Shown here in pieces: positions 1-64,000 of a stretch of DNA of 64,000 nt. Below the pieces are notes generated by a model that had not been told where the DNA came from, did not search any database, and saw only the letters and a list, made by a program, of their open reading frames with translations. Within the stretch, counting starts at the first letter, position 1. Each line of letters begins with the position of its first letter. Source of the DNA: Bdellovibrio bacteriovorus W (lineage in GTDB: Bacteria > Bdellovibrionota > Bdellovibrionia > Bdellovibrionales > Bdellovibrionaceae). Made by a program: the position numbers and the translations under genes. The stretch covers positions 1-64,000 of the forward strand of contig CP002190.1 of NCBI GenBank assembly GCA_000525675.1, in the 5' to 3' direction.

Positions 1-1437
1 GTGAAAGGAAGTATGTTGGAATTAAATTCGTCTTTCTGGTCCCATATTAAAACCAAGATGAAGAGTCGTAACGATAACAATAAGTTATTGGATACGTGGC
101 TTGATCCTATTGAATATGTGGATACTCAAGGAACTTTGGAGAGACCAAAGCTTATCCTAGGCGTCCCTAACGCCCTCCATCAATACTTCGTCATTGAGAA
201 TCTTCAGGAAAAGATTTACGCAGAAATATCAGATAGTTACGGGAAGCCTTTTGAGGTGGAGTTTAGTATCACTGGCCATAAAGTGAATACTCATATTGAA
301 ACCTCCACGCAGCCAGAAGAGACCAGTAGCGCGGATATTCTCCAAGCTCAATTAGCTCGCTCACAAGGTTTACAAATGGGTGGACAACCTACACGTCCTG
401 GTGGCCCCGATGCGTTAAATTCAGAATCCACATTCTCTACCTTTGTCGTTGGAAAAAATTCAGAGTTTGCTCACGCAGCCTGCTTTAACGTCGCCCGCAA
501 CCCTGGAGCAGACGATTACAACCCTCTTTATATATACGGGCCTGTGGGAATGGGTAAAACCCATCTCCTTCACGCGGCTGGGAATCATATAAAAGAGCAT
601 TTTCAAAATTTGAGAATTACCTATATTTCAGCAGAACGCTTTATGAACGAATGTATTTCGTCCATCCGTCGCTATGAAATGGATAAGTTTCGCCAGAAGT
701 ATCGTGAAAATTCAGATATTTTACTTGTGGATGATGTTCAGTTCATCGCCCGCGGGGAAGCAGTTCAGGAAGAATTCTTCCACACTATTAATAGTTTCAT
801 CGATAGCAGAAAACAAGTAATTCTCGCATCTGACAGAATGCCCAAAGATATCCATGGGTTAGAAGATAGAAGCCGCACCCGCCTTGAACGCGGTTTGATT
901 GCTGATATCACGATGCCGGATCTAGAAACAAGAATAGCCATCCTTCGCTATAAAGCGGAGAAGTTTAATGTGCGTATTCCAGAGGACGTGGCTACATACA
1001 TTGCGCGTATCTCTAAGAGGTCTATCCGTGAACTTGAAGGCAACCTTAAAAAAGTTAAGATGTTCTCGGAATTACAAGGACTTCCAATAGATTATGAGCT
1101 GGTAAAAAGAATCTTGTCTCATCATGAGACACAGTCTTCGATATCAGCAGAGGAAATCATGAAAATGGTGGCAGATCACTTTAAGGTTCGAGTTTTGGAC
1201 CTTAAATCGTCATCACGGGCCAAACCAATTGTGATTCCACGACAAATTGCGATGTATTTAATTAAAAAGTTCCTAGATCGTTCGCTTGTCGATATCGGAA
1301 AGGTTTTTGGAGGAAAAGATCACACGACTGTGATTAATGCTCTAGAAAGAGTCCGTAATCTACAGGCCGCAGATCAAGATATTGCAAAGGATATTGAGGA
1401 CTTAGAAACCCGTATCCACAATATCACAGGTGTGTGA
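1..1437 (+). CDS. dnaA: Chromosomal replication initiator DnaA
   Basis: DnaA binds DnaA boxes at oriC and melts the origin in its ATP form. Domain I covers about residues 1-90. A Gln/Gly/Pro-rich linker follows at about 100-135. The AAA+ core has Walker A GPVGMGKT near residue 180 and Walker B LLVDDVQF near 241. The C-terminal helix-turn-helix carries the signature GGKDHTTVINA near 438. The length of 478 aa is normal. The GTG at position 1 is the first base of the window, so any upstream ribosome site is unseen. AAGGAAG at 5-11 could instead serve ATG 13 or TTG 16, so the true N-terminus may be 4-5 residues shorter. The gene stands beside oriC and dnaN, the usual bacterial arrangement, and is probably autoregulated by DnaA. 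Confidence 0.98.
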   Translation: MKGSMLELNSSFWSHIKTKMKSRNDNNKLLDTWLDPIEYVDTQGTLERPKLILGVPNALHQYFVIENLQEKIYAEISDSYGKPFEVEFSITGHKVNTHIETSTQPEETSSADILQAQLARSQGLQMGGQPTRPGGPDALNSESTFSTFVVGKNSEFAHAACFNVARNPGADDYNPLYIYGPVGMGKTHLLHAAGNHIKEHFQNLRITYISAERFMNECISSIRRYEMDKFRQKYRENSDILLVDDVQFIARGEAVQEEFFHTINSFIDSRKQVILASDRMPKDIHGLEDRSRTRLERGLIADITMPDLETRIAILRYKAEKFNVRIPEDVATYIARISKRSIRELEGNLKKVKMFSELQGLPIDYELVKRILSHHETQSSISAEEIMKMVADHFKVRVLDLKSSSRAKPIVIPRQIAMYLIKKFLDRSLVDIGKVFGGKDHTTVINALERVRNLQAADQDIAKDIEDLETRIHNITGV

Positions 1438-1670
1438 ATGTGGGATGTGGATAGACCTGTGGATGAACCTGGGGTTTAGAATGTGGATTGGATTTATCCC
1501 CAAAATCACGTAAAAAACTGCAGAGTTATACAGAGACTTTATCCACAAACGTTATTTAATGTTTACAGGTACTTAGCTCGTTTGATAGGTTTTCCACGCC
1601 CCTACTACTACTACTAGTATTTATATATATAAGTATTAGATATATAGAGAGGCATAAAGAAGAGGTTTTT
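1438..1670. other. oriC: Probable oriC between dnaA and dnaN
   Basis: This gene-free stretch holds a perfect DnaA box TTATCCACA at 1539-1547. Near-matches lie at 1446-1454, 1458-1466 and 1482-1490 (TGTGGATNN on the plus strand), at 1494-1502 (TTATCCCCA), at 1526-1534 (TTATACAGA) and at 1590-1598 (TTTTCCACG). The last box is followed by a short C-rich spacer, then five CTA triplets plus GTA (1602-1619), then an AT-only tract TTTATATATATAA. Box, GC-rich spacer, trios and AT-rich tract is the order of the basal unwinding element described for Bacillus subtilis oriC. Cumulative GC skew or replication profiling would confirm it. Confidence 0.85.
1590..1633 (+). promoter_or_regulatory. DnaA box, DnaA-trio and AT-rich unwinding element
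   Basis: The box-like TTTTCCACG at 1590-1598 is followed by CCC, then CTA repeated five times and GTA (1602-1619), then an AT-only run to about 1632. DnaA-trios are 3-nt repeats that DnaA oligomers engage as single-stranded DNA during melting. The assignment rests on pattern and position only. Confidence 0.75.
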
Positions 1671-2777
1671 ATGAAACTTGAAATTGATAAGAGAGACTTG
1701 TTAAGCCTTATTGGAAAAACGCAAAACATTGTAGAAAAACGCAATACAATGCCAATTCTTATCAATGTTCTTTTAGAGGCTGATACAGAAACACTTAAAG
1801 TTTTTGCAACAGATTTAGAAGTAAGTCTGACAGATCAGGTTTCAGTAAAAGTTCAACAAGCAGGTAAAGTAGCAGTTAGTGCAAAAAGCCTTTTTGAAAT
1901 TGCCAAAGAACTTTCTGAAGGACCAATCACTTTAATTAAAAAAGAAAATAATTGGTTAGAGATTAAACAAGGGAAATACACTTCAAAAATTGTTGGTATC
2001 TCTGCTGATGAATACCCGATTTTCCCAACTTTCAATTCTCAAGCTTTTATCACAATCGATGCTCAAGTTTTAAAAGAGATGATTGATAAAACAATTTACT
2101 CTGTATCGAACGATGAAACACGCTATCACCTTAACGGTGTTTTCTTTGAGCTCAATTCTCAAGGCGGGTTTAAAATGGTCGCAACAGACGGTCATAGAAT
2201 GAGTTTAGTAAATAAACCTTCAGAAGAAGTTAAAGTTTCTAATACTCAAGGAGTCATCATTCCCCGTAAAGGTCTTCATGAAATTAAAAAAATCCTAGAG
2301 AGCATTGAAGGCAATGTAGAAATCGCAATCGAAGGATCGCAATTTGTACTAAAGCATTCTTCAACAATCTTGATGATTCGCTTGATTGAAGGAAAGTATC
2401 CGAATTATCAACAGTTTATTCCACAGAAGCTTCCGCAAAAAGTAATGGTGAATAGAGAAGCTTTCTTAACTTCATTGAAGCGCGTATCACTTCTAGCTAA
2501 TGCAAAATCAAAAGCAGTGCTGCTGAATTTATCAAATGGCAAAATGGAAATTTCTTCAAACAACCCTGAACTGGGAGATGCTAAAGAAGAAATTGAAGTT
2601 GATTACTCAGGCAATGAAATTAAAATTGGTTTCAATGCTAAATACATCACTGATATTCTAACAAGTATCCAACAAGATAAAATTGATTTTGAATTGAACG
2701 ATCATTTATCTCCAGGCTTAATGCGCCCACATAATGATGCAAGCTACACTTGTGTAATTATGCCAATGAGAATTTAA
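1671..2777 (+). CDS. dnaN: DNA polymerase III beta sliding clamp
   Basis: The product is the ring-shaped processivity clamp that tethers DNA polymerase III and many repair proteins to DNA. The 368 aa match the family length of three repeated clamp folds. It begins MKLEIDKRDLL and keeps the recognisable stretches NTMPILINVL, YHLNGVFFE, TDGHRM and the C-terminal VIMPMRI. A purine-rich site (GAAGAGG) precedes the ATG. The stop codon overlaps the recF start (TAATG at 2775-2779), so dnaN and recF are translationally coupled. The gene sits directly downstream of the probable oriC. Confidence 0.98.
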   Translation: MKLEIDKRDLLSLIGKTQNIVEKRNTMPILINVLLEADTETLKVFATDLEVSLTDQVSVKVQQAGKVAVSAKSLFEIAKELSEGPITLIKKENNWLEIKQGKYTSKIVGISADEYPIFPTFNSQAFITIDAQVLKEMIDKTIYSVSNDETRYHLNGVFFELNSQGGFKMVATDGHRMSLVNKPSEEVKVSNTQGVIIPRKGLHEIKKILESIEGNVEIAIEGSQFVLKHSSTILMIRLIEGKYPNYQQFIPQKLPQKVMVNREAFLTSLKRVSLLANAKSKAVLLNLSNGKMEISSNNPELGDAKEEIEVDYSGNEIKIGFNAKYITDILTSIQQDKIDFELNDHLSPGLMRPHNDASYTCVIMPMRI

Positions 2778-3901
2778 TGTACTTTAAAAAACTACGTCTT
2801 GTTAATTTTAGAAATTATCGAGACGTAGTTCTCTCTTTCTCTCCGCGTATCAATGTTCTTCTTGGAGAAAATGGCCAAGGAAAAACAAATATTCTCGAAG
2901 CTTTAAATTTGATTACTCAAGGAGAAAGCTTTCGCTACGGTGACAACGCTACGCTGATTAACCACCAAAGTGGTGAAGCAATTGTTCAAGCTCTGGTTGA
3001 TCAAAATGATCTTGATTACAAATTAGATCTACGCATTTTAAAATCACGAAAAACTCTGACACTGAATAATAAAAAAGTAAGTTCGACGTCTTTAAAAAAA
3101 GTTTTTGCGACAGTTGTATTTAGCCCTGAAAGTCTATCCGCCATTAAAGAAGGATCTGATTACCGAAGATCTCTCGTTGATGAGCTTTTGGTTACATTTG
3201 ATCGTCGAAATGCGGATTTGATCGCAGATTTCAGAAAAGCCCTTAAAACGCGAAATAAGGTTCTTAAGAACTACCTAGAAGGATTGCAGGATAAAAACAC
3301 GACAGAGGCCCTCCTAGAGGCTTTAAACCCTAAGTTTATCGAACTGGCGGTTGATCTTTCTGTGGCGCGAATAACTGCACTGAAAGGTTTATCCAAAGAG
3401 TTTAATAATGCGATGCAATACATTTCGGATAATTCAACTGTGGATATTTCGGTGGAATACGTGATTTCCAACCAAAATTCCCTCGAATTTACCAAGGAAG
3501 AAGTTTTTGAGTCGCTAAAAAATCGCATCCAAGAATTACATAATGCAGAGCTCTCTTCAGGAACCAGTTTAGTGGGTCCTCACAAGCACGATGTAGTCTT
3601 CCTATATGGTCAAAAAGACTCAAGATTTTATTGTAGCCAAGGGCAGCAAAGAGCCATCATATTGTCTTTCAAAATGGCTCAAATAATGTATCATAGGAAG
3701 GCTCACGGAACCTATCCTGTGCTGATGTTAGATGATGTATTATCTGAACTCGATAAGTATAAAAGAAATGCGTTGATAAAGTTCTTACACGACATCAATA
3801 CGCAAATTTTTGTTACAACTACCGACTTCTCATTACCTGAGTCTTTCAGCCTCGACCAGCTTTCCGTTGTGCACATCAAGGATGGTAGCATTCTTGACTG
3901 A
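2777..3901 (+). CDS. recF: DNA replication and repair protein RecF
   Basis: RecF is an SMC-like ATPase that loads RecA at gapped DNA together with RecO and RecR. Walker A GENGQGKTN lies near residue 30. The ABC-type signature region (SSGTSLVGPHKHD) and Walker B VLMLDDVLSELD stand in the C-terminal third. The frame stays open upstream to 2750, but ATG 2777 overlaps the dnaN stop and gives a normal 374-aa protein starting MYFKKLRLVNFRNY, the expected RecF N-terminus. It is the third gene of the dnaN-recF-gyrB-gyrA run. Confidence 0.97.
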   Translation: MYFKKLRLVNFRNYRDVVLSFSPRINVLLGENGQGKTNILEALNLITQGESFRYGDNATLINHQSGEAIVQALVDQNDLDYKLDLRILKSRKTLTLNNKKVSSTSLKKVFATVVFSPESLSAIKEGSDYRRSLVDELLVTFDRRNADLIADFRKALKTRNKVLKNYLEGLQDKNTTEALLEALNPKFIELAVDLSVARITALKGLSKEFNNAMQYISDNSTVDISVEYVISNQNSLEFTKEEVFESLKNRIQELHNAELSSGTSLVGPHKHDVVFLYGQKDSRFYCSQGQQRAIILSFKMAQIMYHRKAHGTYPVLMLDDVLSELDKYKRNALIKFLHDINTQIFVTTTDFSLPESFSLDQLSVVHIKDGSILD

Positions 3902-6349
<2,448 letters not shown>

Positions 6350-6365
6350 TTAGAAGAGCTGGTGA

Positions 6366-8852
6366 ATGATGGAAAATAATCAAGAAGAAAAAGGTATAAC
6401 CAAAGTAGATATTAGCAAAGAAATGCGTGATGCATATTTGCAGTACTCTATGTCAGTTATTGTGGGTCGTGCTCTTCCAGATGTTCGTGACGGTTTGAAA
6501 CCTGTGCATAGACGTGTTCTGTTTGCACAAAATGAAATGAACAATCGACACAATCGTCCGTATCTAAAATCTGCCCGTGTGGTGGGTGACGTTATCGGTA
6601 AGTATCATCCCCATGGTGATGCTTCCGTTTACGATACGATGGTACGTATGGCGCAAGATTTTTCCCTACGTTATCCCCTAGAGGATGGCCAAGGAAACTT
6701 CGGTTCAATTGATGGTGATAGCCCAGCAGCTATGCGTTACACGGAAATCCGTTTAACAAATCTTGCTGAAGAACTTTTGAATGACTTAGAAAAAGAGACA
6801 GTTTCATTTACTCCGAACTACGATGACTCTCTTTTAATTCCTTCAGTACTTCCTGCAAAATTCCCGAATCTTTTGGTGAATGGTTCTTCAGGTATTGCTG
6901 TAGGTATGGCTACAAACATTCCACCTCATAACTTAGGTGAAGTGATTGATGGTTGTATTCACCTTATCAACAATCCAGACTGCCAACTTGAAGACTTGAT
7001 GGTTCATATTAAGGGGCCAGACTTCCCGTCTTACGGTGTGATAGCTGGGCGTGAAGGAATTTTACAGGCTTATAAACGCGGTCGCGGTATTATTACTTTA
7101 AAAGCTGTCGCTGATATTGTTCCGGTAAAAGATAGAGAAGAAATCATCGTTACAGAGATTCCTTACCAGGTTAATAAAGCAAAACTTATCGAAAGTATTG
7201 CCGATCTTGTTCGCGATAAACAGATTGAAGGTATTTCTGATATTCGTGACGAGTCTTCACGTGAAGGTATGCGAATTGTTATTCAGTTAAAACGCGGTGA
7301 GAACGCTAGCGTAATTCTGAATAGACTTTATAAGTTCACGCAAATGCAGACAAGCCTTGGTATTATCATGCTAGCGCTGGATGCAAAAAGCCAACCGGTG
7401 ACTTTTGATCTAAAAGGTATGCTTGAGGCGTTCGTTGATCATCGCCGTGATGTCGTTACGAAGAGATGTATTTTTGAACTTAAAAAGGCTCAAGAACGTG
7501 CACATATCTTAGAGGGTTTAAAGAAAGCGTTAGATCATATCGAAGAAGTTATTAAAACTATTCGTGCTTCCAAAGAAGCTGCTGCCGCTCGTGAGGCACT
7601 TATGAGTCAATTCAGCTTCTCTGAACGTCAAGCTATTGCAATTCTAGAGATGAGACTTCAACGTCTAACAGGTCTTGAAAGAGATAAAATCATTCAAGAA
7701 CTTGAAGAGTTGATGAAGCAAATTGATTGGTTAAAATTTGTTTTGGCCGATGTTCGTGAAATTTATAAAATCATCATCAGTGAGTTAGAAGATGTGAAGA
7801 AGCGTTACGCGGATCCACGTAGAACACAAATCACTGGTAGCCTTGATGATATTGAAGATGAAGATCTTATTGCTGATGAGCCAATGGTTGTTACTGTAAC
7901 AAACACAGGTCTTATTAAGCGTATCCCAGTAGAAGAGTACCGAGTGCAAAAACGCGGCGGTAAAGGTCTTAAGGGAATGGAAACTAAAGAAGAAGACTAT
8001 GTAACGGACATCTTTACGGCTTCAACTAAAACAATGCTTTTAGTTTTCACCGATAAGGGTAAAGTTTACTGGTGTAAAGTTCATAAACTTCCTCTTGGAA
8101 CGCGCACTTCAAAAGGCCGTTCATTAGCAAACGTTGTTCAGTTAGCAAGTGGTGAAAAAGTAAGATCTATTTTACCAGTGAATGAATTTAGCGATAATAA
8201 GTTTGTCGTGATGTTAACTGAAAAAGGGATCATCAAAAAAACTTCCCTAGATGCATTTGCGAACCCTCGGACAGCGGGAATTATTGCTTTAACGACTGAT
8301 TTAGAAGATGGCGTGATTGCAGTTAAAATTTCTGATGGTAAGAGCGATGTGTTCATTGCTACTCGTGAAGGTATGTCGATTCGTTTTAATGAATCTGATG
8401 TTCGTGGTATGGGACGTACTGCGCGTGGTGTGAAAGCCATTACCTTAGCTAAAGATGATCAAGTTGTTGCTATGGAAGTACTTGAAAAAGGAACCACTGA
8501 TACAATCTTGATGGTCACATCAAAAGGTTATGGAAAACGTTCTCCAGTAGATGAATATCGTATTCAGTCTCGTGGTGGCGTCGGAATTATTACCCAAAAA
8601 ACGACAGACAAAGTGGGCGTAGTCGTTGGAACGAAAAAAGTTGCTGATATGATGGAACTTATTCTTTCAACAGATAAGGGCCAAGTTATTCGCATGAAGG
8701 TTACTGATATCTCAGTCTTGGGTAGAAATACTCAAGGTGTTCGTTTGATCAATATCGACGAAAAAGATGAAACAGTAACTGGTGTAGCAGTTATCGTTGA
8801 TGATGGAACAGAGGAAGTTGTTGAGACAACTCCTGCTGGAGAAACTCATTAA
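6366..8852 (+). CDS. gyrA: DNA gyrase subunit A
   Basis: GyrA is the DNA-breaking and rejoining subunit of gyrase. The catalytic tyrosine lies in AAMRYTEIRL. The C-terminal beta-pinwheel carries the GyrA-box QKRGGKG needed for DNA wrapping, which argues for gyrase rather than topoisomerase IV ParC. The quinolone pocket reads HPHGDASVYD, with alanine at the position of E. coli Ser83. The two adjacent ATGs at 6366 and 6369 are equivalent choices. The 828 aa are close to the family norm. The stop overlaps the ATG of the downstream lipoprotein (TAATG). Confidence 0.97.
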   Translation: MMENNQEEKGITKVDISKEMRDAYLQYSMSVIVGRALPDVRDGLKPVHRRVLFAQNEMNNRHNRPYLKSARVVGDVIGKYHPHGDASVYDTMVRMAQDFSLRYPLEDGQGNFGSIDGDSPAAMRYTEIRLTNLAEELLNDLEKETVSFTPNYDDSLLIPSVLPAKFPNLLVNGSSGIAVGMATNIPPHNLGEVIDGCIHLINNPDCQLEDLMVHIKGPDFPSYGVIAGREGILQAYKRGRGIITLKAVADIVPVKDREEIIVTEIPYQVNKAKLIESIADLVRDKQIEGISDIRDESSREGMRIVIQLKRGENASVILNRLYKFTQMQTSLGIIMLALDAKSQPVTFDLKGMLEAFVDHRRDVVTKRCIFELKKAQERAHILEGLKKALDHIEEVIKTIRASKEAAAAREALMSQFSFSERQAIAILEMRLQRLTGLERDKIIQELEELMKQIDWLKFVLADVREIYKIIISELEDVKKRYADPRRTQITGSLDDIEDEDLIADEPMVVTVTNTGLIKRIPVEEYRVQKRGGKGLKGMETKEEDYVTDIFTASTKTMLLVFTDKGKVYWCKVHKLPLGTRTSKGRSLANVVQLASGEKVRSILPVNEFSDNKFVVMLTEKGIIKKTSLDAFANPRTAGIIALTTDLEDGVIAVKISDGKSDVFIATREGMSIRFNESDVRGMGRTARGVKAITLAKDDQVVAMEVLEKGTTDTILMVTSKGYGKRSPVDEYRIQSRGGVGIITQKTTDKVGVVVGTKKVADMMELILSTDKGQVIRMKVTDISVLGRNTQGVRLINIDEKDETVTGVAVIVDDGTEEVVETTPAGETH

Positions 8853-9652
8853 TGATCAAAAAGGCTTTAGTAGGCTTAATTCTTCTTGTGTTGTGCGCTT
8901 GCACTTCACAGGAAGAAATTGAGTTTAAAGCTGGAAAGAAAGAAGTATCCCAAGGTCACTTTAGAATTGCCTTGGGATATTTTGATCGTGTTATAAAAAG
9001 AAACTCTAAGACTTTCTTTATTCTTGAATCAGCTCGCGAGGCGGCCCGAGTTTCTTTCTACGAGACTCGTGATTTTAAAAAAGCCGTTCAATACTATCAA
9101 ATTCTAGTTTTAAAATCAGACAATGAGCTTGAAAGAGTTCAGTCGCAAAAACAGATAGCCTCTATTTATTTTGATAATCTACAAGACTATAAACAGGCTA
9201 TTATCGAATACAGCAAACTCCAACAGATGAATCCAACGGATATCGAGTCCGCGCAGTATAAACTCAATATCGCCAGAGCCCAATACTACCTTAATGATTT
9301 CTTTCAAGCAGAGTCAGAGATCAATGCTTTATTAAAACTAAAAGGTGACCCTAATACTCAGTTCACAGCGACGATGTTAAAGGGAAATATTCTTGTTGCG
9401 AAAAAAGAATTTGAAGCTGCTGCGGGAATCTTTAAGTCTTTGATTGAAAAGTATCCAGAAAAGGCTTTTGAAGAAAATGTCGCCTTGGTTCTTGCTGTTT
9501 GTTATGAGGAAAATTTAGATTTTAAAAATGCCATCGCAGTTCTGCGTGAAATCGAAGATAAGTACCAACCTAAGGAATACATCGAATTGCGTATCAAACG
9601 TCTACAGGAGCGCCAAAAGAATGCGCCTGGAGCCAAGGGCTTTAGGAAGTAA
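8852..9652 (+). CDS. TPR-repeat lipoprotein
   Basis: This is a predicted lipoprotein of 266 aa. The signal peptide ends in a lipobox LCAC with the lipidated Cys near residue 17. The rest is alpha-helical with tetratricopeptide-like repeats; phrases such as GHFRIALGYFDRVIKR, AVQYYQILVL, AIIEYSKLQQ and AIAVLREIED recur about every 35 residues. TPR lipoproteins of this size act as scaffolds in envelope complexes; the BamD type is one example, but nothing here identifies it as BamD. It overlaps gyrA at its start and the AtpZ-like gene at its end. The partner and function are unknown. Confidence 0.8.
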   Translation: MIKKALVGLILLVLCACTSQEEIEFKAGKKEVSQGHFRIALGYFDRVIKRNSKTFFILESAREAARVSFYETRDFKKAVQYYQILVLKSDNELERVQSQKQIASIYFDNLQDYKQAIIEYSKLQQMNPTDIESAQYKLNIARAQYYLNDFFQAESEINALLKLKGDPNTQFTATMLKGNILVAKKEFEAAAGIFKSLIEKYPEKAFEENVALVLAVCYEENLDFKNAIAVLREIEDKYQPKEYIELRIKRLQERQKNAPGAKGFRK

Positions 9653-9861
9653 TGAAGAAGTATCTTATATTTATTTCTATAGGCTTCGAACTTGTTGGAA
9701 TAATTTTAGCGGCATTCTATATAGGTGAGAAATTGGATGAAACATATCATACAAAGGGACTCGCTTTTGTAGGACTTGCAATTACGGGTCTTATCAGCTG
9801 GCTTGTTCGAGTTGTGTGGATGCTTAATAAAATTCAAAAGAACGAAGATAAAGATAACTAG
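9652..9861 (+). CDS. AtpZ/AtpI-like small membrane protein
   Basis: This 69-aa protein has two predicted transmembrane helices (about residues 5-24 and 37-58) around a short polar loop with GEKLDE, and a charged tail. Length, topology and the GxxLDxxxxTKG loop resemble the AtpZ/AtpI family encoded ahead of F0 genes, which helps assemble the c-ring or supplies magnesium. It starts at the stop of the TPR lipoprotein behind AGGAAG and ends directly before the next ATG, so it is coupled to the ATP synthase genes. Confidence 0.75.
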   Translation: MKKYLIFISIGFELVGIILAAFYIGEKLDETYHTKGLAFVGLAITGLISWLVRVVWMLNKIQKNEDKDN

Positions 9862-10221
9862 ATGTATTTACTTGGTTTATTTCACACTCTACTTACGCTT
9901 CTAGGAGCGGCATTGGTATGGCACTTTGCGGCATATCAAGCGGCCCTTTCGTTCTTCGTAGGCTCTGCCACCCTGTTTTTAAGTTTATTAATGCTGGGTA
10001 TTGGCTACGGATTGATCTTTAAGAAGAAACTCGTTGCCCTAGCCATCGGAATCATTGTATTTAAGTACGCGATTTTAGGGATTATTATCTTTGCGCTTGT
10101 TAAACTTCACTGGTTTAATCCTTTGTGGTTTTCACTGGGTTTAGCAAGTTTAGTTTTCTCGGCATTGTTCTATGCAATTCGAGAAGCCTTAAATAAAGAA
10201 GGAATGGATAATGGCATTTAA
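9862..10221 (+). CDS. atpI: ATP synthase subunit I-like membrane protein
   Basis: A hydrophobic 119-aa protein with about four transmembrane helices and short basic loops (IFKKKL, IREALNKEG). Size, topology and position directly ahead of atpB fit the ATP synthase I (AtpI) family, a non-structural chaperone of the c-ring. Sequence conservation in that family is weak, so position carries much of the argument. The start follows the AtpZ-like stop without a gap, and the 3' end overlaps atpB by 11 bases. Confidence 0.65.
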   Translation: MYLLGLFHTLLTLLGAALVWHFAAYQAALSFFVGSATLFLSLLMLGIGYGLIFKKKLVALAIGIIVFKYAILGIIIFALVKLHWFNPLWFSLGLASLVFSALFYAIREALNKEGMDNGI

Positions 10222-10897
10222 TTGGACACAGTTAATTCCACAAGTTGGTCACACCTACGATCACGTAGCAACTTTAGGTATTGCAAGTGTTGGTGTAATG
10301 ACTTTAGGACTTGTTGCTAAAGCTTCTCTTGGTAAAGGCGATACTGCTGTTATCCCAACTAGCAAGTTTTCTGTTCGTGGAATTTTTGAACTACTCACAG
10401 AGCTTATCGATAGCATTTCTGAAATGGTTATTGGAGAGCATGGTAAAAAGTATGTTCCGTTTTTCACGGGCGTATTCTTATTCGTTCTATTTAACAACTT
10501 GTTTGGAATGATCCCAGGGATGACTCCAGCAACAGAAAATATCAATACAACATTTGGTTTCGGTTGCTTGATGTTCCTAGTTTATAACACGCAAGGTTTC
10601 CGTGCGAATGGCTTTGTAGGTTACTTAAAGCACTTCATGGGTCCGGTTCTATTTTTAGCGCCTTTGATGTTTGTGATCGAAATGGTTTCTCATTTCGTTC
10701 GTCCGTTCTCTTTAGGTCTTCGTTTGGCGAACGTTATGGCGGGTGACCACGTTGTACTATCGGTCTTCTTAGATCTAGTACCAATCGGCGTACCACTTCC
10801 ATTCTATGTAATGGGTACGTTTGTATGTTTTGTTCAGGCTTTTGTATTTACTTTGCTTTCAATGGTCTACGTGGCATTCGCGATTGCACACGACTAG
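10211..10897 (+). CDS. atpB: F-type ATP synthase subunit a
   Basis: Subunit a forms the ion half-channels of the F0 stator against the c-ring. The 228-aa polytopic protein ends with the family signature: FVRPFSLGLRLANVMAGDHV contains the essential stator arginine, and the last helix follows it. AAGAAGGA lies 7 bases ahead of the ATG. The b, delta, alpha, gamma, beta and epsilon genes are not in the window, so the ATP synthase genes are split between loci. It is probably cotranscribed with atpE. Confidence 0.95.
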   Translation: MAFNWTQLIPQVGHTYDHVATLGIASVGVMTLGLVAKASLGKGDTAVIPTSKFSVRGIFELLTELIDSISEMVIGEHGKKYVPFFTGVFLFVLFNNLFGMIPGMTPATENINTTFGFGCLMFLVYNTQGFRANGFVGYLKHFMGPVLFLAPLMFVIEMVSHFVRPFSLGLRLANVMAGDHVVLSVFLDLVPIGVPLPFYVMGTFVCFVQAFVFTLLSMVYVAFAIAHD

Positions 10898-10938
10898 AGA
10901 TTGCATAAATTAACCACTCTTATTGAGGAGAAAAGAAA

Positions 10939-11244
10939 ATGAAAAAATTCATCGTTGCTGCAATGGCTATGTTTGTATCAGCTTCTGCATTCGCACAAGA
11001 AACTACTGAAGTAGTTGTTAACAACTCTGACAGAGGTTTAGTAGCTATCGCTGCTGCTATCACTATCGCTGTATCAGTTCTTGCTGGTGCAATGGCTCAA
11101 GGTAAAACAGCTTCTACAGCTCTAGAAGGTATCGCTCGTAACCCAGCGGCTTCTGGTAAACTTTTGATCCCAATGATTCTAGGTCTTGCTCTTATCGAGT
11201 CTCTAGTAATCTACGCGTTGATCATCGCTCTTCGTTTAGCTTAA
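10939..11244 (+). CDS. atpE: F-type ATP synthase subunit c with N-terminal signal-like extension
   Basis: This is the c-ring proteolipid. Two helices flank the polar loop EGIARNPAASGK. The ion-binding carboxylate is Glu87 in LALIESLVIY. Aligned without gaps to the sodium-driven Ilyobacter tartaricus c subunit (from memory), Gln54, Glu87, Ser88 and Tyr92 fall on the Na+ ligand positions Q32, E65, S66 and Y70. Thr67 is replaced by Leu. The usual helix-1 GxGxGxG reads VxAxAxA. The first 19 residues look like a cleavable signal peptide ending AFA, as some bacterial c subunits have. A strong GAGGAG site precedes the start, and a terminator follows. Confidence 0.95.
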   Translation: MKKFIVAAMAMFVSASAFAQETTEVVVNNSDRGLVAIAAAITIAVSVLAGAMAQGKTASTALEGIARNPAASGKLLIPMILGLALIESLVIYALIIALRLA

Positions 11245-11270
11245 TTATTTAAGTTCAAATGATAGAAATA

Positions 11271-11298
11271 AAAAAGCCGGGTCACCCCGGCTTTTTTT
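11271..11298. terminator. Bidirectional intrinsic terminator between atpE and the hexomutase gene
   Basis: AAAAAGCCGGG and CCCGGCTTTTT pair around a TCAC loop, with an A-run on one side and a T-run on the other. It can stop the atpE transcript on the plus strand and the convergent minus-strand operon. Confidence 0.9.
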
Positions 11299-11303
11299 GT
11301 ATC

Positions 11304-12674
11304 CTAAAGATACTTATTCACAACGGCTTCTACTCTGCCGCGAATTTTATCAAGTCCTTCCTGGGACGAAGACTCATAACGAACGACTAAAACTGGTTGT
11401 GTATTAGATGCTCGGCAAAGAGCCCAACCATCAGCAAAGCTCAGACGAATTCCATCTGTAAAATCGACTTTATAATCAGCACCTTCTTTAGCAGGAAAAG
11501 CCTCAATCATTTTTTCTACGATCAAAACTTTCTTTTCTTCTGTCGTGTCAATACGAATCTCAGGAGTGTTGAAAGATGGAGGAAGACCTTCAAGAAGTTC
11601 AGGAATAGTTTTTCCTGATTTCGCGATAATTTCGATTAAGCGCAGAGCTGCGTAAGGAGCATCGTCGTAACCATAATTGCGATCAGCAAAGAAAATATGG
11701 CCAGACATCTCTCCGCCAAAAGGTGCTTTTTCAACTTTGATTTTTTCTTTTACTAAAGAGTGACCGGTTTTCCACATGATTGGAACACCGCCATGTTTTG
11801 CAACGTCTTGGTAAAGACGATCAGAACATTTAACGTCACCAATGATCTTTGCACCTTTGGTACCTGCTAAAATAGCGCGAGAAATAATAACCATTAACTC
11901 GTCACCGTAAATCATACGGCCAGTGTGATCCACAACACCGATACGATCCGCATCGCCATCAAAGCCGATACCGCAGATAGCTTGTTCTTTGGCTACAGCT
12001 GCTTTGAGATCGACTAAGTTGTGCTCAACAGTTGGATCTGGGTGATGATTCGGGAAGCGACCATCTGGTTCTTCAAAAAGAATAGTCGGATTCAATCCCA
12101 CTGCATTGAAAAGACCACGCACCACAGAACCACCAGCTCCGTTACCGCAGTCTAGAACAACTTTTACATCGCCAATATTACCGAATTCTTTGTTATAGCG
12201 AGCATAGTACATCGGCTTGATGTCGAAATTTTCTTCGCTACCTTTACCGTCAATGAACTCACCTTTTTCCATAATCTTTCTGAGGCGCTGAATTTCTTCT
12301 CCAAAAATAGTACCTTTACCTACAGAAATTTTAAATCCGTTGTACTCAGGTGGATTGTGGGAACCCGTTACTTGAATAGCCCCCTGAACTTCAGGGATCT
12401 CGAAGGTTGCAAAGTAGCACACAGGCGTCGTTACAAGGCCTAGGTGAAGAACTTTAGCACCAGAGTCAGTCATACCCTTTGCTAAGTTTTTAACGATAGC
12501 TGGGCAGCTCAAGCGTGCATCGTGACCTATTGCAATTGTAGGATTAGAAACCTTAGCGATTTCCTTCATGTAAACGATATAAGAGCGCCCCAATTGGTAG
12601 GCGAAATCATCATCAAATTGTCCGTTATAAACACCACGGATGTCGTATTCTCTAAAAATTACTGGTTCAAACAT
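11304..12674 (-). CDS. Phosphomannomutase/phosphoglucomutase
   Basis: An alpha-D-phosphohexomutase that interconverts sugar 1- and 6-phosphates for envelope polysaccharide precursors. The phosphoserine loop reads VTGSHNPPEYNG, the metal loop GFDGDADRIG, the sugar-binding loop GGEMSGH, and the C-terminal phosphate-binding region has RASNTQPVLVVRYES. That set fits the AlgC/ManB-type bifunctional PMM/PGM group. The frame is open upstream to 12743, but ATG 12674 behind AGAGG gives the typical start MFEPVIFREYDIRG (456 aa). It is the last gene of the minus-strand foldase-pdxA operon, 37 bases after pdxA. Confidence 0.93.
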   Translation of the reverse strand: MFEPVIFREYDIRGVYNGQFDDDFAYQLGRSYIVYMKEIAKVSNPTIAIGHDARLSCPAIVKNLAKGMTDSGAKVLHLGLVTTPVCYFATFEIPEVQGAIQVTGSHNPPEYNGFKISVGKGTIFGEEIQRLRKIMEKGEFIDGKGSEENFDIKPMYYARYNKEFGNIGDVKVVLDCGNGAGGSVVRGLFNAVGLNPTILFEEPDGRFPNHHPDPTVEHNLVDLKAAVAKEQAICGIGFDGDADRIGVVDHTGRMIYGDELMVIISRAILAGTKGAKIIGDVKCSDRLYQDVAKHGGVPIMWKTGHSLVKEKIKVEKAPFGGEMSGHIFFADRNYGYDDAPYAALRLIEIIAKSGKTIPELLEGLPPSFNTPEIRIDTTEEKKVLIVEKMIEAFPAKEGADYKVDFTDGIRLSFADGWALCRASNTQPVLVVRYESSSQEGLDKIRGRVEAVVNKYL

Positions 12675-12711
12675 AATTACCTCTAAGAAGTGTTTAAATG
12701 ACAAATCGGAT

Positions 12712-13644
12712 TTAAGAAAGCCGAATTGCCCATCGAATGGCATCTATCATAGATTGAGGATTGGCGATATCCAAACCGAAAATATCCTTAGCAGTACCAT
12801 GATCGACACTGGTGCGAACAAAAGGAATACCTAAGGTGATATGAGCCCCACTATCTTGGCCATGGATTGTCTTAAATGGGATTAAGCCTTGATCATGGTA
12901 GAGGGCAATATACAAAGAAAACTTGTCCCATTGAGACCTTAAAAAAGCCGCATCAGGCACAAGAGGTTGAGAAATTGTCACTGAGTACTTTTTCCCTAGA
13001 TCTTGAATAAGAGCACTAAGGCTCTGCTCTTCAGTTCCAATCATCCCCTCTTCGCCAGCATGGGGATTGAGGCCTAAAAATCCAATAGGTTTACTTTGAG
13101 TGCTCAGAGGAAGTTTTTTTAAAAAACTCGCACAATTCTTAATAACATTTTCTAAACTCTCAGGAGTTAAGCTCTGAGCGACTTTAGAGATAGGAATATG
13201 ACCCGTTGTTAGGACTACATTGAAGAACTCACCGAAAAATCCCATATGCACATTCTGTGAATGGCTGATGCGTTTGAGAATATCAGTGTGACCCATATCT
13301 GAGCGACCAGATTTAAGGATCTCAGTTTTAGAAAGAGGTCCTGTGATAAGGGCCCGAGCGCGCCCTTGATAGCACGCAATAGCCGACTCTTCGACCCAAT
13401 CTGCCGGAGAGTTCTTAGATATAATTTCTACAATTTTTGCCTTAGCTTTTAGAGCCTCTTCCAGAGAAGAAACCGCCTCATAAGAAAATGAGGCCTTTAA
13501 ATTTTGTGTATATTGATTCTCTAGTGCGAGTGAAGAGCGCCAAATGATAAACGACTCTTGAGGGATCAGCTTTAAAAGCGCCTTAACAGCTACTTCGTAG
13601 CCGATCCCATCGATGTCACCAGTGGTGATAATAAACTTATTCAT
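12712..13644 (-). CDS. pdxA: 4-hydroxythreonine-4-phosphate dehydrogenase
   Basis: PdxA oxidises 4-phosphohydroxy-L-threonine in the DXP-dependent route to pyridoxal 5'-phosphate. Recognisable features are ITTGDIDGIGYEV at the N-terminus, the substrate and metal regions GHTDILKR and GLNPHAGEEG, YHDQGLIPFK, and TSVDHGTAKDIF near the end. At 310 aa it is slightly short but complete. The usual TTGDPAGIGPE motif reads TTGDIDGIGYE here, a mild deviation. It overlaps the upstream foldase gene by 8 bases and has no clear ribosome site of its own, so translation is probably coupled. Confidence 0.92.
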   Translation of the reverse strand: MNKFIITTGDIDGIGYEVAVKALLKLIPQESFIIWRSSLALENQYTQNLKASFSYEAVSSLEEALKAKAKIVEIISKNSPADWVEESAIACYQGRARALITGPLSKTEILKSGRSDMGHTDILKRISHSQNVHMGFFGEFFNVVLTTGHIPISKVAQSLTPESLENVIKNCASFLKKLPLSTQSKPIGFLGLNPHAGEEGMIGTEEQSLSALIQDLGKKYSVTISQPLVPDAAFLRSQWDKFSLYIALYHDQGLIPFKTIHGQDSGAHITLGIPFVRTSVDHGTAKDIFGLDIANPQSMIDAIRWAIRLS

Positions 13645-14584
13645 TGATGCGAATAAAAGATTCGTCTTTTTTTAGTGAAAGCCAATTTTTCAACTGTCTT
13701 TTAAAGCTATCTTCAAGAAGTTTAGCTTTAATATTTTCTTTAACTCGTTCAAAGCGAGGATCAGCTGTGAGCTTCTTTCCCGTCAATTTAACAATGTGAT
13801 ATCCAAGGCGCGACTTAATTAAACCTGTCGTTTCATCCACCTTTAGAGGAGAAATTGCAGATTCAATCTCAGGTAAGAAATCACCCGATTTAAATGTTCC
13901 TAAGCTACCACCGGCGGAAAAATTAGGGTCTTCACTAAATTGTTGTGCGAGTTTTTCAAAGTTCTCGCCATTGCGTAGTTTAGTGAGAACAGACTCTCCT
14001 CTTTGGATGGCAGCTTCGGCGCCCCCTTTTTTTGGACTAAAAAAGATATGCGAGAGTGAAAACTCATCAATGGAAGATGATAAATTAGGATTATTTTTTA
14101 GATACTCATTCAGAGCATCTTCATCAGAAATTCTAAGCTTGGAAATAATCTCCATGTCTAACAAAGATCTTTTTTCGATATTTTCTTTGAGGAATATTTT
14201 GTATTCACCAAGAGTAAGTCCTTGGCCCTTGATGATGTTTGCAAGCTCTGCCTCACTCACACCATTTCTTTTTGCCATCTCTTTGATTTCAGATTCCACG
14301 CGATCAGAGGTGACGTTGAGGTTGAGTCTTTTAATTTCAGACTGGAGGATGCGCTCGTTGATGAGGTAATCTAATTGAGCAGCGCGATTGTTTTTTAAAC
14401 TCGAAACAGGCTTACCAAGAAGAAGTGTTTCATCGACTAGGCCATCTTTTCCAATTCTCTTATTGAGTTCTTTAAAATCAGATTCAAGAACTAACTCGGA
14501 GTTTACAATGGCGACCGTTTTTTCAACGATCTCAGCTTTTAAAGAAAGTGGCAAAAGTACAAAAGCTATTAGAAATTTAATCAT
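13637..14584 (-). CDS. Periplasmic SurA-like peptidyl-prolyl isomerase
   Basis: A predicted periplasmic folding factor for outer-membrane proteins (315 aa). A signal peptide (about residues 1-17, LLPLSLKA) precedes a SurA-type helical N-domain with AIVNSELVLESDF. One parvulin domain follows at about 165-275, with FSLSHIFFSP, FSEDPNFSAGGSLG and SRLGYHIVKLTGKK. E. coli SurA has two parvulin domains, and a single-domain form is common elsewhere. GAGGAA precedes the start. It lies between the lipoprotein foldase gene and pdxA, the surA-pdxA adjacency that also occurs in E. coli. Confidence 0.88.
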   Translation of the reverse strand: MIKFLIAFVLLPLSLKAEIVEKTVAIVNSELVLESDFKELNKRIGKDGLVDETLLLGKPVSSLKNNRAAQLDYLINERILQSEIKRLNLNVTSDRVESEIKEMAKRNGVSEAELANIIKGQGLTLGEYKIFLKENIEKRSLLDMEIISKLRISDEDALNEYLKNNPNLSSSIDEFSLSHIFFSPKKGGAEAAIQRGESVLTKLRNGENFEKLAQQFSEDPNFSAGGSLGTFKSGDFLPEIESAISPLKVDETTGLIKSRLGYHIVKLTGKKLTADPRFERVKENIKAKLLEDSFKRQLKNWLSLKKDESFIRINE

Positions 14585-15545
14585 TCGTTCCTCGAGTATC
14601 TATTTTTATAGATTTAATAAAATCTACGTTCTTAAACACTTTACTACTTCTGAGTTGAGCATCAAGCCATGCGATATATTCTGCCTGTTCGCGTTGAGCT
14701 CTCAGAGAGGTTTTAATCTGTTTTCTAACAGAATCTAAGGATAAAACGGAAGCTGGCGCCTTTTTTTCAATGCGAATTAAATGGACACCAAAGGGACTGG
14801 TAATTGTGTGTGTGCCTGACTTGCTAAAAAGAGGATCAAAGTAGTCCACAGAACCTTTTTCAATCCAACCCACCAAACCGCCCTCTTTAGCTTCAGGAGT
14901 GATGGAGTATTTTTTTGCCAACTCAGCAAAGTCATTGGTTTTCAGAGCCATCTTAATTGCATCAATCTTAGCTTCATCGTCGACAACAATCTGGCGAATT
15001 TGAATGCGCTCTTTGCGTTTAAAACTTTCTTTGTTTTGGTCGTAAAAGCGGCGAATCTCTTCGTCTGAAGGGTCTTTTATTTTCTCATTTAACTTTTTGA
15101 AAACATCACGTTCAATCAGAGTGTATTGAAGTTGTTCCTTCCACTCTGCAAACGAAAGGTTTTCTTGAGCGAGTGCTCGCCGGAAAGACAGGTCATCTGG
15201 ATAGTTAGCTCTTAATTTATCAATTTCTGAATCTAACTCTGAAGAAGACACGCTGATTTTTTGAGCTTGAGCCCAATCTAGGGTAAGACTTTTTACGATA
15301 AAGTCTTTTTGAATATCTTCTTTGGCGCGATTGACGGTATAGGGATCTTTTGCGGCAAGGGCATCAAACTGCTTTAACTTGCGGGCTAGTTGATTTGAAA
15401 ACTCTTTTGCTGTGAGATTATGGTCATTTACTTGCACGACGACTTGAGATGCAAGCTTATGAGACTTGGATTCACACCCAATCGATAAAAGAGCTAGTGA
15501 CAAAATAAAAAGCCCCGTTAGAACGGGGCCCTTCGTTGAAAACAT
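14577..15545 (-). CDS. Lipoprotein parvulin-type foldase
   Basis: A 322-aa PrsA/SurA-like foldase. The signal peptide ends in the lipobox LSIGC (Cys near residue 24). A SurA-like helical domain begins VNDHNLTAKEF. The parvulin domain lies at about 175-275, with QIRQIVVDD, KKYSITPEAKEGGLVGW and SPFGVHLIRIEKK. AAAGGATTC at good spacing supports this start. The coding sequence contains a terminator-like hairpin about 15-45 bases after the start codon. It overlaps the downstream foldase gene by 8 bases and starts 13 bases after the upstream one. Confidence 0.88.
   Translation of the reverse strand: MFSTKGPVLTGLFILSLALLSIGCESKSHKLASQVVVQVNDHNLTAKEFSNQLARKLKQFDALAAKDPYTVNRAKEDIQKDFIVKSLTLDWAQAQKISVSSSELDSEIDKLRANYPDDLSFRRALAQENLSFAEWKEQLQYTLIERDVFKKLNEKIKDPSDEEIRRFYDQNKESFKRKERIQIRQIVVDDEAKIDAIKMALKTNDFAELAKKYSITPEAKEGGLVGWIEKGSVDYFDPLFSKSGTHTITSPFGVHLIRIEKKAPASVLSLDSVRKQIKTSLRAQREQAEYIAWLDAQLRSSKVFKNVDFIKSIKIDTRGTND
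15502..15530 (-). promoter_or_regulatory. Terminator-like hairpin inside the foldase lipoprotein gene
   Basis: Read on the minus strand, GCCCCGT and ACGGGGC form a 7-bp GC-rich stem around a 4-nt loop, followed by TTTTTATTTTG. This is a good intrinsic terminator shape, yet it covers about codons 6-15 of the gene starting at 15545. Translating ribosomes would mask it, so it may act as an attenuator or polarity element between the first and the later foldase genes. Confidence 0.6.
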
Positions 15546-15558
15546 AAAAAAGAATCCT

Positions 15559-16365
15559 TTATTTTAAAGCACTCGCATTTTCTTTGATAGAATAGGATTG
15601 CTTAAGCTTATTAAAGTATTCGTTGAAAAGCGCTTTTCTTTTTTCATCAAATACGGCTGCGCGAATTTGACGTTTGTTGGCGTTTTCATAACTTCTACGA
15701 CCCGTTAACTTAATAACATGAAATCCAAATTGAGACTCAACTAATCCTCTAACTTCGCCAACTTTCATTGTCACAGCTGCATCATAGTAGCCAGGAACAA
15801 GTGTTACGCGAGATTGCCAGCCGATATCTCCACCGGCTTGTTTTGAAAGAGCATCGTCAGAGTAGAGCTTAACAAGTTCTTCAAAAGGACGTTTGCTCTT
15901 TTTAACTTCTTCAAAGATTTCAGTAGCGCGCTTCTTGGCTTCTGCAATCTGAGCCTGTGTCGCACCTGGCTTGTATTCAATAAGAATATGGCTAGTTCTT
16001 AACTCTGGGTTTTTGGCGTACCAAGCTTGCATTTCTTTATCAGAAACTTGGATTTTTTGTACACGCGGTCCTAGCTCTCTTTCAAGCAAGGCCTTATACA
16101 TCTCTTGATTAAAGCGTTCTTGCACTGCAGGGTCTTTTTGGAGATTCTTCTTCTCTGCCTCTTGTAAACCCACCTCATAACGAATCAAGTCCTCAAGGAA
16201 AAGTTCCTTTGAAGGAGGATTGATTGTCTGAGACTTAACCTCGTTGTACTTCTTGTTAAACTCTTCCAGAGTGATGGTTTTTTTACCAATTTGAGCAACA
16301 ACTTCGCTACGTTGCGCGTATGATTGAACTGAGATGAGCATCAAGATGCTGATAATAAATTTCAT
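15559..16365 (-). CDS. Periplasmic PpiC-type peptidyl-prolyl isomerase
   Basis: The first foldase of the minus-strand cluster (268 aa). The signal peptide is about residues 1-17 (SVQSYA). A helical chaperone region follows, then one parvulin domain at about 125-240, with LRTSHILIEYK, LYSDDALSKQAGGDIGW and ESQFGFHVIKLTGRR. Proteins of this layout catalyse cis-trans proline isomerisation during periplasmic protein folding. Three related foldases in a row imply a heavy load of secreted and outer-membrane proteins, or foldases with different clients. Confidence 0.88.
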   Translation of the reverse strand: MKFIISILMLISVQSYAQRSEVVAQIGKKTITLEEFNKKYNEVKSQTINPPSKELFLEDLIRYEVGLQEAEKKNLQKDPAVQERFNQEMYKALLERELGPRVQKIQVSDKEMQAWYAKNPELRTSHILIEYKPGATQAQIAEAKKRATEIFEEVKKSKRPFEELVKLYSDDALSKQAGGDIGWQSRVTLVPGYYDAAVTMKVGEVRGLVESQFGFHVIKLTGRRSYENANKRQIRAAVFDEKRKALFNEYFNKLKQSYSIKENASALK

Positions 16366-16438
16366 ACTTTTAAAATCCCTCTAAAAAGTTGAACCTGTTT
16401 CACTTAAAAAGTTAGCACCGGGTGTTATAATCCGCAAT

Positions 16439-17071
16439 TTAATTAAGTGCTTGCTGGCGAGCCTCGTTTAAAAGTTGTTCTAACTCTAGAGCTAAGTCTG
16501 GGTTTCTTGGATCAGCCTCTCGAGATACAGCTTCAAGTGGTCCTAACCAAATGATGGTAATTTTCGCAAAGGGCTTCGGAAGAAAAGTTTTATTCCATGA
16601 TTTTGGAAAATGAATGGCGCGGTCACAATGGACACCGGCCGCATAAATAGGAGCATTGATAATTCGAGAGAGCTCAAAAACTCCAGGCTTTACTTTATAG
16701 ATAGGGCCCTTAGGGCCATCCACTGCAAAGCTGCAGTTGGCTCCTTCTTTTACAAGACGGATCAGACCTTTTAGTCCTTGAACAGCTCCGCGCGAAGAAG
16801 AACCACGACTTGTCTTGGCGCCTAACCAGCCTAGAACTTTTGCCATTAGCTCGCCGTCTTTAGATTGAGAAGCAATCGTTGCAATACGGTATCTTTTTAC
16901 GACGGAAAGAAGTGCAAGTTCATCCCCATGCCAGTGGGATAAAACGACCGGCGATGATGTTTTTAGAGCGTTTTTAAGAGAATCAGGTTCAATGAGTCGC
17001 ACCCTCCACGTTAAGGAGAGGGTGCGAAAGAATACAAATACAATGATAGGTAGGATGTATTTTCTAAACAC
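16439..17071 (-). CDS. DUF374-type lysophospholipid acyltransferase-like protein
   Basis: A 210-aa protein with an N-terminal hydrophobic anchor (about residues 5-22). It has an acyltransferase-like core with SHWHGDELALL, where the H-x4-D/E motif appears as HGDEL, then GAKTSRGSSSRG and FAVDGPKGPIYKVKPG. This matches the DUF374 group related to glycerophospholipid and lipid A acyltransferases, whose substrates are mostly unproven. It uses GTG five bases after the etfA stop with no clear ribosome site, so it looks translationally coupled to etfA. The link between the two is unknown. Confidence 0.75.
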   Translation of the reverse strand: MFRKYILPIIVFVFFRTLSLTWRVRLIEPDSLKNALKTSSPVVLSHWHGDELALLSVVKRYRIATIASQSKDGELMAKVLGWLGAKTSRGSSSRGAVQGLKGLIRLVKEGANCSFAVDGPKGPIYKVKPGVFELSRIINAPIYAAGVHCDRAIHFPKSWNKTFLPKPFAKITIIWLGPLEAVSREADPRNPDLALELEQLLNEARQQALN

Positions 17072-17076
17072 GAAAA

Positions 17077-18042
17077 CTAGTGCTGAAGAGCTGTTTTAAA
17101 CTCTTGAGTTAGTTTTGGAAGAATTTCCAAAGCATCACCAACGATACCGTAAGTAGCTTTTTGGAAGATAGGCGCATTTGGATCATTGTTGATTGCAACG
17201 ATCACTTTTGAACCACTCATACCAGCTAAGTGTTGGATGGCTCCAGAAACACCAACCGCGATATAAAGCGAAGGAGCTACTGTTTTGCCTGTTTGTCCAA
17301 CTTGCATTCCGTGATCAACCCATCCAGCATCAACAACCGCGCGCGAAGCACCAACTGTTGCACCTAAAACGTCAGCTAAATCATCAAGAAGCTTGAAGTT
17401 TGCAGCCTCTTTAAGACCACGACCGCCCGCCACGATAACATTTGCTTCCGTAAGATCTAACTTAGAGCTTGTACCCTTAACGATCTCTTTAATTAATGTT
17501 TTCAGATCCGGCTTTTCCACAGAGTGCTCAACAACTTTTGCTGATTTAGCATCAACTGTTCCCACAGGAAGCTGATTAGCGCGCATAAGAACGATTTTCA
17601 AAGCTGTGTTTTCAAAGTTTGCCGTTGCAAAACATTTTCCAGAGTACATTGGTTTAACAGCTTTCACCGTATCGCCAGAAATCTCTAGAGAAGTACAGTC
17701 AGAAGCCACGCCTGCACCTAATCTTGCTGCAACTCTTGGGAAAAGATCTTTTCCTGTTGAAGAGGCAGAAGCTAGAAGAATCGTAGGTTGAACTGCATTG
17801 ATAACAGAAACCATATTAGCGGCGAATGATTCAGGGTTGTAACTGTCTAACGACGCATCAGCGATAACATAAACTTCATCGGCGCCATTTTGTCCTGCAG
17901 ATTCAACAACTGATTTTGCATCAGCGCCGAAAACTGTAGCAACAACTGTGTTGCCAGACTTGGCAGCAGCTTGAAGAAGTTCAATAGAGCTACGTTTAAT
18001 TTTACCTTGGCTGTGTTCAGCAAAAACTAAGATTTTTCCCAT
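17077..18042 (-). CDS. etfA: Electron transfer flavoprotein alpha subunit
   Basis: EtfA binds FAD and passes electrons from acyl-CoA and other dehydrogenases to the quinone pool through ETF:quinone oxidoreductase. The N-terminal nucleotide-fold domain is followed by the diagnostic C-terminal FAD region, with [35 protein letters not shown] and [10 protein letters not shown]. The length of 321 aa is typical. AAGGA precedes the ATG. It forms an operon with etfB upstream and the DUF374 gene downstream, implying fatty-acid or amino-acid oxidation, which is reasonable for a cell feeding on prey lipids and protein. Confidence 0.96.
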
Positions 18043-18067
18043 GGTTATCTATCCTTATCTCAGAAAA

Positions 18068-18841
18068 TTATAAAACTTTTGCTTCATCACGAAGAAGTTT
18101 AACAAGCTCAGAAACCTGTGCTGCCGAATCGCCAGCAAGCATTTTTACAGCTGGTTTATCTGCAGGAAGAGTGAAGTTAGTGAACTTAACTTTCATTTCT
18201 GATGCTGGAATATTTAAAGAAGAGAACTCGATGTCTTTAATAACTTTCTTCTTCGCCTTCATGATGCCAGGTAAGCTAGCGTAGCGAGGCATATTAAGAC
18301 CTTTGTTCGCGGCAACAACAGCTGGCGCCATCATTTGCACAACTTCTTTAGCTCCACCTTCGATGTCGCGCTCAACATTTACGTTTTCGCCCTCAAGAGA
18401 GAATTTAGAAACTACAGTTGTATGAGGCACATTTAAGTATTCAGCAAGCATTTGGCTCACTGAAGAGGCGTTATCATCGATAGCCAGTTTGCCGGAGAAA
18501 ATAACTTTAGTTCCACCTTCAGCTTTGATCACTTCAGCAAGTGCTTTAGCTGTCATGTTATTATCAAGGTTTTCACCGTTTACGAGGATGGCTTCATCAG
18601 CACCCATCGCAAGCGCAGTTCTTAAAGAGTCAACAACACGAGCCTTTGGTCCAACACTCAGAACCCAAACTTGGGAACCTGGGTTTGCATCTCTAGTTTT
18701 TACAGCTTCTTCAACAGCATACTCGTCGTAGGGATTCATGACCCATTTAACACCAGCGGTGTCGATGCCATTTTGGTCGGCAGAAATTTTAATCTTTGTC
18801 TCGGTGTCGGGCACCTGCTTGATACATACAAAAATCTTCAT
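18068..18841 (-). CDS. etfB: Electron transfer flavoprotein beta subunit
   Basis: EtfB binds AMP and docks with EtfA. The family features are MKIFVCIKQVPDTETKI at the N-terminus, NPYDEYAVEEAV, and the recognition-loop region LPGIMKAKKKVI, where partner dehydrogenases dock. The length of 257 aa is normal. It is the first gene of the minus-strand etfBA operon. Its promoter must lie in 18842-19020, shared with the divergent sdhCAB operon. Confidence 0.96.
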   Translation of the reverse strand: MKIFVCIKQVPDTETKIKISADQNGIDTAGVKWVMNPYDEYAVEEAVKTRDANPGSQVWVLSVGPKARVVDSLRTALAMGADEAILVNGENLDNNMTAKALAEVIKAEGGTKVIFSGKLAIDDNASSVSQMLAEYLNVPHTTVVSKFSLEGENVNVERDIEGGAKEVVQMMAPAVVAANKGLNMPRYASLPGIMKAKKKVIKDIEFSSLNIPASEMKVKFTNFTLPADKPAVKMLAGDSAAQVSELVKLLRDEAKVL

Positions 18842-19020
18842 ATTTTACCCCGTTTTCTATGGGGTCCAGTTCTATCCTAAACCCCTGAAAGGAAGAACTA
18901 AATTCCATATTTAACGTGTCGCACTACATGACGGGTGTCATAGACAACAATAAGGCCGGAGGAGTAAGTTACATGTAAACATATTGAGAAACACTCAAAC
19001 TAAAACAAGGGGTTTAATCC
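18842..19020. promoter_or_regulatory. Divergent control region between etfBA and sdhCAB
   Basis: This 179-bp gap separates two divergent respiratory operons. It contains a perfect palindrome ATGAC-GGGT-GTCAT at 18928-18941, a plausible operator for a dimeric regulator, and AAGGGG ahead of the sdhC start. No convincing -35/-10 pair could be picked by eye. Confidence 0.45.
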
Positions 19021-19680
19021 ATGTCAGGATTTCTCGGTTCTACCGTCGGGAAAAAATACTTAATGGGGATCACCGGTTTGATTTGGGCGGGATTTGTTCT
19101 CGCACACATGGCTGGTAATTTGTTAATTTTTGTAAGTCACGATGCCTACAATACGTACGGACATATGCTGACCAGCGGGAATATTATTTATGTTGCCGAA
19201 GCAGTTCTTGTCTTGGCACTCCTCACTCACATTTACACAGCCGTTTCTTTGACGATGTTAAATCGCAAAGCAAAACCTCAAGGCTATGCAGTGACACCAA
19301 AAGGTTCGAAGAAAGTATCTCTTGCTTCGCGCACAATGGCAGTTCAAGGGTCCTTGATTCTTGTATTTATTATTTTGCATTTAATCACTTTCAAATACGG
19401 CACTTACTACGAAACTGAAGTAAATGGCGTGGTTATGCGTGATCTTGCAAAGTTAATGGAAGAAGCTTTCCAAAGCCCAGGCTATGTTGCTTGGTATGTG
19501 GTCTGCCTAGTTCTATTAGGTTTTCATTTGTGCCACGGCGTAAACTCTTCTTTTCAGTCTCTAGGATTGATGGAAGGTACGTATAGAAATCTTTGGAAAA
19601 AGCTAAGCTACGGATATGCAGTTATTGTCGCTCTTGGCTTTATTGCTCAACCACTTTACTTATTTATTTTCGCGTCTTAA
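19021..19680 (+). CDS. sdhC: Succinate dehydrogenase/fumarate reductase cytochrome b subunit
   Basis: A 219-aa integral membrane subunit with five predicted helices and histidines placed to ligate two b hemes (for example in LAHMAGNLL, LTHIYTAV, LHLITF and GFHLCHGV). This is the single-subunit, diheme type of the cytochrome b558 family, which needs no SdhD. It anchors the dehydrogenase and exchanges electrons with quinone. A purine-rich AAGGGG lies upstream. It is the first gene of a CAB operon. Confidence 0.93.
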   Translation: MSGFLGSTVGKKYLMGITGLIWAGFVLAHMAGNLLIFVSHDAYNTYGHMLTSGNIIYVAEAVLVLALLTHIYTAVSLTMLNRKAKPQGYAVTPKGSKKVSLASRTMAVQGSLILVFIILHLITFKYGTYYETEVNGVVMRDLAKLMEEAFQSPGYVAWYVVCLVLLGFHLCHGVNSSFQSLGLMEGTYRNLWKKLSYGYAVIVALGFIAQPLYLFIFAS

Positions 19681-19692
19681 GGAGCAGATACA

Positions 19693-21612
19693 ATGGCTAA
19701 TACAAAATTAGACAGTAAGATTCCAAGTGGCTCAATTGAGTCAAAATGGACGAAAACAAAGTTCGATTATAAACTTGTAAATCCAGCCAACAAAAGAAAA
19801 CACTCCGTGATTGTTGTTGGAACGGGTCTTGCGGGTGCTTCTGCTGCTGCCTCTTTAGGAGAGCTTGGTTATAAAGTAAAAGCATTCTGCGTTCATGAAT
19901 CTCCACGCAGAGCCCACTCTGTGGCCGCTCAAGGTGGTATCAACGCTGCGAAGAACTATCAAAACGATGGTGACTCTACTTACCGTCTTTTCTATGACAC
20001 GATCAAAGGTGGAGACTTTAGAGCTCGTGAAGCGAACGTCTATCGTCTTGCAGAAGTTTCAGCGAACATTATTGATCAGATGGTTTCTCAAGGTGTTCCT
20101 TTTGCCCGTGAATACGGCGGAACTTTAGCGAATCGTTCATTCGGTGGTGCTCAAGTATCTCGTACATTCTATGCTAGAGGACAAACTGGTCAGCAGCTTC
20201 TTATTGGTGCCTACTCTCAGATGATGAGACAAGTTGATACTGGTAACGTAGAGCTTCGCTACCGTCGTGAAATGTTAGATTTAGTGATTATCGACGGCAA
20301 AGCCCGTGGCGTGATCATGAGAAATTTAATCACAGGTGAGATCGAGTCTTACGAGGCGGACGCAGTTGTTTTAGCAACGGGCGGATATTCGAATGTGTTC
20401 TTCTTATCGACGAACGCAATGGCTTGTTCTGTAACAGCAGCTTGGAAAGCACATAAGCGTGGCGCTTATTTCGCAAACCCTTGCTACACTCAGATCCATC
20501 CGACTTGTATTCCAGTGCATGGAGAGAATCAGTCTAAGTTAACATTGATGTCTGAGTCGCTTCGTAACGACGGCCGTGTATGGGTTCCAAAAATGGCTGG
20601 TGACAAACGTCATCCAAATGATATCCCAGAAAACGAAAGAGATTACTACCTAGAGCGCGTGTATCCTTCATTCGGTAACCTTGCTCCACGTGACGTATCT
20701 TCTCGTCAAGCGAAGTATCGCTGTGATGAAGGTCATGGAGTTAACGAAACAGGTAAAGCGGTATATCTAGATTTTGCAGACGCAATCAAGCGCCTAGGAG
20801 AAGATAAGATTTCTGAAAGATACGGAAACTTATTTGAAATGTACGATAAGATCACAGGTCAAAATCCGTACAAACAACCTATGATGATTTACCCCGCACC
20901 TCACTACACAATGGGCGGCTTGTGGGTTGACTACAACTTAGAGTCAACAATCCCAGGATTATTTGTGGCGGGTGAAGCGAACTTCTCTGATCACGGAGCA
21001 AACCGTTTAGGTGCCTCTGCGTTGATGCAAGGTTTAGCTGATGGTTACTTCGTACTTCCGTACACGATCGGTAACTATTTAGGTGGAACTAGTTTTGAAA
21101 AAGTGACGACTACAAACGACGCATTTAAACATGCTGAAGATGAAGTTAAAAAAGATATTTCAAAATTGATGAACATCAAAGGTTCGCGCACAGTTGATAG
21201 CTTCCACAAACAGTTAGGCCATGTCATGTGGGAATACTGTGGAATGGGTCGCAATGAAGCGGGACTTAAAAAAGCTCTTGAGGAAATTCCTAAAATTCGC
21301 GAAGAGTTCTGGGAAAACGTACGCGTTCCAGGTGATGCAAACTACTTAAATCCTGAGTTAGAAAAAGCTGGAAGAGTTGCAGACTTCCTAGAACTTGGTG
21401 AGTTGATGTGTCGTGATGCTCTTGAAAGAAAAGAATCTTGCGGCGGTCACTTTAGAGAAGAGTACCAAGTTGAGGGTGAAGCAAAACGTGACGACGAAAA
21501 CTTCTGCCACGTTGCCGCTTGGGAATACACAGGCCCGAATAAAGCTTCTGTAAGACACCAAGAAGAACTTCAATTTGATAACGTTCATCTAGCAACTCGT
21601 AGCTATAAATAA
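19693..21612 (+). CDS. sdhA: Succinate dehydrogenase/fumarate reductase flavoprotein subunit
   Basis: This is the catalytic subunit that interconverts succinate and fumarate. The FAD-binding motif is [14 protein letters not shown], and the covalent-flavin histidine stands in [13 protein letters not shown]. The active-site region includes [14 protein letters not shown], and the dicarboxylate site includes HPTCIPVHG. The 639 aa are typical of the long form seen with type B cytochrome subunits. AAGGAG lies upstream of the ATG. The direction in vivo cannot be decided from sequence; a role in the TCA cycle of an aerobic predator is most likely. Confidence 0.96.
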
Positions 21613-21622
21613 GAGGCGTAAA

Positions 21623-22411
21623 ATGTCTGATAAGAATATTGATTTAAAATTAAGAGTTTGGCGTCAAAAAGGTCCGAAAGATGAAGGGAAATTCATCGAG
21701 TACGACGCAAAGAACGTTTCTGTCGATGCATCTTTCTTAGAGATGCTCGACGTTGTGAACGAAGAGTTGGTATCTAAAGGTGATGAGCCTATTGCGTTTG
21801 ACCATGATTGCCGCGAGGGAATCTGTGGAACTTGTGGCTTCATGATTGATGGTGAAGCCCATGGAAAGCTTCGCAGCACCACGGTTTGCCAATTGCACAT
21901 GAGAAACTTCGCAAACGGAGAGACATTAACTCTCGAGCCATTTAGAGCTGAAGCATTCCCAGTTATTCAAGACTTGATGGTAAATCGTGCGGCTTTTGAT
22001 CGCATTATTTCTTCAGGTGGTTTTGTGAGCCAAAATACTGGAAATGCACAGGATGCGAACTCGATTTTAGTAGCTAAAGCAGATGCAGATGAAGCGATGA
22101 ACTCTGCAACTTGTATTGGTTGCGGAGCGTGTGTGGCAGCTTGTAAGAATTCTTCAGCGGCGTTATTTACGTCAGCTAAAATTTCGCACATGGCTTTGTT
22201 GCCGCAAGGTCAGGTTGAGAGAAAAGAAAGAGCTGAGCGCATGGTGGCTGCCATGGATTCAGAAGGTTTTGGTGCTTGTACAACGACGGGCGCGTGTGAG
22301 GCAGCTTGTCCTAAGGACATTCAATTAACGAACATCTCAAGAATGAATAGAGAGTTCTTTAAGGCGATCACGACAAAACGTGAAAAGCATTCTGACGGCG
22401 GAGCGGGCTAA
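21623..22411 (+). CDS. sdhB: Succinate dehydrogenase/fumarate reductase iron-sulfur subunit
   Basis: SdhB carries electrons from the flavin to the membrane hemes. The [2Fe-2S] cluster ligands are in [10 protein letters not shown] and the following CQLHM. The C-terminal ferredoxin domain has [12 protein letters not shown] for [4Fe-4S] and [15 protein letters not shown] for the [3Fe-4S]-type site. The 262 aa are normal. It ends the sdhCAB operon and is followed by a strong terminator at 22442. Confidence 0.96.
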
Positions 22412-22441
22412 GACGCTCTCTCTATATATTAAGTGTTTTTT

Positions 22442-22470
22442 AAAGGGAGGTTGTAAAACCTCCCTTTTTA
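22442..22470 (+). terminator. Intrinsic terminator of the sdhCAB operon
   Basis: AAAGGGAGGTT and AACCTCCCTTT form an 11-bp stem around GTAA, followed by a T-rich tract, 30 bases after the sdhB stop. Confidence 0.92.
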
Positions 22471-22717
22471 TTTGTCAGATATCATTCCATAAAAATCTCT
22501 CTGTGCAACCCTTCCAATTTGCAATTTAGTTTTATTAAAATCCAGTCATTTCAAGCACGTAAGTTCAATTGCTCTTCTTCTCAGAATAAATTTTTAGCCC
22601 GAGATTAACCTTTAAACTCTGCAGCTAGAATCTTAAATATTAGGAACGGATAGCACTTCATCTCTGAAATTTTCCTCAAGCTCCTAATAAAAAAGCCGAC
22701 TAGACCAAGGAATGGAT
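22471..22717. other. Gene-free leader region with one long-loop inverted repeat
   Basis: The gap between sdhB and the next gene is about 306 bases. After the terminator I see no RNA gene and no convincing reading frame. The only structure noted is the 8-bp inverted repeat TATTAGGA (22638-22645) and TCCTAATA (22682-22689), with a 36-nt loop, ending 28 bases before the next start codon. It may form a leader stem, but chance is possible. Confidence 0.35.
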
Positions 22718-22972
22718 ATGAAAAAAATTGGCGAAATTATGGGCGAACTAGGATTCAACTCTCAAGCACCGGACAGTGTGAAAGAGGCCTTCATTAAGCA
22801 TCTTATCAGAGCTTCTACGGGTGTGACTGTGGAGACTCCCTCCGAAAGAAGAGCTGTGGAGAGCAATCCTCAACAAGTAAAGAAGATCCACAAAACACCT
22901 CCCCCGCAGCAGTTGAGCTTTGATTTTTCAGAGAGCTCTGCGGTCAATTCTCAGAAAAAAGCAGTCTCTTAG
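22718..22972 (+). CDS. Small hypothetical protein upstream of the subtilisin gene
   Basis: An 84-aa hydrophilic protein of unknown function, with no signal peptide or membrane segment. The N-terminal half looks helical (KKIGEIMGELGF, VKEAFIKHLIRAS). The C-terminal half is Pro/Gln/Ser-rich and ends with LSFDFSESS. AAGGA at 22707-22711 suits ATG 22718, two codons inside the alternative ATG 22712. It has its own upstream gap and precedes the subtilisin gene by 184 bases, so cotranscription is uncertain. The pattern of a folded N-half and low-complexity tail suggests an adaptor, but that is a guess. Confidence 0.6.
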   Translation: MKKIGEIMGELGFNSQAPDSVKEAFIKHLIRASTGVTVETPSERRAVESNPQQVKKIHKTPPPQQLSFDFSESSAVNSQKKAVS

Positions 22973-23097
22973 TCGGGCAAAACTAGAGTTTAGCACTCGA
23001 AGACCTAGACCTATGTCTAGAAAAACCCAGACTTTTGCCTAAAATTTTATCAAATTTGTCTCATTTTAAGATTTTGTTAAACAGGACCCCTTCACGT

Positions 23098-23111
23098 TGG
23101 TACCATTTTGG
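23098..23111 (+). promoter_or_regulatory. Protease-upstream element, copy 1
   Basis: TGGTACCATTTTGG lies 45 bases before the subtilisin start. It matches 13 of 14 positions of the element upstream of the other secreted protease gene (30373-30386). Within it and the next bases, GTaCCA and TGGaAC form an imperfect inverted repeat around TTT, as an operator might. Confidence 0.4.
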
Positions 23112-23156
23112 AACTGGTAAAGAATTTTTCAAATCACCCCAGTGAAGGAGTACATT

Positions 23157-24791
23157 ATGAAAGGGCTTATCGGAAGAGCCGTAGCAGCTGGATTACTACT
23201 TACAGGACTTAATGCTTATGCATCAGCCCCTGAATCAGTTCCAGGTGAATACATCGTTAAACTTAAGGACTCTTATTCTGTAAAAGCGTCTGCAAACGTT
23301 TTAAGTCAACAGCTTGGTTCTTTTGTAAAAGACACCATTCCTGGTCAAAACATCGTTGTTATCAAAAGACCAGTGTTTGAACTCCAAAACAACGTAGTAA
23401 AAACATTGAGTGAAAACCCATTGGTAGATATCGTTGAGCCGAACTATATCTATAGAATTAACAAAACTCCAAACGATCCACTTCTTGGAAACCTTTGGGG
23501 CATGATCAATAACGGTCAAGCAGACTCTCAAAGACGTGAGGGTATTGCTGGAATCGATATCGGTGCTGAGGCTGCTTGGGACATCACAACAGGTTCTCGT
23601 GATGTGATCGTTGCGGTTATTGATACTGGTATCAACTTCAACCATCCAGATTTAAAAGATAATATGTGGGTTAACGAAGCTGAAGCAAACGGTGTTGCTG
23701 GTGTAGACGATGATGGCAACGGTATCGTAGATGATATCTATGGTGCAAACTTTGTAACAGCTTCTTCACCTACGGGAAATCCTCTTGATGACCACGGTCA
23801 CGGTTCACACTGTGCGGGCACAATTGGTGCGACGGGTGATGATGGTAAAGGTATCGTAGGGGTTGCTTGGAACGTGCGTATGATGGGTGTTAAATTCCTA
23901 TCTCGCAGCGGTTCTGGATCTCTTGATGGTGCTTTGAAATCTATCGACTATGCAACTTCAATGGGTGCGAAAATTCTTTCTAACTCTTGGGGCGGCGGTG
24001 GCTACTCTGAAACTCTAAAACAAGCGATCGAAAGATCTCACCAAGCGAATACACTTTTCGTAGCAGCAGCTGGTAACGAATCAAATAATAACGATTCAAA
24101 CCCAACTTACCCTGCAACTTACGATGTGCCAAACGTACTTTCTGTTGCAGCTATTGATAACAGAGGTCAAATCGCTTCCTTCTCTAACTACGGTAAGAGC
24201 AAAGTACACGTTGGTGCTCCTGGTGTGAACGTTTACTCTTCAATCACAGGCACTGGCTATGATTCTTGGTCAGGTACTTCAATGGCAACTCCACACGTTT
24301 CAGGTATGGCTGTTCTTCTTGCTACGAACGAACCAAACCTAACTGGTGTTGAGATGAAAGAAAGAATTATTGCGACTTCACGTCCAATCTCAGGTCTACG
24401 CAATAAATCTAAAGGTGGTCTTGTAAACGCTCACGCGATGCTTACAAACACTCTTCCTGAGCCAGATGTAAATGATCCAGTTCATTGGCAATCAGTTTCT
24501 GTAAACGTGTCTACTCCTCATCCATATCCGTCAAATGCAAATGAGACATATGAAGTGAGTGTTCCGGGCGCTCGTCAAATTGCGATCTATTTCGATAAAT
24601 TTGATACAGAAAGAACATACGATAAACTTGAGATCTACGATGCTACAGGTAAAAAAGTAGCGACTATCAGTGGAACAAATAACGAATCATTCACTGAGAT
24701 CATCGAAGGCAGCTCTGCAAGACTTGTATTCACAAGTGATGGATCTGTTAACCGTTACGGTTTCGATATCACTAAAGTAGCTTTCAGATAG
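23157..24791 (+). CDS. Secreted subtilisin-family serine protease
   Basis: A secreted S8 peptidase of 544 aa. A signal peptide of about 22 residues is followed by an I9-type propeptide (GEYIVKLKDSY to VEPNYIYRIN). The catalytic domain has Asp near 156 (VAVIDTGINFNHPDL), His near 215 (HGHGSHCAGT), the oxyanion Asn in AAAGNES and Ser near 375 (SGTSMATPHVSG). The C-terminal 110 residues form a beta-rich CUB/P-like domain. GAAGGAG gives ideal spacing to ATG 23157; the frame is open to GTG 23142. It probably digests prey or environmental protein. A terminator follows. Confidence 0.92.
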   Translation: MKGLIGRAVAAGLLLTGLNAYASAPESVPGEYIVKLKDSYSVKASANVLSQQLGSFVKDTIPGQNIVVIKRPVFELQNNVVKTLSENPLVDIVEPNYIYRINKTPNDPLLGNLWGMINNGQADSQRREGIAGIDIGAEAAWDITTGSRDVIVAVIDTGINFNHPDLKDNMWVNEAEANGVAGVDDDGNGIVDDIYGANFVTASSPTGNPLDDHGHGSHCAGTIGATGDDGKGIVGVAWNVRMMGVKFLSRSGSGSLDGALKSIDYATSMGAKILSNSWGGGGYSETLKQAIERSHQANTLFVAAAGNESNNNDSNPTYPATYDVPNVLSVAAIDNRGQIASFSNYGKSKVHVGAPGVNVYSSITGTGYDSWSGTSMATPHVSGMAVLLATNEPNLTGVEMKERIIATSRPISGLRNKSKGGLVNAHAMLTNTLPEPDVNDPVHWQSVSVNVSTPHPYPSNANETYEVSVPGARQIAIYFDKFDTERTYDKLEIYDATGKKVATISGTNNESFTEIIEGSSARLVFTSDGSVNRYGFDITKVAFR

Positions 24792-24811
24792 TTGTATCTA
24801 AAATGCGAATT

Positions 24812-24840
24812 AAAAAGGCCATCGAAAGATGGCCTTTTTG
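24812..24840. terminator. Bidirectional terminator between subtilisin and ABC exporter genes
   Basis: AAAAAGGCCATC and GATGGCCTTTTT form a 12-bp stem with a GAAA tetraloop, with A-run and T-run flanks suitable for both convergent transcripts. Confidence 0.92.
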
Positions 24841-24843
24841 CTT

Positions 24844-26610
24844 TTAAGCATCATGAGGTGCTTGCCACAACTGATAGTAGAGTCCTTTTCTTGCAAGCAG
24901 TTCTGAGTGACTTCCCTGCTCGACCACACTCCCTTTGGCTAAGACATATATGATATCTGCGTGCAAAACCGTCGAGAGGCGATGAGCTATGACAATTGTG
25001 GTGCGATTCTTTGTCGCTTCCGCAAGAGAGCTTTGAATAAGAGCTTCAGTTTCATTGTCGATTGCTGATGTCGCTTCATCAAGAATCATCACGGGTGGAT
25101 CTTTTAGAATCACTCGGGCTAAGCAAATGCGCTGCCTTTGTCCGCCAGAAAGCTTCTGTCCTCGCTCTCCGATAAGTGTATCAAGGCCCTGTGGTAGCTT
25201 TTCAATAAATTCCCATGCATGTGCCTTTTTAGCAGCTTCAATAACTTCTTCTTTGCTGGCGCCATCTTTTCCATAGGAAATATTTTCGAAAATGGTTCCG
25301 GGAAAAAGAAAAACATCCTGACTGACTAATCCAATACACTCACGCACATCGAGCGGATCAATCTCTTGAAGGTTTTCCCCAAGGAAATCCACATTTCCCT
25401 TTGAAAATGCATAAAACTTTAAGAGTAGTTTTGTGATGGTACTTTTGCCAGATCCTGTAGGCCCGACGATGGCCACGGTTTTTCCAGGAGGAATATCAAT
25501 ACTCACATCTTTTAAAATAGGAAATCCATCTTGATAAGAAAAATCGATATTGCGTAAGTGGATGCCCATGTGACGATTTAAATTAAGAGAAGCCTTAGAA
25601 GACTCCAAATTCACTTTGGCCTTTAATAAATCTAAAACTCGATCCGCTGAGGCCATCGCCCTTTCAAAGAGATCAATAGTGTCTGCAAGCCCCGTTAAGG
25701 GCCATAGAAGACGCTGTGTAAGAAAGACGAGCACTCCATAGGAACCAACGTTGAGCGTGCCATCAATGGCCATTTTACCACCAAAAACAAATGTCGTCAG
25801 AAAGCCTGACAGAACGGCCATGCGAATTAAGGGATTGAAGGCAGAAGAAACTCGAATGGCTTCTTTATTAGCTTCTAAGTAGTTCATGCTATCAGAGCTA
25901 ACGTTTAAAGATTCTTGGCTTTTAGTATTAAAGCTACGAATCGTCGCCATGCCAGAAATATTATTAGCCAGTCTAGACCCAATGAGAGCGGCCTTCTCAC
26001 GAACATTCAAATATAAAGGTGCTGCTTTTTTTTGAAAAACAAAGGCTCCCCATAGAATCACGGGAATTGGAAGAAACGCGAAGACCGCAATTTTCGGCGC
26101 CAATGCGAAGAAGACAATTCCAATGAGAAGCACGGCTGTGAACACTTGAATGAGGCTATTGATTCCCCCGTTTAAAAATCTTTCAAGTTGATTGACGTCA
26201 TCGTTCAATACTGCGACGAGCCCCCCCGTATTTTTATCTTCAAAGTAGCTCATATCGAGTTCTTGAATATGATCGTAGGCTTCCGTGCGAAGCTCATGTT
26301 GAAGAGCTTGAGCAAGGCCGCGCCATTTAATGAGTAAGAGATATTCAAAAAGAGATTCACTGGCCCAAATAATGAGCGTCAGAAGAGATAAGACAATAAG
26401 TTGGGTGTGTGCCTCAACGACGCCGAGCTTTGCTAGGAAAGACTGTTCTTGATTAGTAACTACGTCGATGGCGATCCCGATAAGAATCTCAGGAGCGATG
26501 TCGAAGGCTTTATTAAGAAAAGAAAAAAGGGCGCCGAGCTTAAAATCTCTTTTGTATTTTGTAGCGTAATTCAGAAGGCGTTTAAATGAATTAAAGGAAG
26601 AGTTTTTCAT
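24844..26610 (-). CDS. ABC exporter (permease-ATPase fusion)
   Basis: A 588-aa half-transporter of the MsbA/multidrug exporter type. About six transmembrane helices occupy residues 1-320 with basic coupling loops. The nucleotide-binding domain has Walker A GPTGSGKST, Q-loop LVSQDVF, signature LSGGQRQR, Walker B VMILDEATSAID and the switch histidine in AHRLST. It should act as a homodimer exporting lipid or a hydrophobic compound. The substrate is unknown. The frame opens at GTG 26616, but ATG 26610 is equally likely. No Shine-Dalgarno is visible, and a GGGCAC/GTGCCC hairpin abuts the start. Confidence 0.9.
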   Translation of the reverse strand: MKNSSFNSFKRLLNYATKYKRDFKLGALFSFLNKAFDIAPEILIGIAIDVVTNQEQSFLAKLGVVEAHTQLIVLSLLTLIIWASESLFEYLLLIKWRGLAQALQHELRTEAYDHIQELDMSYFEDKNTGGLVAVLNDDVNQLERFLNGGINSLIQVFTAVLLIGIVFFALAPKIAVFAFLPIPVILWGAFVFQKKAAPLYLNVREKAALIGSRLANNISGMATIRSFNTKSQESLNVSSDSMNYLEANKEAIRVSSAFNPLIRMAVLSGFLTTFVFGGKMAIDGTLNVGSYGVLVFLTQRLLWPLTGLADTIDLFERAMASADRVLDLLKAKVNLESSKASLNLNRHMGIHLRNIDFSYQDGFPILKDVSIDIPPGKTVAIVGPTGSGKSTITKLLLKFYAFSKGNVDFLGENLQEIDPLDVRECIGLVSQDVFLFPGTIFENISYGKDGASKEEVIEAAKKAHAWEFIEKLPQGLDTLIGERGQKLSGGQRQRICLARVILKDPPVMILDEATSAIDNETEALIQSSLAEATKNRTTIVIAHRLSTVLHADIIYVLAKGSVVEQGSHSELLARKGLYYQLWQAPHDA

Positions 26611-26630
26611 GGGCACTATCTATCGTGCCC
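26611..26630 (-). repeat. Small hairpin abutting the ABC exporter start codon
   Basis: GGGCAC and GTGCCC pair across an 8-nt loop (TATCTATC on the plus strand). In the mRNA the stem ends one base before the ATG and could occupy the place of a ribosome site, hinting at structure-controlled translation. It may be chance. Confidence 0.35.
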
Positions 26631-26679
26631 ATAGGCTATCGTCTATTAAATATTCACAGGAAAAATAAAAGAAAACGAA

Positions 26680-27552
26680 TTAAGATTTCTCTTCTAAAAA
26701 CTTCTCTAGTTTTAGATTTGTATATTCAGGGAAATCAAGTTGAGTACAATGGGAGCCATAAGGAACCAATACAAACTCTGAGTTAGGAATTAAATCCTTC
26801 ATGTGCGTTTGAAACTTAAGAGGCGTTACCATATCCCTTTCTCCAGAAAGAACAAGGGTTGGAATTTTCATATCAGGTAGAGTTACTTCACCATCATAAT
26901 TCATTAAAGATTCAAAGAGATCGAGGAACACCTGTAGATTCAAGCGCGCGACACCTCTCATATAGACTTCAATATCTTTAAATTGTGTCAGGCGAAGGTT
27001 AAAACCCCCAGCAAGAGCGGCAATAGTCATAGACATGGGGTTATCAATTGCAACTTTCCAAAGAGAGTTCCACAGATCGGGCTGAGTTTTATATTGTTGT
27101 CTGACGAAACGATAGAAGGGTTCAACAACATCAAGGCCAAACATTCCTTTGATTGGATTTTTCGCAAAACCATTGATGAAAGTGAATGACTTAAATCTTT
27201 CTGGTTGAAGGCGATAACTATTAATTAAAATTGGCACACCAAAGCTGTGCCCCATGGCGTGGGCCTTTTTGATTTTTAAATGATCCATGAGGCCCAAAAG
27301 ATCTTGGCTCAGAGAATCCATCGTTAACTCACTTAAGTTAACCACAGGGTTGCTCTTCTGATGCCCCCGAAGATCGAAAGTAATGACCTGATATTTTTTA
27401 GAAAAGAACTCAATCTGATGATGCCAGTGATTCATCAAGCAGGCGATGCCATAGACGAGAATGAGGGGCTCACCTTCACCACGAATCTCATAGTAAATGG
27501 AAGTCCCGTCAAAACTTGAAAAATGTCCTGTGACCTTGGGAGTTGTTTCCAT
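26680..27552 (-). CDS. Alpha/beta-hydrolase fold protein
   Basis: A 290-aa cytoplasmic hydrolase. The nucleophile elbow is GHSFG, the acid lies in the SGERDMVTP region and the histidine in YGSHCTQLDFPE, completing a Ser-Asp-His triad. The oxyanion strand LILVYGIACLMNHW precedes it. The substrate could be an ester, lactone or haloalkane; sequence alone does not decide. AAAGGA lies 4 bases before the ATG. It sits 9 bases after the FHA gene on the same strand, so the two are likely cotranscribed. Confidence 0.85.
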   Translation of the reverse strand: METTPKVTGHFSSFDGTSIYYEIRGEGEPLILVYGIACLMNHWHHQIEFFSKKYQVITFDLRGHQKSNPVVNLSELTMDSLSQDLLGLMDHLKIKKAHAMGHSFGVPILINSYRLQPERFKSFTFINGFAKNPIKGMFGLDVVEPFYRFVRQQYKTQPDLWNSLWKVAIDNPMSMTIAALAGGFNLRLTQFKDIEVYMRGVARLNLQVFLDLFESLMNYDGEVTLPDMKIPTLVLSGERDMVTPLKFQTHMKDLIPNSEFVLVPYGSHCTQLDFPEYTNLKLEKFLEEKS

Positions 27553-27561
27553 AAGAATCCT

Positions 27562-28260
27562 TTAGAGGTAGCGCACTCGTAAAATACTATTGCCGAATGA
27601 AATTTGATCACCGTCTTTTAAGATATCGGAAGTGACAGTGAGGTTATTAAGCCGAACCTTATCCGGAGACAAGATCTTAAGCTCTACGCCGCCAGGGCTC
27701 GGAGTTAAAACAAATGCATCCTTGGGAGCATCAATATCTAAAAGCTCTAAATCCAGGGACTCTCCGCCGGCGTGCCTTGGCCCATATCCCAGGGTCCATT
27801 CTTGGTCAGTTTGAATTCCTTGAATAAATTTCAAATGCAGCGCGGGTGTAAAGCTTTGTACTTTTGCATACTGACTTGCAGGAGAAGGTAGAGTTTCGAT
27901 AGCGGCTGTGAGTTTGTCGGCAAGTAAGCTGCGCCACGTTATAAGTCTGCTGAAGTCAATCGCCTCAGCTTCATCCACGGTGATAACTTTAAACTGAGTT
28001 CTTCCCACTTCGAAGATAACTCCTGGTAATAACGCCACTTTTTTTACACGGCGGCCATTAATATGGAGTCCATTGGAAGAGTCTAAGTCTAAGAGAACAT
28101 ACTGACCCTTGCCGTCTATTCCAAACTTAGCATGGGTTCCAGAGATCTTAGGGTCTTTGACGATGATATCGGCTTGGGAGCGGCCAATAGTAATCCCGTC
28201 CTCCGCTTTAAAGCGCGAGCCAGCATTAGGTCCCTCTAAGATTTCAATGAATGTAACCAT
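27562..28260 (-). CDS. FHA-domain protein
   Basis: A 232-aa protein whose N-terminal forkhead-associated domain (about residues 1-95) has the phosphothreonine-binding signature ITIGRSQADIIVKD, KISGTHAKF and LDLDSSNGLHINGRRV. The C-terminal 85 residues look like a second, degenerate FHA fold ending LKDGDQISFGNSILRVRYL but without the Arg/Ser/His set. Such proteins read out Ser/Thr-kinase signalling; no kinase gene lies nearby. No ribosome site is visible ahead of the ATG, so the message may be leaderless. It is divergent from rpsF. Confidence 0.88.
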   Translation of the reverse strand: MVTFIEILEGPNAGSRFKAEDGITIGRSQADIIVKDPKISGTHAKFGIDGKGQYVLLDLDSSNGLHINGRRVKKVALLPGVIFEVGRTQFKVITVDEAEAIDFSRLITWRSLLADKLTAAIETLPSPASQYAKVQSFTPALHLKFIQGIQTDQEWTLGYGPRHAGGESLDLELLDIDAPKDAFVLTPSPGGVELKILSPDKVRLNNLTVTSDILKDGDQISFGNSILRVRYL

Positions 28261-28428
28261 TTAGATAGTCTAAAGCCGTATTTTCTTGGATTCAAATGCC
28301 TATTACTTGTGCTTGGTCTAAAGCCGTGTTAAACCGTTTGAACGAAAAAAGTCATCCTTGCTCCTGGGAAGAACTAGGGGCTGAATGGGGTGCCATTTAA
28401 GGCATCCATTTAAACCGAAGGGATAAAA
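28261..28428. promoter_or_regulatory. Divergent region with 12-bp direct repeats upstream of rpsF
   Basis: The gap between the FHA gene and rpsF contains GTCTAAAGCCGT twice, at 28268-28279 and 28316-28327, exactly 48 bp apart. Paired direct repeats in a divergent promoter region suggest a regulator site on one face of the helix, but no such factor is known to me. GAAGGG precedes rpsF. Confidence 0.4.
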
Positions 28429-28884
28429 ATGGAACTTTCAAAAACAAAAGCAAAGATGCCATACGAAGTTGTTATTCTTATGCATCCAGATGCTACAGTT
28501 GAAGAACAAAAAGAACTTTTCAAAAAGAACAAAGGGACAATTGAATCTTTCGCAGGTTCAATCCACTCTCTTGAGACTTGGGGAAAAAGAACTTTAGCTA
28601 CTCCAATTGGTAAGCTTAAAAAAGCAGTTTTCTTCCACTCTACATTCGAAGCTGACACTCAAGCGATTGCTGAGCTTGAGAGAACTATGCGTATCAACGA
28701 CAAAGTTCTTCGCTTCATGCACACTCGTTTAGATGAGCGTGTTTCTTTGCCTAAATTCATGGAGACTTTCAAAAAAGGTCTTTCTGAGTCTGCGGCTCGT
28801 GAAAAAGAGCGCGAAGCAAAAGTTCAAGCTCGTAAAGCTGCGTTTGCTGCTGCTAAAGCAGAGCGCGCTGAACGTGCTGATTAA
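28429..28884 (+). CDS. rpsF: 30S ribosomal protein S6
   Basis: S6 sits on the small-subunit platform, normally paired with S18. The ferredoxin-like core begins MPYEVVILMHPDA and includes WGKRTLATPIGKLKKAVF and VLRFMHTRLDERVSLP. The protein has 151 aa, longer than usual, because an Ala/Lys/Glu/Arg-rich helical tail follows about residue 115. GAAGGG at 7-base spacing supports ATG 28429. rpsR, which usually follows rpsF, is absent; a membrane protein gene and rplI follow instead. Confidence 0.95.
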   Translation: MELSKTKAKMPYEVVILMHPDATVEEQKELFKKNKGTIESFAGSIHSLETWGKRTLATPIGKLKKAVFFHSTFEADTQAIAELERTMRINDKVLRFMHTRLDERVSLPKFMETFKKGLSESAAREKEREAKVQARKAAFAAAKAERAERAD

Positions 28885-28900
28885 TTAGTAGCGAGAAGCC

Positions 28901-29788
28901 ATGAAGAAAAGTCAGCCCTTCCATAAGTTAATCACAGTTTCTAGTTTTGCGATTTTATTATCAATGACGACTGTGATCTTAGGGGCCCCTTTTCTTCGTA
29001 CTTTACGCTCATTCTATGGTCCAAAAATCTATTGGAGTTTTGGATTCGTAGTTTCAGGAGTGGCGTGGCTCCTGAACGCTCAACCCCTAGCAATTTTTAT
29101 AAGCTCCGTGTGGATGACTTTGGGAGTTTATACAGAATTTGAGCGCAAAGGGATGGGTTGGTGGTCCGCAGGGCTTACTGGGGTTTCCGCTGGCGCAGTG
29201 ACTGCTGCATTAGGTATAGGCGGCGCATTCGGTATGCACGGGATTAACACGATTGATGAGTTAAATCGTTTGGCCGAGCAGTTTGTTCAACAGGTTCAGA
29301 CAATGAATCCTGCAGTTAAATTGGATCCAAGTGTTTTAGTTCAGCAAATTCCATCTGGAGTAATTGTTATTTTAATAATTGCTTTAGCGATGGGACTTAT
29401 TTTTGAGAGAAATGTTTTTTCATGGCTCAATTTGCCCCATGAAAAAGTCGGCTCTCAGCTCAAGTTGTTAGAATATCGTGTGCCTGATTATTTTATTTGG
29501 GTAGCGATGATTGCCTTCCTTCTAACGATGGTGAGTTTTGGCGGTAAGGCCATTGCAATCCTAGGTGTAAATATTGTGAACGTTGCAATCGTTCTTTATT
29601 TTTTTCAAGGTCTTGCAGTGTTAGAAGTGTTTTTGAGATACATGAAAGCCGGTGTTTTGATGCGATCTCTAAGCTACTTAATTTTAGTCGGCCAAATGAT
29701 GCTCTTATTAAGTGTCGTTGGTTTAATGGATTACTGGATTGATTTCAGACGTCGTATTCACAAGATGAAAGCCGCTGAAAACAATTAG
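28901..29788 (+). CDS. Polytopic membrane protein, DUF2232-like
   Basis: A 295-aa protein with about seven or eight transmembrane segments and a soluble loop around residues 125-150. It resembles the DUF2232 (YybS-like) group in general layout and in lying within an rpsF-rplI cluster, where such genes occur in other bacteria. The assignment is tentative. A weak purine-rich site (GCGAGAAG) precedes the ATG, 16 bases after rpsF. Function is unknown. Confidence 0.65.
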   Translation: MKKSQPFHKLITVSSFAILLSMTTVILGAPFLRTLRSFYGPKIYWSFGFVVSGVAWLLNAQPLAIFISSVWMTLGVYTEFERKGMGWWSAGLTGVSAGAVTAALGIGGAFGMHGINTIDELNRLAEQFVQQVQTMNPAVKLDPSVLVQQIPSGVIVILIIALAMGLIFERNVFSWLNLPHEKVGSQLKLLEYRVPDYFIWVAMIAFLLTMVSFGGKAIAILGVNIVNVAIVLYFFQGLAVLEVFLRYMKAGVLMRSLSYLILVGQMMLLLSVVGLMDYWIDFRRRIHKMKAAENN

Positions 29789-29802
29789 AAAATGAGGATC
29801 AC

Positions 29803-30246
29803 ATGAAAGTTATTCTTCAAAAAGATGTTAAGGATGTTGGAAGAGTTGGAGAACTAGTAAACGTTTCTGAAGGTTTTGCTAGAAACTTCCTTTTCCCTAG
29901 AAAATTGGCTTCTGAAGCAACTGAAAAGCGTATCAAAGAATACGATCACCTTAAGCGTGTTGCTGAGGCGAAAAAGAAAAAAGCTATGGCTGAGCGCCAA
30001 GCTATTCTTGCTAAAATCAACGGTACAACTGTAGCTTTCAAAATGGCTGCTGGTGAAACTGATCGTTTATTCGGTACTGTAACTACTTCTGATATTTCTA
30101 AAGAACTTCAGAAGCTTGGTCACAGCGTTGATCGCAGAGACATCATCTTGGATGAGCCAATCAAAGTATTGGGTCAACACAAGGCGATCGTACGTTTTAC
30201 AGAAGGTATGGAAGCAAACATCCAGATCTCTGTTGAGCGCCAATAG
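29803..30246 (+). CDS. rplI: 50S ribosomal protein L9
   Basis: L9 links the L1 stalk region to neighbouring ribosomes. The N-terminal RNA-binding domain begins MKVILQKDVKDVGRVGELVNVSEG, with the conserved ARNFLFPRKLA. The long connecting helix and C-terminal domain (LFGTVTTSDI, KVLGQHKAIVRF) are intact. The 147 aa are normal. GAGGA lies ahead of the ATG. It is the last gene of the rpsF operon and is followed by a strong terminator. Confidence 0.97.
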   Translation: MKVILQKDVKDVGRVGELVNVSEGFARNFLFPRKLASEATEKRIKEYDHLKRVAEAKKKKAMAERQAILAKINGTTVAFKMAAGETDRLFGTVTTSDISKELQKLGHSVDRRDIILDEPIKVLGQHKAIVRFTEGMEANIQISVERQ

Positions 30247-30273
30247 TTTAGATACAAAAAATATGTATTTTTT

Positions 30274-30306
30274 ACAGGGAGACTCTTTCAAGTCTCCCTG
30301 TTTTTA
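30274..30306 (+). terminator. Intrinsic terminator of the rpsF-rplI operon
   Basis: ACAGGGAGACT and AGTCTCCCTGT form an 11-bp stem around a 6-nt loop, followed by TTTTATTT. Confidence 0.93.
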
Positions 30307-30372
30307 TTTGAGCCCTTTTCACCTCTCCTATAAGAATTTCTAATATTAAATATTTGAAAATATGTATTGCAC

Positions 30373-30386
30373 TGGTTCCATTTTGG
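30373..30386 (+). promoter_or_regulatory. Protease-upstream element, copy 2
   Basis: TGGTTCCATTTTGG lies 29 bases before the lipoprotein protease start and matches 13 of 14 positions of the element ahead of the subtilisin gene. It is close enough to the start codon to lie in the 5' leader, so it could act on DNA or on mRNA. Confidence 0.4.
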
Positions 30387-30415
30387 GTGTTTAAGAGTGC
30401 CAAGTTGGAGGGGAC

Positions 30416-31267
30416 ATGAAATTTACAACTCTGGTTAGAAGAACACTTGGATTAGGCGCAACACTTTCTTTAATGGCGGCTTGTTCGCCAGCAACAAAGC
30501 AAAATGAAGTAAAATTGAATACTGACTCGACATCTATTATTGGTGGCGAAATCGTAGAAAAGTCTGATGTTATTTCTAAGTCGACAGTTGCTATCATTGC
30601 TTCTGTTGTGACAGTTGATAACGAAGAAGGACAATTCATCTGCACAGGCAGCATGTTGAAATCAAATATTGTTCTTACAGCAGCTCACTGTGTTCCTGAA
30701 GTTGGTGACATGTTCAAACAAGTTGAACTTTTTGTTATCTTCAATACAGATCTTCACCAAATGAAACCAACAGATGTTCGTAAAGTTATCGATTACGCAA
30801 TTCACGATGACTACGGAACAGCAAATGAGTTCGGTGAAGATGATCACGATATGGCTTTGATCAAAATCTCAGGAACAATGCCTGCAGGTTATCAATTAGC
30901 TAAATTCCTTAACGATGAATCTGTTCTTAAACCAGGAGCAAAAGTAACTCTTGCTGGTTACGGACTTATCGAAACTGACGGTGTAAATACAAAAAGCGAC
31001 GAGAAGCTACGCAAAGTAGATGTTGAGATCGTAGAAGATTTTGGTAAATACGAAGTTCTTCTTGATCAAACTCAAGGTAAAGGTGCATGTCACGGTGACT
31101 CTGGTGGCCCAGCATTCATCGAACTTAACGGCACTCAATACGTATGGGGTGTTACAAGCCGTGGAGCTGGTAAGAATGGTGTAGACGATTGTTCTTTAGT
31201 GAGTGTTTACACAAAAATCAAAGCTGAATCTGAGTTCATCACAAAAGCTTTGAACAAACTAAAGTAA
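30416..31267 (+). CDS. Lipoprotein serine protease of the trypsin fold
   Basis: A 283-aa S1A peptidase anchored as a lipoprotein (signal peptide ending LMAAC, Cys near 23). The activation site IIGGEIV is followed by the triad: His near 91 (TAAHC), Asp near 145 (DHDMALIKI) and Ser near 229 (GDSGGPAF). The S1-pocket position 189 (six residues before the serine, in GKGACHGDS) is glycine, not trypsin's aspartate, so cleavage after small or hydrophobic residues is more likely. GGAGGGG precedes the ATG. It probably acts at the cell surface or in the periplasm. A terminator follows. Confidence 0.92.
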   Translation: MKFTTLVRRTLGLGATLSLMAACSPATKQNEVKLNTDSTSIIGGEIVEKSDVISKSTVAIIASVVTVDNEEGQFICTGSMLKSNIVLTAAHCVPEVGDMFKQVELFVIFNTDLHQMKPTDVRKVIDYAIHDDYGTANEFGEDDHDMALIKISGTMPAGYQLAKFLNDESVLKPGAKVTLAGYGLIETDGVNTKSDEKLRKVDVEIVEDFGKYEVLLDQTQGKGACHGDSGGPAFIELNGTQYVWGVTSRGAGKNGVDDCSLVSVYTKIKAESEFITKALNKLK

Positions 31268-31293
31268 TCTAAAAAATTAAATTCTGATCTTTT

Positions 31294-31321
31294 AAAGCCC
31301 AAGGCAACTTGGGCTTTTTTT
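31294..31321. terminator. Bidirectional terminator after the lipoprotein protease
   Basis: AAAGCCCAAG and CTTGGGCTTT pair around a GCAA tetraloop, followed by a T-run. It lies between convergent genes. Confidence 0.92.
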
Positions 31322-31517
31322 ATGCGCTAATATCGTCGTTTGCGAGTTCAAGAAAAACAGACTGTAAGTAATCTGCCATCACTAAACGCAACTCTTCTAT
31401 GCTAAGATTTTCACAAGAGAAGTTGTGTTGGGTGATAAGTGATTCTAGTTCCTTAAATACGGGAGCTTCTGGCAATCCTGTTGCTTCAACCACCGTCTTC
31501 ATAAGATTTGTTCCCAT
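31320..31517 (-). CDS. Small hypothetical acidic protein
   Basis: A 65-aa acidic, probably helical protein with no signal peptide (MGTNLMKTVVEATGLP, then LSIEELRLVMADYLQSVFLELAND). GGAGG at 5-base spacing selects the ATG at 31517 over the in-frame ATG at 31529. It is a single gene convergent with the protease gene and downstream of dnaB past the dnaB terminator. I do not recognise the family. Confidence 0.6.
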   Translation of the reverse strand: MGTNLMKTVVEATGLPEAPVFKELESLITQHNFSCENLSIEELRLVMADYLQSVFLELANDDISA

Positions 31518-31618
31518 TAAAGCCTCCATGCCTCAAGGAATTCATATCTAAAGACACCCCTACTCAATCAAGGGGTTAACGATAAAACAAGCTGTAAGAC
31601 GACGTCAGGACCTATGGC

Positions 31619-31646
31619 GGGGTTCGAGGGGGTGGGGTTGTGTGGG
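31619..31646 (+). other. G-quadruplex-forming motif downstream of dnaB
   Basis: Four G-runs (GGGG, GGGGG, GGGG, GGG) are separated by loops of 5, 1 and 6 bases, satisfying the canonical G3+N1-7 rule. It stands out in this AT-rich DNA. The G-rich strand is the plus strand, the template for the minus-strand dnaB transcript if that reads through its terminator. Confidence 0.6.
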
Positions 31647-31654
31647 CGCATAAA

Positions 31655-31680
31655 AAAAGCCTCCCCGAAGGAAGGCTTTT
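31655..31680 (-). terminator. Intrinsic terminator of dnaB
   Basis: On the minus strand AAAAGCCTTCC pairs with GGGAGGCTTTT (one G-U pair) around a UUCG tetraloop and is followed by a T-run, five bases after the dnaB stop. Confidence 0.9.
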
Positions 31681-31685
31681 GAAAT

Positions 31686-33104
31686 TTAGAAATTAGCTCC
31701 AGGAGCAAAGTTTTTCGGTTTTCCACCTGGCATTGGTGGAGGTGCCTGTGGCGGAGGCATTGATTGATTTGGATTAGGAGCTTCAAAATCAGGATCACGG
31801 AATCGGCTGTATTGAGCATCAAAACGCAATTTAACAGGCCCTGTGGCACCGTTTCTTTGCTTTCCGACGATGACCTCAGCGTGTCCTGCAACATCTGGGT
31901 TTTCCTTCTCGTAGTAGTCATCACGATAAAGCATCATGATAACGTCGGCATCTTGCTCGATAGACCCAGACTCACGCAGATCCGAAAGCATAGGCTTCTT
32001 CTCGGCACGGCCCTCAACGCTTCGATTTAACTGAGCGAGGGCAATAACTGGAACCTGAAGCTCCTTGGCGATAGCCTTTAGAGACTTAGAAATTTCAGCA
32101 ACTTCCTGCTCTCTAGAGTGAACTTTTTGTTTCATGCTCATCAACTGCAGGTAGTCGATCATGATTAAATCAAGTCCGTGTTCTGCTTTAAGGCGACGAG
32201 CACGGGAGCGAATTTCAAAAGGAGAAATTCCCGAAGTATCATCAATAAAAATAGACGCTTCACTGAGGGCGCTGGCAGCATTGATCAGGCGAGGCCACGC
32301 AGAGTCTTGAATACGACCGTTACGGATCTCACCCATGCTGACTTTAGATTCGGATGATAACAAACGCATCATCATCGACTCTTTACCCATCTCAAGAGAG
32401 AAGTACGCCACTGTTTTTTTAAGTCGCAAAGCCACGTGTTGGGCGATATTCAACGAGAACGCCGTTTTACCCATTGAAGGACGAGCGGCAATAATCGTCA
32501 TCTCACCTGGGTGAAGACCCGCCGTCATCTCGTCGAGTTTTTTAAAGCCAGTGCTCAAACCCGTGATCTCGGCCTTATTTTTATAAAGCTCTTCGATTTT
32601 TGCGATAGAAGCTTTAACAATTTCCATGGAGCCAACAAGACCAGAAGCGGCTTTGTTTTCTCCGATTTTGAAGATCTCACTCTCTGCTTGGTCGACGAAT
32701 GATTCAACGTCAACGAAGTCTTGATCGTAAGCTTTTTCAATCAACTGGCTGTTAACTTGAATAAGGCGACGAAGAGTGGCTTTTTCTTTAACGATCTTAG
32801 CGTGCGAACCAACGTGTGCAGAAGAAATGGTCTTATCTAGAAGGCTTAGTAAATACTCAGGTCCCCCAACCGATTGCATCGCTCCCTCGCCTTGAAGAAG
32901 GTTGGAAACGGTGATGAAGTCGATCGGTTGGTTTTGGCTATGTAGGTCTTTAATTGCAGAATAAATTTTTTGGTGCGCAGGTACGTAAAAATCATCTGGC
33001 GCAACCACGTCCCCGACCTGATCGAGAGCTTCTCGGTCAAGCATAAGGGCACCCAATATGGATTGCTCTGCTTCAGAATTGTGCGGTGGAATTCGCGTAC
33101 TCAT
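31686..33104 (-). CDS. dnaB: Replicative DNA helicase DnaB
   Basis: The hexameric 5'-3' helicase of the replication fork. The N-terminal primase-interaction domain begins PPHNSEAEQSILGALML. The RecA-like domain has Walker A ARPSMGKTAF, Walker B IDYLQLM and the arginine-finger region KQRNGATGPVKLRFD. The 472 aa end in a Pro/Gly-rich tail (PPPQAPPPMPGG). No intein is present. It follows fis on the same strand after a 108-base gap containing a GC-rich hairpin, and it ends in a strong terminator. Confidence 0.96.
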   Translation of the reverse strand: MSTRIPPHNSEAEQSILGALMLDREALDQVGDVVAPDDFYVPAHQKIYSAIKDLHSQNQPIDFITVSNLLQGEGAMQSVGGPEYLLSLLDKTISSAHVGSHAKIVKEKATLRRLIQVNSQLIEKAYDQDFVDVESFVDQAESEIFKIGENKAASGLVGSMEIVKASIAKIEELYKNKAEITGLSTGFKKLDEMTAGLHPGEMTIIAARPSMGKTAFSLNIAQHVALRLKKTVAYFSLEMGKESMMMRLLSSESKVSMGEIRNGRIQDSAWPRLINAASALSEASIFIDDTSGISPFEIRSRARRLKAEHGLDLIMIDYLQLMSMKQKVHSREQEVAEISKSLKAIAKELQVPVIALAQLNRSVEGRAEKKPMLSDLRESGSIEQDADVIMMLYRDDYYEKENPDVAGHAEVIVGKQRNGATGPVKLRFDAQYSRFRDPDFEAPNPNQSMPPPQAPPPMPGGKPKNFAPGANF

Positions 33105-33154
33105 TGAACCCCTCTAGAGTAACGAAATTGAACATACTTAATTTTAACAAATTT

Positions 33155-33192
33155 GCGGGCCTGAAGCTAGATGGTGGTTCGTGGTGGCCCGC
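33155..33192 (-). repeat. GC-rich hairpin between fis and dnaB
   Basis: GCGGGCC (33155-33161) and GGCCCGC (33186-33192) are a perfect 7-bp inverted repeat with a 24-nt loop. Each arm is followed by TGAAGC. There is no T-run in the direction of transcription, so it is not an obvious terminator. It may be an mRNA processing or leader structure ahead of dnaB. Confidence 0.5.
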
Positions 33193-33212
33193 TGAAGCAA
33201 TACTTGAGAGAT

Positions 33213-33512
33213 CTAGTTTGTTTTTTTAACGCGTATTTTATAATTATCAATCTTCTTTTTCAAAGTATTACGATTGATACCAAGCATCTGAGCTGTTTTT
33301 ACTTGATTACCGTTATATGCGCGAAGAGCCAGCTCCAAAAGTGGTTTTTCAACTTGTTCGATCACCACATTATATAATCCGTTCAATTCAACTTGAGCTT
33401 CGCGTTGTTGAGCGAACAAAACTTCAAGTTTACTTTTCACAAGCTTTTCTAAGCTTACGGACTGAAGATTGGCGACAAAAAGATTATCAGAACTGTTTAG
33501 GTTCGGCGTCAT
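33213..33512 (-). CDS. fis: Fis-family DNA-binding protein
   Basis: A 99-aa protein whose C-terminus is a Fis/NtrC-type helix-turn-helix: LALRAYNGNQVKTAQ then MLGINRNTLKKKIDNY. E. coli Fis is 98 aa with the same layout of an N-terminal dimerisation arm and C-terminal helix-turn-helix. The N-terminal half here (LEKLVKSKLEVL) is divergent. It could be a nucleoid-bending Fis analogue or a free-standing NtrC-type DNA-binding domain. It lies between queE and dnaB. In this organism it would share the nucleoid with the histone at 46443. Confidence 0.85.
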   Translation of the reverse strand: MTPNLNSSDNLFVANLQSVSLEKLVKSKLEVLFAQQREAQVELNGLYNVVIEQVEKPLLELALRAYNGNQVKTAQMLGINRNTLKKKIDNYKIRVKKTN

Positions 33513-33582
33513 GGAACTCCCTAAAATTTCAGCTTAATAGATTTGTTGGAAAGATCTTTCCTGGGGAACCCCAGAACAGAAT

Positions 33583-34221
33583 CTATACTCCTCGTGTTTC
33601 GGATGACCAAATATACTTATGCAGTTGTAATTGCAACCTTGCAGATGACTTTTTATGCAAAATCTTTTCTGCCAACCAAAGTTCAGACACTTGGCCGTAT
33701 GATGGGCTGTATAAAACAACAAATTTTTCAAATAAATTGTGTTGACGACAGAATTCTTCGGCCCATTCAAAATCTTTTTCAGAACAAATCACAAACTTAT
33801 ACTCTGTTGAATCAATTGAGTGAGTAAGATTCTCCATAACGAATGAATCTGCAGCACCACTATCAGGTGTTTTTACATCCAGAATAGTTTTTACTCTCTT
33901 GTCAACCTTCTCGATAGATTTAGATCCACTGGTTTCTAGGGAAACCTGGAAGCCCTTATCGCAAAGCAATGTCATAAACGAGAAAACTTCTTTTTGTAAA
34001 AGAGGTTCGCCGCCGGTGATGCAGACATATTTTGTTCCATGGGAGGTAATTTCTTCCAAAAGCTTTTCTGTGCTTTGAAGCTCACCTTCGTAGTAAGAAT
34101 ATTTTGTGTCGCAATAGGTACAGCGTAAATTGCACGCTGTTAGACGAACAAACACCGTCGGTAGACCCGTGTAAGTTGTTTCACCCTGAATACTGTAAAA
34201 GACTTCGTTAATTTTAAGCAT
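33583..34221 (-). CDS. queE: 7-carboxy-7-deazaguanine synthase (radical SAM)
   Basis: QueE makes 7-carboxy-7-deazaguanine, the ring-forming step of queuosine synthesis, from 6-carboxytetrahydropterin. The radical-SAM cluster motif is CNLRCTYCD (CxxxCxxC with the QueE variant spacing). The N-terminal MLKINEVFYSIQGETTYTG and VFVRLTACNLRC are characteristic, and the SAM-binding TGGEPLLQKE follows. The 212 aa are normal. The other queuosine genes queC, queD and queF are not in this window. Confidence 0.93.
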   Translation of the reverse strand: MLKINEVFYSIQGETTYTGLPTVFVRLTACNLRCTYCDTKYSYYEGELQSTEKLLEEITSHGTKYVCITGGEPLLQKEVFSFMTLLCDKGFQVSLETSGSKSIEKVDKRVKTILDVKTPDSGAADSFVMENLTHSIDSTEYKFVICSEKDFEWAEEFCRQHNLFEKFVVLYSPSYGQVSELWLAEKILHKKSSARLQLQLHKYIWSSETRGV

Positions 34222-34280
34222 AATGAGTTTTTAGTCTTTCTCGTACCGCCAGTCCTAAGTCAAGGAACACTGGAGGGCAC

Positions 34281-34352
34281 ATGACTCTGAACAGGAAATC
34301 CCGTAAATTTTTTAAATGCAGCAATTCCTCAAAAAGTTTCGTCAGGACGTAA
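34281..34352 (+). CDS. Possible short leader ORF overlapping the ftsK start
   Basis: ATG 34281 stands 4 bases after GGAGG (34272-34276) and opens a 23-codon basic peptide (MTLNRKSRKFFKCSNSS...) that ends inside ftsK in another frame. The ftsK ATG at 34316 has no ribosome site of its own and a stop directly upstream in frame. The short ORF may therefore be a translated leader that feeds ribosomes to ftsK. This is inference from the position of the ribosome site only. Confidence 0.4.
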   Translation: MTLNRKSRKFFKCSNSSKSFVRT

Positions 34353-36727
34353 TTTCAGTAGGCTTTTTGGGTATGGGGCTTTTCATTGCCCTATCCCTTA
34401 TTAGCTATAATCCCTATGACCCTTCTATGAACTCCATAGGTCAGGGCCTTAGAGCCACCAACTATTGTGGAATTGTAGGAAGTTTCTTAGCTGATTCACT
34501 TTATCAGTTTTTTGGCTTGGCTGCTTGGGTAATTGTTGCGGGTATGGGGCGCATGGCCTATGCGAGTTTTCGCGGTGAGAATGTTCACTTAAAAAATATT
34601 CGTTTTATCTGGGCTATGCTTCTAATCGTGAACATTGCGGCTCTTCTTTCTGTGTATTTACCAGAGACGCGTGTGTTCAAAGATCAGATCTACTTAGGTG
34701 GACTTTTAGGACTGGGTGTTTCTCAGGCCCTGATTCGTGCATTTAACAGCATCGGCGTTCAAGTTATTTTAATATCGTTGATGATTGTTCTGGCGGTGTT
34801 CTACTTTGAAAGATCTCTGAAAGAGATTTTTGAAATACCTTTAGCCCTTCTTGCTAAGATCAGAGATATGAATATCCCACAAAAAATGGCGAAGTTCTTC
34901 GCGGGAATGTTTGTCTTTGAAGAAACAGATAAAAAGTCTAAGAAAAAATCAGGGCCTAAAGAAAAGCCAGAAAAAAAATCTCTCTTTCCCCTCTCTGCCG
35001 AAAAGTTTTTAGATGATGAAGAAGAAGAACTCGATGAGGCGCTGGCTGAAGCTTTAGAGGCCTCTGAAGAAGAGGAAGAAGAATTTGAGGATGAAGAGGA
35101 AGAGGAAGAGGAAGAGTTAGAAGAAGAAGAGGAGCTCGAGGAGGAAGATGTTCCTGCTTTGCGTATGGGACAAAAACGCAAGGTTGTGATGAAAGCAAAG
35201 CCACCTCGTCGCATTGAAAAGTGGGATATGCCTAAGCTTGCTCTTTTAGAAGATCCTCCAGCGAGTCGTATTCGTATTGATAAAAATGAAATTCAAAGAA
35301 AAGCAGAGTCATTGCTTGATAAGTTGAAGAACTTTAATATCGAAGGCCAAATCCAAGACGCAAAACCGGGTCCTTTGGTGACCATGTATGAGTTTAAGCC
35401 AAATGCCGATGTTAAAATTAGTAAGATCTCCGAATTGGAAGATGACTTGTCGCTTGCACTTTCTTCAGAGTCAGTGCGTGTTGTGGGTCATATTCCGGGG
35501 ACTGATGTTGTCGGTATTGAGACAGCGAACTTAAAGCGTGAGACCGTTTACTATAAAGACTTGATTGCTGAAGATGCCTTTTGGGGTGAAGATTACGCCC
35601 TTCCGATGGCTCTAGGTCGCGCCGTGGATGGCGATCCTAAGGTTGTGGATTTAAGGAAAATGCCGCATCTCTTGATCGCAGGTACGACGGGTTCTGGAAA
35701 ATCCGTTTTTGTCGGCTCCATTATTACTGGATTATTATTTAGACACTCTCCGAAAACTCTGCGCCTAGTTTTGATCGATCCAAAGATGGTCGACTTAGCA
35801 GCGTTTGCCTCTATTCCGCATCTTGCTCTTCCCCATGTGACTGAGCCGAAAAAGGCTTCGGTGGCATTAAAGTGGGCTGTGCGCGAAATGGAAAAGCGCT
35901 ATAAATCCCTATCAAAATTCGGCGTGGGTAAGATTGAAACCTTTAATGAAAAGGTTGGGGATCTTACGAAGGAAGAAATCGAAGAGCATGAAGCTACCAA
36001 TCAAGCCCTTGAAGATAGCAAGGCTCGTGGAGATCAGTACTATTATCAGCCGCTTCCATTTATCGTGATCGTAGTAGATGAGTTAGCGGACTTAATGATT
36101 GTTGAAAAGCAAAACATCGAAGAGCCGATCCAGCGTTTGACGCAAAAGGCTCGTGCTTGTGGAATTCATTTAATCATCGCAACTCAGTCTCCACGCAAAG
36201 ACGTTGTGACGGGGTTGATTAAGACGAATATTCCAGGGCGAGTGGCTCTAAAGGTTGCCTCGAAGATGGACTCAAGAATTATTATCGACGACTCAGGTGC
36301 AGAGAGGTTGTTACCGAACGGTGATATGCTCTTCCAAGCGCCAGGAATTGGTAAACCGACAAGACATCACGGACCTTACGTGTCTGATAAAGAGATTGAA
36401 AATGTGGTGACTCATTGGTCATCTCAGGCTGAACCAGAGTTTGATCCCGTGGGGATGCGCGCTCTTGAAGGATATAGCGAATCAGGTGAGCCAGGTGATG
36501 CGGGTGGTAGCTTTGGGGACGAAGAGTATGATGAAAAGTACGACGAAATTTTAGCGTGGGCCTCGGAGCAAAAAGAAATCTCTGCCTCGCTTATTCAACG
36601 TAAATTCCGCTTAGGTTATCCGCGAGCAGCCCGATTGATTGAGCTCTTTGAGCGTGAAGGCGTTGTAGGGCCAGCTAATGGCAGTAAGCCGCGTCAAGTT
36701 TTGGTTAGCAGTTATAGGGACGCCTAA
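34316..36727 (+). CDS. ftsK: DNA translocase FtsK/SpoIIIE
   Basis: FtsK pumps chromosome termini through the division septum. The 803 aa comprise four or five N-terminal transmembrane helices (to about 165) and a linker (about 190-290) with a very long Glu/Asp-rich stretch. The motor domain has Walker A AGTTGSGKSVF and Walker B IVVDELADLMI. A winged-helix gamma domain (SASLIQRKFRLGYPRAARLIELF) should read polarity sequences. ATG 34316 is the first in-frame start but lacks a Shine-Dalgarno. The acidic run is longer than I recall for typical FtsK. Known to matter in filamentous growth and division. Confidence 0.95.
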   Translation: MQQFLKKFRQDVISVGFLGMGLFIALSLISYNPYDPSMNSIGQGLRATNYCGIVGSFLADSLYQFFGLAAWVIVAGMGRMAYASFRGENVHLKNIRFIWAMLLIVNIAALLSVYLPETRVFKDQIYLGGLLGLGVSQALIRAFNSIGVQVILISLMIVLAVFYFERSLKEIFEIPLALLAKIRDMNIPQKMAKFFAGMFVFEETDKKSKKKSGPKEKPEKKSLFPLSAEKFLDDEEEELDEALAEALEASEEEEEEFEDEEEEEEEELEEEEELEEEDVPALRMGQKRKVVMKAKPPRRIEKWDMPKLALLEDPPASRIRIDKNEIQRKAESLLDKLKNFNIEGQIQDAKPGPLVTMYEFKPNADVKISKISELEDDLSLALSSESVRVVGHIPGTDVVGIETANLKRETVYYKDLIAEDAFWGEDYALPMALGRAVDGDPKVVDLRKMPHLLIAGTTGSGKSVFVGSIITGLLFRHSPKTLRLVLIDPKMVDLAAFASIPHLALPHVTEPKKASVALKWAVREMEKRYKSLSKFGVGKIETFNEKVGDLTKEEIEEHEATNQALEDSKARGDQYYYQPLPFIVIVVDELADLMIVEKQNIEEPIQRLTQKARACGIHLIIATQSPRKDVVTGLIKTNIPGRVALKVASKMDSRIIIDDSGAERLLPNGDMLFQAPGIGKPTRHHGPYVSDKEIENVVTHWSSQAEPEFDPVGMRALEGYSESGEPGDAGGSFGDEEYDEKYDEILAWASEQKEISASLIQRKFRLGYPRAARLIELFEREGVVGPANGSKPRQVLVSSYRDA

Positions 36728-36811
36728 TGCTCTTGACCTAGAGTGAGCCTCGGTAGTGTTATAGTTGAATTTGAAATTAAATATGACTGGTGCCGGCCGA
36801 GGTTTATCCTG

Positions 36812-37651
36812 ATGCAGATACTGAAACTTATTGTCGCTTTAGTTTTTTTTGTTTCCCCTGCTTTTGCAAAAAAAGAATCAAAATCAGAGACCTATAAAGA
36901 TATCATTGAGAAGGCTCAAAATCTGAGCCTCCAAAAAGATCGCCAACAAGCCGTAAATATTTTATTAGCAGCGCTAAAAAAAGAAACAAAGCCAAGTGCT
37001 GTGTTAGATATCAAGAGATCTATTCTTGATATGTCGCATATGTTTTTGAGCGATAAGGCACAGCAACTTTATGAATCTGCTATTTCATTGAAAAAGAATG
37101 ACCTCAATCAGGGATTAGATAAGATTGGTGAGGCTCATAAGTTGGAGCCAGACAATCTAAAAATCGTCTTAGAGCAAAGTCGTATGCTGATGCGAAAAGA
37201 TGACTGTCGATCCGGTGTAGAGAATCTGTATAAATTCCTAAGACTTGAAGAAATTGATGAAGACTTAGCTCTAGCACATGCACAAGGGTTGGCTTGTTTA
37301 AGTAAGTGGACTGAGGTCGTTCGGCTGAGTGAACTCCATAAGAAAAAGCATTTGGAAGTTTATTGGGGCGTCTTAGATGTTGAAAGACTTATTTTTGAAA
37401 AATCTTTTATTCGCGCACAAGAGCTACTGACTCATGTTGGGAGGCTTGATCCCGGCTACCCTGAGTTAAGTTATTGGGAGTTTCGTCTTCGACAATTACA
37501 AAAGCTAAACGTCTTAGATCCAGGTGTAAAATACTTGGCAAATTGTAAGAATATCTCTGCTGTGCAGTATCGAAAATATATGATAGATCCGATGCTATGT
37601 TCACGTATGCAGTTTGTTGAAAGTGAGATGAAGAATGCAAATGGTATCTAG
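36812..37651 (+). CDS. Secreted TPR-like repeat protein
   Basis: A 279-aa exported protein. ATG 36812 with GAGG at 9-base spacing starts a clear signal peptide (MQILKLIVALVFF... ending AFA). The frame is open upstream to 36743, but that would bury the signal peptide. The mature part is helical with TPR-like repeats (AVNILLAALKKE, GLDKIGEAHKLEPDNLK, AQELLTHVGRLDP). Partner and function are unknown. It overlaps the LptM-like lipoprotein gene by 17 bases and may be cotranscribed with the dap genes. Confidence 0.78.
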   Translation: MQILKLIVALVFFVSPAFAKKESKSETYKDIIEKAQNLSLQKDRQQAVNILLAALKKETKPSAVLDIKRSILDMSHMFLSDKAQQLYESAISLKKNDLNQGLDKIGEAHKLEPDNLKIVLEQSRMLMRKDDCRSGVENLYKFLRLEEIDEDLALAHAQGLACLSKWTEVVRLSELHKKKHLEVYWGVLDVERLIFEKSFIRAQELLTHVGRLDPGYPELSYWEFRLRQLQKLNVLDPGVKYLANCKNISAVQYRKYMIDPMLCSRMQFVESEMKNANGI

Positions 37652-37823
37652 AATAGTTCTTTCAACTTTTATGATCGCGATGATTGGCTGCGGAGTTAAG
37701 GGGCGCCCCACGCCACCGACACACCCCTCACCTATTGGGCGCGGAGAGCCGGTCTTTAAGGACTCTAAGAAATCGAATCAGAAAACAACGATTCCTTCAT
37801 TAGAACCAAAAACGGGAGAGTAA
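37635..37823 (+). CDS. lptM: LptM (YifL)-like small lipoprotein
   Basis: A 62-aa lipoprotein: signal peptide ending in the lipobox MIGC, then GVKGRPTPP right after the cysteine, then a proline- and lysine-rich tail. E. coli LptM begins its mature part CGLKGPLYFP and lies directly upstream of dapF, as here. LptM assists oxidative maturation of the LPS translocon LptD-LptE. The short motif plus conserved position support the call, but sequence similarity is limited. ATG 37635 or 37641 could be used. It ends 4 bases before dapF. Confidence 0.7.
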   Translation: MQMVSRIVLSTFMIAMIGCGVKGRPTPPTHPSPIGRGEPVFKDSKKSNQKTTIPSLEPKTGE

Positions 37824-37827
37824 ATCT

Positions 37828-38694
37828 GTGGAGAGCTTTGAAGACTTAAAAATCATCAAGATGTCGGGAGCGGGAAATACATTCCTGCTCATTGATAATC
37901 GCAAGTCGTCTTCTCGCTCTTTACCTGATTCCATCAAGCATCTTGCAAAACCCGATATCGCTAGACGGTTTTGTGATATTCATTTCGGTATAGGTGCTGA
38001 TGGTTTTGTATTTCTTGAAGACAGCGACAATAAAGAAAACGCGTTCCGCTGGGATTTCTATAACTCCGATGGATCTCATGCTCAAATGTGTGGAAATGCC
38101 GCGCGCTGTGTGGCTCGGTACTATTTTGATTTTATCAACAATTCAAAAGCTAAATTTAGCTTTGAGTCTATTGCAGGCATTATTCAAGTGGAGCTGCTAG
38201 AAAAGGCACAAGTTCAGGTGCGTATGCCTGCTATTCATATTTACAATATGAATTTAGAACTTAGGATGCCAGATGGTAGTTTTAAATTCTTTAGTCATCT
38301 AAATACAGGAGTTCCTCACCTTGTTGAGGAGCTTGAGAGTACGGCTCACCCCCACAAGTTCTTGGAGCAATCTAAATATCTACGCAGTCATCACGGACTT
38401 CCTAATGAAGGCGCTAACGTGACCTATTATGCAGTCTTAGCTTCGGACGAAATATCTGCAATTACTTTTGAGCGTGGTGTGGAAGACTTTACGTTGGCTT
38501 GCGGAACCGGTGCAGTAGCAGCGGCCTATGCCTACGCATTTAAAACGGGCGTTCGCTGGGTTAAAGTAAAAATGCCCGGCGGCACTCTAGAAGTTAAATT
38601 TTTTGAGAACAATGAATTTCCTATAATGTCAGGTCCTGCGACCTATATCGCAGAAATAAAAATAAATACGGAGGCATTGCATGTCCAATCTTAA
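37828..38694 (+). CDS. dapF: Diaminopimelate epimerase
   Basis: DapF converts LL- to meso-diaminopimelate for peptidoglycan and lysine. The two catalytic cysteines lie in the motifs MCGNAARCV and ACGTGAVA. The N-terminal KMSGAGNTFLLIDNR and the SDGSHAQMCGN region are diagnostic. The 288 aa are normal. It starts with GTG 4 bases after the LptM-like gene and overlaps dapA by 14 bases. It forms a dapF-dapA-dapB operon. Confidence 0.96.
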   Translation: MESFEDLKIIKMSGAGNTFLLIDNRKSSSRSLPDSIKHLAKPDIARRFCDIHFGIGADGFVFLEDSDNKENAFRWDFYNSDGSHAQMCGNAARCVARYYFDFINNSKAKFSFESIAGIIQVELLEKAQVQVRMPAIHIYNMNLELRMPDGSFKFFSHLNTGVPHLVEELESTAHPHKFLEQSKYLRSHHGLPNEGANVTYYAVLASDEISAITFERGVEDFTLACGTGAVAAAYAYAFKTGVRWVKVKMPGGTLEVKFFENNEFPIMSGPATYIAEIKINTEALHVQS

Positions 38695-39562
38695 AGGAAC
38701 CTTTACTGCCCTCATTACACCATTTAAAAACGGCCAAATAGATTTTGAATCTTTGGAAAAACTCATTCAATTCCAATTAAAAAACGGTGTGGATGGTTTT
38801 GTTATTAACGGGACAACGGCAGAAAGCCCCACTCTTGAAAAATCTGAAGTTTCTGAATTATTTAAGTTTGCTAGAAAAGTTTCAGGGCCGAACGTTCCCT
38901 TGATTGTCGGGACAGGTTCTAATAGCACTGCGCAGACGATGAAAGACTCTAGGCAGGCTCAAGAAATGGGAGCTGATGCGGTGCTAGTGGTTGTTCCTTA
39001 TTATAACAAGCCGCCTCAGCGTGGCCTTGAGGCGCATTTTAAGGCCGTGGCAGAGTCTATTAGCATTCCTGTAATTTTATACAACGTCCCTGGTCGTACG
39101 ATTACATCTCTGGAGTCGCAGACTATTTCAAATCTTGCGAAGATAGAAAATATCACTTCGATCAAAGAAGCTTCTGGGAAAATTGATTTTGCAAATGAGA
39201 TCATCAAGTCTGTGGATGAAAGCTTCATCCTTTTATCGGGTGATGATGGAACTTATGTAGAGTTTCTCGCAGCTGGTGGCCATGGGGTTATCTCAGTCGC
39301 AACACATGTGATTCCAAAACAGATGGTGCAATGGAGGGCCTGGGCTCAGGCAGGAGAACTTGATAAGGCGCGCGAGGATATTAAAAAATACTCCCGTCTT
39401 ATTGATTTATTATTTATTGAGGCAAATCCTATCCCTGTTAAAAAAGCTTTGGAGCTTATGGGAATTATTTCTTCAGCAGAGTTGCGCTTACCTCTTATGG
39501 AGCTTGCGGATTCAAATACAGAGATGCTGCGTAAAGAAATGCAGGGTTTGGGTTTAGTATGA
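38681..39562 (+). CDS. dapA: 4-hydroxy-tetrahydrodipicolinate synthase
   Basis: DapA condenses pyruvate with aspartate semialdehyde, the first committed step to lysine and diaminopimelate. The (beta/alpha)8 protein of 293 aa has the Schiff-base lysine in SIKEASGK, the catalytic tyrosine in ILYNVPGRT, and the substrate loop NGTTAESPTL, which replaces the usual GTTGE. GGAGG at 7-base spacing precedes the ATG. It lies between dapF and dapB with overlaps at both ends. Confidence 0.96.
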   Translation: MSNLKGTFTALITPFKNGQIDFESLEKLIQFQLKNGVDGFVINGTTAESPTLEKSEVSELFKFARKVSGPNVPLIVGTGSNSTAQTMKDSRQAQEMGADAVLVVVPYYNKPPQRGLEAHFKAVAESISIPVILYNVPGRTITSLESQTISNLAKIENITSIKEASGKIDFANEIIKSVDESFILLSGDDGTYVEFLAAGGHGVISVATHVIPKQMVQWRAWAQAGELDKAREDIKKYSRLIDLLFIEANPIPVKKALELMGIISSAELRLPLMELADSNTEMLRKEMQGLGLV

Positions 39563-40236
39563 AAAAAAGAGTAGGACTTTTCGGAGCCACAGGAAGAATG
39601 GGGAAAGAGATTTCTCAACTTCTGGCTACCTCTAGTGATTTAGAACTTCACTACGCAGTTCAAAGAACAACCGCATGGGACGAGAGTCGGGCTTCTGAGG
39701 TTGATGTTTGGATTGATTTTTCTTTGCCAGAGGCCTTTGAGGCGATGTTGCAAAGAGTGAAGTCCACGGGGAAACCTTTAGTTTCTGGAACGACGGGACT
39801 ATCCGCCGAACAACTTTTAAAATTAAAACAACTTGCTGAGAATCAACCGGTGCTATGGGCCTCTAATATGAGTCTTGGTGTGGCAGTTCTTTCGGAAGCT
39901 TTAAAAGCTCTTTCGGCTTTAAGTGATTTTGATTTTCAAATTGAAGAAATTCATCATCATCGCAAAAAAGATAAACCTTCAGGTACAGCAATCACCTTGC
40001 AAGAAAATCTTAAGCGAGCTGTGCAAAAAGATCTTCCTGAGCCTGTAGCCATTCGTGGTGGTGGAGTTTTTGGTGAGCATAAAATCTATGCTCTTGGCGA
40101 AGAAGAGGTTTTGACGTTCAGTCACTCGGCTCTTAATCGAACGGTCTTTGCTAAAGGGGCCGTTCGTGCGGCAAGTTGGATTATCCATCAAAAGTCAGGG
40201 TACTACTCCATCGCAAATATGCTTTTTAAAAACTAG
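39559..40236 (+). CDS. dapB: 4-hydroxy-tetrahydrodipicolinate reductase
   Basis: DapB reduces the DapA product with NAD(P)H. The Rossmann motif is VGLFGATGRMGKEI. The catalytic site reads EIHHHRKKDKPSGTA with the conserved His-His and Lys. SGTTGLS and WASNMSLGV are also typical. At 225 aa it is shorter than the 270-aa E. coli enzyme, like other compact bacterial DapBs; no frameshift is seen. It overlaps dapA by 4 bases and completes the operon. Confidence 0.94.
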   Translation: MKKRVGLFGATGRMGKEISQLLATSSDLELHYAVQRTTAWDESRASEVDVWIDFSLPEAFEAMLQRVKSTGKPLVSGTTGLSAEQLLKLKQLAENQPVLWASNMSLGVAVLSEALKALSALSDFDFQIEEIHHHRKKDKPSGTAITLQENLKRAVQKDLPEPVAIRGGGVFGEHKIYALGEEEVLTFSHSALNRTVFAKGAVRAASWIIHQKSGYYSIANMLFKN

Positions 40237-40305
40237 GAAGGTTGCCTTTTACCGGCAGTCCACGTAAAAATTGATATATAAAAAACAAACCTTAGGAGCT
40301 CTTCC

Positions 40306-40950
40306 ATGAAGTTCTTTATTGATACGGCAGAAATTAACGAAATCAGAGAAGCCAACAAGCGCGGTTGGGTTGATGGCGTCACAACAAACCCTTCTTTGAT
40401 TGCAAAAGCTGGAAAGCCTTTCCATGACGTTATTAAAGAAATCTGCAAGGAGATCTCTGGTCCAGTCTCTGCTGAGGTTATCAGCCTTCAGTCTGAAGAG
40501 ATGTTAAAAGAAGGTCGTGAGTTGGCAAAACTTGCATCGAATGTAGTTGTTAAAGTGCCAATGTGTGAAGAAGGTATGATCGCCGTAAAGAAGTTCACGG
40601 CTGAAGGCATTAAAACTAATGTGACTTTAGTGTTCTCTCCAATGCAGGCTCTTTTGGCGGCAAAAGCGGGAGCGACAATGGTGTCCCCATTTGTTGGTCG
40701 TCTTGACGACATTGGTGCGGATGGCATGTTGATGGTTCAACAGGTTATTCAGATGTACCAAAACTATGATTTCCAGACAGAAGTCTTGGTGGCGAGTGTG
40801 CGCAGTCCAATGCATATTCAAATCGCGGCAGAAATGGGAGCTGATATTGCAACAATCCCTTTCAAAGTTATGCAACAGATGACCCACCATCCTTTGACAG
40901 AAAAAGGTATTCAACAGTTCCTTGCTGACTGGGCGAAAGGTCAGAAATAA
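40306..40950 (+). CDS. tal: Transaldolase (small TalC/FsaA-like type)
   Basis: A 214-aa single-domain transaldolase for the non-oxidative pentose phosphate pathway. It begins [16 protein letters not shown] and has the characteristic [12 protein letters not shown], the Schiff-base lysine in NVVVKVPM, then [20 protein letters not shown] and [11 protein letters not shown]. Members of this short subfamily are either true transaldolases or fructose-6-phosphate aldolases. Without a reliable alignment the former is favoured on general grounds. A TTAGGAG site precedes the ATG. The following lipoprotein gene begins immediately after the stop. Confidence 0.93.
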
Positions 40951-41382
40951 ATGAGGGCCTTCTTCGTAGCCTGCTCATTTCTTTTTTTGAGCGGGTGTGT
41001 AACTGGCGGAGTGACTTTGAAGGACACTCCGTTAGGTTTAAGCGAAACAAGACGCTCCATTGTGTCGGTGATTGGTGAGCCGCGCATGATGAGTCAAAAT
41101 GGCCGAGAGATGCAATCCCAGTATTATGCCAAAGACAACAAGCCCATCGCGAAGATGGACATGGCTAGGTCTAGGTATTTTACCCATGTGATTATTCTGG
41201 GGGACCGCCGTCCATACGATATTCAAGTGATTGTAAAGATGGAAGTTCGCACGGAAGATGGTCAGTTTGAGTACTCAGAAAATGATGATGACAAGGCTGA
41301 GTTGATAGCAGGACGTATCCAAGAGGCTCTTAACCAAAGTCGTGACGGCCGCAACATCATTGACGACTTTAGATCGTTCTAA
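40951..41382 (+). CDS. Hypothetical lipoprotein
   Basis: A 143-aa predicted lipoprotein (lipobox LSGC, Cys near residue 16). The mature part begins VTGGVTLKDTPLGLSETRRSIVSVIGEP, a pattern seen in small outer-membrane lipoproteins where a conserved turn precedes a short beta fold. The C-terminal half is acidic (SENDDDKAEL) and ends in a helical RIQEALNQSRDG stretch. No confident family can be named. It starts directly after the transaldolase stop and is followed by a terminator. Confidence 0.75.
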   Translation: MRAFFVACSFLFLSGCVTGGVTLKDTPLGLSETRRSIVSVIGEPRMMSQNGREMQSQYYAKDNKPIAKMDMARSRYFTHVIILGDRRPYDIQVIVKMEVRTEDGQFEYSENDDDKAELIAGRIQEALNQSRDGRNIIDDFRSF

Positions 41383-41390
41383 ATAAACTG

Positions 41391-41420
41391 AAGACTAGTC
41401 AATGATGACTAGTCTTATTT
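41391..41420 (+). terminator. Intrinsic terminator after the lipoprotein gene
   Basis: AAGACTAGTCA and TGACTAGTCTT form an 11-bp stem around ATGA, followed by ATTT. The T-tract is short, so termination may be partial. Confidence 0.75.
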
Positions 41421-41431
41421 AGGGGTAGACG

Positions 41432-43576
41432 TTGCAAGGAATGCGACTAAGACGATATACACCACTTTTAGTGGTGGCATTGTTAATGTGCTATTCAAGC
41501 TCAATTAAGAGTTTGAAGTTCCTTCCATTTTTTGAACCTCTTGTAATTAAGGCCATCAAAAACTCCCCGCCTCATATTGTATTTGAAGAGCTCTATCAAA
41601 ATGTCACTCAATCAGCTGACGTTGAGAATTCTCCTCACGAGATCGTTCAATTAAATTCTGAAAAATCAAACAGTCCCCTTTTTGCTAGAAAAATTCAGTT
41701 AGCAGAAATGGTTGTGCATGCACCCTTAGAAAACATCTCGCATGTCGCTCGCGTTGAAGAGGGCGCTTCTTCTGATCGGTCGTGGATTCAAGATCTATCT
41801 CAAAAGCAATTAAAGCGTTTAGAAGAGGCTCAATATCGAGGCCTAGACACAGATTCAAACTGGGCAGGAAAGACTTGGACAGAACATGCACAAAAGGTTG
41901 TGGAAACGGCTCAACGAGAGCCAGCTCTTGCCAAGACTTCTCCGGTAGAAATTTATAAAATTGATGAAGAGGGTCGCAAAGTTCGCGAGGTTCCATTAGC
42001 TGAAGTGCGTATCAGAGATCCATTGAGTTATGGACAGTCTAAATCCCCTTCAGATGGTTCATCTGTTGATAGAACTAGAATGCAGCTACCAACTCTTGAA
42101 GAGCACGGAGCTATGCCTGGATTTATGGATACGGAATCAGGGGCTCAAGTCGCGATTTCGGGTGCCATTGAAATCACAGGGGGATTGGCTGTTACAAATG
42201 AACACCACATCGAAATCCGTCGTCGCGAAGAAGGTATTATTAAAGAGCTTGGCCGCGTGGATTTAGTAAAGGGTATCTATAATATTGAAGTCGAGCGAGC
42301 TTCCGGAGAGATTCTAGCTCGATTGATGGATCGCTCAGGAGCCGTTTTAGGAGAGGGAATTGCAAGACTCAATTCGGCGACTTCAAAAATGGTTCAGGAA
42401 AGAATCCGCATCGAACCTAATGTTGAATATGCTGGCTTGGTGGCGGGTATATATAATAGTAGCCCTCTAAAACTCGCACCAAACTTTACAAGAGCAACCT
42501 TTATTAAGGGCGCAGAAGATGTAGCTGTAAAAGCTGACGGACACGTTCGCATGGCAAACATTGCGAAGAACTCTTTCACAGTCCTTCGCACATCAGCCCC
42601 GCAGCATCGGCAAACAGTTAAACTTGTAAATGCAGGCCAGGAATTCAAAGCAGAAATTTTCCCAGAGTCGATGGTTAAGGCTCTTCGAGATATAGTTGAA
42701 AATCAGCGCGGGCTTATTCTTGCGGATAATTTTCCACTCATTTGGGGACAGGCCAAAGAGGGCGAAAAAAGCTTGGCGGGTGTCTCTGTAGAGCTTGAAA
42801 CGGACTCTAGTATTGAGGCGGTTTATTTTAATGCGCTCATGCTGCCCGATGCACAGCTTAAACAAACTTCTGAAAATGGCTATTTTGCCTTTGTTGGAGT
42901 GAATCCTGGAATGCATTCGCTTTTAGCCGAGCGTGGAAAAAGTATTTCCTATGTAAACGCAATTGCGGAAGAGGGCTCCGTAGCCCATGTAGAAATTGAG
43001 TTTGCTAAGAAAAATGAAACCATTCCTCTTCGTGTCTACGATGCCTTCAGCGGAAATCCAGCAGCCTGCAATGTTGCTATTCAAGGTCTGGATGATGAAA
43101 TCTTAGTTGAAAACGGAACACAGTCGGTGACTCTTCCCTACCTAGATAGAATGGGTTTGATTTATACGCGCCCTCTTAATACCGAATATGTCTCAACCAA
43201 ATTTGTCTACAATGATAAGGATGCTTTTATTCATCTTCCGCTTGTAAAATGGGATTGGTTGAATTCGATACGAAGCTTCCTAAGAATCAGCGATCACCCG
43301 AGTGCGGGAACAGTCGTGGGGTTTGTTCCGGATGAAGACTTTGAGGTTTTTGTCGCAGAGGAGCCACAGTTTGACTCGCAAAGTGTGGTGTACTTTGATA
43401 TGCACGGAAAAATTCTACAGGGCCGCAAAGGTATCGCGGGAGGCGGGTTTATTTTATACAACCTGCCATCAGACATTCAAGAAGTCGTAGTAATAGGAGC
43501 GCGGGATAATAAAATTCAATCAAAGGTGATTGCAGTCGATCCATCTTCCGTGTCTACGTTGATTTACCGTCACTAG
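41432..43576 (+). CDS. Large envelope-anchored protein of unknown function
   Basis: A 714-aa protein with an N-terminal hydrophobic segment (about residues 8-25) that is a signal anchor or signal peptide. The remainder is predicted extracytoplasmic. It appears built of beta-sandwich modules; around residues 445-560 the phrases GVSVELE, TSENGYFAFVGVNPGMHSL and IPLRVYDAFSGNPA resemble carboxypeptidase regulatory-like folds. No catalytic motif is visible. The TTG at 41432, 6 bases after AGGGG, is the best start. It converges on murD with only 2 bases between the stops. I do not recognise a named family. Confidence 0.75.
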   Translation: MQGMRLRRYTPLLVVALLMCYSSSIKSLKFLPFFEPLVIKAIKNSPPHIVFEELYQNVTQSADVENSPHEIVQLNSEKSNSPLFARKIQLAEMVVHAPLENISHVARVEEGASSDRSWIQDLSQKQLKRLEEAQYRGLDTDSNWAGKTWTEHAQKVVETAQREPALAKTSPVEIYKIDEEGRKVREVPLAEVRIRDPLSYGQSKSPSDGSSVDRTRMQLPTLEEHGAMPGFMDTESGAQVAISGAIEITGGLAVTNEHHIEIRRREEGIIKELGRVDLVKGIYNIEVERASGEILARLMDRSGAVLGEGIARLNSATSKMVQERIRIEPNVEYAGLVAGIYNSSPLKLAPNFTRATFIKGAEDVAVKADGHVRMANIAKNSFTVLRTSAPQHRQTVKLVNAGQEFKAEIFPESMVKALRDIVENQRGLILADNFPLIWGQAKEGEKSLAGVSVELETDSSIEAVYFNALMLPDAQLKQTSENGYFAFVGVNPGMHSLLAERGKSISYVNAIAEEGSVAHVEIEFAKKNETIPLRVYDAFSGNPAACNVAIQGLDDEILVENGTQSVTLPYLDRMGLIYTRPLNTEYVSTKFVYNDKDAFIHLPLVKWDWLNSIRSFLRISDHPSAGTVVGFVPDEDFEVFVAEEPQFDSQSVVYFDMHGKILQGRKGIAGGGFILYNLPSDIQEVVVIGARDNKIQSKVIAVDPSSVSTLIYRH

Positions 43577-43578
43577 TT

Positions 43579-44865
43579 TTATTTCAAAAGAAAATCCTTA
43601 AAGAATCTGCCTCGATCCTCGAAGGACTTGAACTCATCGAGGCTTGTGCCACCAGGGCTTAAAAGCACTGTATCACCATCACTGACGTATTGATCGAGAT
43701 GACTTAGCAACTCTTTGAGCGTACCGAATGAATCGCCTAGAAGTTGAGATTTTTCCTGAGCAGTTTTTCTGCAATCACCAAAAAACAGAAACTTCAAATT
43801 TGGTATATTTTTTAAATTTACTAGTTGTTCCCAAGGAAGATTTTTGTCTTTTCCCCCAAGGAGAAGATGAACTTGGGATTGAGGATACGCAGAGGCTACA
43901 CTCAGGGCCGCTGTCAGTACAGAATCCATCGAGGTCGCTTTACTGTCGTTAATATAACGAATGCCGCCATGAATACCGCAGTTTTCGAGCCGATGCTCAA
44001 GTCCCTTAAATCGTTTCATTCCTAAAAAGGCTTCGTCAGGCCAGTGACAGGCTTTTGCAATAAGAGCTGCAAGGGCCAGATTGTCTTGGTTGTGTTGCCC
44101 GATGAGCTCTGCTTCTGAAAGAGCCAAAGCCTCAAGTTCTTTCATTTCTGGGCTGGAGAAGACGGAATTTTTATGATTCTTCCCTAATACAAAAGACTTA
44201 TTGTCGCCACCGTTGGAGTTTACAAAAATCGATCCTGTCGTGATATCAGCAATCTTCCACTTGGTTTCATAATAGTGATTTAAGTCACGATAGCGCTCAA
44301 GATGATTGGGTGAAAGGAATGTAATGGCGGAGTGATCCAATTTTAAAAGGTCGGAATTTTCTAATTGATAGCTAGAAAGCTCAAGGACCACCCACTCCGC
44401 GCGTGGTCTTTTCTGACTCAGAACTTCAGCAGCATAGACCGAAAATGGAGTTCCAAGATTTCCGCCAACAAAATAAAATTTACTAAACCCTTCAAGCGCT
44501 GCCCCTAAAATAGATACTGTCGTACTTTTAGCAACAGAGCCTGTCACTCCGACAATTTTTTCAGAAACTATGCATGAGGCTGCTAAAGAAATATCACTCG
44601 TGATGTGGGCGCCGGAGGCCCGCGCTTTTTCAACCCAAGAGCTTGCTAGAGGCACCCCCGGAGAGACAATGATAGTGCGCGGATTGATTTGAGATATTAG
44701 AGTCTCGGGCTCCGAGAAATTTGCATTTGCCGCCTTAGCATCGCAAGTAAAAACTTGAGAGGAATCGACTCCACATAAAACGAGAAGACTTAAAGTGGCA
44801 TCCCCACTTTTTCCCAATCCAACCACAGCTATAGGCGTTTTCAAATTCTTGATATATTCGCTCAT
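43579..44865 (-). CDS. murD: UDP-N-acetylmuramoyl-L-alanine--D-glutamate ligase
   Basis: MurD adds D-glutamate to UDP-MurNAc-Ala in peptidoglycan precursor synthesis. The N-terminal AVVGLGKSG, the substrate region LSPNHLERYRDLNHYYETKWKI, INDSKATSMDSVLTA, LLLGGKDKNLPW and the C-terminal LSPGGTSLDEFKSFEDRG are MurD-like. The ATP loop is unusual: it reads GVTGSVAKSTT, with Val-Ala in place of the Asn-Gly of the standard GTNGKS. The gene stands alone on the minus strand, outside a dcw cluster. The divergent metallophosphoesterase gene starts 29 bases upstream. Confidence 0.9.
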   Translation of the reverse strand: MSEYIKNLKTPIAVVGLGKSGDATLSLLVLCGVDSSQVFTCDAKAANANFSEPETLISQINPRTIIVSPGVPLASSWVEKARASGAHITSDISLAASCIVSEKIVGVTGSVAKSTTVSILGAALEGFSKFYFVGGNLGTPFSVYAAEVLSQKRPRAEWVVLELSSYQLENSDLLKLDHSAITFLSPNHLERYRDLNHYYETKWKIADITTGSIFVNSNGGDNKSFVLGKNHKNSVFSSPEMKELEALALSEAELIGQHNQDNLALAALIAKACHWPDEAFLGMKRFKGLEHRLENCGIHGGIRYINDSKATSMDSVLTAALSVASAYPQSQVHLLLGGKDKNLPWEQLVNLKNIPNLKFLFFGDCRKTAQEKSQLLGDSFGTLKELLSHLDQYVSDGDTVLLSPGGTSLDEFKSFEDRGRFFKDFLLK

Positions 44866-44894
44866 TTGTCAGATCATATTCCTGGGAGGATGAT

Positions 44895-46355
44895 TTGCCC
44901 ACATCTTTTTCTGAAGCTTACAAAGACTTTAAAGAGTCCTCATATACTGCGATCATTAGTGACCTGCACCTTACAGAGGCTGAACCCCTGCATCCGAAAT
45001 ATCCTTTATGGAAAAAATTTAAGACAAAAGAATTTTTCTTTGATGATACGTTTGCAGAATTTCTAGATTATCTTGAAAAAAAGGCTGAAGGAAATCCTGT
45101 CGAGTTGATTCTCAACGGTGATATTTTCGATTTTGATAGTGTGCTCAACTTACCGGAAGAACCTGTTTTTCGCGTGAGCTGGCTTGAAAAGCATCGCGGT
45201 CTCTATCCAAGAGAAGAGCGATCTCGACATAAAATTGAAGTTATTCTTAGAGATCATCCTATCTTTGTAAAAGCGATTCGTGAATTTGCTTTAAGAAACA
45301 ATCGAGTTATTTTTGTGATGGGCAATCATGATTTGGAACTGCACTTTTCTGCCGTTCAACATGAGATCATGAAGAGCCTGGATTTACCGCCGTCGGCGCG
45401 AGGTCAGGTCCGCTTTGTGGAATGGTTTTACATCAGTAACCAAGACACCCTGATTGAACATGGCAATCAGTACGATCCTTATTGCATGTGTGAAGATCCC
45501 GTGAACCCATATGTGCGTGGTTATAATTATATTTCTTTGAAGCTTCCCTTTGGGAATTTAGCCTGTCGTTATATTTTAAACGGCATGGGATTTATCAATC
45601 CCCATGTGGATTCGAATTATATTATGACGTTGCCTCAATATATTCGTTTCTTTTTTAAATATATGGCGAAGGCTCAGCCGGGTTTGGTATTTACGTGGTT
45701 TTGGGGATCGGTAGTTACTCTCTTGCATTCATTCTTTGACCGCCTCGCTTCTCCAATTCGCAATCCTTTAAAGATAGAAGATCGCGTTGCAGAAATCGCC
45801 TTGAAGGCCAATGCTGAGCCAAGAATGGTTCGAGAGTTGAAAGAACTTTTTGTCGCGCCAGCGGCGAGCAGTCACTTTCTCTTAGCCCGGGAGTTGTGGC
45901 TAGATCGCGCCTTTTTAATTTTCATTTCATTTTTCTTAATCTTTCAGGCCATGGTTTTTATTCGCTCCGTGTACTCGGTTTCATTTTTCTGGGCGTTTAT
46001 TCCACTGTTTCTTTTATTGCCATTCTTTCTTTTTTACAGCAAGTCCGTGACCTCGTTGGTTTCTGGTTACAAAGAGCCCGATGATCGAGTCCTGGCTATG
46101 GCAAGTGCCATCACTAAAGTGAATCGCATTGTTTTTGGTCACACACATCATGTTCGTCATGAGATAATCGGTTCGGTGGAGCATCTCAACAGTGGTTGTT
46201 GGTCACCGGCATTTTTGGATGTGGAATGTACGCAGCCACTTGATCAAAAAAACTACGTCTGGATTTCTCCTGCTGATGGAGGACAAAGACAGGCAGAGCT
46301 GTTGCAGTTTATGGACGGGAAATCGGAGATACAGAAAACATCTAAAAATGCATAA
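44895..46355 (+). CDS. Membrane-associated metallophosphoesterase
   Basis: A 486-aa calcineurin-like phosphoesterase. The metal motifs are in order: SDLHL, NGDIFDF, MGNHDLELHF, a histidine in EHGNQYDP, and GHTHHVRHE. Two transmembrane helices at about residues 335-385 interrupt the domain before the last motif. LpxH-like UDP-diacylglucosamine hydrolases share these motifs but lack such an insertion, so the substrate is open. TTG 44895, 4 bases after GGGAGGA, is the start. It is divergent from murD and lies upstream of the histone gene. Confidence 0.85.
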   Translation: MPTSFSEAYKDFKESSYTAIISDLHLTEAEPLHPKYPLWKKFKTKEFFFDDTFAEFLDYLEKKAEGNPVELILNGDIFDFDSVLNLPEEPVFRVSWLEKHRGLYPREERSRHKIEVILRDHPIFVKAIREFALRNNRVIFVMGNHDLELHFSAVQHEIMKSLDLPPSARGQVRFVEWFYISNQDTLIEHGNQYDPYCMCEDPVNPYVRGYNYISLKLPFGNLACRYILNGMGFINPHVDSNYIMTLPQYIRFFFKYMAKAQPGLVFTWFWGSVVTLLHSFFDRLASPIRNPLKIEDRVAEIALKANAEPRMVRELKELFVAPAASSHFLLARELWLDRAFLIFISFFLIFQAMVFIRSVYSVSFFWAFIPLFLLLPFFLFYSKSVTSLVSGYKEPDDRVLAMASAITKVNRIVFGHTHHVRHEIIGSVEHLNSGCWSPAFLDVECTQPLDQKNYVWISPADGGQRQAELLQFMDGKSEIQKTSKNA

Positions 46356-46442
46356 TATTGCGGCGCAAAAAGTTTTCATATTGTCAATCACAGGACCCTA
46401 TGCAAACCTTTTAGTGTTAAAAACACACGGATGGAGAATGAA

Positions 46443-46637
46443 ATGGCAGACGTACTTGTAGTAACTAGCAAAGTAAAAAAACTCATCAAAGAAAAAGGCG
46501 AAATGAACACTTCCGCTGAAACTATTGACGTGCTTAGCAAGGCTATTGAGCAACTATGCTTAAAAGGTGTTGAAAGCGCTAAAGCGGATGGCCGTAAAAC
46601 AGTAATGGCTCGTGATATCGTTATCGATCACCTTTAA
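46443..46637 (+). CDS. Bacterial histone (HBb/Bd0055-type histone-fold protein)
   Basis: A 64-aa protein that is almost entirely one histone fold: helix 1 (KVKKLIKEK), loop, long helix 2 (SAETIDVLSKAIEQLCLKGVE), loop with GRKTVM, and helix 3 (ARDIVIDHL). The GRKTV-x-x-x-DI pattern matches archaeal histones and the B. bacteriovorus histone Bd0055, which is abundant in that organism and forms a DNA-binding dimer. GGAG at 6-base spacing selects ATG 46443 over ATG 46431. It is a single gene with its own terminator, directly after a metallophosphoesterase gene and convergent with ligA, and is likely a chief nucleoid protein. Confidence 0.93.
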   Translation: MADVLVVTSKVKKLIKEKGEMNTSAETIDVLSKAIEQLCLKGVESAKADGRKTVMARDIVIDHL

Positions 46638-46667
46638 TTTTTTCTTTTAAAAATTATTGAATTAAAG

Positions 46668-46695
46668 AACCCACCTTGCGAGGTGGGTTTTTTGT
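46668..46695. terminator. Terminator shared by the histone gene and ligA
   Basis: AACCCACCT and AGGTGGGTT form a 9-bp stem around TGCG, followed by TTTTGTTTT. It lies between convergent genes; the strong T-run serves the histone transcript. Confidence 0.93.
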
Positions 46696-46696
46696 T

Positions 46697-48715
<2,019 letters not shown>

Positions 48716-48847
48716 TTATAACTGGAGTTTCGGGGCGTCCATCAGTTTTAGGGAGTCGGTTAATAAATCTTTTCTTGAAGCGCCGCCCAGAGTGACAGAA
48801 CGACTGTTAACAGTATATTTTATTGCAAATCCTAAAGGGGAGTTATT

Positions 48848-49129
48848 GTGATCGACAAAAGTCAAATCGAGCATATTGCAAATTTAGCTCGACTAAAAAT
48901 TTCAGAAGAAGAAGCTCAGTCCTATAGCGAGCAACTAAGTAAGGCTTTGGCACACTTTGAAAAAATCAGCCAAGTACCAACAGAGGGCGTAGAGCCTCTT
49001 GTGACACCAACAGAAATTGAAGCTTTCTGGCGCGAAGATGAAGTTCAAAAAGAATTCACGGCAGAAGAAATGTTACAGAACGCGCCTTCACGCGTTGGCA
49101 ATCTATTTAAAGTGCCACCGGCAATTTAA
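48848..49129 (+). CDS. gatC: Aspartyl/glutamyl-tRNA amidotransferase subunit C
   Basis: GatC is the small subunit that stabilises GatA in the amidotransferase converting misacylated Asp-tRNA(Asn) or Glu-tRNA(Gln) to the correct form. The 93 aa include HIANLARLKISEEEAQSYSEQL and the C-terminal RVGNLFKVPPAI, both typical. It uses a GTG start with AAGGGG upstream. It is the first gene of gatCAB, 141 bases from divergent ligA. Confidence 0.94.
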   Translation: MIDKSQIEHIANLARLKISEEEAQSYSEQLSKALAHFEKISQVPTEGVEPLVTPTEIEAFWREDEVQKEFTAEEMLQNAPSRVGNLFKVPPAI

Positions 49130-49148
49130 TTTTTGGGAGTGATCTAAC

Positions 49149-50621
49149 GTGGATTTAACACACGCATCTATATCTGAAATCGCAGAAGCTGTTCGATCAA
49201 AAAAGGTCAGTGCCAAAGAAGTTGCGCAGCACTTCAAGGGCCGTATTGAGACTTTGGATAAGCAGTTAAACTCATTCACAACAATCAATGAGAATGCTTT
49301 AAAAGAAGCTGAAATTATCGACGCTAAAATAGCAAAAGGTGAAAATGTGGGGGCTCTTGCGGGAGTTCCTTTCGGCCTTAAAGAAATGTTTTGCACGAAG
49401 GGTCTACGCACGACTGCTGGATCGAAAATGTTAGAAAACTTTGTTCCACCTTATGACGCCACAGTTGTTAAGCGTCTCAAGGATGCGGGCATCGTTATTA
49501 TGGGAAAACTTAATCAAGATGAATTTGCAATGGGCTCTTCAAACGAGACCTCATATCATGGGGCTGCAAAGAATCCGTGGAATCTTGATTGTGTTCCTGG
49601 AGGAAGCTCAGGTGGTTCTGCCGCTGCACAATCAGCACGACTAGTTGCTGGAACTTTGGGAACTGATACGGGTGGGTCTATTCGTCAACCGTCTAACTTC
49701 TGCGGTATTGTAGGAGTGAAGCCTACATATGGCCGTGTGAGCCGTTATGGTATTGTTTCTTATGCTTCTTCATTGGATCAAGCTGGTCCGATGGTAAGCA
49801 CTGTGAAAGATGCCGCACTTACAATGGAAGTGATTTCAGGTTTTGACGAAATGGATTCTACGACCAGTCAAAGAGCAGTTCCTCAGTGGAGCAAAGATTT
49901 AACTGCGAACGTTAAGGGATTGAAAATCGGCTTGATGAAGGAATACTCGTCAGCGGGAATTCACCCTGACGTGCAAAAAACTGTAGATAAAGCTGTAGAG
50001 ACTTTGAAATCTATGGGTGCAGAAATTATCGAAGTTTCTGTTCCGTTAGTAGAACACGCCGTACCGGTTTATTATTTGGTTTCAGCTAGTGAAGCCTCTT
50101 CTAACTTAGCAAAGTATGATGGTGTCAAGTTTGGTTACCGTGCAAACTTTGAAAATCTATCAGCTATCAGCCTTGATGAATTCTATGGAAGAAATCGTGG
50201 CGAAGGATTTGGCTCTGAAGTTAAACGTCGAATCATGTTGGGAACATATTGTCTTTCCGCAGGATCTTATGACGCTTACTTTAGAAAAGCAGGACAAGTG
50301 CGCCGCTTGATCACAAATCAATTCATGGATGTATTCTCAAAGTGTGATGTTGTCCTAAGTGCTGTGACAACGGCGCCAGCATTTAAAATTGGCGAGCGCT
50401 CTTCAGATCCATTGACGATGTACTTGAATGACATCTTCACGACTTCGACGAATTTAGCAGGTCTGCCAGGAATGAGCGTTCCTTTTGGAATGTCTGAGCA
50501 AGGCTTGCCAATCGGCGTGCAGCTGACGGCGGGTCACTTTGAAGAACAAAAAATGCTGAATGTTGCTTGCGCTCTTGAGGGTGCTTCAGACGTGAAAGGA
50601 AAGCGTCCACATGTTATATAG
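49149..50621 (+). CDS. gatA: Aspartyl/glutamyl-tRNA amidotransferase subunit A
   Basis: GatA hydrolyses glutamine to supply ammonia. The amidase signature is present: the catalytic lysine in FGLKEMFCTKG, and the Ser-cisSer-Lys triad motif VPGGSSGGSAAA with GTDTGGSIRQPSNFCG. The 490 aa are normal. The start is GTG with GGGAG nine bases before. It overlaps gatB by 11 bases in a tight operon. The presence of gatCAB indicates indirect synthesis of Asn-tRNA, Gln-tRNA or both. Confidence 0.97.
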   Translation: MDLTHASISEIAEAVRSKKVSAKEVAQHFKGRIETLDKQLNSFTTINENALKEAEIIDAKIAKGENVGALAGVPFGLKEMFCTKGLRTTAGSKMLENFVPPYDATVVKRLKDAGIVIMGKLNQDEFAMGSSNETSYHGAAKNPWNLDCVPGGSSGGSAAAQSARLVAGTLGTDTGGSIRQPSNFCGIVGVKPTYGRVSRYGIVSYASSLDQAGPMVSTVKDAALTMEVISGFDEMDSTTSQRAVPQWSKDLTANVKGLKIGLMKEYSSAGIHPDVQKTVDKAVETLKSMGAEIIEVSVPLVEHAVPVYYLVSASEASSNLAKYDGVKFGYRANFENLSAISLDEFYGRNRGEGFGSEVKRRIMLGTYCLSAGSYDAYFRKAGQVRRLITNQFMDVFSKCDVVLSAVTTAPAFKIGERSSDPLTMYLNDIFTTSTNLAGLPGMSVPFGMSEQGLPIGVQLTAGHFEEQKMLNVACALEGASDVKGKRPHVI

Positions 50622-52041
50622 AGGTTATGAAGCTGTTATTGGTATCGAGATCCACGTTCAACTAAGTACAGCAACAAAGATGTTCTGCGCAGATTCGACA
50701 GCGTTCGATGCCGGAGATAATGAAAATACATCTCCGATCAGCGTTGGTATGCCAGGGACGCTGCCGACGTTAAACAAGAAGGCAGTAGAGTATTCAATCA
50801 AGACCGGTCTTGCATTGGGCTGTGAAATTCGCAAAAAATCCGTATTTGCGCGTAAGAATTATTTCTATCCAGATTTATCCAAGGGTTATCAGGTTTCTCA
50901 ACACGATGAACCTATCTGTGAAAATGGCTCCGTGACTTTTAAAGTCGACGGTGTTGAAAAGACTGTAACTATTTCTCGTGCTCATATGGAAGAAGATGCG
51001 GGTAAATCAAATCATCATGGTGAATACACGCTGATCAATTATAATCGCGCGGGAATTCCTTTGCTTGAGATTGTGACGGGACCAGATCTACGAACTCCAG
51101 CAGAAGCGGCCGAGTACGGTCGTACGATTCGTCAGATTGTGCGTTACTTGGATGTTTGTGATGGAAACCTCGAAGAGGGCTCTATGCGCTGCGATTGCAA
51201 CGTCTCTGTTCGTAAGCCAGGCGAAAAATTTGGAACAAGAGTAGAGATTAAGAATATCAATTCCTTTAGATTCGTTGAAAAGGCGATTGAGTTTGAAATT
51301 GATAGACAGATTGATGCTATTGAATCAGGTGAAAAGATCAATCAAGAGACTCGACTTTGGGATCCAGATAAAAATCGCACCGTAGCGATGCGTGCAAAAG
51401 AAGATGCTCAAGATTATAGATATTTCCCAGAGCCAGATCTTATGCCTGTCATTGTGACAGAGGCGATGCTTACTAAATATCGCAATGAACTGCCTGAGCT
51501 TCCAAGAGCGCGTGCATTTAGATTTCAAGAGTCCCACGGACTTCCAGAATATGATGCTTTAGTTTTAACTGCAGAAAAAGCTTTGGCTGATTTCTATGAA
51601 GAGACTGCAAAGGTATCTGGAAACTTCAAAGCTTCTTCAAACTGGGTGATGACAGAAGTTCTTCGTGAATTAAATCAGGCGAACCTAGATGTTTTAAGCT
51701 CCCCTATTAAGCCGGCGCAGCTTGGACAGATGATTGCCTTGATTGATAAAGGAACGATCTCTGGAAAGATTGCAAAGACTGTATTCCTTGAAATGTGGCA
51801 ATCAGGAAAAGATCCTGAGGTTATTGTTAAGGAAAAAGGTCTTGTACAGATTTCTGATCCGGCAGCGATCGAGAAAATTATCGATGAAGTCTTAGCAGCC
51901 AACGCGCAAAACGTTGAAGATCACAAAACGGGTAAGAAAAAGAATCTTTTTGGATTCTTTGTTGGTGCTGTGATGAAAGCTTCTAAGGGTCAGGCGAATC
52001 CCGAGCTTGTGAACAAGATTCTTTTGGAAAAATTGAAGTAA
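50611..52041 (+). CDS. gatB: Aspartyl/glutamyl-tRNA amidotransferase subunit B
   Basis: GatB binds the misacylated tRNA and phosphorylates or activates the carboxylate. It begins YEAVIGIEIHVQLST and has the characteristic LPTLNKKAVEYSIKTGLALGCEI, ARKNYFYPDLSKGYQVSQ and EEDAGKSNH. A C-terminal helical YqeY-like tail ends the protein (KGQANPELVNKILLEKL). The 476 aa are typical. Its stop overlaps the ppx/gppA start (TAATG). Confidence 0.97.
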   Translation: MLYRGYEAVIGIEIHVQLSTATKMFCADSTAFDAGDNENTSPISVGMPGTLPTLNKKAVEYSIKTGLALGCEIRKKSVFARKNYFYPDLSKGYQVSQHDEPICENGSVTFKVDGVEKTVTISRAHMEEDAGKSNHHGEYTLINYNRAGIPLLEIVTGPDLRTPAEAAEYGRTIRQIVRYLDVCDGNLEEGSMRCDCNVSVRKPGEKFGTRVEIKNINSFRFVEKAIEFEIDRQIDAIESGEKINQETRLWDPDKNRTVAMRAKEDAQDYRYFPEPDLMPVIVTEAMLTKYRNELPELPRARAFRFQESHGLPEYDALVLTAEKALADFYEETAKVSGNFKASSNWVMTEVLRELNQANLDVLSSPIKPAQLGQMIALIDKGTISGKIAKTVFLEMWQSGKDPEVIVKEKGLVQISDPAAIEKIIDEVLAANAQNVEDHKTGKKKNLFGFFVGAVMKASKGQANPELVNKILLEKLK

Positions 52042-52955
52042 TGAGAGTCGCAGCCCTTGATCTTGGATCAAATACATTTCTTTGCCTGATAGCGGATATC
52101 TCAGAGAACGGTGAATTCACTGTTGTTGAAGATAGATCTGAAGTCGTTAGACTAGGGCAAGATGTGGATAAGTCTGGGGAGTTTCATCCAGACGCTCTTT
52201 CAAGAGCAAGGGCCTGTCTTTCAGAATTCAAAAAAGTCATTGATGCAAAGAATGTGGATCATGTCCTAGCGGCTGCTACTTCAGCGGCTAGGGATGCGAA
52301 AAATGGCCACGAGCTATTTGCCATTGGGAATGATCTTGGAATTCCTATAGAAATTATCCCTGGGGATGATGAGGCGCGAGTTTCTTTTCAAGGGGCAACT
52401 CTGGGGCTCTCGCCCAAGCATCGACGTATGATTATTGATATCGGCGGAGGCTCAACGGAGCTAATCGTTGGCAAGGATCAACGCATCGAAGAGAAAATAA
52501 GTTTTGATATCGGTGGCGTGCGATTGACTGAAAGATTCATCACGCAGCAGCCGGTTCCTTTAGTGGATCAGAAAAATCTGGAAGAATATATTCAGACAAC
52601 GACAGAAAGATATCTTCAAAAACTTCAGACCATTGAGATTGAAGAGGTCATCGCCGTTGCGGGAACGCCGACGTCTATTGCGGCCATTGAGCTTGGTGGC
52701 TTTGATGCCATGAAGATTGATAGCTATGACTTTCCGGTAGAGCGTTTAGATTACTGGAAGAATATCTTCGCAACGACAACAGTCGAGGAAAAAAAGACTC
52801 GGTATCAACTTGGTGGTCGTGCTGATATCATTTTTGCAGGAACAGCAATTTTGTCGGCTGTGCTTCATAATTTGAAAATGAAATCATTCAGAGTCTCTAC
52901 GAAAGGTGTTCGCTATGGTGTTGCAATGGAGATTTTTAGACGCTTTAAAGTTTAA
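52041..52955 (+). CDS. Ppx/GppA-family exopolyphosphatase-like phosphatase
   Basis: A 304-aa member of the actin-like ATPase phosphatases that hydrolyse polyphosphate or the pppGpp 5' phosphate. The N-terminal phosphate loop reads AALDLGSNTFLCLIA, and the second loop is IIDIGGGSTELIVG. AGTPTSIAAI is the third signature. It lacks the C-terminal HD domain of E. coli GppA, so it is the short single-core form. It overlaps gatB at its start and the DUF192 gene at its end. Polyphosphate or stringent-response turnover is the expected role; the exact substrate is unknown. Confidence 0.88.
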   Translation: MRVAALDLGSNTFLCLIADISENGEFTVVEDRSEVVRLGQDVDKSGEFHPDALSRARACLSEFKKVIDAKNVDHVLAAATSAARDAKNGHELFAIGNDLGIPIEIIPGDDEARVSFQGATLGLSPKHRRMIIDIGGGSTELIVGKDQRIEEKISFDIGGVRLTERFITQQPVPLVDQKNLEEYIQTTTERYLQKLQTIEIEEVIAVAGTPTSIAAIELGGFDAMKIDSYDFPVERLDYWKNIFATTTVEEKKTRYQLGGRADIIFAGTAILSAVLHNLKMKSFRVSTKGVRYGVAMEIFRRFKV

Positions 52956-53397
52956 ATCTTTTGCGTTCGTTTTTTTAAGTCTATTTATTGTTCAATTTGC
53001 CTCTGCCAAAGAATCCTTTGAAAAAAAGAAGATCCAGCTTGGAAGCAAGACTTTAGTCGTAGAAGTGGCCCAGACCCCTGCTCAGTTCGAGCAAGGTCTT
53101 ATGGGACGAGAGTCCTTAGAGAAGGACTCGGGTATGCTGTTTATTTTTCCTAACGAGCAAACACGATTCTTTTGGATGAAGAACACACTAATTGATTTAT
53201 CTATCGCCTTCTTTAATAAAAAAGGTGAGCTCATCAATATCCAAGAAATGAAATCTGGAAAGGGCGTGTCGGACCACGACCTGCCCTCTTACGCCAGCGA
53301 AAAACCGGCGATGTATGCCCTTGAAATGGAATCAGGCTGGTTCGCAAGAAACAAAATCAAAGCCGGCGTGAAGATGAAGATCCTCAAATCCAATTAA
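52915..53397 (+). CDS. Exported DUF192 protein
   Basis: A 160-aa protein with an N-terminal signal peptide (ALKFKSFAFVFLSLFIVQFASA). A DUF192 domain follows, with KTLVVEVAQTPAQFEQGLMGRESLEKDSGMLFIFP, FWMKNTLIDLSIAF and YALEMESGWFARNKIKAG. DUF192 proteins are small secreted or periplasmic beta barrels of unknown role. AAAGG, 8 bases upstream, favours ATG 52915; the frame opens at GTG 52906. It overlaps ppx/gppA by 41 bases, implying coupled translation, and ends the gat operon run. Confidence 0.85.
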   Translation: MVLQWRFLDALKFKSFAFVFLSLFIVQFASAKESFEKKKIQLGSKTLVVEVAQTPAQFEQGLMGRESLEKDSGMLFIFPNEQTRFFWMKNTLIDLSIAFFNKKGELINIQEMKSGKGVSDHDLPSYASEKPAMYALEMESGWFARNKIKAGVKMKILKSN

Positions 53398-53512
53398 CTT
53401 AAGTCTAGGGAAAAAGGATTAATATTTGCCTGTATCCCGTGATTACTTTTAAAGTGTTAGTAACGCTGAACTGAAACAGAATGTTTCTTAGCATCACTCA
53501 AGGATGAAACAC

Positions 53513-54853
53513 ATGATAAAAAAACTCGCAATCTTATTAGCGTGCTTCGGCCTAGCCTTCCAGGTGACGAGCTGTACTTCTAAGAATAATCAAAGCGATT
53601 CTGATATCGCCGCTGATATGGATGCTGCTGATTTAGAAAGACTTGAGGGTGATGACGCTCTTGAGATCGCAGCCGATGATTCTCTTTTGAGTGATCACCT
53701 TCCAGAAGACGCTCTTGGCGAAACTCACACTGACACTTCTCTAGCAGATACGACTCCTTCTATGGATGTGGCGGATGTTGGTGATTCTTTGCCAGCAGAT
53801 CCGTTTGCGGAAACGACAGAGACAACTCCATCTTATACAGAGAGCACACCTTCTTATTCTGCTGATAGCTATGCCTCTTCTGAAACAGCAACATCTGTAG
53901 CCGATAACTCGACAACATTTGTTGATAACGAAGCCCCGGCTCCAAAAGTGAATATCCCCTTGCAAAAAGTCGCAGCTGAGCCTTGGAAAGTTGGAAAGAG
54001 CTGGTTTAATACAGTTTACTTCGCTCGCCCAGGCGATACTCTTGCAGGAATCAGCGAAAAAATTTATGGTTCAGATCGCACTTCAGAATTGAAGCGTGGT
54101 AACCCAACATACGCATCTCGTGAAGTACGTCCTGGAGATAAAGTTTATTACAACTCTCCAAATCGTCCAGACGACAATGCTAAGGTTTTAACTTATTTCG
54201 AAGACAACGGCATGACACCTGAAGTTTACGTAGCTCAATCAGGTGATAATATTCGTACACTTTCAAAAGATCTTTTAGGCTACGATGGGGCTTGGAAAGA
54301 AGTTTGGTCAAGCAATACGGTTGATTCCAAAGGCGCACTTCAAGCGGGAACTGAGCTTCGTTACTGGAGAAGTGCTGGCGGTGCTGCAATGGCACAGAAC
54401 AATCAACAGCAAGCTCCAACTGAAGACTACTCTCAGAGACAAGAGGTTGTAGGATCTATTCCTCCTCCACCAGCGCAAGATGCATATCAAGATCAGTATA
54501 TGAATCAAGGTGAAGATTACTCTCAGCAGGCTCAAGGTGATATTCCACCACCGCCGATGCCAGAGATGGATCATGGAGATATGGCTCCGCCACCGCCACC
54601 TCCGTCTGACTATGCATATGATAACAACATGGCTCCACCACCACCGCCACCAGTTGAATCGATCAATCCGCCAGCGCCTCCGCAGCAGCATTTAGCGGAA
54701 GATACGACGGGCGTGGACAATGATTCCACAATGGTTCTAGGAATTGTTGGGATTGCGGCAGCTGGCTTAGCAGCTCTAGTTGTGATTCGTAAGAAGCGCA
54801 GACAAAGAGAGCTTGAGCAGCAAGCAATGGATAACACTCACGTAGGTACATAA
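53513..54853 (+). CDS. LysM lipoprotein with proline-rich region and C-terminal membrane helix
   Basis: A 446-aa envelope protein. The signal peptide ends in the lipobox VTSC. An acidic low-complexity region reaches about residue 165. Two LysM domains follow at about 168-215 (PGDTLAGISEKIYG) and 239-285 (SGDNIRTLSKDLLG). A Pro/Gln/Tyr-rich stretch with EDYSQ and PPPPP repeats follows. A transmembrane helix at about 407-425 ends in VIRKKRRQRE. LysM binds peptidoglycan glycans, so the protein may span lipid anchor, wall and inner membrane. AAGGA favours ATG 53513 over 53504. A terminator follows. Confidence 0.85.
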   Translation: MIKKLAILLACFGLAFQVTSCTSKNNQSDSDIAADMDAADLERLEGDDALEIAADDSLLSDHLPEDALGETHTDTSLADTTPSMDVADVGDSLPADPFAETTETTPSYTESTPSYSADSYASSETATSVADNSTTFVDNEAPAPKVNIPLQKVAAEPWKVGKSWFNTVYFARPGDTLAGISEKIYGSDRTSELKRGNPTYASREVRPGDKVYYNSPNRPDDNAKVLTYFEDNGMTPEVYVAQSGDNIRTLSKDLLGYDGAWKEVWSSNTVDSKGALQAGTELRYWRSAGGAAMAQNNQQQAPTEDYSQRQEVVGSIPPPPAQDAYQDQYMNQGEDYSQQAQGDIPPPPMPEMDHGDMAPPPPPPSDYAYDNNMAPPPPPPVESINPPAPPQQHLAEDTTGVDNDSTMVLGIVGIAAAGLAALVVIRKKRRQRELEQQAMDNTHVGT

Positions 54854-54861
54854 TAATAAAC

Positions 54862-54897
54862 AAAAAGAGCGAGGGAAATCTCGCTCTTTTTGTTTTT
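54862..54897. terminator. Bidirectional terminator between LysM and PilZ genes
   Basis: AAAAAGAGCGAG and CTCGCTCTTTTT form a 12-bp stem around GGAAAT, with a T-run on both strands. Confidence 0.93.
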
Positions 54898-54913
54898 AGA
54901 AAAGATAATTGAT

Positions 54914-55282
54914 CTATCCGACCTTTTTAAAAATCGAATCCATCAGTGAGCGTCGATCTGTGCGATGGTTCTCAACAAAATAAATGAGATCATCGACGAT
55001 CTGAACGTCACGATTATTCGCCGGCATAAACTTAATGCCGCAGCCTGCGGAATTGGCCCAAATAACATGTGCAGCGACTTTTCTTTCCCGTCCAGCAACA
55101 ACGAAAACTAAATTTAGCTTTTCGTTGGCTCTAACGTTTCCACCTTCAAACTCAAGAAAGGCTCCAGTGATGCTAATATTCTTAAGCGTGCCTTTTGTTT
55201 CCTCGCGGGCATAGCTCCGCTTGAAAGAAACCTCTAGGTTAAGAGGGGTTCTTGGTGCCGGAACGTTGATTGTATCCTCCAC
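54914..55282 (-). CDS. PilZ-domain c-di-GMP-binding protein
   Basis: A 122-aa cytoplasmic PilZ protein. The cyclic-di-GMP motif is complete: RSYAR (RxxxR) followed by NISITGAF (the D/NxSxxG element). The beta barrel continues with KLNLVFVVAGRERKVAAHVIWA and CGIKFMP. It is a single-domain receptor likely to control motility, attachment or envelope functions by protein contact. Bdellovibrio is known to use c-di-GMP for its life-cycle switch. GTG 55282 follows AAGGAG at 6-base spacing. Confidence 0.9.
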   Translation of the reverse strand: MEDTINVPAPRTPLNLEVSFKRSYAREETKGTLKNISITGAFLEFEGGNVRANEKLNLVFVVAGRERKVAAHVIWANSAGCGIKFMPANNRDVQIVDDLIYFVENHRTDRRSLMDSIFKKVG

Positions 55283-55786
55283 TTATAACTCCTTATGCTT
55301 ATTATTATGATAACCTCCTTTCGGAAGTCTGAAATAAATGTTGAGCGGAAAAGTACAAAATATGAGCAAAGGGATTGGGTTTTTTGAAAACTCCTTGGAC
55401 ATTAGGGCTTTCAAAGTATGCGAATTGACGAATCTTTTTGAAAACTCGAAATATTGTGAATCTGTATCTACAAAAGTCTGGGAAGACGTGAAAGAGTCTC
55501 AAAAATAGAAAAAGTGACAAGATTTTAAGGCGGCGAAAGCCCTCTTGAGGCTGAATGAGTTTGCTAAAAGGCCATTGTTATCAATTGTTTATAATGAATT
55601 ATAGGCTCTGGTTGATTGAGGAAAAAAAATTATCCGAAAAAAGCTTTTCCATTGACAAGGCAAGGTCCTATCGCACAAAGTTAGGCTGTAACCGCGATAG
55701 TTTCGTTCCAATCGGATCAAGCTTCCAATCTTAATTTAGTTAGAGATCTTTCTTATTCCAGAGTTTCCCACACAAGGAGAATTTGT
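55283..55786. other. 504-base region between the PilZ gene and rho
   Basis: This gap holds one candidate short ORF (55338-55508). A TATAAT box with TTGT just before it (55590-55595) could be the rho promoter -10. AAGGAGA before the TTG start of rho is a strong ribosome site. An orphan AAAGGAGG on the minus strand at 55314-55321 has no start codon behind it. Nothing else is recognisable; the long leader of rho may take part in autoregulation, as in other bacteria. Confidence 0.4.
55338..55508 (+). CDS. Possible small protein (56 aa)
   Basis: A short reading frame starting ATG 55338 (or 55362) encodes a mixed-composition peptide with GIGFFENSLDIRAFKV, then ELTNLFENSKY and WEDVKESQK. The composition is protein-like and the frame has no early stop, but the ribosome site is weak (GGAAG at 10-base spacing). 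It is antisense to a 71-codon minus-strand frame that I regard as spurious. It could be a true small protein, a remnant or chance. Confidence 0.25.
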   Translation: MLSGKVQNMSKGIGFFENSLDIRAFKVCELTNLFENSKYCESVSTKVWEDVKESQK

Positions 55787-57532
55787 TTGTCTGAACCTAA
55801 AGATTCACAAGGCGTAGAAGTCGTTAAAAAACGCACGCGAGTTAAAGCGAGTCCAACGGCAGAAGAGACTAAAGCCAAAAGCGAAGACACTGGCAGCTCA
55901 TCAGCCCCAAGCCCTGCAGAAAACAACTCCCCAGCCGCAGCAGCCTCAGCCCCATCTCCGGAAAGTACTCCAGAAGCCGCAACAGCCGCAGCACCTACTG
56001 AACAACAGCAACAAAATCAAAGAATGGATCGCCCGCAACGCCGCGAGTTCAGACCTAATAATCGTGATAACAGAGATAATAGAGATAGAAATAACGGTGG
56101 TCGCGGTGGTCACAGACACGATCGCAACGATTCTCGCCGTGATTTCAGAAATGATCGCCACGATAAATATCGCGATGAAGGTCAACCGCAAGGTGATGAT
56201 GGTCACTCAAACCCTCCTGTGCAAACACAAGAGGTGGATCTTGCTGATATTCAGCTGACAGACGAAGAAAAAACATGGCTATCGTCAAAAGATCTTAAAT
56301 CTAAAAACATCACGCAACTAACTGAGCTTGCAACAAAGCTAAAAATCGAAAACGCCGCAGGTATGCGCCGTCAAGATATGATCTTTGAGATCTTAAAACG
56401 TGCCGCAAAGCTTGGCCAAGATATCTATGGATCGGGTGTTTTAGAAATCCTTCCAGATGGATACGGATTCTTAAGATCTCCTGACTATAACTATCTTCCA
56501 GGACCGGATGATATTTATGTAAGCCCATCGCAAATTCGCCGTTTTGGCTTAAGAACGGGCGACACTGTTACGGGAACGGTACGTCCTCCAAAAGAGGGCG
56601 AGAGATATTTTGCACTTTTAAAAGTTGATTCGCTGAATTTCGAAACAACTGAAAAAGGAAAAGATAAAATTCTTTTCGACAACTTAACTCCTCTATATCC
56701 AAATGAGAGACTTAAGCTTGAGCATACTCCTAGTGACTACACGACTCGCGTTGTTGATTTGATGGCGCCACTTGGAAAAGGTCAAAGAGCGTTGATCGTT
56801 GCTCCGCCAAGAACAGGTAAAACTGTTTTAATGCAGCAAATTGCTAACGCCATTACGACAAATCATCCTGAGGTAAAGCTGATTGTTCTATTGATCGATG
56901 AACGCCCTGAGGAAGTCACCGACATGCAAAGAACTGTGAAAGGCGAAGTTGTTTCATCAACGTTTGATGAGCCACCTACACGTCACGTTCAGGTTGCAGA
57001 GATGGTTATCGAAAAAGCAAAACGTCTTGTGGAGCATAAGCATGACGTGGTGATCCTTCTGGATTCAATCACTCGTTTGGCGCGCGCTTACAATACGGTT
57101 GTTCCTCCATCAGGTAAGATCTTATCGGGGGGTGTGGATTCTAATGCTCTTCACAAACCGAAGCGTTTCTTTGGTGCTGCCAGAAACATTGAAGAGGGTG
57201 GTTCTTTAACAATCATCGCAACGGCTCTTATCGATACCGGATCGCGTATGGATGAAGTTATCTTTGAGGAATTTAAAGGTACTGGTAATGCGGAGATTCA
57301 TTTGGATCGTAAGCTTATGGAAAAACGTATCTTCCCTTGCATGGACATCAATAAATCAGGCACTCGTAAAGAGGACCTTCTTGTAGAAAAAGCAGATCTA
57401 AACCGCCTGTGGATTCTAAGAAAAGTTCTAGCGCCGATGAACGTTGTTGATGCGATGGAGTTCTTGTTAGATAAAGTTGAAAACACGAAGACAAATGCGG
57501 ATTTCTTGAAAGCGATGTCTGGACCTACATAA
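55787..57532 (+). CDS. rho: Transcription termination factor Rho with disordered N-terminal insertion
   Basis: Rho is the hexameric RNA helicase that ends untranslated transcripts. The 581 aa start with about 150 residues of low complexity: an Ala/Pro/Ser/Glu part, then an Arg/Asp/Asn/Gly-rich part with NRDNRDNRD and [11 protein letters not shown]. The Rho N-domain ([13 protein letters not shown]), the RNA-binding cold-shock-like domain ([21 protein letters not shown]) and the ATPase with Walker A APPRTGKT follow. DERPEEVTD and the secondary site GGVDSNAL are present. The start is TTG with AAGGAGA at 6-base spacing. Confidence 0.95.
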
Positions 57533-57726
57533 TCCTCTAGGGGGAAATGTGGTTTCAGCTTAACTTGTTGAAATCTTTACAAATTATACGGAAACTCGAG
57601 TTATCTTAGGGCCCTGTTGCCAATAAAAGCGGCGATTACTGCTCGACACGGGTTTCTGGGTATGTTAAACCCTATCGTCTTATAATAACGGACCCATAGG
57701 TTAAATTTTTTAAAAGGAATCAGGTC

Positions 57727-57972
57727 ATGAAACAAAACCTACATCCCAAAGTAAATACAGTAGTATTTAAAGATATTTCTTGTGACTACCAGTTCTTAGG
57801 AACTTCAACTCTTCACTCTAGCGAGACTGTTAAATGGGAAGATGGTAAAGAATATCCTTTGATCAAAGTTGAGATCTCTTCTGCGTCTCACCCTTTCTTC
57901 ACTGGCAAACAGCGTGTAATGGATACTGAAGGTCGTATCGACCGTTTCAACAAACGTTACGGCAAAAAGTAG
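57727..57972 (+). CDS. rpmE2: 50S ribosomal protein L31 type B
   Basis: An 81-aa L31 of the zinc-free B type: it begins [23 protein letters not shown] and lacks the paired-cysteine zinc motif of type A. The C-terminal [29 protein letters not shown] is characteristic. In many bacteria type B replaces zinc-bound type A under zinc limitation; here it stands in a core operon position after rho and before prfA, as the ordinary L31 does elsewhere. A terminator follows. Confidence 0.93.
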
Positions 57973-58012
57973 TAACGAGTCCCTTTTGGGGATTAAATTA
58001 CCATGTTTGTAT

Positions 58013-58045
58013 AAATGCGGTTTCAGTCTGGAGCCGCATTTTTGT
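58013..58045 (+). terminator. Intrinsic terminator of rpmE
   Basis: AAATGCGG and CCGCATTT pair around a 13-nt loop and are followed by TTGTTTG. It lies between rpmE and prfA. Confidence 0.8.
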
Positions 58046-58085
58046 TTGAGTTTTCGCATTTTAGAGATCTTTCGGGAGTTGCCCC

Positions 58086-59159
58086 ATGTTTTCAAAGTTG
58101 GATGAAGTAGAATCACGTTATGAAGAGGTCAATATGGCTCTTCAAAGACCCGATATTGCTTCTAACCAAAAAGAATACCAAGCCTTGATGAAAGAACTTG
58201 GGCACCTTGAGAAGATCGTCACTGTTTACAGGGATTTTAAAAAGAAAACTGTAAATCTAAAAGCGAGCAAAGAGCTTTTAACTTCAGAACAAGATCCTGA
58301 AATGCGCGAGTTGATTCGCGAAGAAGTTAAAGAGTTAGAGGATGCGCTTCCGGAGCTTGAAACTCAATTGAAGATTGCCCTTATTCCACGTGATCCTAAC
58401 GACGATAAAAATATTATTCTAGAGATTCGCGCAGGTGCTGGCGGAGATGAAGCGGCCCTTTTTGCGGATGAGCTGTTCAGAGGTTACGTTCACTACGCAG
58501 GTTCTCAAGGGTGGAAAGTTGAAATGCTTTCTTTCTCCGAAGGGAACGTAGGCGGTGCTAAAGAGATTATTGCCGTTGTAAGTGGTGATTCTGTATTTAG
58601 TAAATTGAAATATGAAAGTGGTGTTCATCGTGTTCAGCGTGTTCCGGAAACAGAAGCAGCTGGTCGCGTTCACACTTCAACGGTGACTGTCGCCGTAATT
58701 CCTGAAGTTCAAGAAACAGAGATCAAAATCCCAATGTCTGATGTGCGTATTGAAACAATGCGCTCGCAAGGTTCGGGTGGTCAGTCCGTCAATAGAACTG
58801 AGTCTGCGGTTCGTGTTGTACATTTACCGACAGGAATCGATGTGAAGTGTCAGGAAGGTAAATCCCAGTCTTCTAATAGAGAGCGTGCTTTCCAGATCTT
58901 GTATGCAAAATTGCAACAGATCGAGGACGACAGAGCGCGCAAAGAAGCTTCTGACGCTCGTTTGGAGCAAATCGGAACGGGAGATCGTTCCGAGCGTATT
59001 CGTACTTACAATTTCCCACAAACTCGTATCACCGATCACCGCATCGGTTTAACGATTCATCAGTTGGATCAAGTCATGGGTGGCGCATTTGAGTTGCTGA
59101 TTGACCCACTCGTTGCTAACTTCCAAGCAGAGGCACTTAAACGCCAAACCTCTGCATAA
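58086..59159 (+). CDS. prfA: Peptide chain release factor 1
   Basis: RF1 terminates translation at UAA and UAG. The GGQ peptide-release motif lies in [19 protein letters not shown]. The N-terminal coiled-coil region and [13 protein letters not shown] are typical. The 357 aa are normal. GGGAG lies 8 bases before the ATG. It is followed after 3 bases by prmC, which methylates the glutamine of GGQ, a common gene pair. Confidence 0.97.
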
Positions 59160-59162
59160 AAA

Positions 59163-60044
59163 ATGAAGTTAAAAGAAGTATTAGATAAAACAGTTACATT
59201 TTTTAAAGATAAAAAAATTGAGACTCCGCGCTTAGATGCGGAGTTGCTATTTGCGCATTTCCTGAAAATCGAACGCATTCAACTCTATGTGCGCTTTGAT
59301 CAGCCGCTTTCTGAACAAGAACTGGCGGGGTTGCGTGAATTGGTGCGCCGTCGAGCGACGGGGGAGCCGGTCGCCTACATCCTTGGCTATCGCGATTTCT
59401 ATAATTTGCGTTTTTCCGTTTCACCAGCCGTTTTAATCCCTCGCCCCGAGACAGAGCATATCATCGAAGAAGCACTTCAATGGGCCAAAGATCAAGCGTC
59501 TGAGATTGGCATCTTAGATCTTGGAACCGGTACGGGGTGCGTGGGACTGACATTGCTTATGAATTTACCAAGTGCGAAACTCATCTCCGTCGATCTTTCA
59601 GAAGATGCAATTACGCTTGCTAAGAAAAACGCCGAAGATCTTGGTGTTATGGAGCGAGTTCAATTCTTAAATACAGACGCCGCAAACTTTGATGATGTTA
59701 TGTCAGCTTACAAAAGCTTTATTGGAAAAGATTCGATTGATCTTTTTGTATCGAATCCACCCTACATTGCTGAAGGAGATCCTGGCGTAGAGGTTGCGGT
59801 GAATAAATTCGAACCGCATACGGCGCTCTATGCCAAAGATGAAGGCCTCGCATTATTAAGAGATTGGTCAGCAGGATATTGTCCGTATCTATCGAATAAC
59901 TCATTGGTGTTGATGGAAATGGGACTGACTCAAGGTTCTGCGATGCGCACTCATTTTGAAAACTTAAAAACATTTAACGAAATAAATGTCGTCAAAGACC
60001 TTGATGGACGTGATAGAGTCATTCGTGGAGTAAAACATGGATAA
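59163..60044 (+). CDS. prmC: Release factor glutamine methyltransferase
   Basis: PrmC (HemK) N5-methylates the GGQ glutamine in RF1 and RF2. The N-terminal helical domain ends near residue 75; the conserved GEPVAYILGYRDFYNL and PRPETEHIIEEAL follow. The SAM motif is ILDLGTGTGCVGLTL, and the catalytic NPPY lies in FVSNPPYIAEGD. The 293 aa are normal. No separate ribosome site is visible, so translation is coupled to prfA. It overlaps murA by 8 bases. Confidence 0.96.
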   Translation: MKLKEVLDKTVTFFKDKKIETPRLDAELLFAHFLKIERIQLYVRFDQPLSEQELAGLRELVRRRATGEPVAYILGYRDFYNLRFSVSPAVLIPRPETEHIIEEALQWAKDQASEIGILDLGTGTGCVGLTLLMNLPSAKLISVDLSEDAITLAKKNAEDLGVMERVQFLNTDAANFDDVMSAYKSFIGKDSIDLFVSNPPYIAEGDPGVEVAVNKFEPHTALYAKDEGLALLRDWSAGYCPYLSNNSLVLMEMGLTQGSAMRTHFENLKTFNEINVVKDLDGRDRVIRGVKHG

Positions 60045-61290
60045 AATGATAGTTAAGGGCAATGGCCCTCTTAAAGGCGAAGTGGCGACGAGTGGTGCAA
60101 AGAATGCAGCTCTTCCAATTTTATTTTCAACTCTTCTAGCAGAGGGTGAACACGTATTTGCAAACGTACCCAAGCTAAAAGATATCGAGTCAACCATTGA
60201 GCTTTTAGAAAGCCTTGGATGCCAAGCTCGTTGGGATGGCGATCGTTTGCGCATTAAGGTTTCAAAAATTGATTCTTACGAAGCAAGCTACGACTTGGTT
60301 CGTAAGATGCGTGCAAGCTTTCTTTGTATGGGTCCATTGTTAGCAAAGTATGGTGAGGCTGTTGTGTCTCAGCCGGGTGGTTGTGCTATCGGTAGCCGCC
60401 CTATTGATTTACACTTGGAAGGATTTAAAGCTCTTGGTGCTGAAGTAACTCAAAAAGAAGGTTACGTTCATGCTGCAGCTAAAAAGCTCTATGGTTCACG
60501 CTTTCTTTTTGAAACTGTGACGGTGGGTGGAACTGAAAACGTGATGATGGCTGCAGCACTTGCAGAGGGTCGTACGATTTTAGAAAACGCTGCAAAAGAA
60601 CCTGAGATCGTTGATTTAGCAGAATACCTTATCAAGATGGGTGCAAAAATCACGGGTCACGGTAGCAGTGTGATCACGATTGATGGAGTTGAAAAACTAA
60701 CTCCTGCAGAGCATTCTATTATGCCAGATCGTATCGAGGCAGGAACTTTATTGATTGCTGGTGCTATCACAAAGGGGCAGGTCACAGTTAAGAAATGTGT
60801 ACCAGATCACTTAGAGGCATTAATTTTAAAGATGAAAGAAAGTGGTTTTAAAATTGAGGTAGGAACTGATTCTTTAACAATCTTTCCAGCTCAAACATGG
60901 GATGCTGTGGATATCACAACTGCTCCTCACCCACTTTTCCCAACAGATCTTCAAGCGCAATTCATGGCTCTTATGACGGTTGCAAATGGAACAAGTGTTA
61001 TCACTGAGACTGTTTTTGAGAATCGCTTTATGCACGTTCAAGAGTTGATTCGTCTTGGTGCTGATATCACTCCTAAAACTCGCGTGGCAGTTGTGCGTGG
61101 CCGCCCTGATGAATTAACAGGGGCTCCTGTTATGGCTACAGATCTTCGTGCGAGTGCTTCGCTGGTATTAGCTGGCTTGATTGCTAAAGGTGAAACAGTT
61201 GTGAATCGTATCTATCACTTGGATCGCGGCTATGAAAAGCTAGAGGACAAGTTGTCGAGCTTAGGTGCTTTGATTAAAAGAACTGAGTAA
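60037..61290 (+). CDS. murA: UDP-N-acetylglucosamine 1-carboxyvinyltransferase
   Basis: MurA transfers enolpyruvate from PEP to UDP-GlcNAc, the committed step of peptidoglycan synthesis. It keeps [16 protein letters not shown] with the Lys-Asn pair, the catalytic cysteine in [18 protein letters not shown] (the fosfomycin target), and [15 protein letters not shown]. The 417 aa are normal. GGAG lies 6 bases before the ATG. It closes the prfA-prmC-murA operon. Confidence 0.97.
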
Positions 61291-61301
61291 AAGGCAAAAA
61301 A

Positions 61302-61335
61302 AAAGACCTACAAGGAGGGGGATCCGTAGGTCTTT
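61302..61335 (-). terminator. Distal terminator of the secreted-protein gene
   Basis: AAAGACCTAC and GTAGGTCTTT form a 10-bp stem around a purine-rich 14-nt loop. On the minus strand nine T residues follow the stem, so it stops the gene at 61803; on the plus strand it has a weaker T-tract and may also stop murA. Confidence 0.8.
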
Positions 61336-61354
61336 GGAAGAGGCAAAAAAACAA

Positions 61355-61387
61355 GTCTCAGCCTCCGGAGGGGATGGGGGCTGAGAC
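61355..61387 (-). terminator. Proximal terminator of the secreted-protein gene
   Basis: GTCTCAGCC and GGCTGAGAC pair, with further pairing of CTCC to GGGG inside. On the minus strand TTGTTTTTTT follows. It precedes a second terminator 20 bases on, making a tandem pair. Confidence 0.8.
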
Positions 61388-61407
61388 CCTACTACATGAT
61401 TACGAAG

Positions 61408-61803
61408 TTATTCAATAACCTCGCTGATACCAAACACAAAGAAAACAACTGCTTTATTCCCAGAAGCGAACCCAGGGAGGGGATCCACAGATTCTAGTTC
61501 GTAATTGGGAGCCAGTTGATGCTCAAGTTCAATACCGCTAATCATTACATTCAAACCAACAAACGCAGTTAGATCTAACTCAGACTTCAGATTCATCATT
61601 CGATTGTCTTCTGCGATCAGAGCAAACGAACCATTTTGAAGAACAACAACTTCACCCATATAGTTTTTGAAATTGTAGCCATCAGCTTCTGTAGAATAAG
61701 TTTCATTTTCAAGAGCGTGATTCGTAAATACACCCGCGCGAGCAACAACTGAAATTGCTAAAGCCGCTAAGATGTAAATCGCAATAAGAGCATTTTTAAT
61801 CAC
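61408..61803 (-). CDS. Small secreted protein, possibly OB-fold
   Basis: A 131-aa exported protein: signal peptide about residues 1-23 (AISVVARAG), then a mostly beta-stranded domain with MGEVVVLQNGSFALIAEDNRMM and FVGLNVMISGIELEH, a pattern that recalls small periplasmic OB folds. The C-terminus is hydrophobic (AVVFFVFGISEVIE). AGGAG precedes the ATG. Two consecutive strong terminators downstream hint at high expression. I do not recognise the family. Confidence 0.72.
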   Translation of the reverse strand: MIKNALIAIYILAALAISVVARAGVFTNHALENETYSTEADGYNFKNYMGEVVVLQNGSFALIAEDNRMMNLKSELDLTAFVGLNVMISGIELEHQLAPNYELESVDPLPGFASGNKAVVFFVFGISEVIE

Positions 61804-62085
61804 TGTGTTTCTCCTAAAAACTCACAAAATCTAAAACACTATAAGTCTATACAGCAATGAGTGTGCCAAAATGAGAAATGGCCTATAACTGCTTTAAATT
61901 GGATTTAAGGTCTAAAATGCGGAAGTTTGGATGAAAAACAGCCTCTTCTAGCAATGCCAGAATGGAACGGGGGTTCTGATTTGGAACCAGCTTAGGGAGC
62001 TCCATTTTAGACCTAGGTACAGAGTGAGCGGCCTGTTCCTGCTCATGGTACTCCTTTGTTAAATTCCAAGTATAATCAAGTATCT
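61804..62085. other. Divergent intergenic region with a widely spaced 11-bp inverted repeat
   Basis: The gap between the secreted-protein gene and the GYF/TPR gene contains a perfect 11-bp inverted repeat, GGTCTAAAATG (61909-61919) and CATTTTAGACC (62003-62013), enclosing 83 bases that include a smaller hairpin GGTTC/GAACC. TATAGT on the minus strand (61838-61843) is a possible -10 for the 61803 gene. CATTTTGG on the minus strand (61866-61873) resembles the core of the protease-upstream elements. No ribosome site is visible before ATG 62086. Confidence 0.45.
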
Positions 62086-64000
62086 ATGTCTTCACGTATA
62101 CAGGTCACTTGGGTTGTAAAAACACGCATGGGTCAGGTCAAAGGACCTTACTCCACAGATGCTATCTTGCGAATGATTGGCGAGGGGATTTTTTCTGGCC
62201 AAGAGATGATTTCCAAGTTGCCTGATGGTCAGTGGACTCAGATCAGCCGAGAGCCTGCGTTCTACGATAAACTTTTAGAAGCGCTTGAGGGCGTTGTTGA
62301 GGTAGATCCTAAGAAAGCGCAGAAGATGGAGGCGGAGACGGTGATCTCGTCAATGCCTCGGCCCAACTCGCAGGCAAAGCCTTCGGCTTCGCAAGAAAAT
62401 ACGGGGCCGATAACTCCGAATCAATTAGCGAATCTAAAAATTGAAAAACCAAAACACCAAGTGGATGTCTTTGATCGCCCTCAGGAAATTGCGGCTCCGA
62501 CTTTGCCAAAGAGGCAGAGTCCTCAAGGGGGTGGCAATGATGGGGTGATTGAACTATCGAACTTAAAAGAAACTGAGAGTGATGATTTAAAAAAGCGTCT
62601 TCGCCTTCCGCTAGTATTCATCGCATTGGCGATGATATTGGTCGTGGCATTTTTCTGGGACTCATCCCCGTCTTCCGGAGACAAGCAGCATTTATTGGCT
62701 CCAGGTCCCTCTTCAGGAACTTTATCCGATACGCAAGTTAAACAAAAACTCAATGAAGCCCTTCTAGCGATGGAGCAAGACACCTATGAATCTTATGTGT
62801 CGGCTCAGAATAAGTTGGTTTCAATTATCGAAGGCGCACCTATGAATATTGAGGTGCGAGGGTTGTTGTGCGTTGTCTACAAACAGCTTTGGCCCTTCGC
62901 GGTTCAAGATGCGCAAGACATTCGAACCATCGCACAAGTGACTCAAGGAGCCCGCGCTATCAACGTGGTGAGTCCTTTCGGACAAGTTTGTGAATCCGTG
63001 AAGTTGCTAACAGCGGGGCGCTATAAAGAAGCAAAGGGCGTCGTTGAGGCGACCTTAGAAAGCAACGAGTCCTTTTCATTACTGCCAGTCATGTATGCCT
63101 TTAAAGCAGAGCTTTTAGAGGGTGAAAGAGATTTTCTAAACGCAGTCCCCTACTTTGAAAAGTCGATTCAGTTTTGGGATAAATGGTTAAGGCCGCAGGT
63201 CCTCTTGGGGCGTCTTCTTTTAGATAGAGGCGAATATCTTGAGTCTTCGAAATATTTAAAGAATGTGCTGCAAAAGAATTCCAAACATCGCGAAGCTAAA
63301 GTTCTTCTGGGAATTTTAGAATATAGAGGCTTTAAGAAGTCTGACACGGCTTACACATATCTCAGCTCTGCAATGACGGAAAAAGCAAAGATCAATCAAT
63401 TAACAGAAGCAGATGGTCTTTACGTTCTTTCAGAAATTTTACTTTTAAGAAGTGAAAAGGCAAAAGCACTTGAGGCTGCGCAAAGAGGTTATCAATTAAA
63501 TCCTAATAACTCCGAACTTCGCCAGATGGTGATTCGCTTAGGTGGATCTGACAAAGTGAAGGGAGAGGCTGGAAAGAATAACGAGCTTCTTTATCTTGGG
63601 GATCAGTATGTTAGGCAGGGGGATTGTCTAGCGGCTCAAGCAGAATTTAAAGCAGCCTTTGAGGTGGATCCTAAAAATGGAACTGCCGCGATGAAAGCCG
63701 CGAAATGTCTGTGGCAACTTAATCAGAGCTTCGAGGCCATTGAATGGCTGAATAAGGCAATGAAAGCAGAGCCTAAATTAGTTTCCGCCTATGTCCTGCA
63801 GGCAGATTATATGTCGAAGCGATTTGATTTTGTTGGAGCTACAAAAGTTTTAACGAATGCGATGCGCGTATCTCCGAATAACTATGAGATCTTAAGAGGC
63901 CTTGCACTGTTAGAGTTTAGAAAAAACAATATGGTGGGAGCGATCAACTACGCTTCTCGTTCAGTGAAGTCCTATGATGGTGACATTGAAACTTACATCC
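62086..64000 (+). CDS. GYF-like/TPR membrane protein (cut by window end)
   Basis: An open frame of 638 codons that runs off the window. The N-terminal 70 residues resemble a GYF_2-type domain (VKTRMGQVKGPYSTDAILRMIGEG ... MISKLPDGQWTQI). A Pro/Gln-rich linker follows, then a single transmembrane helix at about 175-193 (RLPLVFIALAMILVVAFFW). The rest is long helical TPR-like repeats (AVPYFEKSIQFW, AQAEFKAAFEVDPKNGTAAMKAAKCLWQLNQ, AIEWLNKAMKAEPKLVSAY). GYF-like domain in the cytoplasm and TPRs outside is the likely topology; related proteins occur in gliding and envelope machineries of deltaproteobacteria. ATG 62086 is the first reasonable start. No ribosome site is clear. Confidence 0.8.
   Translation, partial: MSSRIQVTWVVKTRMGQVKGPYSTDAILRMIGEGIFSGQEMISKLPDGQWTQISREPAFYDKLLEALEGVVEVDPKKAQKMEAETVISSMPRPNSQAKPSASQENTGPITPNQLANLKIEKPKHQVDVFDRPQEIAAPTLPKRQSPQGGGNDGVIELSNLKETESDDLKKRLRLPLVFIALAMILVVAFFWDSSPSSGDKQHLLAPGPSSGTLSDTQVKQKLNEALLAMEQDTYESYVSAQNKLVSIIEGAPMNIEVRGLLCVVYKQLWPFAVQDAQDIRTIAQVTQGARAINVVSPFGQVCESVKLLTAGRYKEAKGVVEATLESNESFSLLPVMYAFKAELLEGERDFLNAVPYFEKSIQFWDKWLRPQVLLGRLLLDRGEYLESSKYLKNVLQKNSKHREAKVLLGILEYRGFKKSDTAYTYLSSAMTEKAKINQLTEADGLYVLSEILLLRSEKAKALEAAQRGYQLNPNNSELRQMVIRLGGSDKVKGEAGKNNELLYLGDQYVRQGDCLAAQAEFKAAFEVDPKNGTAAMKAAKCLWQLNQSFEAIEWLNKAMKAEPKLVSAYVLQADYMSKRFDFVGATKVLTNAMRVSPNNYEILRGLALLEFRKNNMVGAINYASRSVKSYDGDIETYI

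Follow-up and report, generated by a model that had tools for sequence, protein, structure and literature searches.

The closest described relative of the gene reported here is Bd0055 (HBb) of Bdellovibrio bacteriovorus HD100, an abundant, nucleoid-localised protein (PMC10627809) for which dimer formation, DNA binding and a failed deletion have been reported (PMC10627809, PMC11317129). Binding is nonspecific (PMC10627809, PMC11317129), being genome-wide and without specificity in DAP-seq (PMC11317129), and structures have been solved both free and DNA-bound (PDB 8FVX, 8FW7, 8CMP, 9EZZ and 9F0E). Two binding modes have been published. One is a straight-DNA filament, based on crystal 8FW7, the absence of FRET between DNA ends and a high stoichiometry (more than 60 dimers per 147 bp at saturation by ultracentrifugation), in which the N-terminal tail is exchanged between dimers (PMC10627809). 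The other, from a second group in 2024, is DNA bending by dimers, drawn from crystal, solution and simulation data, with DNA contacts at a helix-1 interface (T8, S9 and K10) and an L1-L2 interface (K12, T23, S24, A25, K52, T53 and R57), and N22 and K16 derived from simulation (PMC11317129). A second histone of B. bacteriovorus, Bd3044, has been described as the longer and the less conserved of the two (PMC10627809). Surveys and classifications that cover Bd0055 and its homologues exist already (PMC11390915, PMC12701072). The preliminary description of our locus, which called Bd0055 abundant and essential-like and its binding mode debated, agrees with this literature (PMC10627809, PMC11317129).

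The window, a stretch of 64,000 nucleotides from B. bacteriovorus W (positions 1 to 64,000 of contig CP002190.1), carries the following features around its histone gene:

44895–46355, plus strand: calcineurin-like metallophosphoesterase gene
46359–46367, no strand assigned: near-palindrome TGCGGCGCA, upstream of the −35-like hexamer and conserved in most of the genus
46381–46409, plus strand: promoter-like block TTGTCA-N12-TATGC-AAACCT, from an alignment of 25 upstream regions
46433–46436, plus strand: GGAG, Shine-Dalgarno-like, 6 nt before the ATG and kept ahead of the start in most of 63 orthologues
46443–46637, plus strand: histone-fold gene of 64 aa, orthologue of Bd0055/HBb (bacterial dimer histone), from the open reading frame, phmmer, Pfam, orthologues and structure model
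46668–46689, no strand assigned: hairpin with T-runs on both sides, seen in the sequence, its minus-strand form scored by a terminator tool
46697–48706, minus strand: ligA (NAD-dependent DNA ligase LigA), convergent with the histone gene

The histone gene runs from an ATG at 46443 to a stop codon at 46635–46637, and its 64 codons encode MADVLVVTSKVKKLIKEKGEMNTSAETIDVLSKAIEQLCLKGVESAKADGRKTVMARDIVIDHL. An alternative in-frame ATG at 46431 was ruled out, because the open frame of a related locus encoding the identical protein (L002) has only 65 codons and leaves no room further upstream. The product matches PDB 8FVX over its whole length (phmmer, E = 1.4e-34) and scores 23.6 bits against Pfam PF00808 (CBFD_NFYB_HMF; gathering cut-off 21.4), while its score against the NCBIfam archaeal histone model NF043032, 32.1 bits, is below the cut-off of 50. 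Between L002 and the window gene dN is 0.007 and dS 1.7, with dN/dS far below 1; synonymous sites are thus near saturation while amino acids have hardly changed, so that the conservation reflects selection rather than recent ancestry. By its phmmer E value, PF00808 score and low dN/dS, the open reading frame is not a chance frame. The preliminary description had proposed a tail-less bacterial histone homologous to Bd0055, made up of a histone fold only, with a GRKTV loop and a DI in helix 3, and this is borne out by the reading frame, the PF00808 match, the conserved orthologue and the motifs themselves (GRKTV at residues 50–54, RDI at residues 57–59). The protein is identical to Bd0055/HBb (chains 8fvx and 8cmp) at 62 of 64 positions by phmmer, E3D and Q20E being the sole differences; neither involves a basic residue or a published DNA contact.

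Structure prediction, which the preliminary description had suggested, gave a monomer model with a histone fold (AlphaFold, built from 40 related sequences, pLDDT 82.7) and helices at residues 3–19 and 25–48, followed by a three-residue helix at 56–58. HBb entries took the first five places among its PDB matches (E = 4e-8 to 3e-7), the best being 8FVX (TM 0.86), with HTkC and HLp coming after them. Two of the five models in the run were good and three were poor, so the case for the fold rests more on the 97% identity to solved structures than on the model. Within the alpha-3 histone family (Schwab et al. 2024) the window protein clusters with Bd0055/HBb among the bacterial dimer histones, and it has two further traits of that class: in the model helix 2 is shortened and helix 3 truncated, and the sequence carries the RKTxxxD motif and the conserved helix-1 lysines. 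The residues of archaeal tetramers are absent, as in Bd0055 (S45, A48 and I61; comparison with PMC10627809). S45 and A48 vary across 73 aligned orthologues, a variation that argues against a conserved tetramer contact at these sites.

Orthologues occur in 63 of 66 family genomes and align over all 64 codons without gaps at 64–100% identity (in genome G003, at position 49,361); the three genomes lacking one are G032 and G042, which are 67–72% complete, and G046, which is 90% complete. Among 80 named contigs, nearly all titled Bdellovibrionota or unspecific and some ending before the neighbour genes, the metallophosphoesterase gene precedes the histone gene on the same strand in 53 loci and convergent ligA lies downstream in 75, so that the order metallophosphoesterase, histone, convergent ligA is typical for most of them. 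The hairpin at 46668–46689 is a putative terminator common to the histone gene and ligA; on the plus strand, its T-run can be seen in the sequence, though the terminator tool did not list it. Beyond ligA the window continues with gatC, gatA and gatB (48848–52041), and gatC and gatA follow ligA in most related contigs. The same order of metallophosphoesterase, Bdellovibrio-type histone, ligA and gatCA was seen in a contig titled as a Streptomyces griseus metagenome-assembled genome (L087, CALQIT020000112.1), a title that, given the usual Bdellovibrio gene order, is probably a mislabel. No relative of the window histone was matched among 50,697 phage records.

Histone folds serve elsewhere in proteins of other function (CBF/NF-Y, Pfam PF00808), and the gene could in principle encode a non-chromosomal protein, such as a specific regulator of transcription or part of some other complex. 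We consider this very improbable: the gene has no fused partner and its constant neighbours are housekeeping genes, and Bd0055 is, as noted above, abundant, nucleoid-localised and bound throughout the genome without specificity. We are nearly certain that the window gene is the Bdellovibrio chromosomal histone HBb, with a general architectural role.

Upstream of the gene, the genus has kept the block TTGTCAat...gGACCC-TATGCAAACCTTTTA almost intact while the flanks of the block drift (25 upstream regions), and more distant family members keep TTGTCA, 12–13 nt, TATGn and nAnnnT. Of 62 upstream regions in the family, 46 contained this loose pattern, against a mean of 0.025 in single-base shuffles, a descriptive count, the pattern having been defined after the alignment was inspected. 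We read the block as a sigma-70-type extended −10 promoter with a weak −10 hexamer and 17–18 nt spacing (17 nt in the window), in which TTGTCA would be the −35 element, TATGN the extended −10 and nAnnnT the −10; a plain sigma-70 scan did not find it at 46381–46409. In its exact form the block is unique in the genome. As a general pattern it had four genome-wide matches against two in a reversed control, which gives no evidence of a regulon. The near-palindrome TGCGSCGCA lies about 15–20 nt upstream of the block in most genus members and is possibly a regulator site.

Searches of the 3.0-Mb genome by protein, Pfam and a ZZ-histone profile returned no second histone, and the sole match to the profile was the gene at 46443–46637, through its histone part only; with 64 aa and no N-terminal domain, the window protein lacks the zinc finger of the ZZ type. 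Bd3044-like proteins, by comparison, are about 160–170 aa long; a Cys/His-rich domain resembling a zinc finger forms their N-terminal part and is followed by a linker and the histone fold. They fit the ZZ histone class of PMC11390915, although a Pfam search gave them no zinc-finger match. Of the 24 genus genomes, 7 encode such a protein (loci L064–L070 in G003, G029, G035, G025, G009, G006 and G016). Since the other 17 lack one, we rejected the idea that losing the ZZ histone is peculiar to the window species. A tentative proposal, which we regard as doubtful, is that a promoter dedicated to this gene, and deeply conserved, adjusts together with the palindrome the amount of histone over the predatory cycle, perhaps via a specific regulator, and that HBb alone covers all histone functions in species lacking Bd3044.

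The preliminary description had expected a comparison of surface lysines and arginines with Bd0055 to be instructive. No K or R differs between the two proteins, and with just two differences, neither basic nor at a contact, the window protein alone cannot discriminate between binding modes; on the sequences, the value of that comparison was overrated, and the question of which basic residues are conserved was answered instead by the 73-sequence alignment. K10, K12, K13, R51, K52 and R57 are invariant in it, and K16 and K47 nearly so, while K18, K33 and K41 vary; within the RKTxxxD region (R51-K52-T53-V-M-A-R57-D58), T53 and D58 are invariant as well. Mean entropy was 0.12 bit at published contacts against 0.65 at other polar positions (one-sided Mann-Whitney P = 0.0015; 73 distinct sequences unweighted for relatedness, polar/core split defined in the present analysis), and in a family subset 9 of 12 contacts were strictly invariant (hypergeometric P = 0.026). 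K13, K47 and H63 are conserved, though outside the published contact list. By interface, means were 0.03 bit for helix 1 and 0.18 bit for L1-L2, and residues 2–4 were among the most variable (1.32 bit). Both published DNA interfaces are under strong constraint across orthologues, unlike the N-terminal tail that dimers exchange in the straight-filament crystal.

Conservation of the L1-L2 contacts is expected under both models, and just the helix-1 surface separates them. In the straight form, dimers would coat DNA as an end-on sheath through the L1-L2 edge only, held by dimer-dimer contacts and exchanged tails. The crystal, FRET and stoichiometry data speak for it, and the crystallised protein shares 62 of 64 residues with the window protein; simple bending does not account for more than 60 dimers per 147 bp (PMC10627809). 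Against the sheath, T8, S9 and K10, unused in its description, are as constrained as L1-L2, residues 2–4 and some acidic positions vary, and solution assays and simulations gave bent DNA (PMC11317129); we therefore judge it unlikely to be the working form. Because the helix-1 surface is as conserved as L1-L2 while residues 2–4 vary, the constraint pattern is modest and indirect evidence that favours, without proving, bending by dimers, and bending is in our view probably the mode in vivo. If the window orthologue behaves like Bd0055, as we infer, two HBb chains would form a handshake dimer that binds the DNA backbone at minor grooves with no sequence preference, through its L1-L2 surface and through the start of helix 1, the second contact being required if the DNA takes a bent path. 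HBb would then act as an abundant architectural protein whose dimers bend and compact DNA rather than build tetramers or hypernucleosomes.

Bacterial histones matter for chromatin evolution. The window gene is the orthologue of a well-studied protein, so that it is already known and its new content is incremental, adding little beyond Bd0055. Its protein is also one row in the alignment that shows the constrained surfaces, and its genome may be of use as a natural single-histone Bdellovibrio. Bd0055/HBb of HD100 shares its length, fold, every K and R, all published DNA contacts, the gene order and the promoter-like block; the two differ by E3D and Q20E, by the absence of a Bd3044 partner histone here and, as the preliminary description had stated of an AT-richer species, by GC content (42.0% in the window against 50.5% in HD100; PMC11317129). 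The Bd3044-like ZZ histone has a similar C-terminal histone fold (about 40–58% identical over the aligned part) and differs in its N-terminal Cys/His-rich domain, linker and greater length. HLp (Leptospira perolatii, 9QT0), which wraps about 60 bp of DNA (PMC12701072), and HTkC (Thermococcus kodakarensis, 9F2C) share the short helix 2, one-turn helix 3 and RKT motif and are the next-best fold matches, 9F2C also by sequence, whereas these closest solved members of the face-to-face class, whose torus-like tetramers assemble through residues of helix 3 and the C-terminal part of helix 2, are just 36–39% identical to the window protein and form tetramers. Archaeal HMfA and HMfB, weak matches by sequence (E = 0.08–0.5), share the histone fold and the RKT...D motif; in them helices 2 and 3 are longer, the tetramer residues are present and hypernucleosomes form.
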